DNA from: Cnuella takakiae
Lineage (GTDB): Bacteria > Bacteroidota > Bacteroidia > Chitinophagales > Chitinophagaceae
Length of the DNA: 34,120 bases
Assembly (NCBI RefSeq): GCF_001953305.1
Contig: NZ_MTFE01000010.1
Coordinates: 4,843,933 to 4,878,052 of the forward strand
Direction: 5' to 3'
In this document: positions 1 to 34,120 of the stretch, piece by piece
How the letters are laid out: the number at the start of each line of letters is the position of its first letter
Numbering within the stretch: the stretch's first letter is position 1
Notes under the pieces: model-generated
Databases searched by the model: none
Told to the model about the DNA's origin: nothing
The model's input: the letters and a program-made list of their open reading frames with translations, nothing else
Position numbers and translations under genes: made by a program

Positions 1-67
1 TCTATTACCATTTTGTAACCCCGGCAACAACGGCACAATATTTTACTACCTTATTGGAGAAAAACAC

Positions 68-721
68 TTGGTGCTTGTGCGCAACCTTTACCTGATCATA
101 TTACTCGCCTGTGCCAGCTGCGCTGTCAGCAACGACCCGCTGCGGCCAACTGCCCGCAACCTGCAAAAAGGCAGGATGCGCGATGACAGCAGCTACATAT
201 ATGCCCTCCCGTACGCGGCAGGCAAAAGCTACCTGATGGTGCAGGGTTATTTTACCCATTTCTCACACCGCAACCGTGCAGCTATTGATTTTAAAATGCC
301 GGAAGGTACCACGGTAACCGCCGCCCGCGATGGGGTGGTGATCCGCACCGAAAAGAACAAAAACAGGGGCGGCTTAAATAAGCGGTTCCGAAAAGATGCG
401 AACTACATTGTAGTGCAACATGATGATGGTACACAGGCCGGCTACTGGCACCTGAAAAAAAATGGTGTGCTGGTGCACGTAGGTGATACGGTACGGCAGG
501 GACAACCAATAGGGTTAAGCGGCAACACGGGATATACCGCTTTTCCACACCTCCATTTTTTTGTATGGCTGGGCGATGAAGACAATTGGAAACAGATACC
601 TACGCGTTTTTATACCCGGCAGGGACCCAGATACCTAAAACCCATGCGATCTTATCAAAGCCAATACCCCGAGCCGCTATCCAAAACCACTAGTAAACAG
701 AAAGAAGGTGCCCTGAAATAA
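68..721 (+). CDS. M23-family (LytM-like) metallopeptidase, exported
   Basis: The 217-residue product looks like a zinc endopeptidase or LytM-fold protein acting on peptidoglycan peptides outside the inner membrane. A short hydrophobic N-terminus (residues 7-18) carries cysteines at 15 and 18 that could serve as a lipobox, so a lipoprotein is likely but not certain. The M23 fold spans about residues 60-170: 'DFKMPEGTTVTAARDGVV' begins the beta-core, H118 and H128 follow, and the HLH metal motif is at 161-163. The usual first metal motif HxGxD is not present; D74 is there but the preceding histidine is H67, a spacing I associate with a divergent M23 subgroup, so catalysis is probable rather than proven. 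The start is TTG at 68 (alternative GTG at 71), about 8 bases after GGAGA; there is no in-frame ATG before the signal sequence. It is followed at once by a strong hairpin, so it is probably monocistronic. Confidence 0.85.
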   Translation: MVLVRNLYLIILLACASCAVSNDPLRPTARNLQKGRMRDDSSYIYALPYAAGKSYLMVQGYFTHFSHRNRAAIDFKMPEGTTVTAARDGVVIRTEKNKNRGGLNKRFRKDANYIVVQHDDGTQAGYWHLKKNGVLVHVGDTVRQGQPIGLSGNTGYTAFPHLHFFVWLGDEDNWKQIPTRFYTRQGPRYLKPMRSYQSQYPEPLSKTTSKQKEGALK

Positions 722-756
722 TAGTATAGCCCTTGCCATCGCAAGGGCTATACTAT
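721..756. terminator. Perfect 16-bp hairpin between convergent genes
   Basis: Positions 721-736 and 741-756 are exact reverse complements around a CATC loop. The hairpin starts in the M23 gene stop region and lies 37 bases from the end of the convergent DUF1080 gene. T-tracts are weak, so it is read as a bidirectional terminator or mRNA 3' stabiliser. Confidence 0.7.
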
Positions 757-792
757 TAAAGCTATAAGAATTGGGTAAACCGATGAACCGGT

Positions 793-1518
793 TTACTGAC
801 TGATTTTAGTGATCGGCTGCACTGCTACTTTACGAAACTCCACCTCCGAACCTTCGGCCTGCAAAGCAATCTGGCCTTTGTTTACGGTAGCATCAAAACC
901 ATGATTCACCAACTGCCCGTTTACCCAAACTTTTACTTCCCGGTCCAGGCATTCGATGTGCATATGATTCCATTCGCCCAATGGCTTTTCTGAGCCATCG
1001 GTGAGGTTTACAATACGTCGGTTCTTACCATCTGTAACGCCCCATTTTTCTTTAGGGCCGCGGCGCTTTTCCATGTCCGGCACTTTGATGTCCTCGCCAA
1101 TCACCCAAAAATCGCCTGCATTTTCATGCATCATCTGCACTTCAATGGACTTAGGAAACATCTTGTACAAAATGCGCGGTGTAGAGGCGTGCACCAGCAC
1201 ACCACAGTTGCCCGGTTTGCCTGCAAAGCGGTACTCTACATCAAGACGATAGTTGCTGAACACTTCATCGGTGATGAGGTGTCCGCCGGGTGTGCCCATG
1301 CTCACCAGCAAACCGTTGCGTACCAGGAAAGGACTTTTGAGCGTGGTGCTGGTATCGAGCGCAGGCACATCGGCATGCCAGCCCGAAAGATCTTTTCCAT
1401 TAAACAAGCTACGATCCTGAGCATGAAGGGTGAGCGCTGCCAGTGACAGGCCCAAAAAGACGCCGAACTTTTTTACATATAGTGGCAATCGAAACGCGGT
1501 CATAGTATGGTTTTGCAT
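793..1518 (-). CDS. DUF1080 (3-keto-disaccharide hydrolase-like) secreted protein
   Basis: The product of about 241 residues has an N-terminal signal segment ending near 'TLHAQ' (about residue 34) followed by one DUF1080/PF06439 domain. Diagnostic features are the opening 'LFNGKDLSGWH', 'GHLITDEVFSNYRLDVEYRF' mid-domain, 'GNCGVLVH', 'IEVQMMHE', and the closing 'IALQAEGSEVEFRKVAV'. These are concanavalin-like beta-sandwich proteins; some members hydrolyse 3-keto-glycosides, others are only binding modules, and sequence alone does not decide which. It probably works in the periplasm or outer membrane on carbohydrate. The ATG at 1518 is used here, but the ATG at 1503 (shortening it by 5 residues) is equally plausible because a TATCTT-type -7 element overlaps the first start. 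It lies 33 bases downstream of the MFS gene on the same strand and might be cotranscribed with it. Confidence 0.85.
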   Translation of the reverse strand: MQNHTMTAFRLPLYVKKFGVFLGLSLAALTLHAQDRSLFNGKDLSGWHADVPALDTSTTLKSPFLVRNGLLVSMGTPGGHLITDEVFSNYRLDVEYRFAGKPGNCGVLVHASTPRILYKMFPKSIEVQMMHENAGDFWVIGEDIKVPDMEKRRGPKEKWGVTDGKNRRIVNLTDGSEKPLGEWNHMHIECLDREVKVWVNGQLVNHGFDATVNKGQIALQAEGSEVEFRKVAVQPITKISQ

Positions 1519-1551
1519 GAAGATACGTTTTGACCCAACACTTCCCTTTCC

Positions 1552-2757
1552 TTAAGCAACAGCATTTACCTCCTGCCTGGCAGGTTTATACCCAAAAAAG
1601 AGGTACAATATCCCCAGCACCGTAATGCCTGCGGAACCATAAAACAGGAGCGGCACCCTGCCGATATGATCGGCATAGAACCAGCCGGCCAGCAGGGCAC
1701 CCAGGCCAATACCCAGTTCTAAAGCAATATACATGGTAGCCATGGCGCGGCCACGATATTCGGGTAGGCTCAGGTCGGCGGTGAGTGCAGAAGAGGCTGG
1801 TGAAAATAAGCCCGTTGCCAGCCCATATACGAATGCGCCGCCCATAAACATCCAAACAGATTGCGCCCAGCCTATAAGCACCAGGGAGGCAATCAACAGC
1901 AGGATGGCCACCTTGAGCACGGCAATCCTGCCGTGCCGGTCGGAAACCTTGCCGGCAACAAAACGCACCAGCAGCGAAGAGATGGTAAAGACAATAAAAA
2001 AGCTGCCCTTATTGGCAATGCCCAGGTGATCGCTCCAGTCGGGCACCAGGGTGAGCACCGCACCATAACTCACATATCCCAGCAAGGTGATGATGGCTGC
2101 GGGCATTACCCTGGGTTCCAGTATTTCGTGCCAGCCAAGCTTCAGCAGCGAAGGATGAAACCGTTGTTTTTCCTTGGCTGTTTCGGGCAGGTTAAACAGG
2201 ATGGCAATAGACAGCAGCGCAAAAACAGACGAAGTATAAAACAACCCATTGATGCTGTACATACCGGTAATAAAACTTCCCAGTGCAGGTCCGATAGCCA
2301 TACCCGTGCTAAAGCAAATACCATGTATGCCCATGGCCTCGCCCCAACGGTGCTGCGGAATGACATCGGCGATATAAGCAGCAGTAGCTGTTGGTTTGAA
2401 ACCAGTGGAAAAGCCATGAAAAAGCCGCAGTAAAAGAAAACCTGAAACAGTAGCCAGGATGGGATATAAAAAGCCGCAAACAAAACAAACCACAGAACCT
2501 ACAGCCATTACCGGCACGCGGCCAATGGTATCGGTAAGCTTGCCGCTGAAGGGCCTCGAAATGCCTGCGGTAAGGGTAAACAGGGCGATGATCAACCCTT
2601 TGTATTGTGCTCCTCCCAGCGAACTCAGGTAAGCCGGCAACTCGGGAATCAGCATATTGAAAGAAGCCGAGAACAAAAAGGAAGACGCGCAAAGCAGCCC
2701 AAACTTCAAACTATAAATACTGGGTTCTTTACTTTGCACCAATGGTGTTTGCAACAT
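1552..2757 (-). CDS. Major facilitator superfamily transporter (drug/sugar efflux type)
   Basis: This 401-residue inner-membrane protein has about 12 hydrophobic segments. The loop between helices 2 and 3 reads 'GKLTDTIGRVPVM', the MFS motif A, and a second copy 'GKVSDRHGRIAVL' sits at the start of the C-terminal half, as expected for the duplicated six-helix fold. 'GFSTGFKPTATAAYIADVIP' and 'GPALGSFI' are typical of helices 4 and 5 in proton-coupled exporters. The substrate cannot be told from sequence. Its length is normal for the family. The ATG at 2757 is supported by a TACCTTTG -7 element ending 7 bases upstream, which implies an almost leaderless transcript. It is divergent from the small gene at 2843. 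Confidence 0.9.
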   Translation of the reverse strand: MLQTPLVQSKEPSIYSLKFGLLCASSFLFSASFNMLIPELPAYLSSLGGAQYKGLIIALFTLTAGISRPFSGKLTDTIGRVPVMAVGSVVCFVCGFLYPILATVSGFLLLRLFHGFSTGFKPTATAAYIADVIPQHRWGEAMGIHGICFSTGMAIGPALGSFITGMYSINGLFYTSSVFALLSIAILFNLPETAKEKQRFHPSLLKLGWHEILEPRVMPAAIITLLGYVSYGAVLTLVPDWSDHLGIANKGSFFIVFTISSLLVRFVAGKVSDRHGRIAVLKVAILLLIASLVLIGWAQSVWMFMGGAFVYGLATGLFSPASSALTADLSLPEYRGRAMATMYIALELGIGLGALLAGWFYADHIGRVPLLFYGSAGITVLGILYLFFGYKPARQEVNAVA

Positions 2758-2764
2758 AACGATT

Positions 2765-2772
2765 CAAAGGTA
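2765..2772 (-). promoter_or_regulatory. -7 promoter element TACCTTTG for the MFS gene
   Basis: Read on the minus strand this is a perfect TAnnTTTG match. The expected transcription start is near 2760, three bases from the ATG at 2757. No clear -33 TTTG is visible. Confidence 0.55.
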
Positions 2773-2842
2773 ATGGCTTCGGCAGGCTGTAGGTGTAACC
2801 AGCAGGGCAGGCTTTTTGAACACACCACAAAAACATACAACC

Positions 2843-3061
2843 ATGAGCCAGGCATTTGTAAAAGAAAGCGATGAACAATGGCTGCATGAAGTGCAGCCAA
2901 CCCTTACAGCACTGGTTCATTACCTCACGAGGGAAAACAACGGCATCAGGGTATACGAACAAAAGTACTTTGTGGATGATAAAGGCAGGGAAATACATGC
3001 CATGAGCAATGGTCTTTCTTACACAAAGGATGCCGAAGGAAGATGGATGGTTTTGTATTAA
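2843..3061 (+). CDS. Small uncharacterised protein (72 aa)
   Basis: The predicted product is soluble and mixed alpha/beta. It starts 'MSQAFVKESDEQWLHEVQP', continues through a charged helix and ends in a probable beta-hairpin ('EQKYFVDDKGREIHAMSNGL'). I do not recognise a family. The ATG at 2843 is chosen over an in-frame TTG 27 bases upstream because the extra residues (Asn/Pro/Gln/His/Thr-rich) do not resemble a protein start and there is no ribosome binding site. Codon use matches the neighbours, and a perfect 23-bp hairpin follows within 10 bases of the stop, which supports a real, separately terminated gene. It is divergent from the MFS transporter. Confidence 0.65.
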   Translation: MSQAFVKESDEQWLHEVQPTLTALVHYLTRENNGIRVYEQKYFVDDKGREIHAMSNGLSYTKDAEGRWMVLY

Positions 3062-3069
3062 ACAGGAAA

Positions 3070-3120
3070 GAGTACTATAAATAAATGCCACCGAACAGGT
3101 GGCATTTATTTATAGTACTC
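3070..3120. terminator. Perfect 23-bp hairpin, bidirectional terminator
   Basis: Positions 3070-3092 and 3098-3120 are exact reverse complements with a GAACA loop. The GC-rich top and AT-rich base resemble a bidirectional intrinsic terminator. It separates the 72-aa gene from the convergent low-complexity protein gene, whose stop is 91 bases away. Confidence 0.8.
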
Positions 3121-3211
3121 AGGCTCCCGGATTTAGCCGGTTTGAACAGGGAACGAACCAATAGAGGAACGGACCAAAAACGGGCAAGTACAGCTTGATA
3201 TTAAAACAACC

Positions 3212-5257
3212 TTACTGATTGTCACTAGTCTTCACTTTAGCCTTGCCGTCTTTCTTCTTCAACTTGATTTCTTTACCATTGGCACCTTCAACTTCAACCT
3301 TGGTTTTGGTACCCTCGGTAGATGTGCTGTTGGTAGCAGAATCAGTTGTAGTAGTACCTGCACCTGTCGAGCCGCTGGTTTGACCATTTGTGCTGCTGTC
3401 CATAGTGCTGCCGGAAGTGGTGCTACCCGAGCCAGTGGTGCCGGTTGAACCGCTTGTACCAGTAGCATCGGTAGTAGTGCTGCTGTTGGTACCTGTACCG
3501 GAGTTAACACCTGCACCGGTTGTGTCGGTACCTGTAGTTACACCCGAACCGGTGCTATTGTTTGACATAGTACTACCGCTGGTAGTACCGGTGCCGCTGC
3601 TCTGCATGGTGCTGGTACCAGACTGCATGGAATCGGTAGTGGTACCGGTACCCTGGTTCATATTGCTACCCTGTCTTGGACGGGTAGTATCACCCATGTT
3701 GGAGCTGTTGGAACCATTGCTATTCAGCTGGCTGGCATTGTTGCTGTTCTGCGTATTGGAACTATTACCCTGCATGGTAGCACCGCTGCTTTGTGTATTG
3801 GTGCTGCCCTGGTTCATGCTGCCCGACTGGTTGGTGCTGCCCGACTGGTTTACAGAACCGCTTTGGTTCATGGTTCCACTTGACTGCATATCAGTACCCA
3901 TACCGGCATTACCCTGGGTGCTGTTCATGCTATCCTGGCTCATTGAATTGCTGGGAATAACAGGTGGTACAAATGCACTGCCATCAGCACTGATGGTAGC
4001 GGTGCGGATGGTTCCGTTTTCCAGCAAGCGTACCATGTAATAACTGGAGCTATCCTGGCCCTGCAGCGTGGTTACATCATACACATCATCGCCATGCATC
4101 TGCTGTACTTTCTGCATTACATCAGAAGGAACGGCATTAGCCATCAGCGGCAGTGATACCATATAGCTTTGACCGCTGGGTGCAAAGTAACGACGTACGT
4201 TCTGGCCATTCTGCTGGTAGGTAGCACGCCAGAAACCATTGGATTGTTCCCATTGTGCATTACTTACACCTGGGGCCTCCGTAGCAAATGAACGTTGTAC
4301 CAGATCAGGAAGTGCATTGTTGCCATAAGCATTGTAAGCACCGGTACTGCTATTGGTGTTACCCATATCGCTGGTACCCTGTGTTTGCGACCCGCTCATG
4401 GTACCATTAGTTGTACCGCTATTCATGGTACCGTTGGTAGTACCGTTGTTCATGGTACCATCGGTGGTGCCGTTATTTACAGAGCCACTGATGCCGTTAG
4501 TAGTAGAACCACTGGTATTGGTACCATTGCTCATCGAACTGTCGGAAGCAGAACCAGTAACACCGGTACCACTATTTGCGGCATTACCGTTGTTCCAGGT
4601 ATTGCTGCCAGTAGTGGTATCGCTGCTCATATTACCTGCAGAATTGGTACCTGTACCCAGTGTACCACCCTGTGTGCCCAATGTGCCGTTCTGGCCGTTA
4701 TTGGTACCGTTGTTCAGGGTCGAATTAGTACCATTATTCAGGGTCGAATTGGTGCCATTATTCATGTTGCCATTCATACCACTGTTGGTGCCACGGCGGG
4801 TAGTATCGTTCATAGAACCGGTGCCATAAGTACCTGTAGTATTTCCGGAAGTACCCATGGTACCTGTACCGGTTGCGCCACTGCCGGTGGTGCGGGTGCG
4901 GTTAGGATTGATGGTAGTGTCGGCAGTACCGTTTACACCAAGGGTAGTGGTGTTGCCGGTGCCGCCAATGGTAGACCCGTTAGTGGTACCCTGCATGGTT
5001 GCATTAGGCCGGGTGCCGTTGCCGGTAGAACCCTGGATAGTACCCGATGAAGTGCCGGGCACAGTGCCTGTAGTACCGTTTACGGTACCTGAAGTTCCGG
5101 TAGTAGTGCCGGTGTTACCGGTAGTTCCTGTTGTTGTACCCGTGGTTTGTGTACCGGTAGTTGTACCCGTACTGCCCTGGGTGGTAGTACCCGTAGTTTG
5201 TGCCAGCAAGCCCGAACCGGAACTTGCCAAGAGCATCATTAGAAAAATCTTTTTCAT
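3212..5257 (-). CDS. Large secreted Thr/Gly/Asn/Ser-rich low-complexity protein with a central folded domain
   Basis: The product is 681 residues from the chosen ATG. A signal peptide (MKKIFLMMLLASSGSGLLAQ) is followed by about 290 residues built almost wholly of Thr, Gly, Asn and Ser, with local imperfect repeats such as NNGTNSTL and NGTTNGTM. About residues 312-435 form a compositionally normal domain ('DLVQRSFATEAPGVSNAQW', 'FWRATYQQNGQNVRRYF', 'DVMQKVQQMHGDDVYDV', 'YYMVRL') whose pattern resembles the PepSY-like/BLIP fold common in secreted Bacteroidota proteins. A second low-complexity stretch includes four tandem NQSGS units. The last 30 residues are basic and lysine-rich (KTKVEVEG...KKKDGKAKVKT). 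It is likely periplasmic or surface-exposed; its role is unknown. An in-frame TTG start 51 bases upstream was rejected in favour of the ATG that begins the signal peptide. The long opposite-strand reading frames across this gene are by-products of its composition. Confidence 0.75.
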   Translation of the reverse strand: MKKIFLMMLLASSGSGLLAQTTGTTTQGSTGTTTGTQTTGTTTGTTGNTGTTTGTSGTVNGTTGTVPGTSSGTIQGSTGNGTRPNATMQGTTNGSTIGGTGNTTTLGVNGTADTTINPNRTRTTGSGATGTGTMGTSGNTTGTYGTGSMNDTTRRGTNSGMNGNMNNGTNSTLNNGTNSTLNNGTNNGQNGTLGTQGGTLGTGTNSAGNMSSDTTTGSNTWNNGNAANSGTGVTGSASDSSMSNGTNTSGSTTNGISGSVNNGTTDGTMNNGTTNGTMNSGTTNGTMSGSQTQGTSDMGNTNSSTGAYNAYGNNALPDLVQRSFATEAPGVSNAQWEQSNGFWRATYQQNGQNVRRYFAPSGQSYMVSLPLMANAVPSDVMQKVQQMHGDDVYDVTTLQGQDSSSYYMVRLLENGTIRTATISADGSAFVPPVIPSNSMSQDSMNSTQGNAGMGTDMQSSGTMNQSGSVNQSGSTNQSGSMNQGSTNTQSSGATMQGNSSNTQNSNNASQLNSNGSNSSNMGDTTRPRQGSNMNQGTGTTTDSMQSGTSTMQSSGTGTTSGSTMSNNSTGSGVTTGTDTTGAGVNSGTGTNSSTTTDATGTSGSTGTTGSGSTTSGSTMDSSTNGQTSGSTGAGTTTTDSATNSTSTEGTKTKVEVEGANGKEIKLKKKDGKAKVKTSDNQ

Positions 5258-5325
5258 TAGTGTTTCGTTTATCATGGTTAGCATTAGGTGAACACCCTGA
5301 TAACGCAACTAGTATGCCCATACCC

Positions 5326-5365
5326 ACTCATCCATAAATCTTTTTTTACATAACTCATCCATAAA
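5326..5365. repeat. Two 13-bp direct repeats upstream of the low-complexity protein gene
   Basis: ACTCATCCATAAA occurs exactly at 5326-5338 and 5353-5365, 27 bases apart start to start. They lie 69-108 bases upstream of the minus-strand ATG at 5257, separated by a T-rich spacer. The position fits an operator, but no regulator is known. Confidence 0.45.
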
Positions 5366-5597
5366 AGGGCAGGCAGGCGGCAAGTTGTTCGCCAAACAGG
5401 GCAACACAAATGGCTGCTGCAACAGCAAAGAACAAAGCAGCCTTGATGATTATACAGAACATGGATGGCTGCACGGGAAAGCAACAGTGATTACCACCAA
5501 CACATGTTAACTCAATGTTATCAATAAGCGAAAACCCTCAAATTTCCTAGGTCGAAAAAGAAGGAAAAGGTGTTTGGGCATAATGCGGCAAAAATCA

Positions 5598-5624
5598 TGA
5601 AAGCCGCTTCCATAGCGGCTTTCA
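5598..5624. terminator. 11-bp hairpin with flanking A/T tracts, no assigned gene
   Basis: Positions 5598-5608 pair perfectly with 5614-5624 around a 5-base loop, with A/T-rich sequence on both sides (AAAAATTTTTATTT on the right). It lies between divergent genes, so neither neighbour needs it. It may end an unrecognised short transcript. Confidence 0.5.
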
Positions 5625-5670
5625 AAAATTTTTATTTCATTTTAGGATAAGAATTAAGCCTTTAAGTTGG

Positions 5671-5702
5671 TTTGTGAACGCATTTTCGGTGCACTAGTTT
5701 TG
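5671..5702 (+). promoter_or_regulatory. Complete Bacteroidota-type promoter (TTTG-N20-TAGTTTTG)
   Basis: A -33 TTTG at 5671-5674 and a perfect -7 TAnnTTTG match at 5695-5702 are separated by 20 bases, the expected spacing. Transcription would start near 5707, giving the gene at 5848 a 5' leader of about 141 bases. This is the best full promoter match in the window. Confidence 0.7.
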
Positions 5703-5847
5703 TTCTCAGATCAGCGCAACACACGTACCCGGTTCTTACAAATTGCCAAGTCGCTGATTCGTATTTCGGTTGTCATCCTTCCGATACTTGCCTTGAATAA
5801 CGATCGCCCCTATGATGGAAACTTTAATTAAATAACTAACCAGAAAA

Positions 5848-6264
5848 ATGATCATTATGAAAAGTGCAACTATCAACAATCTCGTGAAAATTCTGTTTTT
5901 CACCGCTGTAATGGCCCTGTTGACCGTAGGTACCGTACTTACCGCCAACGCAAACGAAGGCAACAATCCCGTAGCCATCAAATACATTGGTGCAGTAGGC
6001 AACCAGCCTGTTTTCCAAGTGGAATTTGACAATGCCGCCGAAGCTGAGCTGCTGGTGGTTTTGAAAGACGCCGACGGTCACGTACTGTACAATGAAAAGT
6101 TCCAGGGCAAGCATTTCTCAAAGCGTTTCCAACTAAACCGCAGCGAAGAAGACCTGCAGGTTTCCCTGAGCCTGATCAACCGTAAGGCCCGTCAGAGCCA
6201 AGAGTACCAGATCAACCGCAACACCCGTGTTGTAGAAGACGTAACTGTAACCCGCGTTCGTTAA
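5848..6264 (+). CDS. Small secreted beta-sandwich-like protein
   Basis: The product is a 138-residue exported protein. It has a positively charged start, a hydrophobic signal segment (about residues 14-33, ending 'TANA'), then about 100 residues of alternating beta-strand pattern: 'IKYIGAVGNQPVFQVEFDN', 'AELLVVLKDADGHVLYNEKF', 'SKRFQL', 'LQVSLSLINR', 'RVVEDVTVTRV'. This resembles the small Ig-like secreted proteins (DUF3244-like) common in Chitinophagaceae, with no catalytic motif. It probably acts in the periplasm or at the outer membrane; its role is unknown. The start is ATG at 5848 or in-frame ATG at 5857; neither has a ribosome binding site. A complete promoter upstream, a long leader and a strong terminator suggest a well-expressed single-gene unit. 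Confidence 0.8.
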   Translation: MIIMKSATINNLVKILFFTAVMALLTVGTVLTANANEGNNPVAIKYIGAVGNQPVFQVEFDNAAEAELLVVLKDADGHVLYNEKFQGKHFSKRFQLNRSEEDLQVSLSLINRKARQSQEYQINRNTRVVEDVTVTRVR

Positions 6265-6291
6265 TTTGATATAAGCTTTTGTTTCAAGAAG

Positions 6292-6319
6292 AAAGTCCCG
6301 GCTGCCACCGGGACTTTTT
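6292..6319 (+). terminator. Intrinsic terminator after the secreted protein gene
   Basis: A 10-bp stem (6292-6301 with 6308-6317), 6-base loop and T-run at 6315-6319, 27 bases after the stop at 6264. Confidence 0.85.
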
Positions 6320-6426
6320 CATTTGCAGGTTCGTCGCAGAAAAAAGACGTTTCATTGCCCCGATGTTACGGCTCAACGAAAGGGGCTTTACACCAGCCGG
6401 TATAGTTTGTAGCTTGGTTTAAAACA

Positions 6427-6723
6427 ATGCTTCCTATGATACACACCCAATCTTATCAAAACACTTCGGCCCTGTTTCACGAACAGAGCATGATTGAAGT
6501 ACTGGCTTATTCTTTTTCGGCTTACACCGAGCCGGTACAAACTTTCACTACCCACAAAGTATTCCTGGATATCCTGTTCGAACATCCCCGCACATCGGAA
6601 ACAATTACCCTGCGCACCATTGCACCAGCCCACCTTTTGTGCAGCAGTAAAGATGAAATTGAAGCTACAGTGCACCGCGAGATCAGGAACACCTTACATT
6701 TCCAGACATCAGGAACGCTATAA
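6427..6723 (+). CDS. Small hypothetical protein (98 aa)
   Basis: I do not recognise this protein. The product has mixed predicted structure with patterned hydrophobic residues ('MIEVLAYSFSAYTEPVQTF', 'HKVFLDILFEHP', 'DEIEATVHREIRNTLHF') and no signal peptide or membrane segment. Codon choice (Gly GGA/GGC, Leu CTG, Thr ACC) resembles the surrounding genes, which favours a real gene. ATG codons at 6427 and 6436 are both possible starts. A TAGTTTGT sequence, close to the phylum's -7 element, lies about 25 bases upstream. A second frame overlapping it (6494-6781) has poorer composition and was not accepted. Confidence 0.5.
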   Translation: MLPMIHTQSYQNTSALFHEQSMIEVLAYSFSAYTEPVQTFTTHKVFLDILFEHPRTSETITLRTIAPAHLLCSSKDEIEATVHREIRNTLHFQTSGTL

Positions 6724-7232
6724 ACTAGCAGGCATCCCTAAACGTAATATTGTATCCTGCTTGCCTGCACCAGTTAACTGATTATTTCAACTTGATGTGT
6801 AAACGCTCCTGCTTGGAGTAGAGCCCATTTGTCCGTATCGGATTGCAACCTATTTCAATCCTTGTATACCCAACACCCCGATAGGAGGCGCAACCTTAAA
6901 GCCTGCACCAAAAAACTGCCAGAGGATTTGCGACAGAAAATAATCACTGTTGTAAAAAGCTTGCCCCTGCTGATACGCTTTACAGGACGCAAAATAGTCG
7001 GCCCCCTTAGGTTACAGCAGCGGCAAGTAAAACGCATCGTACAAACAAAGTGAACTTCACCGGCAGCTCAAGGTCAATGGCAGGAGCCTTAGCTCCCCAT
7101 CTGTCCTGGTGAGAACGATAAGTTGCATGGCCTTGATAAAAACCAGCAAAGGCTTTTCTTTCCCGCACCGCCTACCCTATCCTTGCCTGGGCAACTACAA
7201 TCTTCCTATACTTGTATCTCCAATCCTAAGGC
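6724..7232. other. 509-base gap with only a weak ORF
   Basis: The only open frame is 6829-7053 on the plus strand (74 codons, TTG start, Lys/Arg/Leu-rich, '...KLPEDLRQKIITVVKSLP...'). It has no ribosome binding site, ATG or recognisable motif, and could be a gene remnant or chance. I see no RNA gene, repeat array or clear terminator here. Confidence 0.3.
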
Positions 7233-7715
7233 ATGAAAGCAGCAAGCATCAGCGAGATCAAAACAGAATTGAAAGGTAAAAGTGCAGCCCAGCTGGCGGA
7301 GCTGTGCCTGCGCCTGGCACGTTTTAAAAAGGAAAATAAAGAACTGCTTACCTACCTGTTGTTTGAAGCCGATGATGAAGAGTCGTACCGCCGCAGTGTA
7401 CGCAGTGAAATAGAAGCAGGTATTGCCGCCATTAATACCAGCAACCTGTACATCGCCAAAAAAATGATCCGCAAGGTGCTGCGTACGGCCAATAAGTTCA
7501 TCAAATATTCGGGCGATCAAGCCACTGAAGTGGAGCTGCTGATCTTCTTTTGCCAGCAGCTCAATGAATCGGGTTTGCCACTCAGGCGCAGCCCGGCGCT
7601 GGAAAACCTTTATACAGGCGTTGTAAAAAAAGTAAAAGCAGGTGTAGCCAGTCTGCACGAAGACCTGCAATACGAGTACAGGGACCAGGTGGCTGCCCTG
7701 GAACAAAAGAAATAG
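7233..7715 (+). CDS. Conserved-looking helical hypothetical protein (160 aa)
   Basis: A soluble, almost wholly alpha-helical product rich in Lys, Glu, Leu and Ala. Helices of note are 'SISEIKTELKGKSAAQLAELCLRLARFKKENKELLTYLL' cut around residues 5-43, 'NLYIAKKMIRKVLRTANKFIKY' near 69-90, and a Glu/Leu-rich helix near 97-110. There is no signal peptide, membrane segment or catalytic motif. The heptad-like pattern suggests a helical bundle that may act as an adaptor. I recognise no named family. Its start ATG is preceded by no Shine-Dalgarno, usual for this phylum. It is monocistronic and convergent with the gene at 7807, with a strong shared hairpin between. Confidence 0.7.
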   Translation: MKAASISEIKTELKGKSAAQLAELCLRLARFKKENKELLTYLLFEADDEESYRRSVRSEIEAGIAAINTSNLYIAKKMIRKVLRTANKFIKYSGDQATEVELLIFFCQQLNESGLPLRRSPALENLYTGVVKKVKAGVASLHEDLQYEYRDQVAALEQKK

Positions 7716-7738
7716 CAGCAAGCCGGCATCAATACACT

Positions 7739-7792
7739 GCAAAAAGGCAGCAGCCCGCGTATGATACCATCACCGGGCTGCTGCCTTTTTGC
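7739..7792. terminator. Perfect 19-bp bidirectional terminator
   Basis: Positions 7739-7757 and 7774-7792 are exact reverse complements with a 16-base loop; A5 and T5 tracts in the stem allow termination from both sides. It serves the convergent genes ending at 7715 and 7807. Confidence 0.85.
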
Positions 7793-7806
7793 TTGTATCA
7801 AGTGGT

Positions 7807-8259
7807 TTAAAACTTGGTTCCGAGTACTCCCGAAAAGTCGGTCGCAATATCATCTTCCCAGATGTGGGAAATGAGCCGTTCCAGGCCTGTTTTGTGAAAA
7901 CGGGTATTCTCACCATAAATATTGGGCGTACTATACTCGCCAAAGGCATACAGCCCTTCCTGCCGGCGGGCAAAATGCAGGCGGTAGGTAAGTTTGGGCT
8001 GGCTCATTTTGTACACCAGCAGTTCAAATGCAGTTATAGTGGGATGGATGAGCGACTTGGCTTCCACCACATCGGCACGGATATTCTGAAAGGTGTTGAG
8101 CTGATCGCAAATGTTTTCAAAGGCCGCACGGGCCTTCTGGTCCAGGAACTCCTGTATCGCATCAAAATCGGACTGGGAAAGATCGGGGATCTTTTTTTCA
8201 AAACCCTGCGCCTTGATCACATCATCTATTTGCTGTCTCCAGTTGGTCATAAGTAGCAT
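7807..8259 (-). CDS. Hypothetical protein (about 150 aa)
   Basis: I do not recognise this soluble alpha/beta protein. The first 75 residues are helical ('WRQQIDDVIKAQGFEKKIPDLSQSDFDAIQEFLDQK' region), the rest looks beta-rich ('KLTYRLHFARRQEGLYAFGEYS'). The ATGs at 8259 and 8250 are three codons apart and either could be used; a longer frame from 8337 was rejected because its extra 26 residues overlap the divergent promoter and do not look like protein. There is no signal peptide. It is divergent from the gene at 8369 and convergent with the helical protein gene. Confidence 0.6.
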   Translation of the reverse strand: MLLMTNWRQQIDDVIKAQGFEKKIPDLSQSDFDAIQEFLDQKARAAFENICDQLNTFQNIRADVVEAKSLIHPTITAFELLVYKMSQPKLTYRLHFARRQEGLYAFGEYSTPNIYGENTRFHKTGLERLISHIWEDDIATDFSGVLGTKF

Positions 8260-8356
8260 GTTGGGGGTGTTTTGCGGTTCATCCCAATAGCAGCAGGGTT
8301 GCAGTTGCGCATGCAATAACGCAGCAATCCGCCCCATATTGCCTTGCCCCAGGCCC

Positions 8357-8364
8357 TACCTTTG
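8357..8364 (+). promoter_or_regulatory. -7 promoter element TACCTTTG directly before ATG
   Basis: A perfect TAnnTTTG ends 4 bases before the ATG at 8369, placing the expected transcription start on or next to the A of the start codon. This implies a leaderless mRNA and rules out the longer upstream start. Confidence 0.6.
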
Positions 8365-8368
8365 CCGC

Positions 8369-8770
8369 ATGATTTCCGTACAAGAGTTCAGGCCGGGCAA
8401 CATGCTGCTGGCCAAAGAGGGTGCCCGCATCAAGATGACCGCGGCCACACTGGAGCATTTCGGCCTGGTGGCACGCGGCGAAGGCGCCACGCTTTTTCCC
8501 GTTGTGCTCAAACCCGAACTGCTGGAACGCTGTGGTTTTGTGGAAAATATGGACTATGCGCTGCGGCCGCAGGCCCGCGAGTTTCGGCTGGTATTGCCGG
8601 TGATGGGCAGTGCCCAAAATGAAATACTGGCATGGGTAAAAAGCAATGGCGAATGCTTTGGGCGTGCCCAGGTAAACGGCGCCGTTGTGAGCAATAATGT
8701 GCACCAATTGCACCAGTTGCAGAACCTCTACTACGCCCTGGTGGGACAGGAACTGGAGGTTAAAGCATAA
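8369..8770 (+). CDS. Uncharacterised Bacteroidota protein of the 'R-x-GN ... HQLQNLYYAL' type
   Basis: The 133-residue soluble product has an opening 'EFRPGNMLLA', a central 'FPVVLKPELLERCGF' and a C-terminal 'VHQLHQLQNLYYALVGQELEV'. The last two match a small-protein pattern I know from many Bacteroidota genomes and their prophages, where the ends are conserved and the middle varies; function is unknown. The start ATG at 8369 is preferred over an in-frame start 30 bases upstream because a perfect -7 promoter element lies inside that extension. No signal peptide is seen. It is followed by an inverted short-repeat region and then hpf, with no hairpin terminator of its own. There is no other phage gene nearby. 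Confidence 0.75.
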   Translation: MISVQEFRPGNMLLAKEGARIKMTAATLEHFGLVARGEGATLFPVVLKPELLERCGFVENMDYALRPQAREFRLVLPVMGSAQNEILAWVKSNGECFGRAQVNGAVVSNNVHQLHQLQNLYYALVGQELEVKA

Positions 8771-8873
8771 GAATTCCGGCTGTAAGATTCCGGATTCCGG
8801 CCGTTTTTGCCACTAGTAAACACCCAGCCGGGAATGCATTGCGCAATCCGGAATCCCATATCCGAAATCCTTT
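8770..8873. repeat. Inverted pair of degenerate ATTCCGG arrays after the stop codon
   Basis: The left array (8770-8803) repeats ATTCCGG-like units and the right array (8833-8873) carries the same units inverted; 8786-8796 and 8845-8855 are exact 11-bp reverse complements. The left one begins at the last base of the stop codon. It fills most of the gap before hpf. Confidence 0.6.
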
Positions 8874-8912
8874 ATGGTATGAAAATGGTTAGCTTTTCTG
8901 AAAATAAAAGCT

Positions 8913-9230
8913 ATGGATGTGATCATACAATCGCTGGGTTTTAAGGCAGGCGAAGCTTTAGAAAGCTATATCCGTGAGAAACTGGAAAAACTAAAGCCCG
9001 ATGACAAGATTGTAAGGGCTAATGTTACCCTCTTCCTGGGCCCTGACCGTGCCACGCCCAACACATACTGTGAAATAAGGCTTGAAGTACCCGGCCCCGA
9101 TCTGTTTATCAAAGAATCGGCGGTAGAGTTTGAACAGGCGGTAGACGAATGCGTGAATAAACTGCAGGGACAGCTGCGCAAACAAAAAGAGAAGCAGGTG
9201 GATCGCTGGCAGGGCAAAGTGAATGAATGA
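8913..9230 (+). CDS. hpf: Ribosome hibernation-promoting factor, HPF/YfiA (short form)
   Basis: The 105-residue product matches the short HPF/RaiA family, which binds the 30S decoding region in stationary phase and inactivates or dimerises ribosomes. The beta-alpha-beta-beta-beta-alpha order is visible: 'DVIIQSLGFKAGEALESYIREKLEKL' (strand and helix 1), 'IVRANVTLFLG', 'TYCEIRLEVPG', 'LFIKESAVEFEQAVDECVNKLQGQLRKQKEK' (helix 2, ending basic). It lacks the C-terminal dimerisation domain of long HPF. The ATG at 8913 is directly preceded by a 7-bp hairpin (8891-8897 with 8906-8912) whose 3' arm touches the start codon and could limit translation; TAGCTTTT at 8890 resembles the -7 element. Confidence 0.9.
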   Translation: MDVIIQSLGFKAGEALESYIREKLEKLKPDDKIVRANVTLFLGPDRATPNTYCEIRLEVPGPDLFIKESAVEFEQAVDECVNKLQGQLRKQKEKQVDRWQGKVNE

Positions 9231-9270
9231 GTGATGAATGATGCGTTTGCTTTTAGTACCCATCATTTCC

Positions 9271-9311
9271 CAACAAAAAAGCCGGCAGTAACCCTGCCGG
9301 CTTTTTTGTTG
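9271..9311. terminator. Perfect 18-bp terminator after hpf
   Basis: Positions 9271-9288 pair exactly with 9294-9311 around TAACC; T6 in the right arm and A6 in the left make it bidirectional, serving hpf and the convergent GH43 gene. Confidence 0.9.
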
Positions 9312-9422
9312 TTATGCGTTTAAATGATGAATACTAAAGCGATGAGGTAATTTTTAGGGATCGGTTAGCTTGTTTGATTATGCAGTTAGGTTTCTCTTTT
9401 TGCGTACCCGTTAGTGCAAGGG

Positions 9423-9443
9423 ATGCTGAAACAAGTTCAGCAT
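9423..9443. repeat. Dispersed hairpin repeat ATGCTGAA-ACAAG-TTCAGCAT, copy 1
   Basis: An 8-bp perfect stem with ACAAG loop, followed by GACAG. A second copy lies at 28748-28768, differing by one compensated base pair (T-A here, C-G there). It resembles the short REP-like hairpins seen in many genomes. Confidence 0.7.
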
Positions 9444-9490
9444 GACAGACCCAAACGGCAACTGGTTTCCCTTCGTACCTTGAAATCTTT

Positions 9491-9522
9491 CACCAAACAC
9501 CAAACACCAAACACCAAACACC
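9491..9522. repeat. Tandem CACCAAA microsatellite
   Basis: Four exact 7-base units (9491-9518) plus a partial one, ending two bases before the GH43 stop codon (minus strand). The same motif occurs as an inverted pair at 20222-20255. Confidence 0.85.
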
Positions 9523-9524
9523 TA

Positions 9525-10478
9525 TCACTTCACGCCCTCGCTTGTCATCACCACCCGCTTTATACTGCCGTCTTTATTGTACTTCAATTCATCAATACAT
9601 ACCGAGCGGCGGAAGGATCCGCCATGGGGCTGCAGGGCGCCGTTGTGGTAAATAAAATAGGACTTGCCTTTAAAGTCGATGATGGCCTGGTGGTTGGTAT
9701 TGCTGTTGCCTGCCAGCTCGTTGAGAATGCCCATATACTGCCAGGGACCGTTGATGCTGCGGCTGCGGGCATAAGCCGTCTTTTCGGGAAACTGGTAGGC
9801 ATAAGAAAGGTAGTACCAGCCCTTGTTTTTATGTATCCAGGGCGCTTCGGTAAAGTTGGGCAGTTGTATCCTGTTGATCGGGCCATCCAGCTCAATCATA
9901 TTGGGTTTTAGCTTTGCATATTTCAGCACCGTATTTCCCCAAAAAAGGTAAGCCTGTCCGTCGTCATCGATAAATACGGAGGGATCGATATCATCCCAGG
10001 AAATTTTGGCATCCGTGGTCATGTCGTTGGTGATAAGCGCCTTGCCCATGGCATCTTTGAATGGCCCCTCGGGACGGTCGGCAACAGCTACGCCAATGGC
10101 CTTGCCTGGAATAGAACCATGCTCTACGGTAGCATACCAATAAAACTTGCCATCCCGTTCAATTACCTGGCCTGCCCAGGCATCGGCCTTGGCCCACTTG
10201 AAATCGGAAACCTTTAGCGGCACGGGGTGCTCGGTCCAGTTAACCATATCGGAACTGGAAAATACCAGCCATTGGTTCATCACATAACGCTCCTGTCGCT
10301 CCGGTGCTTCGTCGTGGCCGGCATAGATATACACTTTACCGCCATGTACCAGGGCAGCCGGATCGGCGGTGTATTTGTGCCGGATAATGGGGTTGCCGGG
10401 CAAGGAATCATTTAAGGGCATGGCTAAGGCTGCTGACAATTTGAACAGTGCAGCAATGGCAATAAGCAATTTTTTCAT
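9525..10478 (-). CDS. Glycoside hydrolase family 43 (arabinosidase/xylosidase type), secreted
   Basis: A 317-residue exported enzyme with a signal peptide (residues 1-20) and one five-bladed beta-propeller. The GH43 catalytic triad is visible: general base D39 in 'YTADPAAL', the pKa-modulating D165 in 'DDIDPSVF' and general acid E211 in 'TEAPWIH'. 'DDDGQAYLFWG' and 'GWYYLSYA' are typical blade strands. Members cleave alpha-L-arabinofuranosyl or beta-xylosyl bonds in plant hemicellulose; which bond cannot be told here. There is no carbohydrate-binding module and no SusC/SusD pair nearby, so it is outside a full polysaccharide locus. The ATG at 10478 starts the signal peptide; a TTG 12 bases upstream was rejected. 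A TACCTTGC sequence about 20 bases upstream may be its -7 element. Confidence 0.9.
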   Translation of the reverse strand: MKKLLIAIAALFKLSAALAMPLNDSLPGNPIIRHKYTADPAALVHGGKVYIYAGHDEAPERQERYVMNQWLVFSSSDMVNWTEHPVPLKVSDFKWAKADAWAGQVIERDGKFYWYATVEHGSIPGKAIGVAVADRPEGPFKDAMGKALITNDMTTDAKISWDDIDPSVFIDDDGQAYLFWGNTVLKYAKLKPNMIELDGPINRIQLPNFTEAPWIHKNKGWYYLSYAYQFPEKTAYARSRSINGPWQYMGILNELAGNSNTNHQAIIDFKGKSYFIYHNGALQPHGGSFRRSVCIDELKYNKDGSIKRVVMTSEGVK

Positions 10479-10538
10479 GTTTGTTTCCAATGGTGGGATG
10501 CAAGGTAGGGAGGAATAAGTGTAAAAAAGACAATTATA

Positions 10539-10622
10539 AAACCGAAGATTTGTGTGATGGGAAATGATTTGTATGACTTACAGCAGCACTTACCTGATTG
10601 ATCTGGAAATGACCTGCTGTAA
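10539..10622. repeat. Third copy of the GATTTGTRTGAT-type dispersed repeat, with adjacent hairpin
   Basis: 10539-10576 matches the arms of the inverted element at 27515-27788; GAAATGATTTGTATGA (10561-10576) is identical in all copies. It is followed by a 9-bp stem (10578-10586 with 10614-10622). It lies in the 385-base gap between GH43 and htpG, in which I see no gene and no clear htpG heat-shock element. Confidence 0.6.
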
Positions 10623-10863
10623 CAGGAGATTGTTATTATAAACAATTGGGGCAACAGAACTTACATTTCAACTTCACCGATGCCAAGAGCAAAATGACTT
10701 TTCGATCGTGGACACCCATCATACAAATCTTTTTCCATCAAACAAATCTGCGGCTCGGGGTTTATGTCAATTTGGCAACAAGCCCCCCTTTGGCCCGCGC
10801 CTTGTTACCTAGGGCTTGCCTGAAGGGCTTCTATTTACCCCATTTACTAAAACATAAAGGCTT

Positions 10864-12753
10864 ATGCAGCAACAAAAAGGGACCATTTCGATCCATACCG
10901 AGAACATCTTCCCTATCATCAAGAAATTCCTGTACTCCGACCACGAGATCTTTTTGCGTGAGCTGGTGAGCAACGCCGTTGACGCCACCCAAAAAATCAA
11001 GCGCCTCTCCTCCCTCGGCCAGGCTGCCGGTGAACTGGGCGAGCTGAAAGTGTCGGTATCTTTTGACAAGGAAGCAAAGACCATCACTATTTCGGATCGT
11101 GGTATTGGCATGACTGCCGAAGAAATCCAGAAATACATCAACCAGATCGCATTTTCCGGTGCTACCGAGTTTATGGAGAAGTTCAAGGAAGCCAAAGATG
11201 CCAACGAAATCATCGGCCGCTTTGGTTTGGGCTTTTACTCGGCATTTATGGTGGCCGATAAGGTGGAGATCAATACCCTGTCGTACCAGCCCGGTGCAGA
11301 GCCTGCCCGTTGGATTTGCGATGGCAGCACCGAGTACGAAATCACTGAAGGCGACCGCACCGACCGTGGCACCGAGGTGATCCTGCATATCAACAGCGAG
11401 TCAGAAGAATTTCTGGATAAACACAAGCTGGAAGAAATCCTCAACAAGTACGGCAAGTTCCTGCCCGTACCTATTGAGTTCATGACCAAAACAGAGTCGG
11501 TTGAAGACGGTGAAGATGAAGAAGGCAAACCCAGGTACAAAACCGTGGAGCTGCCCAATATCATCAACAACACCACACCCATCTGGACCAAGACGCCTTC
11601 CGACCTGAAGGACGAGGACTACCTCAATTTCTATAAAGAACTGTATCCTTTTTCGGAGGAGCCGCTGTTCTGGATCCACCTTAATGTGGACTACCCATTC
11701 AACCTCACGGGTGTTTTGTACTTCCCCAAGGTGAAGAACGAAATGGACCTGCAGCGTAACAAGATCAAGTTGTTCTCGCGCCAGGTGTTTATCACTGACG
11801 AAGTGAAGGATATTGTTCCCGAATTCCTGATGCTGCTGCATGGCGTGATCGACTCTCCCGATATTCCGCTGAACGTAAGCCGCAGCTTCCTGCAGGCCGA
11901 CAGCAATGTAAAGAAGATCAACTCCTATATCACCCGCAAGGTTGCCGACAAACTTGCCGAGCTGTTTAAAAAAGACCGCAAGGCATATGAAGAAAAATGG
12001 AACGATATCGGCCTTTTCGTGAAATACGGCATGATCAGCGAAGAAAAGTTTTTTGAAAAAGGAAAAGAGTTTGCGCTGCTCACCAACACCAAGGGCGAGT
12101 TCTTCACCTTTGATGAATACAAAGAGAAAGTAGCACCGGTACAAACCGATAAAGAAGGCACCGCAGTATACCTTTATTCTGTAGATGCCGCCAAACAGGA
12201 TGCCTTTATTCAATCGGCCAACAACCGCGGCTACGATGTGCTGGTGATGAACTCACCCATCGACAACCACTTCATCCACAACCTGGAGCTGAAGCTTGAA
12301 AAAACATCGCTGAAGCGTGTAGACGCTGATGTCATGGACAAGCTGATTGAAAAGGACGAGAGCCGCAGCCATGTGCTGAGTGAAGAAGAAAGCAAGCAGG
12401 TAAAGGAAATCTTTGAAAAAGCCATTGGCAAGCCCGAGATGCAGGTGCATATTGAGGCGCTGAGCCCCGATGAACTGCCGGTAACCGTTACCATGGAAGA
12501 ATGGATGCGCCGCATGAAAGACATGGCCAAGATGGGTGGCGGCATGGGCTTCTATGGCAACCTCCCCGACAGCTACAAGGTAGCCATCAATGGCAACCAC
12601 AAATTGGTAAACCGCATCCTGCAGGCCGATGGTGAAGCCGCTAAACTGGAGATTGCCAAGCAGGCATACGACCTGGCGCTGCTGTCGCAAGGCATGCTCA
12701 CCGGAGCAGACCTTACCGCTTTTGTAAACAGGAGCGTGAATATGATTGGCTAA
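10864..12753 (+). CDS. htpG: Molecular chaperone HtpG (Hsp90)
   Basis: The 629-residue product is a full-length bacterial Hsp90, an ATP-driven cytosolic dimer that remodels folding clients. The GHKL ATPase domain covers about residues 1-215: 'LRELVSNAVDA' with N37, 'ISDRGIGM' with D78, and 'IGRFGLGFYSAF' (about 117-128) for the ATP lid. The middle domain follows, including 'NVSRSFLQ' with the catalytic-loop arginine that contacts ATP, then the C-terminal dimerisation region. It lacks the eukaryotic MEEVD tail, as expected. The ATG at 10864 fits the family N-terminus ('KGTISIHTENIFPIIKKFLY'). A strong terminator follows, so it is transcribed alone. No CIRCE-type operator is visible upstream. 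Confidence 0.98.
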   Translation: MQQQKGTISIHTENIFPIIKKFLYSDHEIFLRELVSNAVDATQKIKRLSSLGQAAGELGELKVSVSFDKEAKTITISDRGIGMTAEEIQKYINQIAFSGATEFMEKFKEAKDANEIIGRFGLGFYSAFMVADKVEINTLSYQPGAEPARWICDGSTEYEITEGDRTDRGTEVILHINSESEEFLDKHKLEEILNKYGKFLPVPIEFMTKTESVEDGEDEEGKPRYKTVELPNIINNTTPIWTKTPSDLKDEDYLNFYKELYPFSEEPLFWIHLNVDYPFNLTGVLYFPKVKNEMDLQRNKIKLFSRQVFITDEVKDIVPEFLMLLHGVIDSPDIPLNVSRSFLQADSNVKKINSYITRKVADKLAELFKKDRKAYEEKWNDIGLFVKYGMISEEKFFEKGKEFALLTNTKGEFFTFDEYKEKVAPVQTDKEGTAVYLYSVDAAKQDAFIQSANNRGYDVLVMNSPIDNHFIHNLELKLEKTSLKRVDADVMDKLIEKDESRSHVLSEEESKQVKEIFEKAIGKPEMQVHIEALSPDELPVTVTMEEWMRRMKDMAKMGGGMGFYGNLPDSYKVAINGNHKLVNRILQADGEAAKLEIAKQAYDLALLSQGMLTGADLTAFVNRSVNMIG

Positions 12754-12776
12754 GCACCACGCACAAATAGATATGT

Positions 12777-12812
12777 GAAAAAGGTTCGGGGCACAAACCC
12801 CGAACCTTTTTC
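12777..12812 (+). terminator. Terminator after htpG
   Basis: A perfect 15-bp stem (12777-12791 with 12798-12812), CACAAA loop and T5 run in the right arm, 24 bases after the stop. Confidence 0.9.
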
Positions 12813-12879
12813 TTTGCCCGACCCCAATGATATAATTTGAGGTTAATACCTAACCTTTGCTGCATACTAATTGCGAAAC

Positions 12880-13572
12880 ATGCAACCCACCAAAACTGCC
12901 GCTCAACTGCAAGAGGAAAAAGAAAAGATCATTAGCCTGTTGCTACACGACCTGCGTCCACCGCTACAGGTGCTGCGCTTTTTAACCGGCCACCTTGCCG
13001 GTAGCAATGGCGCATCCATGTCGCCAGAAATGATCCAGGCTTATATGCAGGAACTCAATATGGCTGTAGAAGAACTGGTGCAGTCGTCCAGCGCCATTTT
13101 TACCTGGCTGGAGGTACAGCGCGACCGCTTTGCAGGCAAGCCGCAGGAAATAAGCATCAGCGGGCTTTTACAAAAAACGATACAACAGTTTAAAGAAGAT
13201 GTTCCCAACAACAGTTCCGAACTGGTTGTTGACGCAACCCAGGATGTATCGGTAATGATTGATGCCCCTGCCGTGCAGGTTGCCCTGATTCAACTGCTGC
13301 GCAATGCAACAACGGCGGCTAAAGGAAGCCCGGTACGGCTGCATGGCCGCAAAGAGGGAAGCTGGCTGTACCTATCGGTGCAGGACAGCGGCAAAGGCAT
13401 CAGTGAAAAAGTTACGGAAAGCATCAAGGCCCACCTGAAGGGCGATATGTATCATCCACTTCTGTACCGCTATGGGTACCGCATTGTAGTGAAAGTGATG
13501 GAACTGCTGGGGGGAGCGGTTCAGTTTACCATAGGCCAGGGCACTACCGCAACGCTGGCCATACCCGTATAA
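12880..13572 (+). CDS. Soluble sensor histidine kinase without a sensor domain
   Basis: This 230-residue cytoplasmic protein consists only of the kinase core. The dimerisation domain carries the H-box 'LLLHDLRPPLQ' with phospho-acceptor H23, and the ATPase domain has an N-box ('LIQLLRNATTAA'), a G1 box ('VQDSGKGIS') and a final 'GGAVQFTIGQGTTATLAIPV'. It has no transmembrane segment, PAS or GAF domain, so input must come from a partner protein. The closest neighbour is the convergent NarL-type regulator gene, whose stop is only 95 bases away; kinase and regulator could be partners although not cotranscribed. The ATG at 12880 is preferred over TTG 9 bases upstream. AACCTTTG at 12852 resembles a -7 element. 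Confidence 0.85.
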   Translation: MQPTKTAAQLQEEKEKIISLLLHDLRPPLQVLRFLTGHLAGSNGASMSPEMIQAYMQELNMAVEELVQSSSAIFTWLEVQRDRFAGKPQEISISGLLQKTIQQFKEDVPNNSSELVVDATQDVSVMIDAPAVQVALIQLLRNATTAAKGSPVRLHGRKEGSWLYLSVQDSGKGISEKVTESIKAHLKGDMYHPLLYRYGYRIVVKVMELLGGAVQFTIGQGTTATLAIPV

Positions 13573-13664
13573 AAAAACCGCCAGGCAACCATTGGCTACC
13601 TGCAATCCTTACCATGTAAACAAAAGCCGGATTGCAGGGGCCGCCGGAGCTTTGGCGGTTTTTT
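13572..13664. terminator. Two-level nested hairpin between convergent signalling genes
   Basis: An outer 12-bp stem (13572-13583 with 13653-13664, A/T-tracts at its base) encloses an inner perfect 10-bp stem (13599-13608 with 13629-13638). The outer stem begins at the kinase stop codon and ends 2 bases from the regulator stop, so it serves both genes. Confidence 0.75.
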
Positions 13665-13666
13665 AT

Positions 13667-14299
13667 TTATTGCTCAAACTTGTAGTGCTTGGCAATTTCA
13701 AGAATGTCGATCACATTCTTGGCGTTGAGTTTTTCAAGGATTCGTTTTTTATACGTAGAAACAGTCGTCTTCTGGAGGTTGAGGCTTTTGCTTATTTCGG
13801 GCAGACCATTGCCTTTGATCAGCTGGGTAGCAATCTCAAATTCGCGGTTCGAAAGCTTGGCAAAAGGATTCTCGTGTTCGATGCGGAAATAAGAAGAAGA
13901 GATTTCGGCAAGAATATCCTTATTGAAATACTTCTTACCATCCAGTACCATCTGAATAGCGCTCTTCACCTTTTCGGGATCGGAGTTCTTGGGCAGGAAG
14001 GCACGTGCACCGGCTTTGAAATAACGCAAGGCATACATCTGCTCGGCAGCCACGGTGTGTACAATGATTTTGAGGGAAGGCTTTTTGTGCAGCAGTACCT
14101 GCAACAGGGAAATGCCATCCGACTTGGGCATGTTGATGTCGAGCACCAGCAATTCGTAGTCGTTGGTTCTTACTTTCTCATAAACTTCGTCTCCATCTTC
14201 GGCAAAATCAACCTGCAGGCTGGGAAACTGCTGATCGAAAATCCACTTCATGCCTACCCGTACGATGTAATGATCATCAGCGATCAGTACTTTTTTCAT
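13667..14299 (-). CDS. NarL/LuxR-type response regulator
   Basis: The 210-residue product has a receiver domain (about 1-120) and a C-terminal LuxR-type helix-turn-helix (about 147-205). Receiver residues are the acidic pair D8/D9 ('IADDH'), phospho-acceptor D54 ('LLVLDINMP'), T82 or nearby ('IIVHTVAA') and K104 ('FLPKNSDP'). The output domain reads 'LSNREFEIATQLIKGNGLPEISKSLNLQKTTVSTYKKRILEKL', a typical GerE fold. It is a DNA-binding transcription factor activated by phosphorylation. It lies 270 bases downstream of the Hpt gene on the same strand and is the natural last step of the hybrid kinase-Hpt relay. AACCTTTG at 14350-14357 (minus strand) could give it its own promoter. Confidence 0.92.
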   Translation of the reverse strand: MKKVLIADDHYIVRVGMKWIFDQQFPSLQVDFAEDGDEVYEKVRTNDYELLVLDINMPKSDGISLLQVLLHKKPSLKIIVHTVAAEQMYALRYFKAGARAFLPKNSDPEKVKSAIQMVLDGKKYFNKDILAEISSSYFRIEHENPFAKLSNREFEIATQLIKGNGLPEISKSLNLQKTTVSTYKKRILEKLNAKNVIDILEIAKHYKFEQ

Positions 14300-14569
14300 G
14301 GTTCTGGTATTAATGTGCTAATCACATAGGATATTGGAACATAAAAGAACAAAGGTTTACCAAAGCTTGCGGCTACTTTTCGCCAATACCCGTCATTCCT
14401 ACGGTGAAGCAGGCAATTAAGCTCCTGGCAAAAAATCCCGGTTCGTTTTCCCGGTATTCTGGCAAGCATACCAGTGTGGTTAGGGAAGCCGGCAGGTATT
14501 TAGCAAATAGAACTAAAAACTACCGACAGTAAGGTAGTAGATGTTCGAATTATGCCCCTGCAGTTTATA

Positions 14570-14920
14570 TCATGCCAGCACGGCACCGGTGGCAAGGAAA
14601 ATATTGAGTTCGTCCTCCAGCTGCCTGATTTGCAAGAGAAAGTTCAGCAGGCCTGATTCCAGTTCCGCCTCATCGGGCCGAGCCCCGTTGAGGTGCAACA
14701 GGTAGTCGATAAAAGGCAGCACTTCGGTTATGCCCATGAGGTAGTAGGCCGGTTTTAGCTGGTGTGCCAGCCCCCGCAGGGCAGGCCAGTTGCGGGCTGC
14801 AAAATAGCTTTTCAGCTTATCGCTGCTCTCCTGTACTTCCTTCAAAAATGTATGTGCCAGTACCTGCACCTGGGCCACGGGCAAACCCGTAGCCGCTCTT
14901 ACCCTTAATACATCAAACAT
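14570..14920 (-). CDS. Histidine phosphotransfer (Hpt) domain protein
   Basis: A 116-residue, all-helical, single-domain protein. The phosphotransfer motif is 'LRGLAHQLKPAYYLMGI' with H53 as acceptor; the canonical AHxLKGSxxxxG pattern is kept except that the Gly after Lys is Pro. Hpt proteins shuttle phosphate between the receiver of a hybrid kinase and the receiver of a separate regulator. Its start overlaps the end of the hybrid kinase gene by 8 bases (14913-14920), so the two are translationally coupled and almost certainly partners. It is followed by the NarL-type regulator. Confidence 0.85.
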   Translation of the reverse strand: MFDVLRVRAATGLPVAQVQVLAHTFLKEVQESSDKLKSYFAARNWPALRGLAHQLKPAYYLMGITEVLPFIDYLLHLNGARPDEAELESGLLNFLLQIRQLEDELNIFLATGAVLA

Positions 14921-17498
14921 AGTGTGCGTTTTTCTGGCAGATCCATTTGTGGAGCAATGCCAGTAGTTCCTGCTCCTGAAAAGGTTTGGAAAGAAAATCG
15001 TTCATACCTGCAGTGAGATAGGTTTCTTTTTCTTCACGCAGTGCATGTGCAGTTAGTGCAATGATGGGCGTGTCACAAAACAACTGTTCCCTGATGGCGG
15101 CGGTAGCCGTTACGCCATCCATTACAGGCATCTGGATATCCATCAATATAATATCGTATGCATGGCGGCTGACCATGACTACTGCTTCTTCGCCATTTTC
15201 GGCAAGGCTTACCTCCAGTCCGGCACTGCGCAGCATCAGCCGCGCCACCAGGCTGTTGAACTTATTGTCTTCTACCAGCAATACGGAACAGCCTTTCAGC
15301 TTTGAAAAATCGGGTGCCGCTTCCGGCTCTTCGGGCAGCAGTTGCACTTCGGGGACAATAAAAGGCAGGCAGATCCGCACTTCGGTGCCCCTACCCTCCT
15401 GGCTCTCGACTTCGAGGTTGCCTTCCATCAGTTCTACCAGCGATTTGGAAATGGGCAGGCCCAAACCCGTACCACCAAAGCGGCGCACAAAGCCACGTTC
15501 GCCCTGGCTAAAAAATTCTTCAAATACATGCTTCAGGGTATCGGCATCCATGCCAATGCCGGTATCGGTCACAGTAATTTCAATGGTGCGCCCTTCTTGC
15601 TGGTTTACGCCTAAGCTGCAGGCCACCAGTACCGAACCCTGCTCGGTAAACTTGATGGCATTGCCTACTACGTTGAGCAGTACCTGGTTGAGGCGGTAAG
15701 GATCACCCATCACCTGACCAGGCAAGCCGGGGGCAATGCTTACGGATAGCGTTACGCCTTTTTCTTCGGCCTTATGTTCCAGCACGTGCTGTACGCGTTG
15801 CAACACTTCGTGCAGGTTCATCTCCATGCACGCTATCTGCAGCTTGCCTTCTTCTATTTTGGAAATATCAAGAATGTCGTTGATAATGGTCAGCAGGTTG
15901 CGTGCAGCCGAATCGATGGTATTTGCATAAAACCGCTGGGTATCGCTAAGCTCTGTCTTCAGCAACTGCGCAGTGAGGCCCATTACGGCATTCATAGGCG
16001 TGCGTACTTCGTGGCTCATATTGGCCAGAAAGCGGCGCTTGCTCTTTGCCGATGCTTCAGCGGCTTCCTTGGCAACAATCAGGTCCTGCTCCATGGCCTT
16101 ACGGTAGGTAATATCTTCCTGGAGGGTAAAATATTTGATCACCTTACCTGCTGCATCCAGGATGGGCTGCCCTTTGATGCTGATCCAGCAGGGTACGCCT
16201 GCCTTGGTATAATCGAGCAGTTCACCACGGAAAGGGTTACCGGCATTTGCCTGGCTTACGATTCCTGTTAATACTTCGGAGTCCTGGTTGCGCAGCAGCT
16301 GGCTTTGTTTTTTACCCCGCACTTCCTCCAGGGTGTAGCCGGTAATTTGTTCAAAGCCGGCATTTACCCATTCAATCTCCAGGTCGGCATTGGTGATCAC
16401 CACACCCGAACTGGTATTTTCCACCACTAAGGCCAGCTTTTTCAATTCGTCGGCCTGGCGGCGGGCTTCCGATACATCGCGGCAGATACAAACCAGGTCG
16501 CCATCAGGCAACAGGGTGAGGTTTACTTCCTGCGTAATGATATTGCCGGTTTTGCTGATACCCGATGTTTCGCCACCCCAGTGTCCATTGGCTGCCAGCA
16601 CGGGGAAGATTTCGGTTTCTATACGCTGTACTTCGGTATCGCCATACAGGGTGCGCCAAGACTTGCCTAAGAGCTCTGCCTGTGATGCATAACCGAAAAT
16701 GGAAGCATGGGCCTTGTTGAGGTAATAGAAGTTGCCTTCTTTATTCAACAACCCGATACCATCCATCACGGCTTCGATGGCCATGTGCTGGCGGCGGATG
16801 ATGTGTTCCGATTCTTTTACATTGGTAATATCGTGGCCAAAACCTATGACAAACTTTGTTGCTCCCGCTGCGTCAAACACAGGCTGAAAGCTGCGCATCT
16901 TGTACAGCACCTGTCCATTGCGTACAAGCGTTTCTTCATAGTGTACCACCTTGCGCTGGCTGATACAGGTTTCGAATGCAGCATTACGTCCTTCCACCAC
17001 CTTGAGGTCCAGGTTGCGCAGCTGGCAGTATTCCGTTTCGGTCTTACCAATCATCCAGGCCCGCACCTCGGGATCCCTGATGGCCTGCTCACCTACATAT
17101 ACAAAACGGTGTGCAGCGTCGAACACCACAAGGTCGATGGGAATGACCTGTGCAATGGTTTCGAATAAACCAACCTGCTGGGCCGGCGGCAATGGATAAT
17201 CCTGTGCAACCTGCACCATACCCATTACACCGGCACGGTTGCCTTCGGCATCCATGATGGCACTAAGCAGGGTGGTGCCGCTCCCCTGCTGCAAAGCATA
17301 GGTACGTTGCAGGGGACCTGCCCCTGCCAGCACTTGTGCTATATCCTGTTGAATGGGAGCAAATGCTGCGGACTGATACAAACCCAGTTCTTCAAGGTTG
17401 GTACAGACCCTAGAACCTGCCGGCTGCTGCAGCAAAAAGCGATTGCCGGAAATAAGGTATTGCCAACCAATGATTGGATCAACCGGTGACAGATTCAT
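14913..17498 (-). CDS. Hybrid sensor histidine kinase with multiple PAS domains and a receiver
   Basis: The product is 861 residues from ATG 17498 (a GTG at 17525 would add 9). Order, in that numbering: a poorly conserved N-terminal sensing region (1-105); PAS-like domains at about 110-235, 238-350 and 355-475, the last two with clear PAS/PAC patterns ('GVVITNADLEIEWVNAGFEQ', 'GKVIKYFTLQEDIT'); HisKA with 'FLANMSHEVRTPMN' and acceptor H496; HATPase with N-box N613, 'DTGIGMD' and 'GGTGLGLPISKSL'; and a C-terminal receiver (about 736-855) with D744, acceptor D787 ('ILMDIQMP') and K838. No membrane segment is evident, so it probably senses a cytoplasmic signal. It is coupled to the overlapping Hpt gene. 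Upstream, TAGTTTTG at 17620-17627 gives a leader of about 90-120 bases. Confidence 0.93.
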   Translation of the reverse strand: MNLSPVDPIIGWQYLISGNRFLLQQPAGSRVCTNLEELGLYQSAAFAPIQQDIAQVLAGAGPLQRTYALQQGSGTTLLSAIMDAEGNRAGVMGMVQVAQDYPLPPAQQVGLFETIAQVIPIDLVVFDAAHRFVYVGEQAIRDPEVRAWMIGKTETEYCQLRNLDLKVVEGRNAAFETCISQRKVVHYEETLVRNGQVLYKMRSFQPVFDAAGATKFVIGFGHDITNVKESEHIIRRQHMAIEAVMDGIGLLNKEGNFYYLNKAHASIFGYASQAELLGKSWRTLYGDTEVQRIETEIFPVLAANGHWGGETSGISKTGNIITQEVNLTLLPDGDLVCICRDVSEARRQADELKKLALVVENTSSGVVITNADLEIEWVNAGFEQITGYTLEEVRGKKQSQLLRNQDSEVLTGIVSQANAGNPFRGELLDYTKAGVPCWISIKGQPILDAAGKVIKYFTLQEDITYRKAMEQDLIVAKEAAEASAKSKRRFLANMSHEVRTPMNAVMGLTAQLLKTELSDTQRFYANTIDSAARNLLTIINDILDISKIEEGKLQIACMEMNLHEVLQRVQHVLEHKAEEKGVTLSVSIAPGLPGQVMGDPYRLNQVLLNVVGNAIKFTEQGSVLVACSLGVNQQEGRTIEITVTDTGIGMDADTLKHVFEEFFSQGERGFVRRFGGTGLGLPISKSLVELMEGNLEVESQEGRGTEVRICLPFIVPEVQLLPEEPEAAPDFSKLKGCSVLLVEDNKFNSLVARLMLRSAGLEVSLAENGEEAVVMVSRHAYDIILMDIQMPVMDGVTATAAIREQLFCDTPIIALTAHALREEKETYLTAGMNDFLSKPFQEQELLALLHKWICQKNAHYV

Positions 17499-17619
17499 AT
17501 AGGTACGGTTTAGATGCTGCGGCACCCAAAACAGGAGTTGCCGGTGCGTCCAGTGCAGTGGCGGCGTTTTTGCTCCTGTTTCAAGTAGTTCAGCGGCGTA
17601 ATTTTACGATCACGCATAG

Positions 17620-17627
17620 CAAAACTA
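17620..17627 (-). promoter_or_regulatory. -7 promoter element TAGTTTTG upstream of the hybrid kinase
   Basis: A perfect TAnnTTTG on the minus strand, expected start near 17615. No -33 TTTG is visible at the right spacing. The 296-base gap around it (17526-17821) holds no gene that I can see. Confidence 0.45.
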
Positions 17628-17821
17628 CGAATGAACCCCAATCCTGTTTGTAGTAAAAAATCGAATTGTAGTAATTTATTTACAAGGCTGGCGTAAATAA
17701 ATCACTTAAGTGGAGACGCGATGTTCATGAATCTGAAAAACAACAGGAGCAACACTTAGGCATTACCGTTAGTAATAAAGCGTACCCAAAAACTACGGTA
17801 ACCGGCTTTAAGTCAAAGCAC

Positions 17822-18052
17822 TTAGTGCAGGTATTTAAACACGCGGGTACGATAGGCTTCTAGGTCACTTTCATTTCCCAGTTCATCAAACCGCGACACT
17901 TCGCCGCTGGGCGAAACACGCACCAGCAATACTACACCACCACCAATTACGGTGCGGCGGGCCCGTTCAAACATCTGTTCCAGCGCATCGGTATCGCCAA
18001 TGGTTTGCAGGTGTTCTACCTGCTGCACATCAATGGTATATTCCAAGGTCAT
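17822..18052 (-). CDS. Small hypothetical protein (76 aa)
   Basis: I do not recognise this soluble protein. It looks like beta-alpha-beta: 'MTLEYTIDV', a helix 'DTDALEQMFERARRTVI', then 'GGGVVLLVRVSPSGEVSRFDELGNE' and a final helix 'LEAYRTRVFKYL'. There is no signal peptide. The ATG at 18052 is 7 bases after a near-consensus -7 element (TACATTCG, 18060-18067), so the transcript would be nearly leaderless. It stands alone between the hybrid kinase and a terminator for the next gene. Confidence 0.6.
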   Translation of the reverse strand: MTLEYTIDVQQVEHLQTIGDTDALEQMFERARRTVIGGGVVLLVRVSPSGEVSRFDELGNESDLEAYRTRVFKYLH

Positions 18053-18105
18053 AATTCGGCGAATGTAAGTTGAATGGATGAAGCCGGTGGCAGGTCCACA
18101 CAGTA

Positions 18106-18137
18106 AAAAGCGGTTGAACGTCGGTTCAACCGCTTTT
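18106..18137 (-). terminator. Terminator hairpin downstream of the deoxyribonucleotidase gene
   Basis: A perfect 14-bp stem (18106-18119 with 18124-18137) with GTCG loop and A-tract at the left, which reads as a U-tract on the minus strand. It lies 157 bases after the stop at 18295. Confidence 0.75.
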
Positions 18138-18294
18138 GCGTATGCGGAAATTTATCCCATACCAGCCAGAAGCCTATTTGCGGTTTTGGTTAAAGTATGA
18201 TTGATTGTGTTCAAAACCCCAGTCGTTTGTCCCGGCGTTGAAGTGGCCCAAAAGCCGTACCAAAACCGGTATACTGCGGAGGCTGCTTCTGGAG

Positions 18295-18858
18295 TTACAA
18301 ACTATTGCCCCGGTAGCTGAAGGCCAGTTCTGTCTTCAAGGCCCGTATGGCCTCCTCCCAACTGCTTACCCGCTGGTGGTGTCTTACCTTCAGGTTGTGC
18401 GGTGCGGTAAACAAAAAGGTCTTACCCGGGAAGCGGTCCAGGTTTTTTACATGATCGTCTACCATATAATCGGTATTGATAATGGCCTTGGTACCGCAAA
18501 AAATGATATTGTGCCAGGAGATAAAAGGAAAATGCTCGCGCAGCCAATCCAGCTTTTCGGCAAGCGAGTTGGGGAACTCCATGGCCGCCGAAACGATGTA
18601 CACATCAAACTGTTCCATGAGCTCGGCTATGGCTTCCTGTGCGCCGGGCACCAGCGGTGTGGTGCGAAAAAAATTGGGCTGGTACAGGTAGCGACGCACT
18701 GCACCATCGGGGAGGCACTCGTCTTCGGGTAGCCCGTCGAAAGCGTTTGGCCCCAGGCGGATGCCACTTTCCCGGAAATACCATTCGCGGAACTGTGCCG
18801 CTGTATCGGCCAGCACGCCATCCATGTCTATGGCTATTGATCTTCGGCTCGTATGCAT
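18295..18858 (-). CDS. 5'(3')-deoxyribonucleotidase, HAD superfamily (NT5C type)
   Basis: The 187-residue product belongs to the HAD phosphatases that dephosphorylate (deoxy)nucleoside monophosphates and help balance dNTP pools. Motif I is 'IAIDMDGVLADT' with nucleophile D10 and D12; 'VYIVSAAMEFP' carries the motif II serine, a lysine follows in 'GTKAIINTDYMVDDHVKNLDRF', which also holds motif IV aspartates. The small C1-type cap between motifs ('FDGLPEDECLPDG...') fits the NT5C family. The ATG at 18858 is chosen because the fold starts there; 34 upstream in-frame residues were rejected. TATATTTA at 18865-18872 (minus) is a near-consensus -7 element just before it. It is cytosolic. Confidence 0.88.
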   Translation of the reverse strand: MHTSRRSIAIDMDGVLADTAAQFREWYFRESGIRLGPNAFDGLPEDECLPDGAVRRYLYQPNFFRTTPLVPGAQEAIAELMEQFDVYIVSAAMEFPNSLAEKLDWLREHFPFISWHNIIFCGTKAIINTDYMVDDHVKNLDRFPGKTFLFTAPHNLKVRHHQRVSSWEEAIRALKTELAFSYRGNSL

Positions 18859-18983
18859 AAGTGCCTTAAATATACCGGTTAATCGGGCTCGGCCCACACA
18901 AAGCTCATCGTAAAGGAAATGATAAAAAGAACCCGCCACCCGGAAAAGTTCGGAAAACAAATTTTTTTAATACCAACACACCG

Positions 18984-18991
18984 TACCTTTA
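18984..18991 (+). promoter_or_regulatory. -7 promoter element TACCTTTA for a short transcript
   Basis: Seven of eight bases match TAnnTTTG, and a T-rich stretch (18962-18968) sits about 20 bases upstream at the -33 position. Transcription would start near 18996. Confidence 0.45.
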
Positions 18992-19018
18992 TGGCTCACC
19001 AAAAAAAAGGAGGTATTC

Positions 19019-19066
19019 ATGAGTCTAGCAGCATATTCATGGAAGCCTTCGGTTAGTATCGCCTAA
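19019..19066 (+). CDS. 15-codon ORF with perfect Shine-Dalgarno
   Basis: ATG at 19019 encodes MSLAAYSWKPSVSIA and stops at TAA 19064-19066. AAGGAGGT at 19007-19014 is an 8-base match to the anti-Shine-Dalgarno of 16S rRNA, spaced 5 bases (from GGAGG) before the ATG. Such a site is rare in this phylum, where the ribosome's anti-Shine-Dalgarno is largely hidden. The peptide is too short for homology and has no run of one amino acid as in classical attenuators. An overlapping 21-codon frame from 18991 is less likely because its ATG overlaps the promoter. Confidence 0.4.
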   Translation: MSLAAYSWKPSVSIA

Positions 19067-19115
19067 CCGGGCTTAGTCCATCAAAATATCTGTTGATGCC
19101 CAAGCAGGCATCACT

Positions 19116-19149
19116 GGCCACCAGGTAAACCTGGTGGCCTTCTTTTTTT
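19116..19149 (+). terminator. Intrinsic terminator of the short RNA
   Basis: A perfect 10-bp GC-rich stem (19116-19125 with 19130-19139), TAAA loop, then TTCTTTTTTT. The next gene, DinB-like, starts 142 bases later. Confidence 0.88.
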
Positions 19150-19291
19150 ATAACAGATGCAGGGATTGGAATGGATGACAGGATGAAAAGCGATGTCTTC
19201 CGGGAAGGGCAAGCGTGCTTGTAGCAGGGGTTTTAGGATGATAAACAAAAGCACTTACCTTCAGATCCCTTTTACCAAAACCTTGATAGTT

Positions 19292-19807
19292 ATGTCCCTT
19301 CCCGAAGTATGGTTACGCGGTCCTTTGCCACAGATACCTCCCCCGTTACAACCTGTGGCACATGCCTTACTGCAGGCCCGCGAAGAACTGCAGGTTTTGC
19401 TACAGGATTGCACGCCCGACCTGCTTTGGCAAAAACCTGCAGGCCTTGCTGCCCCGGGCTTTCATTTGCGCCACCTGGCAGGTGTGCTCGACCGCCTTTT
19501 TACCTATGCCCGTGGTGAAGCACTTACCGAAGCACAGTTAGCCTACCTGCGCGCTGAAGAACAGGCCGATGGAAAGATTATTCCCTCCGATTTACTGGAA
19601 CATTTCAACAGGCAGGTAGACCAGGCACTGCACCAACTTGAGCAGGCTGATATTGCTACCATTACCCACTTCCGGGGTGTGGGCAGGGCACAACTGCCGT
19701 CTACGGTGCTGGGTCTTTATGTACATGCCGCCGAACATACCATGCGCCACCTGGGCCAACTGCTGGTAACCGTAAAAGTGTTGCAGGCAGGCATTACCGC
19801 AGGCTAA
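19292..19807 (+). CDS. DinB-family protein (metal-binding four-helix bundle)
   Basis: The 171-residue product has the DinB/YfiT-like four-helix bundle pattern. Helix 2 contains 'GFHLRHLAGVLDRLFTYARG' and the last helix 'HAAEHTMRHLGQLLVTVK', giving the widely spaced histidines that bind the metal in this superfamily. Such proteins are often thiol-dependent S-transferases, hydrolases or stress proteins; no specific reaction can be assigned. It is cytosolic, without signal peptide. The ATG at 19292 ('MSLPEVWLRGPLPQ') is preferred to one 99 bases upstream, whose residues are basic and unlike the family. It lies downstream of the short structured RNA, which could act as its leader if the terminator is leaky, but the gap suggests separate units. 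Confidence 0.82.
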   Translation: MSLPEVWLRGPLPQIPPPLQPVAHALLQAREELQVLLQDCTPDLLWQKPAGLAAPGFHLRHLAGVLDRLFTYARGEALTEAQLAYLRAEEQADGKIIPSDLLEHFNRQVDQALHQLEQADIATITHFRGVGRAQLPSTVLGLYVHAAEHTMRHLGQLLVTVKVLQAGITAG

Positions 19808-19811
19808 CAAA

Positions 19812-19834
19812 AAAGCCCGGTGGTACCGGGCTTT
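19812..19834. terminator. Bidirectional terminator after the DinB-like gene
   Basis: A perfect 10-bp stem (19812-19821 with 19825-19834) and 3-base loop. It is 5 bases from one stop and 11 from the convergent one. Confidence 0.8.
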
Positions 19835-19844
19835 ACTATCTTGA

Positions 19845-20093
19845 TTATTGCAGCAGATCGTCGAGTGGAATTTCATCGAGCCAGCTGTCCAGCCTTTCGT
19901 TGGGGCCAAATGCCTCCAGCTGCACAATGACGTTGAAGTGGTGGTGGTGGTGTACTTCCACATAAAACCCATCAACGGCATACAGTCGGAGGGTACAGAA
20001 TTCGGCTTCCCGCTCGGCCAGCAATATGCCCTGATGTTCCAACACATCAAACTGTGCGTCTTCGTTCATCTGGCGGAAATATCGGAGTGTCAT
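19845..20093 (-). CDS. Small hypothetical protein with a natural His5 run (82 aa)
   Basis: An acidic soluble product that looks beta-rich ('EFCTLRLYAVDGFYVEVHHHHHFNVIVQLEAFG') with an acidic C-terminus ('LDSWLDEIPLDDLLQ'). Five consecutive histidines (GTG repeats on the plus strand) sit within a predicted strand; whether they bind metal is unknown. The ATG at 20093 is chosen (alternative at 20069, 'MNEDAQ'); an upstream extension to 20231 is basic, atypical and discarded. I recognise no family. The 294-base gap to its right (20094-20387) holds a hairpin (20222-20255) and no gene that I can support. Confidence 0.6.
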   Translation of the reverse strand: MTLRYFRQMNEDAQFDVLEHQGILLAEREAEFCTLRLYAVDGFYVEVHHHHHFNVIVQLEAFGPNERLDSWLDEIPLDDLLQ

Positions 20094-20221
20094 GACTGCT
20101 TGTTGAATGCCAAAAATAATATATACGAATGCCCTTTTGGAAAGATTTCGGCAGGCAGGGTTTAATGGCCGGTCAACTTGTTTTTTCCTTGTTTGAAGCG
20201 CCTTTGCACCCTGATTGCTTT

Positions 20222-20255
20222 CACCAAACAAATAACGAAATATAGATGTTTGGTG
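20222..20255. repeat. Inverted CACCAAAC / GTTTGGTG pair
   Basis: 8-bp perfect complementarity (20222-20229 with 20248-20255) with an 18-base AT-rich loop. The motif matches the CACCAAA tandem array at 9491. Confidence 0.5.
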
Positions 20256-20387
20256 TTTGTTAATTCAGGTAAAATAAACTGCATTCAGTTAATCCGGCTG
20301 CCTGCTGTTCTTTCCACAAGTGAAAGAACGGAAGCTAAGCCCATGAATTATAACTGATATAGCCTATTTTTAAAAAAATCAAGTAAC

Positions 20388-20843
20388 ATGCGCACTGTTA
20401 AAGACATCCTGGACAGCAAGCCCCAGGCTTTTAATGTAATCGGCCCCGATGCGATGGTGATTGATGGGTTGAATATGCTTAATTCGGTAAACCTGAGCTA
20501 CCTGATTGTAATGGATGGCAACGAGTACCTGGGCATATTCAGTGAACGCGACTACAGCCGTAATGTAGTACTCAAGGGCCGCAGCAGCCGCACCAGCACG
20601 GTGGCCGAAGTAATGACCGTAGACCTGCCGGTGGTACACCTGCACGAAACCGTGGAGCAATGTATGCTGGTGATGAACAGCTACCGTACCCGCTACCTGC
20701 TTGCCTACGACGAACAGGAAAAATTTAAAGGCGTGATTACCATACACGACCTGCTGCGCCAGGTGCTTACCAGCAAAGAAGCCGTATTTGATACAACGGT
20801 TGCCGAGCAGCTGCTGAGCCACGACGAACGCGGCATCTATTAA
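20388..20843 (+). CDS. Tandem CBS-domain protein
   Basis: The 151-residue product is a stand-alone Bateman module of two CBS domains (about 1-65 and 75-140). Typical pieces are 'VIDGLNMLNSVNLSYLIVMDGNEYLGIFSERDYSRNVV' in the first domain and 'VAEVMTVDLPVVHLHETVEQCMLVMNSYRTRYLLAYD' then 'FKGVITIHDLLRQVL' in the second. CBS pairs bind adenosyl ligands (AMP, ATP, SAM, NADH) and usually regulate a partner; no partner is fused here. It is cytosolic. TATTTTTA about 20 bases upstream may be the -7 element. It precedes the SGNH gene by 44 bases on the same strand, but that gene appears to have its own promoter. Confidence 0.9.
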   Translation: MRTVKDILDSKPQAFNVIGPDAMVIDGLNMLNSVNLSYLIVMDGNEYLGIFSERDYSRNVVLKGRSSRTSTVAEVMTVDLPVVHLHETVEQCMLVMNSYRTRYLLAYDEQEKFKGVITIHDLLRQVLTSKEAVFDTTVAEQLLSHDERGIY

Positions 20844-20887
20844 GTACATCGCCCCTGCGGCGCACTAACGTTAAAAGAACCTTTGAA

Positions 20888-21556
20888 ATGCCTTTGTTAC
20901 AGCGATTGTTTGCCCTATGTTTTCTGCTGCTGGCGCATAGCAGCTTTAGCCAAAATACCGATGCTCCTTTTGCCGATGAAATAAAGGCCTTCGACCAGCA
21001 GGACGCCCACCAACCGCCTGCTCCGGGTGCCATTCTTTTTGTAGGCTCTTCTTCTATCCGTCTTTGGGCGGGCCTTCAGTCCGATTTTCCCAACCACCGG
21101 GTATTTAACCGCGGTTTTGGCGGTGCCAGCATTCCTGATGTTGCCCGTTATGCCCGGCAAACCATTTACCGCTACAAGCCGTCACAGATCATTTTCTATT
21201 GTGGCGAAAACGACCTGGCAGGTTCCGACACCATACAGGTAGCTACGGTAGTAAACCGGTTTACCAGCCTTTTCCACGAAATAAGAAAAGAACTGCCCGG
21301 TGTGCCCTTTGTTTTTATCTCCATCAAACCCAGCCCCAGCCGCGCTCATATCAAAGCCAAAGTGGTAGCCGCCAACCAGCAGATCAGGCGCTTCCTGGCC
21401 CGGCAGCAGGCCGCGCGTTTTGTGGATGTTTACCAGCCCATGCTGGGTGCCGACACCCGCCCCCGGGCCGAATTGTTTAGGAGCGACAGCCTCCACATGA
21501 CGGAGAAAGGTTATGCTATTTGGCGGGAAAAGCTGGCGCCTGTCTTACGCAAATAA
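20888..21556 (+). CDS. SGNH/GDSL-family hydrolase, exported
   Basis: This 222-residue protein has a signal peptide (1-21, 'LLLAHSSFSQ') and an SGNH esterase fold. Block I is 'ILFVGSSSIRLW' with the nucleophile serine near residue 54, block II 'NRGFGGASIPDV' provides the oxyanion Gly, block III 'YCGENDLA' the Asn, and block V 'SDSLHMTEKGYAIW' the Asp-His pair. All catalytic residues are present. The family contains carbohydrate acetylesterases and lysophospholipases; the GSSSIRxW form is common in Bacteroidota enzymes thought to deacetylate glycans. Substrate is inferred only. AACCTTTG directly before the ATG may be a weak -7 element. A terminator follows. Confidence 0.88.
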   Translation: MPLLQRLFALCFLLLAHSSFSQNTDAPFADEIKAFDQQDAHQPPAPGAILFVGSSSIRLWAGLQSDFPNHRVFNRGFGGASIPDVARYARQTIYRYKPSQIIFYCGENDLAGSDTIQVATVVNRFTSLFHEIRKELPGVPFVFISIKPSPSRAHIKAKVVAANQQIRRFLARQQAARFVDVYQPMLGADTRPRAELFRSDSLHMTEKGYAIWREKLAPVLRK

Positions 21557-21595
21557 CAAGGGTTGGAAATGGAAGTTACAGGACCAAAAAACTGG

Positions 21596-21617
21596 AGCGG
21601 CGGGAGCCGCTTTTTTT
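21596..21617 (+). terminator. Terminator after the SGNH hydrolase gene
   Basis: A 6-bp GC stem (21596-21601 with 21606-21611), GGGA loop and T7 run. Confidence 0.75.
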
Positions 21618-21648
21618 ATGGAAGCTTCTGCCGGCGTTTATGCCTAAC

Positions 21649-22092
21649 CTATTTTCTAACCAGGTAAATGCCCCCCAGAATCAATGCCACGCCCACCAGC
21701 TGAACCGGCGTGATGCTGCGTTGCATATTGCCAAGCCAGCCGTAGTGATCGAGCAGCAGGGCGGTCAGAATTTGCCCGCATACTACCAGGATAAAAGTAA
21801 GGGCCATACCCTGCCGCTGGTTGACCCAGGTGATATAGCCGAGGAACAGAGCCCCCAACACACCACCCAACCAGATGTACCAGGGCCCGGTGCGGGCAGG
21901 CCTGATGGCCACAAGGGCACTTCCGTTGGTCAGGGCATTGGCAGCCACCAGGCAGATGCTCCCGATCAAAAAAGACAGCAGCACACCTACCAGGGAGCCA
22001 CCCACCTGTTTGCCCAAGCGGCTGTTGAGCAGGGCTTGCACCGGCAGGATGCTGCCAGCCAGGAAAGTGAGCAGGGGTAAGAGATACTTCAT
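21649..22092 (-). CDS. YdcZ/DUF606-family inner-membrane protein (DMT superfamily)
   Basis: The 147-residue protein has five predicted membrane helices (about 2-22, 36-56, 72-90, 97-116, 128-145). Family features are the N-terminal 'GSILPVQALLNSRLGKQVGG', 'ALVSFxIG'-like 'GVLLSFLIGSICL', 'PWYIWLGGVLGALFLGYITWV', and 'ALTFILVVCGQILTALLLDHYGWLG', which matches the 'GQL...DhfG' signature of DUF606. Half-size DMT transporters act as dimers; the substrate is unknown. The ATG at 22092 is preferred over one 30 bases upstream. It is convergent with the SGNH gene. Confidence 0.88.
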   Translation of the reverse strand: MKYLLPLLTFLAGSILPVQALLNSRLGKQVGGSLVGVLLSFLIGSICLVAANALTNGSALVAIRPARTGPWYIWLGGVLGALFLGYITWVNQRQGMALTFILVVCGQILTALLLDHYGWLGNMQRSITPVQLVGVALILGGIYLVRK

Positions 22093-22290
22093 GCTTTTTT
22101 GTTTGGATGCAGGAAAATACAAAGAAGCAAAACACCACCCGCACAGCCCGGAAAAGACACTCAGGGATTGTTGCGCAAAAAATTTTTTTTGCGCCGCAGG
22201 TAATTATACCCGCCAACTGCCCAGCAAAAACCCTTACCGACAAAAACAAAGGTTTCGACTAATAAAAACAGTGGTGTAAACTTGTAATAA

Positions 22291-22298
22291 GACCTTTG
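22291..22298 (+). promoter_or_regulatory. Near-consensus -7 element GACCTTTG
   Basis: Seven of eight bases match TAnnTTTG. The expected start near 22303 would give the mini-ORF at 22322 a leader of about 19 bases. No good -33 element is seen. Confidence 0.35.
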
Positions 22299-22321
22299 TA
22301 AAAAGTCCAAAACCACCATCC

Positions 22322-22417
22322 ATGAACCACCTTTTTTCAACTCAGGCGCTACGGAGCTTTGCCAGACTCATCGCACTGCTTGCGATGTTGTTTTTCCTGG
22401 TTAACTTCTTTGCCTAA
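22322..22417 (+). CDS. 31-residue hydrophobic (single-span) mini-protein
   Basis: ATG at 22322 to TAA at 22415-22417 encodes MNHLFSTQALRSFARLIALL-AMLFFLVNFFA. The first 15 residues hold two arginines and are polar; the remaining 16 (LIALLAMLFFLVNFFA) are almost wholly hydrophobic and long enough for one membrane span, with positive charges on the N-terminal side. No Shine-Dalgarno is present. A -7-like element lies 24 bases upstream of the ATG and a very strong terminator 22 bases downstream of the stop, so this looks like a complete transcription unit. It resembles in form small membrane regulators or type I toxins, but nothing identifies a function. Confidence 0.5.
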   Translation: MNHLFSTQALRSFARLIALLAMLFFLVNFFA

Positions 22418-22438
22418 GGCGTCCTTACTGAAAAACCT

Positions 22439-22486
22439 AAGGCCGTACAGATAATCACTTTGTGGTTAGCTGTACGGCCTTTTTTT
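22439..22486 (+). terminator. Strong terminator of the mini-protein unit
   Basis: A 12-bp stem (22439-22450 with 22470-22481) extended by an inner 7-bp stem (22452-22458 with 22462-22468, one G-T pair), then a T-run 22480-22486. Confidence 0.9.
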
Positions 22487-22489
22487 ATC

Positions 22490-22679
22490 GCAGATGGAAG
22501 GATGAGGAAGGATGTCGCTGATGGAGGTTGAAGGATTGGAATGCATGGTGTGATGTACGGTTCGGAGATGGATTGAATGAAAGGGATGAAAACAGTTTCA
22601 ATCTTCCCTGCAACTCAACTGATCCTATTGCAATCTTCAATACCCAATACCCAATTACTAATCACCAATCACCTATCCC
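22490..22679. repeat. Intergenic low-complexity: GGATG-rich stretch and CAATACCC/ATCACC array
   Basis: 22490-22595 is purine-rich with many GGATG units. 22630-22679 is an array of CAATACCC-, AATTACT- and ATCACC-like units that runs directly into the minus-strand stop codon at 22680. I see no gene here. Confidence 0.6.
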
Positions 22680-23747
22680 TCATTCTTCATAATCATAAGG
22701 CAGCTGGTCGGCGAGGTTTTTCCAGCTCCAGTATCCCTGATTGGTCCAATTGCGCTGGTCGAGGAAATAGCCGTTGGGCATGATGAGGATGCCATCACTC
22801 AGGTCAACATAAGATATCTGGAATGGCACATCCTTGGGCATGTTGTATTGCTGCAGGTAGCGCAGGTTGGGAGCAGCCTTGCTATAGGTGATGCTGGCTT
22901 TGCGCGGAAAATACAGTTCTGCATTGCCGGTACTGTCGTCAAACAAATAGTAGCTGGTATCATAGGGATTGGAAAGCCTGCCAAACTGGTTGCGGCTGCC
23001 CGAAGTGAGCACATCCACCAGGAAGCCTTCCTGCTTTAGGGTACTGTCGTAATAAGACCGCAGGAAGTGTAACCTTGAGCCCTGGTATGCCTGCCGGCGT
23101 GCCTCGGCCCATTGGCGCTGTTGCGTGGTATCGCCTTCCATGGGTTGAAACAAACAGGCTCCGCGGTAGGTGTTCACCAAGGTTTTGTTGTACAACACAA
23201 ACGAATCAAGCTGGTAGCGGATCTCATAACCCAGTGCCGCATTGCGCAGCCGCAAAGGTTCGGAAGCCAGCACTTTTACCCGGTCGTTGCGTTTGAAGTA
23301 CAAAAATTTCAGGGCTTCCGGATTAAGCAGGGTACAGCTATCGGCATTGGGCGTAGCGCCAACAAAATAGCGGAGGAATGCAGGGCCATACTGTTGCCAG
23401 CCATCGGCCACCTCGTTGCTGCTGCGGATCACTACTTCCTCGATATTCTTCTCTTCTTTTTTCAATGCTATATCCAAACCCTGATCGGCAGAAGCTTCAA
23501 TATTGAGGGTCTTTTTGGTATAACCCGTATAGGAAATAATCAACTCGTAGCCACCCTTTGCCAACTGCAACTGGTACCGGCCTTCCTTATTGGTGATAAC
23601 GCCGCGGGTAGTGTTCTGGGCAAAGACGGAAGCGCCTTCCAACGGCTGGCGGGTATCGACATCTACAACGGTACCGCTGATAAGGGCTTGTGCTAAAAGG
23701 GTACTGCCACAGCACAGAGCAAAGAGGAACAGGAAAAATGGCTTCAT
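22680..23747 (-). CDS. Carboxypeptidase-regulatory-like domain protein, exported
   Basis: The product is 355 residues. After a signal peptide (about 1-20, 'CCGSTLLAQ'), a CarboxypepD_reg-like beta-sandwich covers about 20-100: 'ISGTVVDVDTRQPLEGASVFAQNTTRGVITNKEGRYQLQL', 'YELIISYTGYTKKTLNI'. In Bacteroidota this module usually precedes a TonB-dependent barrel, but here it is followed by about 250 residues of another soluble region ('GWQQYGPAFLRYFVGATPNA', '...FLYFKRNDRVKVLASEPLRLRNAALGYEIRY...'), a stand-alone architecture I have seen as uncharacterised. It is probably periplasmic or outer-membrane associated; function is unknown. The ATG at 23747 starts the signal peptide. It lies 42 bases downstream of the SDR gene on the same strand, a probable two-gene unit. 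Confidence 0.82.
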   Translation of the reverse strand: MKPFFLFLFALCCGSTLLAQALISGTVVDVDTRQPLEGASVFAQNTTRGVITNKEGRYQLQLAKGGYELIISYTGYTKKTLNIEASADQGLDIALKKEEKNIEEVVIRSSNEVADGWQQYGPAFLRYFVGATPNADSCTLLNPEALKFLYFKRNDRVKVLASEPLRLRNAALGYEIRYQLDSFVLYNKTLVNTYRGACLFQPMEGDTTQQRQWAEARRQAYQGSRLHFLRSYYDSTLKQEGFLVDVLTSGSRNQFGRLSNPYDTSYYLFDDSTGNAELYFPRKASITYSKAAPNLRYLQQYNMPKDVPFQISYVDLSDGILIMPNGYFLDQRNWTNQGYWSWKNLADQLPYDYEE

Positions 23748-23789
23748 GGAAGAAGAGGTTTCAGGATTGTGCCTGCAGCACACAAACAG

Positions 23790-24800
23790 CTATAACGACA
23801 ACCGGCCGTCATTTAGTGCCTGCAGGTATTGGGCTGCAGCCCTTTCGATAACCACAGGTAAGGGCGTGTAGGTAAAACCCGGTAAGGCTTGCAGCAATGC
23901 GCTGTTTTCAAAACGCGTCTGGCTTTGGGCAATGCGGGCTGTTTCGGAAGTAAGCAGGGGTTTTTTACCCGACAGCATGGCCTTGAGCGCTTCTAACCGC
24001 CAGGCAAGGCCTGCCAGCAAAGGCGTGGCATTCTGCGCCGGCCTTTTTTTCCCAAAGCCATCGGCAATCAGGTGTAGCAGGTTGCGGAAAGAAAGATCAT
24101 CGGCTGAAACAATAAAGCGTTTGCCGTGCAGATCAGACAAGAGAGCTTGCACAGCAGCCTGGGCTACATCTTCCACTCCTACAAAACCGTTCACGCCATT
24201 GGTATACCAGGGAAATTCCTGGTAAGCATTTTTGAAGATGGCGCAGGACGACTGGTGCCAGTTGCCAAAACCCAAAATGGTACTCGGGTTAAGGATGACG
24301 CCTTCCAACCCTTCGGCAAAGCCACGCCATACCTCCATTTCGGCGCCGTGCTTGGAAATGGCATAGGCGGTATTGCGCTTGCTGTCGGTCCACTTCTTTT
24401 CTTCGTTCACCGTTTCTGCCTTTACGCTTCGGCCAAGAGCCGCAACGGAACTAATGTGCACCAAACGGCGTACGCCCCTTTCAATGGCCATGTTCACCAC
24501 ATTGGCCGTGCCTTCCACATTTACCTGTTGCAACAGCTGCCTGTCGGAACTGTGAAAAGAAACCACGGCAGCTGAATGTATCACGGCATCTATACCTTCC
24601 ATTGCCTCTTCAAGCGAAACAACATCCAGCACATCGCCGGGCACCCACTCTACCTGCTCCGCAATTGCCCTGGGCAGGTAAAACGGCAGCGCATCGGAAC
24701 GGCGAATTGCCCGCACCCCAATACCAGTTTGCACCAGGGACTGCAAAATATAAACGCCCAAAAAGCCGGTACCGCCGGTCACAAGGACTTTATTCAGCAA
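23790..24800 (-). CDS. NAD-dependent epimerase/dehydratase (extended SDR)
   Basis: A 336-residue cytosolic Rossmann oxidoreductase. The nucleotide motif 'VTGGTGFLGVYIL' is at 7-19, the adenine-side D56 in 'PGDVLD', the catalytic S117/S118 in 'HISSVAALG', and the YxxxK pair Y146/K150 in 'YAISKHGAE'. 'NPSTILGFGNW' follows as in dihydroflavonol-4-reductase- and 3-beta-HSD-like SDRs, suggesting a hydroxy/keto substrate rather than a nucleotide sugar. The start appears to be TTG at 24800: there is no ATG between an in-frame stop 8 codons upstream and the glycine motif. That is unusual and worth checking. TATATTGC upstream may be the -7 element. Confidence 0.88.
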   Translation of the reverse strand: MLNKVLVTGGTGFLGVYILQSLVQTGIGVRAIRRSDALPFYLPRAIAEQVEWVPGDVLDVVSLEEAMEGIDAVIHSAAVVSFHSSDRQLLQQVNVEGTANVVNMAIERGVRRLVHISSVAALGRSVKAETVNEEKKWTDSKRNTAYAISKHGAEMEVWRGFAEGLEGVILNPSTILGFGNWHQSSCAIFKNAYQEFPWYTNGVNGFVGVEDVAQAAVQALLSDLHGKRFIVSADDLSFRNLLHLIADGFGKKRPAQNATPLLAGLAWRLEALKAMLSGKKPLLTSETARIAQSQTRFENSALLQALPGFTYTPLPVVIERAAAQYLQALNDGRLSL

Positions 24801-24867
24801 ATTGAAAAGTTGTGGGTTTGTTTAGGAGGCTGCAATATACCCCATGTTGGGGAGATGAAGGATAGGT

Positions 24868-24912
24868 TATGGACGATGGGCCATAGACCATGGACCATGG
24901 ACTATGGACGAC
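24868..24912. repeat. CCATGGAC/CCATAGAC array, nearly palindromic
   Basis: About five 8-base units of CCATRGAC, ATGGACGA and similar. The core 24881-24907 equals its own reverse complement except for the A spacers, which would mismatch. It lies in the 182-base gap 24801-24982. Confidence 0.65.
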
Positions 24913-24982
24913 GAGGTTAGTACCAAATAAGAAAAGATGCCTTGGCAAAAACAATCACCGATTACTATTCTCCACTTCTCAT

Positions 24983-25825
24983 TCACCATTCATAAAATCC
25001 TTTCCCGGTCTTCTTGCCCAACTCGCCTTCTTTCACTTTTACTTCCTGCAGGTAGGATGGCTTCAATCGTTCCGGTTGTCCCAGTTGCGCGTATACCGAG
25101 CAGCTCACGGCATAGTTCACATCATTGCCAATAAGGTCCATCAACCTGAAGGGGCCCATGCGAAAACCCTTGTCTTCCAGAATGCGGTCAATTTGCGCCA
25201 GGTCCGTGCCCGCTTCTGCCAGCCGGAGTGCTTCAATATAATACGGACGCGCTACCCTGTTGACGATAAATCCGGGGGCATCGGCACAGCGCACCGGCGT
25301 TTTACCCAAGTGCCGCACCAGTTGCAGTAAGGTTTCTATTGTTGCGGCTGCAGTTGCTGCACCCTGCACCACTTCTACCAGGGGCATGAGTGCTGCGGGA
25401 TTAAAAAAATGCAGTCCCGCAAACCTTTCGGGATGCGGCAGCGTGGCAGCCAGCCTGGTAATGGATAAAGATGAAGTATTAGAGGCCAGCAAGGTGTCCG
25501 GCTCGTTGATGGCGGCAAGTTGGGTAAATAGCTGTTGCTTGGCCTCAGGCTGCTCTACGATCGCTTCTATGACGAGGTGGGCTTTACATAGATTGATATC
25601 GCTGGTAAACCGGAGCTTTTCCCACATGTCTTTCCCTGCCTGTTCGGTCAGCTTGCCCTTTGCTACCCCTTTTGCAATCAACGCTTCCAGCTCCTGGCGG
25701 GCAATTTCCAATACAGGTTCGTTGGGATCATAAACAAGGGTGGTGAAGCCGGCGGCTGCACATACCTGGGCAATGCCCCTGCCCATGGTGCCGGCACCGC
25801 AAACGGCAATCGTATGAATATTCAT
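24983..25825 (-). CDS. 3-hydroxyacyl-CoA (3-hydroxybutyryl-CoA) dehydrogenase
   Basis: The 280-residue product has the usual length of Hbd/PaaH enzymes, which oxidise 3-hydroxyacyl-CoA with NAD+ in beta-oxidation, butanoate or phenylacetate metabolism. The Rossmann motif 'VCGAGTMGRGIAQ' starts at 8. The catalytic residues align by spacing with the mitochondrial enzyme: S118, H139 ('LHFFNPAALMPLVE'), E151 and N189 ('APGFIVNR'). The C-terminus 'GELGKKTGKGFYEW' is typical. It lacks a fused enoyl-CoA hydratase. The ATG at 25825 is chosen because the NAD motif begins a few residues in; the 48 extra upstream residues are not conserved-looking. No beta-oxidation partners are nearby. Confidence 0.93.
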   Translation of the reverse strand: MNIHTIAVCGAGTMGRGIAQVCAAAGFTTLVYDPNEPVLEIARQELEALIAKGVAKGKLTEQAGKDMWEKLRFTSDINLCKAHLVIEAIVEQPEAKQQLFTQLAAINEPDTLLASNTSSLSITRLAATLPHPERFAGLHFFNPAALMPLVEVVQGAATAAATIETLLQLVRHLGKTPVRCADAPGFIVNRVARPYYIEALRLAEAGTDLAQIDRILEDKGFRMGPFRLMDLIGNDVNYAVSCSVYAQLGQPERLKPSYLQEVKVKEGELGKKTGKGFYEW

Positions 25826-25983
25826 GCAAGCAATACTTAGGCGTACAAGGTAAGGGATAAGCTGCAAGCCTGCTGTAGCGGCCGGGTATAGTTTTGGCTG
25901 ACCAGAATCATAGACCCTGCAGGCGCAATCCTTAAAACCAGGAACAGGCCTGCCGTATTTTGTAACCACCCAACCATTAGTAT

Positions 25984-26181
25984 ATGAAAAAGAAACAAAA
26001 GCAAAACCTGGCCATTGGCATTACTATTGGCGCTATTGCCACCGGCCTAACGGCCTACCTGCTGTTCCGTAAAAAAGCGAAGCAAGACAAGCCCTCCAAA
26101 AGAGCGCCCCAGCTGGATATTGATAACCCGGGCAGCCAGGCCGAGTTTCCTACAACGGCTACGGAGTCGGAAGTAGGATAG
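25984..26181 (+). CDS. Small single-span membrane protein (65 aa)
   Basis: A lysine-rich start (MKKKQKQN) is followed by a membrane helix (about 9-27, 'AIGITIGAIATGLTAYLLF'), then a basic stretch 'RKKAKQDKPSKR' and an acidic Ser/Thr-rich tail. The layout resembles YtxH-like small anchored proteins often linked to stress. The charges on both sides leave topology open. The start ATG is supported by a TATTTTGT sequence about 25 bases upstream, a variant of the -7 element. It is divergent from the 3-hydroxyacyl-CoA dehydrogenase gene. Confidence 0.65.
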   Translation: MKKKQKQNLAIGITIGAIATGLTAYLLFRKKAKQDKPSKRAPQLDIDNPGSQAEFPTTATESEVG

Positions 26182-26182
26182 G

Positions 26183-26470
26183 GATAATAAGCCAATTAGC
26201 TAATGTGATAATGCGCTAAATGATACCTGTTTTCATCGAGCGGAGAAAAGACTGCAAGCTTTTAGCTGGAAGTAGGGCCTTATTCCTGATTCAGAAAAAG
26301 CTACAACAGTAAGCATCCCATACCTGGCAAACTGAATTTGATAATGGAGCCAAAAGTCGGCTTCATAAAAAAGCTTTGTGAAGTTGGTTCACAAAGCTTT
26401 TTATCTATATCAAGGTCTCGTGTACCCGCCAATTAGCACATTAGCTTATTATCAAATTAGCTCATTATTC
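26183..26470. repeat. Gap bounded by inverted AATTAGC/CTAATGTG arrays
   Basis: The left array (26183-26222) and the right array (26428-26470) are built of the same units in opposite orientation; GATAATAAGC (26183-26192) is exactly inverted at 26444-26453. The left one begins 2 bases after a stop codon and the right one runs into the pheS stop. The middle holds the terminator at 26368-26402 and no gene. Confidence 0.65.
26368..26402. terminator. Bidirectional 15-bp terminator
   Basis: 26368-26382 pairs exactly with 26388-26402 around GTTGG, with A5/T5 ends. It lies between the convergent small membrane protein gene and pheS. Confidence 0.85.
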
Positions 26471-27499
26471 CTACACTGCCCCTGTAAACTGTTTCAGGAA
26501 GCGCAGGTCATTTTCGCTGAAGAGGCGCAGGTCGTTGATGCCATACTGCAGCATGGTAATGCGCTCGATTCCCATACCAAAGGCATAGCCCGTGTATTTG
26601 TTGGCATCAATACCGCAGTTTTCCAGCACCCTGGGGTGCACCATTCCGCAACCCAGAATTTCTACCCAGCCGCTATGCTTGCACACGCGGCAGCCTTTAC
26701 CACCGCAAATGAGGCAGCTGATATCCATTTCGGCGCTGGGCTCGGTGAAGGGGAAGTAAGAAGGGCGGAAACGCACTTTTACATCCTTGCCAAACAGCTC
26801 CTGTACAAAGAAATAAAGGGTTTGCTTCAGGTCGGCGAAGCTAACATGCTCGTCGATGTACAAACCTTCCACCTGGTGGAAAAAGCAGTGGGCACGCGCC
26901 GAGATGGTTTCGTTGCGGTACACACGGCCCGGGCAGATAATGCGGATGGGCAGCTGGCCTTTTTCCATCTCGCGGGTTTGCACGTTGGAAGTGTGGGTAC
27001 GCAGCAGCCAGTCGGGGTTTTGCGAAATATAAAAAGTATCCTGCATGTCGCGGGCAGGATGGTGCTCGGGCAGGTTTAGCGCGGTGAAGTTGTGCCAGTC
27101 GTCTTCCACTTCAGGGCCGTCGGCAACGGCGAAACCCAAGCGGTGGAAAATATCGATGATGCGTTTGCGCACCAGGTTAATGGGATGACGCGAGCCTGCA
27201 ACCAGCGGATCGCCGGGCAGCGAAAGGTCGATATCATCGGCAGCCTGTGGCCCGTTGTCCGCAACCTCTTTAGCTCCTTCGTATTTGGCTTCGGCAAACT
27301 GCTTGAACTCGTTCAGCACCTGTCCGAACGCTTTCTTCTGCTCATTGGGCACATTGCGCATCTCGCCAAAAAGTGCCTTTACAATACCTTTTGTTCCCAG
27401 GAACTTAATGCGGTACTCCTCCAGTTGCTGGGGCGATCCAATTTCCAGGGACTCTATTTCCTGGCGGTAAGCGGCAATTTGCTGCACGATCTGATCCAT
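26471..27499 (-). CDS. pheS: Phenylalanine-tRNA ligase alpha subunit
   Basis: The 342-residue product is the catalytic subunit of the alpha2-beta2 enzyme that charges tRNA-Phe in the cytosol. An N-terminal coiled coil (about 1-85) binds tRNA, then the class II core holds motif 2 ('RDMQDTFYISQNPDWLLRTHTS'), 'GRVYRNETISARAH' and motif 3 ('GMGIERITMLQYGINDLR'). 'FTEPSAEMDISC' opens a cysteine-rich insert (CxxC...CxxC, 'CLICGGKGCRVC') that probably binds zinc and is found in a subset of bacterial PheS. pheT is not adjacent. The start ATG at 27499 is 5 bases after a perfect -7 element, implying a leaderless mRNA. Confidence 0.97.
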   Translation of the reverse strand: MDQIVQQIAAYRQEIESLEIGSPQQLEEYRIKFLGTKGIVKALFGEMRNVPNEQKKAFGQVLNEFKQFAEAKYEGAKEVADNGPQAADDIDLSLPGDPLVAGSRHPINLVRKRIIDIFHRLGFAVADGPEVEDDWHNFTALNLPEHHPARDMQDTFYISQNPDWLLRTHTSNVQTREMEKGQLPIRIICPGRVYRNETISARAHCFFHQVEGLYIDEHVSFADLKQTLYFFVQELFGKDVKVRFRPSYFPFTEPSAEMDISCLICGGKGCRVCKHSGWVEILGCGMVHPRVLENCGIDANKYTGYAFGMGIERITMLQYGINDLRLFSENDLRFLKQFTGAV

Positions 27500-27504
27500 G
27501 GGGG

Positions 27505-27512
27505 CAAAGATA
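27505..27512 (-). promoter_or_regulatory. -7 promoter element TATCTTTG directly before pheS ATG
   Basis: A perfect TAnnTTTG on the minus strand, with transcription expected near 27500, one base before the ATG. Confidence 0.6.
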
Positions 27513-27514
27513 AG

Positions 27515-27788
27515 AACCGCAGATTTGTATGATTGGAAATGATTTGTATGAACCGGTGATTGGCAGCATTCGAAAAGGTTTGAGCAGAACCAGCGCTCAG
27601 TAGTTACTCACCTGATTTAAGAACAACCTGTTTTAATAATTGCATGCACATCCTATTTACTATAATACTTGCTGCTTCAACCTTTATCGTCCACTTGGAA
27701 CGGTAACATTTAAGTCTTATTAATCCTTTCAAAATTTTGCAAATCACCGGCTCATACAAATCATTTCTAATCACAGAACCCTGCGGTT
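27515..27788. repeat. 274-bp inverted-repeat element filling the pheS-murI gap
   Basis: The arms are 27515-27562 and 27742-27788. Matching blocks are AACCGCAG (27515-27522, inverted at 27781-27788), GAAATGATTTGTATGA (27536-27551, inverted at 27752-27767) and CCGGTGATT (27553-27561, inverted at 27742-27750). The enclosed 180 bases are AT-rich with no ORF. A third arm-like copy lies at 10539-10576. The right arm touches the murI stop codon. Confidence 0.7.
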
Positions 27789-28602
27789 ACAGGTCGATAT
27801 GCTCCGCCTGCACTTCCCTGCCAAAAAACCGGGTAGCGTTTGTTTTAAAATCCAATGCGGAATCTGTGGTGAAGAAACGACAGCGACCACCCTGGGTAAG
27901 CTGGGTTTGTATTTCAGGGTGTCGGTTCAGGTAATCATCCAGGCTGGCGGCAACAATTTCGCCCTGGCTCACCACTTTTACATGTTTCGGAAGGTGGGCT
28001 TTGATCTGCTCCTCCAACAGGGGATAGTGGGTGCAGGCCAGTAATAGGGTATCGATACCGGGGCTTTGCGCCAGCAGGTGGTTAATGTGCTTCTGTACAA
28101 AGAAGTCGGCTCCGGCACCTTCATGCTCGCCGTTTTCAATCAGCGGCACCCACATGGGACAGGCCTCCTGGGTTATGTGCAGCTGGGGGAAAAACTTCTT
28201 TATTTCAATATCGTAGGTGTTGGACTGTACCGTACCGTTAGTGGCCAATATGCCTATTTCACCGCTCTGCGAGTAATTGCCGATGATTTCGGAAGTAGGC
28301 CGGATTACGCCCAACACCCTTCCTTTTGGATTCAGATGCTGCAGGTCGTTTTGCTGAATGGTACGCAGTGCCTTGGCCGAAGCGGTATTGCAGGCAAGGA
28401 TGATGAGCGGGCAGCTTTGCTGAAACAGCCAATGCACGCACTCAAGGGTGTATTTGTAAACGGTTTCAAACGAGCGGGTGCCATAAGGAGCACGGGCATT
28501 ATCACCCAGGTAGATATAATCGTACTGGGGTAGCCGGTTTACCAGTTGCTTGAAAACGGTAAGGCCGCCATAACCCGAATCAAAAACACCGATTGGACTC
28601 AT
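27787..28602 (-). CDS. murI: Glutamate racemase
   Basis: The 271-residue product makes D-glutamate for peptidoglycan in the cytosol. The two catalytic cysteines are in place: C71 in 'ILACNTASA' and C190 in 'LLACTHYPLL'. D8 and S9 in 'GVFDSGYGGLTV' and 'YLGDNARAPYG' complete the active site. The ATG at 28602 starts this motif directly; 25 upstream in-frame residues are rejected. A near-consensus -7 element (CATCTTTG, 28607-28614) ends 4 bases before the ATG, so it may be leaderless and transcribed apart from the ompH-bamA genes. Its last codons touch the inverted repeat element. Confidence 0.96.
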   Translation of the reverse strand: MSPIGVFDSGYGGLTVFKQLVNRLPQYDYIYLGDNARAPYGTRSFETVYKYTLECVHWLFQQSCPLIILACNTASAKALRTIQQNDLQHLNPKGRVLGVIRPTSEIIGNYSQSGEIGILATNGTVQSNTYDIEIKKFFPQLHITQEACPMWVPLIENGEHEGAGADFFVQKHINHLLAQSPGIDTLLLACTHYPLLEEQIKAHLPKHVKVVSQGEIVAASLDDYLNRHPEIQTQLTQGGRCRFFTTDSALDFKTNATRFFGREVQAEHIDL

Positions 28603-28606
28603 GCGC

Positions 28607-28614
28607 CAAAGATG
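28607..28614 (-). promoter_or_regulatory. -7 element CATCTTTG directly before murI ATG
   Basis: Seven of eight bases match TAnnTTTG; the expected start falls on the A of the ATG. Confidence 0.45.
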
Positions 28615-28660
28615 GTAAATGCGGAAGAGATAGACAAAGAATGATGATGAGGGATTAAAT

Positions 28661-28700
28661 TTCACGCAAAGGCGCAAAGAAGCAATGGGCGCAAAGATAG
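28661..28700. repeat. CGCAAAGA-type short tandem array
   Basis: Four degenerate units of ACGCAAAGG/CGCAAAGA/GCGCAAAGA. It lies in the 373-base gap between murI and ompH, which also holds a hairpin repeat, an ACTCATT array and a terminator, but no gene. Confidence 0.6.
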
Positions 28701-28747
28701 TCTTGAAATTCGCGCAATTTTTATCTTGAAAGCCTTAAGGCCGGGGA

Positions 28748-28768
28748 ATGCCGAAACAAGTTCGGCAT
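28748..28768. repeat. Dispersed hairpin repeat ATGCCGAA-ACAAG-TTCGGCAT, copy 2
   Basis: 8-bp perfect stem, same ACAAG loop and GACAG flank as copy 1 at 9423-9443, with one compensated pair changed. Confidence 0.7.
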
Positions 28769-28890
28769 GACAGGTTTCTGAAGATTAAATGCTTCCCGTA
28801 TGCTTATAAACCGTTATTGGATTAACCTGGTTTCAATGCTGCTCCTTTTTCCTTCAAGATACTGGTAACCGGAAACTGGCAACCAAAATC

Positions 28891-28920
28891 ACTCATTACT
28901 CATTCTTCATTACTCCTCAT
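28891..28920. repeat. ACTCATT array
   Basis: Four degenerate units of ACTCATT/CTTCATT lie just downstream of the ompH terminator. The same unit type appears at 33121-33150 and 33231-33254. Confidence 0.55.
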
Positions 28921-28921
28921 G

Positions 28922-28950
28922 AAAAAGGGACCAACCTTGCGGCTGATCCC
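28922..28950 (-). terminator. Terminator of the bamA-ompH transcript
   Basis: On the minus strand a 10-bp stem (28941-28950 with 28927-28936, two G-U pairs) has a GNRA-type GCAA loop and is followed by five U (28922-28926). It is 25 bases after the ompH stop. Confidence 0.85.
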
Positions 28951-28975
28951 CTTTCATATTGTTCTGAAAAGCGGA

Positions 28976-29524
28976 TTATCTTCTGGGAGCAGCGGCGGCT
29001 GCAGGTGCACCGGCGGCGGGCACTTTCAGGTTCAGCTTTTTGGCTACCAGGGGCAGCAGGTCGTCGGCCGGGGGCACAACAATCAGGGCTTCACGGTTCA
29101 GCACATAAGCATAACCATTTTCCTTGGCAGTACCTTGGATAGCGGCTTCTACCTTGCGGTAGATGGGCTCCAGCAGTTCTTGCTGCTTACCCTGCAGGGC
29201 CTGCTGGGTAATTTGCTGCCAGTTCTGGATCTGGTAGGCATAACCTTCCAGTTCCTGGCGGATTTGGTTTTTCACCTGGGCACTGAGCTTTACGGAGTCC
29301 TTGGTGCTCACCATGCTGTCCTTACGGTTGTATTCCTGAACCATATAGGTAAACTGGGGGTTCAGCGAATCGCTTTGGTACTTGCGCAGCAAAGAATCGA
29401 TCCTGGTGGTTTCAGGCATTAGCGAAATCACCTGCTCTACGGAGATGTAACCGGTTTTTTGCGCACTGGCAGTACCTGCTACAATCATCAGCAGGGCGGC
29501 CACAAAGAATTTCAACTTGTTCAT
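28976..29524 (-). CDS. OmpH/Skp-family periplasmic chaperone, second copy
   Basis: The 182-residue product has a signal peptide (about 1-22, 'MIVAGTASAQ') and the Skp/OmpH layout: a beta start 'TGYISVEQVISLMPET', a long helical pair rich in Gln, Glu and Lys (about 35-115) and a beta end 'YAYVLNREALIVVPPADDLLP'. The C-terminus is an Ala/Pro tail. Skp trimers hold unfolded outer-membrane proteins in the periplasm and hand them to BamA. The helical arms are shorter and less charged than in the upstream paralogue. The ATG at 29524 begins the signal peptide. It lies 109 bases downstream of the first copy and ends at a good terminator. Confidence 0.9.
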   Translation of the reverse strand: MNKLKFFVAALLMIVAGTASAQKTGYISVEQVISLMPETTRIDSLLRKYQSDSLNPQFTYMVQEYNRKDSMVSTKDSVKLSAQVKNQIRQELEGYAYQIQNWQQITQQALQGKQQELLEPIYRKVEAAIQGTAKENGYAYVLNREALIVVPPADDLLPLVAKKLNLKVPAAGAPAAAAAPRR

Positions 29525-29633
29525 TTGGGTTTGTTTGTTCAATAGTTTAATGATGACAGTTAAATCGTCCTGGTTGTATGGGTGGTATGTTTTATGAAAC
29601 CATTTGTGTTTGCCGGTTGCCGGCCAACAGCAC

Positions 29634-30146
29634 TTAGTTTTTTACGCCCAACTCTTTTAATACATCTTCACTCCTCTCCAGTTTGGGGTCGGCAAATATA
29701 ACCGTAATTCCTTCACTTTTATCGAGGATAAAATCGTAGCCACGGGCAACCGCCAGTTTTTGCACGGCATTGAAAACCTTGTCCTGTACGGGTTTTACCA
29801 GTTCCTGCCTTTTTTTGAACAGGTCACCTTCAAATCCAAAGCGCTTGCGCTGCAGTTCGCGCAGGGTTTTTTCTTTTGAAAAAAGCTGGTCTTCCCGCTT
29901 CTTTTTCAGCTCCTCGGTCAGCATCACCTGCTCCGCTTCAAAGTCGCGGTACATTTTATCCAGTTCCTGCTGCTGGGCATCGATTTCCCGTTGCCAGCCG
30001 GAAGCCACTTCATCCAGCTGCTTTTGGGCGTCCTTGTACTCGGGCATCCGGTCGAGGATAAACTTGGTATCAATGATGGCATAACGCTGCGCATCGGCGG
30101 CAAAGCCCGCAAGCAGGATGGCGGCGGCGAGGATGAGCTTTTTCAT
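29634..30146 (-). CDS. OmpH/Skp-family periplasmic chaperone, first copy
   Basis: The 170-residue product has a signal peptide (1-19, 'LAGFAADAQ'), 'RYAIIDTKFILDRMPEYKDAQKQLDE' as the conserved OmpH start, a highly charged coiled-coil pair (about 40-115, 'LTEELKKKREDQLFSKEKTLRELQRKR') and the closing 'LAVARGYDFILDKSEGITVIFADP'. It is a periplasmic holdase for outer-membrane proteins. It follows bamA by 121 bases and has its own likely promoter (TAACTTTG at 30178-30185), so it can probably be made at higher level than BamA. The adjacent ompH paralogue suggests a tandem duplication. Confidence 0.93.
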   Translation of the reverse strand: MKKLILAAAILLAGFAADAQRYAIIDTKFILDRMPEYKDAQKQLDEVASGWQREIDAQQQELDKMYRDFEAEQVMLTEELKKKREDQLFSKEKTLRELQRKRFGFEGDLFKKRQELVKPVQDKVFNAVQKLAVARGYDFILDKSEGITVIFADPKLERSEDVLKELGVKN

Positions 30147-30177
30147 AACGGCAATTTAGACCCGGTAGTTTAGAGTG

Positions 30178-30185
30178 CAAAGTTA
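30178..30185 (-). promoter_or_regulatory. -7 promoter element TAACTTTG upstream of the first ompH
   Basis: A perfect TAnnTTTG on the minus strand; expected start near 30173, leader of about 27 bases. It directly follows a hairpin. Confidence 0.55.
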
Positions 30186-30231
30186 AAAGTCAGCCATCGG
30201 TCAACATTTATGCTGAACAATGGCTGACTTT
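30186..30231 (-). terminator. Hairpin between bamA and ompH
   Basis: A perfect 12-bp stem (30186-30197 with 30220-30231) with a 22-base loop. On the minus strand it is followed by only four T, so it may be a partial terminator or an mRNA processing/stability element that partly uncouples bamA from ompH. Confidence 0.5.
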
Positions 30232-30267
30232 ATATGATTATCCTTCAAAAATCCTGTACATCACTGC

Positions 30268-33003
30268 TTATTCGGGTTCGAAGCCCAGCATAAAGGTAAA
30301 GCGACCAGCTCCCTTCAGGCCTTGCTGACCAGGCGTGAGGCGGTCAAGCCCAATACCATAGTCGAAGCCCAGCAAACCGAACATGGGCAGGAAGAAGCGC
30401 ATACCCACACCCACCGAGCGACGGAGGCGGAAGGGATTGTACTCCTTGAAATTATACCAGCCGTTGGCGGCATCCATAAAGGCAAGGCCATAGATGGTGC
30501 TGCTGGGCTGCGTTACCAGCGGGAAGCGCAGTTCCATCTGGTATTTGTTGAAGATGGTAAAGTGCTGGCTGGCCTGGCTCAGGTCGGGGTTGATGGTAGG
30601 ATCCGAAGTCTGGAACACAGGATAACCACGGAGGGCAATAACATCGTAACCCAGCAAACCAAACTGGTTGGTCAAACCATCGCCACCCACCTGGAAGCGC
30701 TCAAAGGGCGAGAAGTCCAGCTTATTGTTGTACCGGCCCATAAAGCCATACTTGGCGGCCAGCTTCAACACAAACTGCCGGTTCTTGTCGGCGCCCAAGG
30801 GTTTGCCAATGGGCACAAACCACTCGGCATTGAAACGCCACTTGTGGTACTCGGGTGTTTTATACGGGTTGGCCGATGTTACCAGGTTAGGGTTCAGGTA
30901 CGAATAAGGCGGTGTAGCCTGTACCGATGCAATAAAATTGGAGCCACTGCGCGGGTAGGTGGGGTCAAACACCGAAGAGCGCTGGAGGGCTATTTTCAAG
31001 CTCACGTTGGTACTCTTACCATTGCTCATCCCGGCGAAGATGGGATAGTTGCGCAGGTCGTACTGGGTGAAGTTGAGCGAGTACACGATATTGAAATAGT
31101 CATCCGGCCATTTCAGCTGCTTACCCAATGAGATGGTAGCACCCAGGGTACGCAGGTAGTTGGTATCGGAACGGGCCTTGTCGAAGCGGCCGGTGAAATA
31201 GTCGTAGGCGTTCGAGAACTTGCTCGAGAACAGGCTCACGGTAAGCGGGTTGCGCTTGCGGCCACCCAGCCACGGTTCGGTAAACGAGAAGTTGTAGGAG
31301 CGGAAGGCGCGGCCGTTCGACTGCAAACGCAGGCTCAGCTTCTGCCCGTCGCCGGTAGGCAGCGGATCCCAGCTCTTTTTATTAAAAATATTTTTAATCG
31401 AGAAGTTATTGAAGGTAACACCCAGCGTACCGGTCAAACCGATACCTCCACCCCAGCCTGCCGACAGTTCCAGCTGGTCGGAAGACTTTTCTTCCAGCTT
31501 CCAGTTGATGTCCACGGTACCATCTTCCTGGTTGGGCACTACGCCGGGGTTGATGGTTTCCTGGTTGAAGTAGTTGAGGGCAGCCAGTTCGCGCTGCGAG
31601 CGAATGAGGTCGGAGCGGCTGAACTTCTCACCGGGCACGGTGCGCAGTTCGCGGCGGATCACGTGGTCCTTGGTTTTTTCATTACCCAGGATGTTCACGT
31701 TGCGGATGGTAGCCTGCGGTCCTTCTACAATACGGATCTCGTGGTCGATGGTATCGCTGTACACTGATGTTTCAACGGGATCGGCACGGAAGAACAGGTA
31801 ACCGTCATCCATGTACAAACCGCTGATGTCGCCACCTTCCGGCGTCAGTTGTTTGCCCAAACGGCGGTTGAGGGTTTGCAGGTTGTACACATCACCCTTG
31901 CGGATACCCAAAACAGTGTTGAGCACGGAGTCGGCATACTTGGTATTGCCTTTCCAGGTGATGTTGCCAAAATAATATTTGCGGCCTTCGGTAACCTTAA
32001 GGTCGATGTTCAGGTTGCCATTGGGCGTATAGTACATGGTGTCTTCGGCAACCTGCGCGTCGCGGTAACCCAGGGCATTGTATTCTTCCAGCACCTTCTC
32101 TTTATCCTCGGCATATTTCTTCGGATCGAACTTGGCGGAGCTGAATAATTTAAAACGGAAATAAGGATCCAGGAAGGCCTTGGTCTTGCTCAGGCTCAGG
32201 AAGCCCAGGTCGTTGAACCAGGTTTTGAAAGGAATGGGATCATTCTTGCCATAAGGGCTGGGCACCTGCGAAGGAAAGAGGGTGATCTTGGTCATTTCCT
32301 TGGTACCCTTCATCTGCTTTTTCAGCTTCAGGTCGGCTACCTGCTCATTGCCATAAAAATTCACCTCGTTTACCTTTACCTTCTTGCCTTTGTCAATGAA
32401 AAAGGTCAGGTCGTTGGCGTTGGGCAAACTGGGATCGGGTTTTTCATCGATCCGCACGTTTACTTTCGAGAAGCCTTTTTCTACATAAAACTTCTCGATG
32501 GCCTCCACCGCATTGCGGCGGGTATTTTCGGTAATGATGGTAGATTTTACCAATCCGGCCTTTTTCTCCAGCTCCTCTATTTCAGATTTCTTAATTCCTT
32601 TAAAGGAAAAGTTCCCCAGCTTGGGCCGCTCCTGCACAACGATCTCCACATCGATCACATCGCCGCGAACAGAAGTAATGTTTACCTGCGCATTGGAAAA
32701 AAGACGCTGCTTCCACAGGTTGGTGATGGCTTTTGAAAAAGCATCGGTACCGGGAATCGTCAGCTTGTCGCCCCGCTGTATGCCCGAAATGGAAACAATG
32801 ATACCGGTATCGAGGAAATTGGCCCCGGTAACGGTGATACTGTTGATGGTGAATTCCTTGGGCACCCTTGCGTTTTGCAGGGCCAGCAACTCGGGGTCAA
32901 CGGAGGTGGGTTGCGTGGTATCGGTAACCTGTGCCGAGGCGGACGCCGCAGCGAAGGATAAGAAAGCCGCAACGGCAATGATGCGCGGTATTTTTTTCAA
33001 CAT
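30268..33003 (-). CDS. bamA: Outer-membrane protein assembly factor BamA
   Basis: The 911-residue product is the central beta-barrel insertase of the BAM complex. It has a signal peptide (about 1-25, 'FAAASASAQ'), then five POTRA domains (about 50-500), for instance 'INSITVTGANFLDTGIIVSISGIQRGDKL', 'VNEVNFYGNEQVADLKLKKQMKG' and 'IRNVNILGNEKTKDHVIRRELRTVPGEKF'. The C-terminal 16-strand Omp85 barrel starts near 510 ('LELSAGWGGGIGLTGTLGVTFNNFS'). 'VALRGY' matches the conserved VRGY/F motif of lid loop 6. POTRA3 carries a longer insert ('PFKTWFNDLGFLSLSKTKAF...') usual in Bacteroidota. The ATG at 33003 is preferred over an earlier in-frame start. It is flanked by uppS and ompH, the normal order in the phylum. 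Confidence 0.97.
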   Translation of the reverse strand: MLKKIPRIIAVAAFLSFAAASASAQVTDTTQPTSVDPELLALQNARVPKEFTINSITVTGANFLDTGIIVSISGIQRGDKLTIPGTDAFSKAITNLWKQRLFSNAQVNITSVRGDVIDVEIVVQERPKLGNFSFKGIKKSEIEELEKKAGLVKSTIITENTRRNAVEAIEKFYVEKGFSKVNVRIDEKPDPSLPNANDLTFFIDKGKKVKVNEVNFYGNEQVADLKLKKQMKGTKEMTKITLFPSQVPSPYGKNDPIPFKTWFNDLGFLSLSKTKAFLDPYFRFKLFSSAKFDPKKYAEDKEKVLEEYNALGYRDAQVAEDTMYYTPNGNLNIDLKVTEGRKYYFGNITWKGNTKYADSVLNTVLGIRKGDVYNLQTLNRRLGKQLTPEGGDISGLYMDDGYLFFRADPVETSVYSDTIDHEIRIVEGPQATIRNVNILGNEKTKDHVIRRELRTVPGEKFSRSDLIRSQRELAALNYFNQETINPGVVPNQEDGTVDINWKLEEKSSDQLELSAGWGGGIGLTGTLGVTFNNFSIKNIFNKKSWDPLPTGDGQKLSLRLQSNGRAFRSYNFSFTEPWLGGRKRNPLTVSLFSSKFSNAYDYFTGRFDKARSDTNYLRTLGATISLGKQLKWPDDYFNIVYSLNFTQYDLRNYPIFAGMSNGKSTNVSLKIALQRSSVFDPTYPRSGSNFIASVQATPPYSYLNPNLVTSANPYKTPEYHKWRFNAEWFVPIGKPLGADKNRQFVLKLAAKYGFMGRYNNKLDFSPFERFQVGGDGLTNQFGLLGYDVIALRGYPVFQTSDPTINPDLSQASQHFTIFNKYQMELRFPLVTQPSSTIYGLAFMDAANGWYNFKEYNPFRLRRSVGVGMRFFLPMFGLLGFDYGIGLDRLTPGQQGLKGAGRFTFMLGFEPE

Positions 33004-33120
33004 GTTGATCGATTCAATCGGTCTTTTTCCTTGTAGTGCACAGGGCGCAGGAAACAACGGCTGGCAAATTAAGCCGATTTTTTGTTCCTAATTGTTAAAC
33101 TGGGACGAGCAGTTGGGCGA

Positions 33121-33254
33121 GATGAGTGATGAATAATAAATAAAGAGTAGTTGAGCGGTTCAGGGTGAAACCATGTACAATTGTAAAAGCAATATTTTCT
33201 GATAAAAGCATCTGGCGCTTAGCCAACACGAATTACTCATTATTCATTACTGAT
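33121..33254. repeat. Inverted GATGAGTGATGAAT / ATTACTCATTATTC arrays in the uppS-bamA gap
   Basis: The left array (33121-33150) matches the reverse complement of the right array (33231-33254) with about five differences in 24 bases. The right one ends 3 bases before the uppS stop codon. The 254-base gap holds no gene; TTAATTTG at 33065-33072 (minus strand) may be the bamA -7 element. Confidence 0.6.
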
Positions 33255-33257
33255 CGC

Positions 33258-34013
33258 TTATTTCTCCGCCACCTTCACCTGCTCGCCGGTTTTACCAAAA
33301 CGACGCTCCCTGCCCTGGAAGTCCAGGATGGCTTCGTACAGGTTGGCCTTCCGGAACTCGGGCCAGCGCACCGAAGTGAAATACAGTTCGGCATAAGCCA
33401 ACTGGTAAAGCAGGAAGTTGGAAATACGGTATTCGCCGCTGGTGCGGATCATCAGTTCGGGATCGGGGAAATCGGAAGTGCAGAGGTATTGCTGCAAGGT
33501 TTCCTGGCCGATATCGGCAACATCCAACTGGCCTTTTTTCACCGCGTAAGCAATGCTTTTTACGGCATTGAGCAGCTCCCACCGGCCGCTGTAACTCAGG
33601 GCCATAATCAGGTTAAGGCCGGTATTGCCTGCAGTCAGGTCGAGGGCTTCCTGTAATTCGCGCTGGGCATAGTCGGGCAACATTTTAAAATCGCCGATGA
33701 CGTGCAGCCGGATATTATTTTTATTTAATCCTTCAGCTTCCCCACGGATGGTTTTTACCAGCAATTCCATCAGGCCCACTACTTCGTACTGGGGGCGGTC
33801 CCAGTTTTCGGTAGAAAAAGCATACAGGGTCAGATACTCGATACCCATCTCGGCGCAGCCCTCCACAATATCGCGTACACTTTCCACACCGTGAAAATGC
33901 CCAAAGAGGCGGTCCTGTCCCTGCTCCTTGGCCCATCGGCCATTGCCATCCATGATGATGGCGATATGCCGGGGCAGGCGGGACTTATCTATTTTGCTCA
34001 AGAGTTCCTGCAT
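33258..34013 (-). CDS. uppS: Isoprenyl transferase (undecaprenyl diphosphate synthase)
   Basis: The 251-residue cytosolic/membrane-associated cis-prenyltransferase makes the C55 lipid carrier for peptidoglycan and surface glycans. Motif I is 'HIAIIMDGNGRWAKEQG' with catalytic D22, then 'YLTLYAFSTENWDRP', 'NIRLHVIGDF', 'ALSYSGRWEL' and the C-terminal 'PDPELMIRTSGEYRISNFLLYQLAYAELYFT...WPEF', all hallmark blocks. The ATG at 34013 is chosen; an in-frame TTG 27 bases upstream overlaps the promoter. A perfect -7 element (TACCTTTG, 34038-34045) gives a leader of about 20 bases. It heads the uppS-bamA-ompH cluster. Confidence 0.97.
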   Translation of the reverse strand: MQELLSKIDKSRLPRHIAIIMDGNGRWAKEQGQDRLFGHFHGVESVRDIVEGCAEMGIEYLTLYAFSTENWDRPQYEVVGLMELLVKTIRGEAEGLNKNNIRLHVIGDFKMLPDYAQRELQEALDLTAGNTGLNLIMALSYSGRWELLNAVKSIAYAVKKGQLDVADIGQETLQQYLCTSDFPDPELMIRTSGEYRISNFLLYQLAYAELYFTSVRWPEFRKANLYEAILDFQGRERRFGKTGEQVKVAEK

Positions 34014-34037
34014 GAATGTTGGTCTTTTCAAAGGTGC

Positions 34038-34045
34038 CAAAGGTA
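34038..34045 (-). promoter_or_regulatory. -7 promoter element TACCTTTG for uppS
   Basis: A perfect TAnnTTTG on the minus strand; expected start near 34033. The sequence upstream (34046-34080) is a CCAAACCC-like low-complexity stretch (minus strand) with no -33 TTTG. Confidence 0.5.
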
Positions 34046-34120
34046 AGGTTTAGGGTTTGGAGTTGGGGGTTTGGGCTTGAACAGTTGGCCGGGCAGCCCG
34101 GTACGGGGCAAAAAAATTAG

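Follow-up and report, generated by a model that had tools for sequence, protein, structure and literature searches.

A conserved candidate small RNA of Chitinophagaceae with a mini-ORF, two alternative folds and an extended match to the 16S rRNA 3' tail

In Bacteroidota the anti-Shine-Dalgarno (anti-SD) sequence is hidden, the 3' tail of 16S rRNA being normally held by the proteins bS21, bS18 and bS6, and Shine-Dalgarno (SD) sequences are mostly avoided. The closest described system that uses an SD in this setting is the leader of rpsU, the gene of bS21. According to McNutt et al. (2023, PMC9976891), Flavobacterium ribosomes lacking bS21 favour strong SDs, about half of Chitinophagales satisfy the criteria for rpsU autoregulation, rpsU is suggested to be the only gene of Flavobacteriales under SD-dependent control, and in other orders some further ribosomal genes carry weaker SDs.

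Here we describe a unit from Cnuella takakiae, located in a 34,120-nucleotide stretch of its genome (the window), that resembles the Bacteroidota rpsU leader (PMC9976891) in having an extended SD that matches the 16S 3' tail; the unit and the rpsU gene of C. takakiae share the same AAAGGAGGTAT core. Unlike the rpsU leader, the unit has no bS21 product, its match is longer and reaches the AUG with a fixed spacer, and it forms a separate RNA with its own terminator and with masking and covarying hairpins. With dual-function small RNAs such as SgrS/SgrT it shares autonomy, small size, a short ORF and a terminator, but its ORF is much shorter and shows no amino-acid constraint, and the unit is defined by its match to the 16S tail. 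Like leader-peptide attenuators, it places a short ORF over exclusive hairpins followed by a terminator; unlike them, it has no conserved downstream gene, and its folds appear to act on the SD and not on the terminator.

Anatomy, autonomy and distribution of the unit

The unit is present in a single copy in the C. takakiae genome, between a minus-strand gene of an NT5C-type nucleotidase and a plus-strand DinB_2 gene. Every element listed in the initial annotation of the window (-7 box, SD, 15-codon ORF, hairpins, terminator) is present in the sequence, and the features of the unit are the following.

18984..18991, plus strand: promoter -7-like box TACCTTTA, read from the sequence; BLASTN identity starts at 18984 in most relatives
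18996..19003, plus strand: first conserved bases, TCACCAAA, in the unfitted alignment; approximate transcript start, as suggested by the -7 box
19004..19018, plus strand: 15-nt perfect complement of the 16S 3' tail (AAAAAGGAGGTATTC), comprising the SD and the entire spacer; 16S tail read
19007-19014, plus strand: SD AAGGAGGT, read from the sequence
19019..19066, plus strand: 15-codon ORF with start ATG 19019-19021, codons MSLAAYSWKPSVSIA and stop TAA 19064-19066, as read
19009..19050, plus strand: predicted hairpin of state 1 masking the SD and AUG, 19009-19014 with 19045-19050 and 19016-19021 with 19038-19043
19029..19092, plus strand: long hairpin of state 2 around the ORF body and stop, indicated by covariation
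19050-19056/19063-19069, plus strand: apical hairpin CGGTTAG/CTAACCG, spanning the last codons and the stop
19078..19092, plus strand: conserved 3' stretch CCATCAAAATATCTG, the 3' arm in state 2 and predicted to be single-stranded in state 1
19094..19113, plus strand: small hairpin of variable sequence, read and predicted by folding; relatives have a differing small hairpin there
19116..19149, plus strand: predicted intrinsic terminator with a T tail, stem 19116-19139 followed by TTCTTTTTTT

We take TAnnTTTG to be the Bacteroidota -7 consensus. The predicted fold is more stable than those of all 200 dinucleotide shuffles (z -6.7). The SD and ATG by themselves are not above chance in this genome, where the pattern AAAGGAGGTN{3,9}ATG occurs 15 times versus 13 times for the reversed pattern, and it is thus conservation that decides whether the unit is non-random. 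Elsewhere in the window, positions 14913-17522 of the minus strand encode a large hybrid histidine kinase that combines PAS domains with a receiver domain at its C-terminus.

The initial annotation regarded the unit as self-contained, and the comparison of its copies bears this out. Of 126 copies, 123 have the box TAnnTT 6-22 nt upstream of the model match, and 118 of 123 are followed by a terminator-like hairpin. The neighbourhoods of 118 distinct copies, pre-selected for the AAAGGAGGTAT leader and for 12-16 codons in the ORF, were compared: any one gene family flanks at most 8 of them, and the gene that comes next downstream points the same way as the unit in 64 cases and the other way in 50. 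The unit, whose promoter and terminator are predicted from sequence, is thus an independent one that does not serve as leader to any particular gene. The proposal that the DinB-like gene is its target in cis therefore finds no support in these neighbourhoods.

A covariance model built on 17 copies found the unit in 68 of the 294 family genomes sampled and in 33 of 101 genera, and the figure of 68 is likely an undercount because of the strict filters applied. Many of the carriers are soil bacteria. BLASTN at E<1e-10 matched 13 of the 17 other genomes of the same genus (12 at 82-92% identity and one at 76%) and also three other genera, most matches running from the -7 box to the end of the long hairpin. 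Conservation of the SD, ORF and stems in relatives, the absence of which the initial annotation had named as grounds for refutation, is clearly what we find. In a sample of the order, 19 of 298 genomes carry the unit; three of them belong to a second family, two of these being marginal (E about 0.01). The exact 21-base pattern occurs in 113 stretches of named genomes, 98 of which were scored with the covariance model; seven of the 113 contain unrelated ORFs and seem to match by chance. The 80 titles listed are mostly from Chitinophagaceae or Chitinophagales, and Chitinophaga (a strain of Chitinophaga pinensis included), Niastella, Puia, Segetibacter, Flavisolibacter and MAGs are among the matches listed.

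Outside the order, the class and phylum samples hold nothing convincing. Three of the 395 genomes of the class sample have the pattern, two being from the genus of C. takakiae and the third (G629) having only a 3-codon ORF, and of the eight with the pattern among the 395 genomes of the phylum sample, two are again from this genus and the other six score at most 19.7 bits or have no model score. One of these six (L321) does have a 13-codon ORF at its ATG. On viral contigs there are three pattern matches, none encoding the family peptide, with a best model score of 26.3 bits. A search of the window against Rfam 15 gave no matches at the gathering score, and the relaxed search returned only suhB (18.3 bits) and isrD (16.3 bits), far below the cut-off. 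We found no earlier description of the RNA in Rfam or in the literature searched, which consisted largely of papers available without subscription.

On the minus strand of L183, partial tandem copies at 1116-1198 and 1291-1378 lie beside an intact copy at 1471-1567; the partial copies retain the hairpin and terminator, while the promoter, SD and ATG are gone. Genome G251 has two intact copies on the minus strand of L097, at 5029-5125 and 5989-6085, about 960 bases apart.

Pairing of the leader with the 16S 3' tail in comparison with rpsU

The leader AAAAAGGAGGUAUUC runs without a gap to the AUG and is complementary to the 16S 3' tail of C. takakiae over 15 consecutive nucleotides. Both 16S copies of this genome end in GGAAUACCUCCUUUUUAGAG, the common 16S 3' end being GGAUCACCUCC. 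We searched 34 further genomes for 16S and matched 18, two of which (G036, G123) gave no comparison. In the 17 genomes where both sequences were read, the leader-tail run is 13-16 nt long with a pairing energy of -17.1 to -19.6 kcal/mol, which lies beyond the -13 kcal/mol criterion for SD-autoregulated mRNAs of the rpsU type. The 16S 3' end GGAAUACCUCC (L288:1500-1520, minus strand) is identical in the 17 genomes compared, and within the family the tail is nearly constant, with one change of a late base (G104), which is too little variation for covariation with the leader to show. The spacer AUUC is present in 75 of the 78 rows of the unfitted alignment. A full 15-pair helix between leader and tail leaves no spacer; it could therefore not form while the AUG occupies the P site, and its effect might be inhibitory. 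The core AAAGGAGGTAT occurs seven times in the C. takakiae genome: two of these are the 16S genes themselves, three lie within long open frames, one precedes rpsU and one belongs to the unit.

The leaders of rpsU, the gene noted for its strong SDs in this phylum, often read GGAGGTAT, which matches the 16S 3' end GGAAUACCUCC, and their free spacer is variable. When every rpsU leader was scored against the 16S tail of C. takakiae, the runs spanned 4-13 nt (median 10) in the 72 genomes that carry the RNA and 5-13 nt (median 10) in the 32 that lack it, and the run of the unit is at least as long as every rpsU run measured. The strong SD pointed out in the initial annotation is thus both conserved and exceptional. 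Weak rpsU SDs (above -11 kcal/mol) were found in 15 of the 72 genomes with the RNA and in 2 of the 32 without it, G023, in which no RNA was found, having been dropped since the script pattern did not match its rpsU start (its SD is weak by eye); 5 of 80 genomes had no bS21 match. Any association between carrying the RNA and having a weak rpsU SD amounts to a trend at most. All 15 RNA-bearing genomes with a weak rpsU SD retain AAAAGGAGGTATTC in the leader of the mini-ORF, which implies that this leader is maintained for its own sake. In genus g6 the rpsU SD is weak in three of the four genomes read, with energies of -6.4 (L271, G144), -6.0 (L360, G306) and -9.1 kcal/mol (L385, G266), and the RNA is retained; rpsU autoregulation may thus have been lost in these three genomes. 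The bS21 gene of C. takakiae lies elsewhere (G000:C1:2244816), and the unit encodes its 15-codon ORF and not bS21.

Alternative folds and the mini-ORF

Two folds of the unit stand out, and they are mutually exclusive because both use the same segment. The long hairpin covaries: in the unfitted alignment, which comprises 78 of 81 matches, there are 76 doubly changed cells versus 25.1 in shuffles (none of 500 as high), and 12 of the 23 pairs are affected versus 7.7 in shuffles (5 of 500). In the fitted alignments, which were adjusted to the long hairpin, 17 and 20 of the 23 pairs are affected. On the unfitted alignments RNAalifold draws another hairpin, which buries the SD and AUG against CAUGGAAACCUUC inside the ORF. 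The 12 pairs of this masking helix are formed in 96.9, 95.9 and 96.9% of cells in three counts versus 37-64% in slid controls (42-59% against 96.9% on the unfitted alignment). When the downstream columns were permuted, an equally good partner arose in 1 of 3000 and 2 of 3000 trials on two alignments that have many copies in common. The masking helix shows no covariation in the alignments tested because its 5' arm, on the SD side, does not vary; most changes in its 3' arm preserve pairing with the SD. Two positions that are unpaired in the long hairpin are kept pairable in the masking helix, with A or G at cons 48 in all 78 rows and U or C at cons 54 in 74 of the 78. Covarying stems, for which the initial annotation proposed to look, are found in the long hairpin and not in the masking helix.

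The two folds are balanced in their predicted probabilities (median 0.41 for the masking fold and 0.50 for the long hairpin in 132 copies pre-selected as above), and the masking fold has a probability of 0.1-0.9 in 87 of the 132. For the C. takakiae copy, the core alone is predicted to adopt the masking fold (0.97) and the full RNA the long hairpin. Shuffled downstream sequences pair with the SD nearly as often as the real ones (0.72 versus 0.75), so that the evidence lies in the identity of the helix and not in masking itself. The initial annotation had also proposed mutually exclusive hairpins, and exclusivity is indeed conserved, for the masking fold and the long hairpin. The pair it named, H2 (CATCAA 19079-19084 with TTGATG 19093-19098) and H3 (TGATGCC with GGCATCA), can be drawn here, but it is private to this sequence: the TTGATG stretch is absent from 16 aligned relatives, which speaks against a switch made of H2 and H3.

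Statistics on the ORF were taken from 128 unique, unfiltered model matches, of which 126 have the SD and ATG, and the ORF is 13-15 codons long in 123 of these 126. The remaining matches are the two partial L183 copies, which have no SD, an early stop in L174 and chance matches in L192 and L232. In the L174 copy (7262-7357, from a MAG) there is an in-frame stop at codon 6 and the rest of the RNA is intact. The lengths from the stop to the end of the hairpin are spread over all residues modulo 3 (46/45/32), so that the frame is kept inside the ORF only. In one clade, two compensating indels give the peptide a different N-terminal half, with the frame restored; this clade loses the Trp while CAUGG stays. 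The conserved Trp codon is accounted for by CAUGG, which is used in both folds. The peptides share a pattern around SWxPSV. The ratio pN/pS is 0.96 (91 CDS) and the three codon positions are equally variable (0.72/0.72/0.68, 92 CDS), both tests, made on the pre-selected copies, being weakened by the overlapping RNA constraint. From these sequences, the act of translation seems to matter more than its product.

Proposed mechanism, alternatives and significance

What the computation establishes, namely conservation, autonomy, complementarity, both folds and a kept frame, is best explained, at a rough probability of 0.45, by an autonomous two-state, ribosome-gated mini-mRNA or small RNA that would engage ribosomes with an exposed anti-SD, for example those lacking bS21. 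The unit would be transcribed in Chitinophagaceae as an RNA of about 150 nt from its own promoter and end at its own terminator. In state 1, the CAUGGAAACCUUC segment within the ORF would pair with the SD and start codon and conceal both; in state 2 it would pair downstream in the long hairpin, leaving the SD, spacer and AUG open, and the two folds would interconvert. Once open, the leader would be able to pair with the 16S 3' tail over 13-16 contiguous nucleotides, and since this tail is normally held by bS21, bS18 and bS6, the RNA should prefer 30S subunits whose tail is free, bS21-deficient ones for example. Capture of the open leader by a subunit with an exposed tail would stabilise the long hairpin; once the spacer pairs are released, the subunit could start on the ORF of 13-15 codons, read through the hairpin and stop in its 3' arm. 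State 2 would thereby be favoured, and the 3' stretch CCAU..AAAUAUCUG, which would be free in state 1 only, would be concealed. The output may be titration of free-tail ribosomes or, alternatively, ribosome-controlled antisense action of the candidate stretch CCAU..AAAUAUCUG, which would need a target; the CCATCAAAATATCTG stretch (19078..19092), whose conservation is observed, is the candidate antisense region.

The link to ribosomes with a free anti-SD that the initial annotation drew by analogy with rpsU is plausible in view of the conserved match to the 16S tail, and the sensing of altered 30S subunits that it suggested fits the anatomy read from the sequence. A more specific version, in which the unit is a dedicated RNA sensor of ribosome composition whose bistable fold and trans action are set by capture of the leader by the 30S subunit, is tentative and in our opinion doubtful, and we are just as hesitant to say that the 30S subunit sensed would be one with an unsequestered 16S tail, either bS21-deficient or immature.

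Other explanations account for part of the data. The pairing that spans the entire spacer to the AUG, the run at least equal to every rpsU run measured and the autonomy of the unit would all suit a pure anti-SD decoy, the leader capturing exposed 16S tails and so buffering SD-dependent translation, for example of rpsU; a decoy, however, has no need of the kept frame and ORF length, and the conserved masking fold also counts against it, so that we consider it unlikely, as we do the associated idea that the ORF merely lets captured ribosomes leave. It is quite unlikely that the functional output of the unit is the peptide of 13-15 residues encoded by a small mRNA. The frame, start and stop are kept and the pattern around SWxPSV is shared, but the pN/pS value and the even variability of codon positions, weakened as these tests are, point the other way, as does the clade whose indels give a different N-terminal half and which has lost the Trp but kept CAUGG.

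An ordinary trans-acting antisense small RNA, in which the leader and ORF would serve only stability or protection by ribosomes, agrees with the autonomy, the terminator and the conserved 3' stretch; we regard it as improbable since it leaves the near-invariant complement of the 16S tail and the kept frame unexplained. Control of the downstream gene by a leader-peptide attenuator would draw on the position of DinB_2, which lies downstream on the same strand in the window. This is very hard to reconcile with the scattered neighbours and orientations described above, and the terminator hairpin is retained in 127-128 of the 128 copies modelled, whether free or in either of two ribosome-bound states, its formation in all three states arguing against attenuation; we give this explanation almost no weight.

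The unit thus combines a conserved, switch-like anatomy, as read from its sequence, aimed at the 16S tail, in an RNA that we did not find described in Rfam or the literature searched. The longer match to the 16S tail, the predicted fold-controlled access to it and the kept mini-ORF suggest a second circuit for the hidden anti-SD. If the sensor reading is true, the RNA would stand beside rpsU as a second regulatory circuit based on the SD, in a phylum where SDs are mostly avoided. The RNA makes the role of bS21-lacking ribosomes directly testable and may be a natural reporter for such ribosomes.
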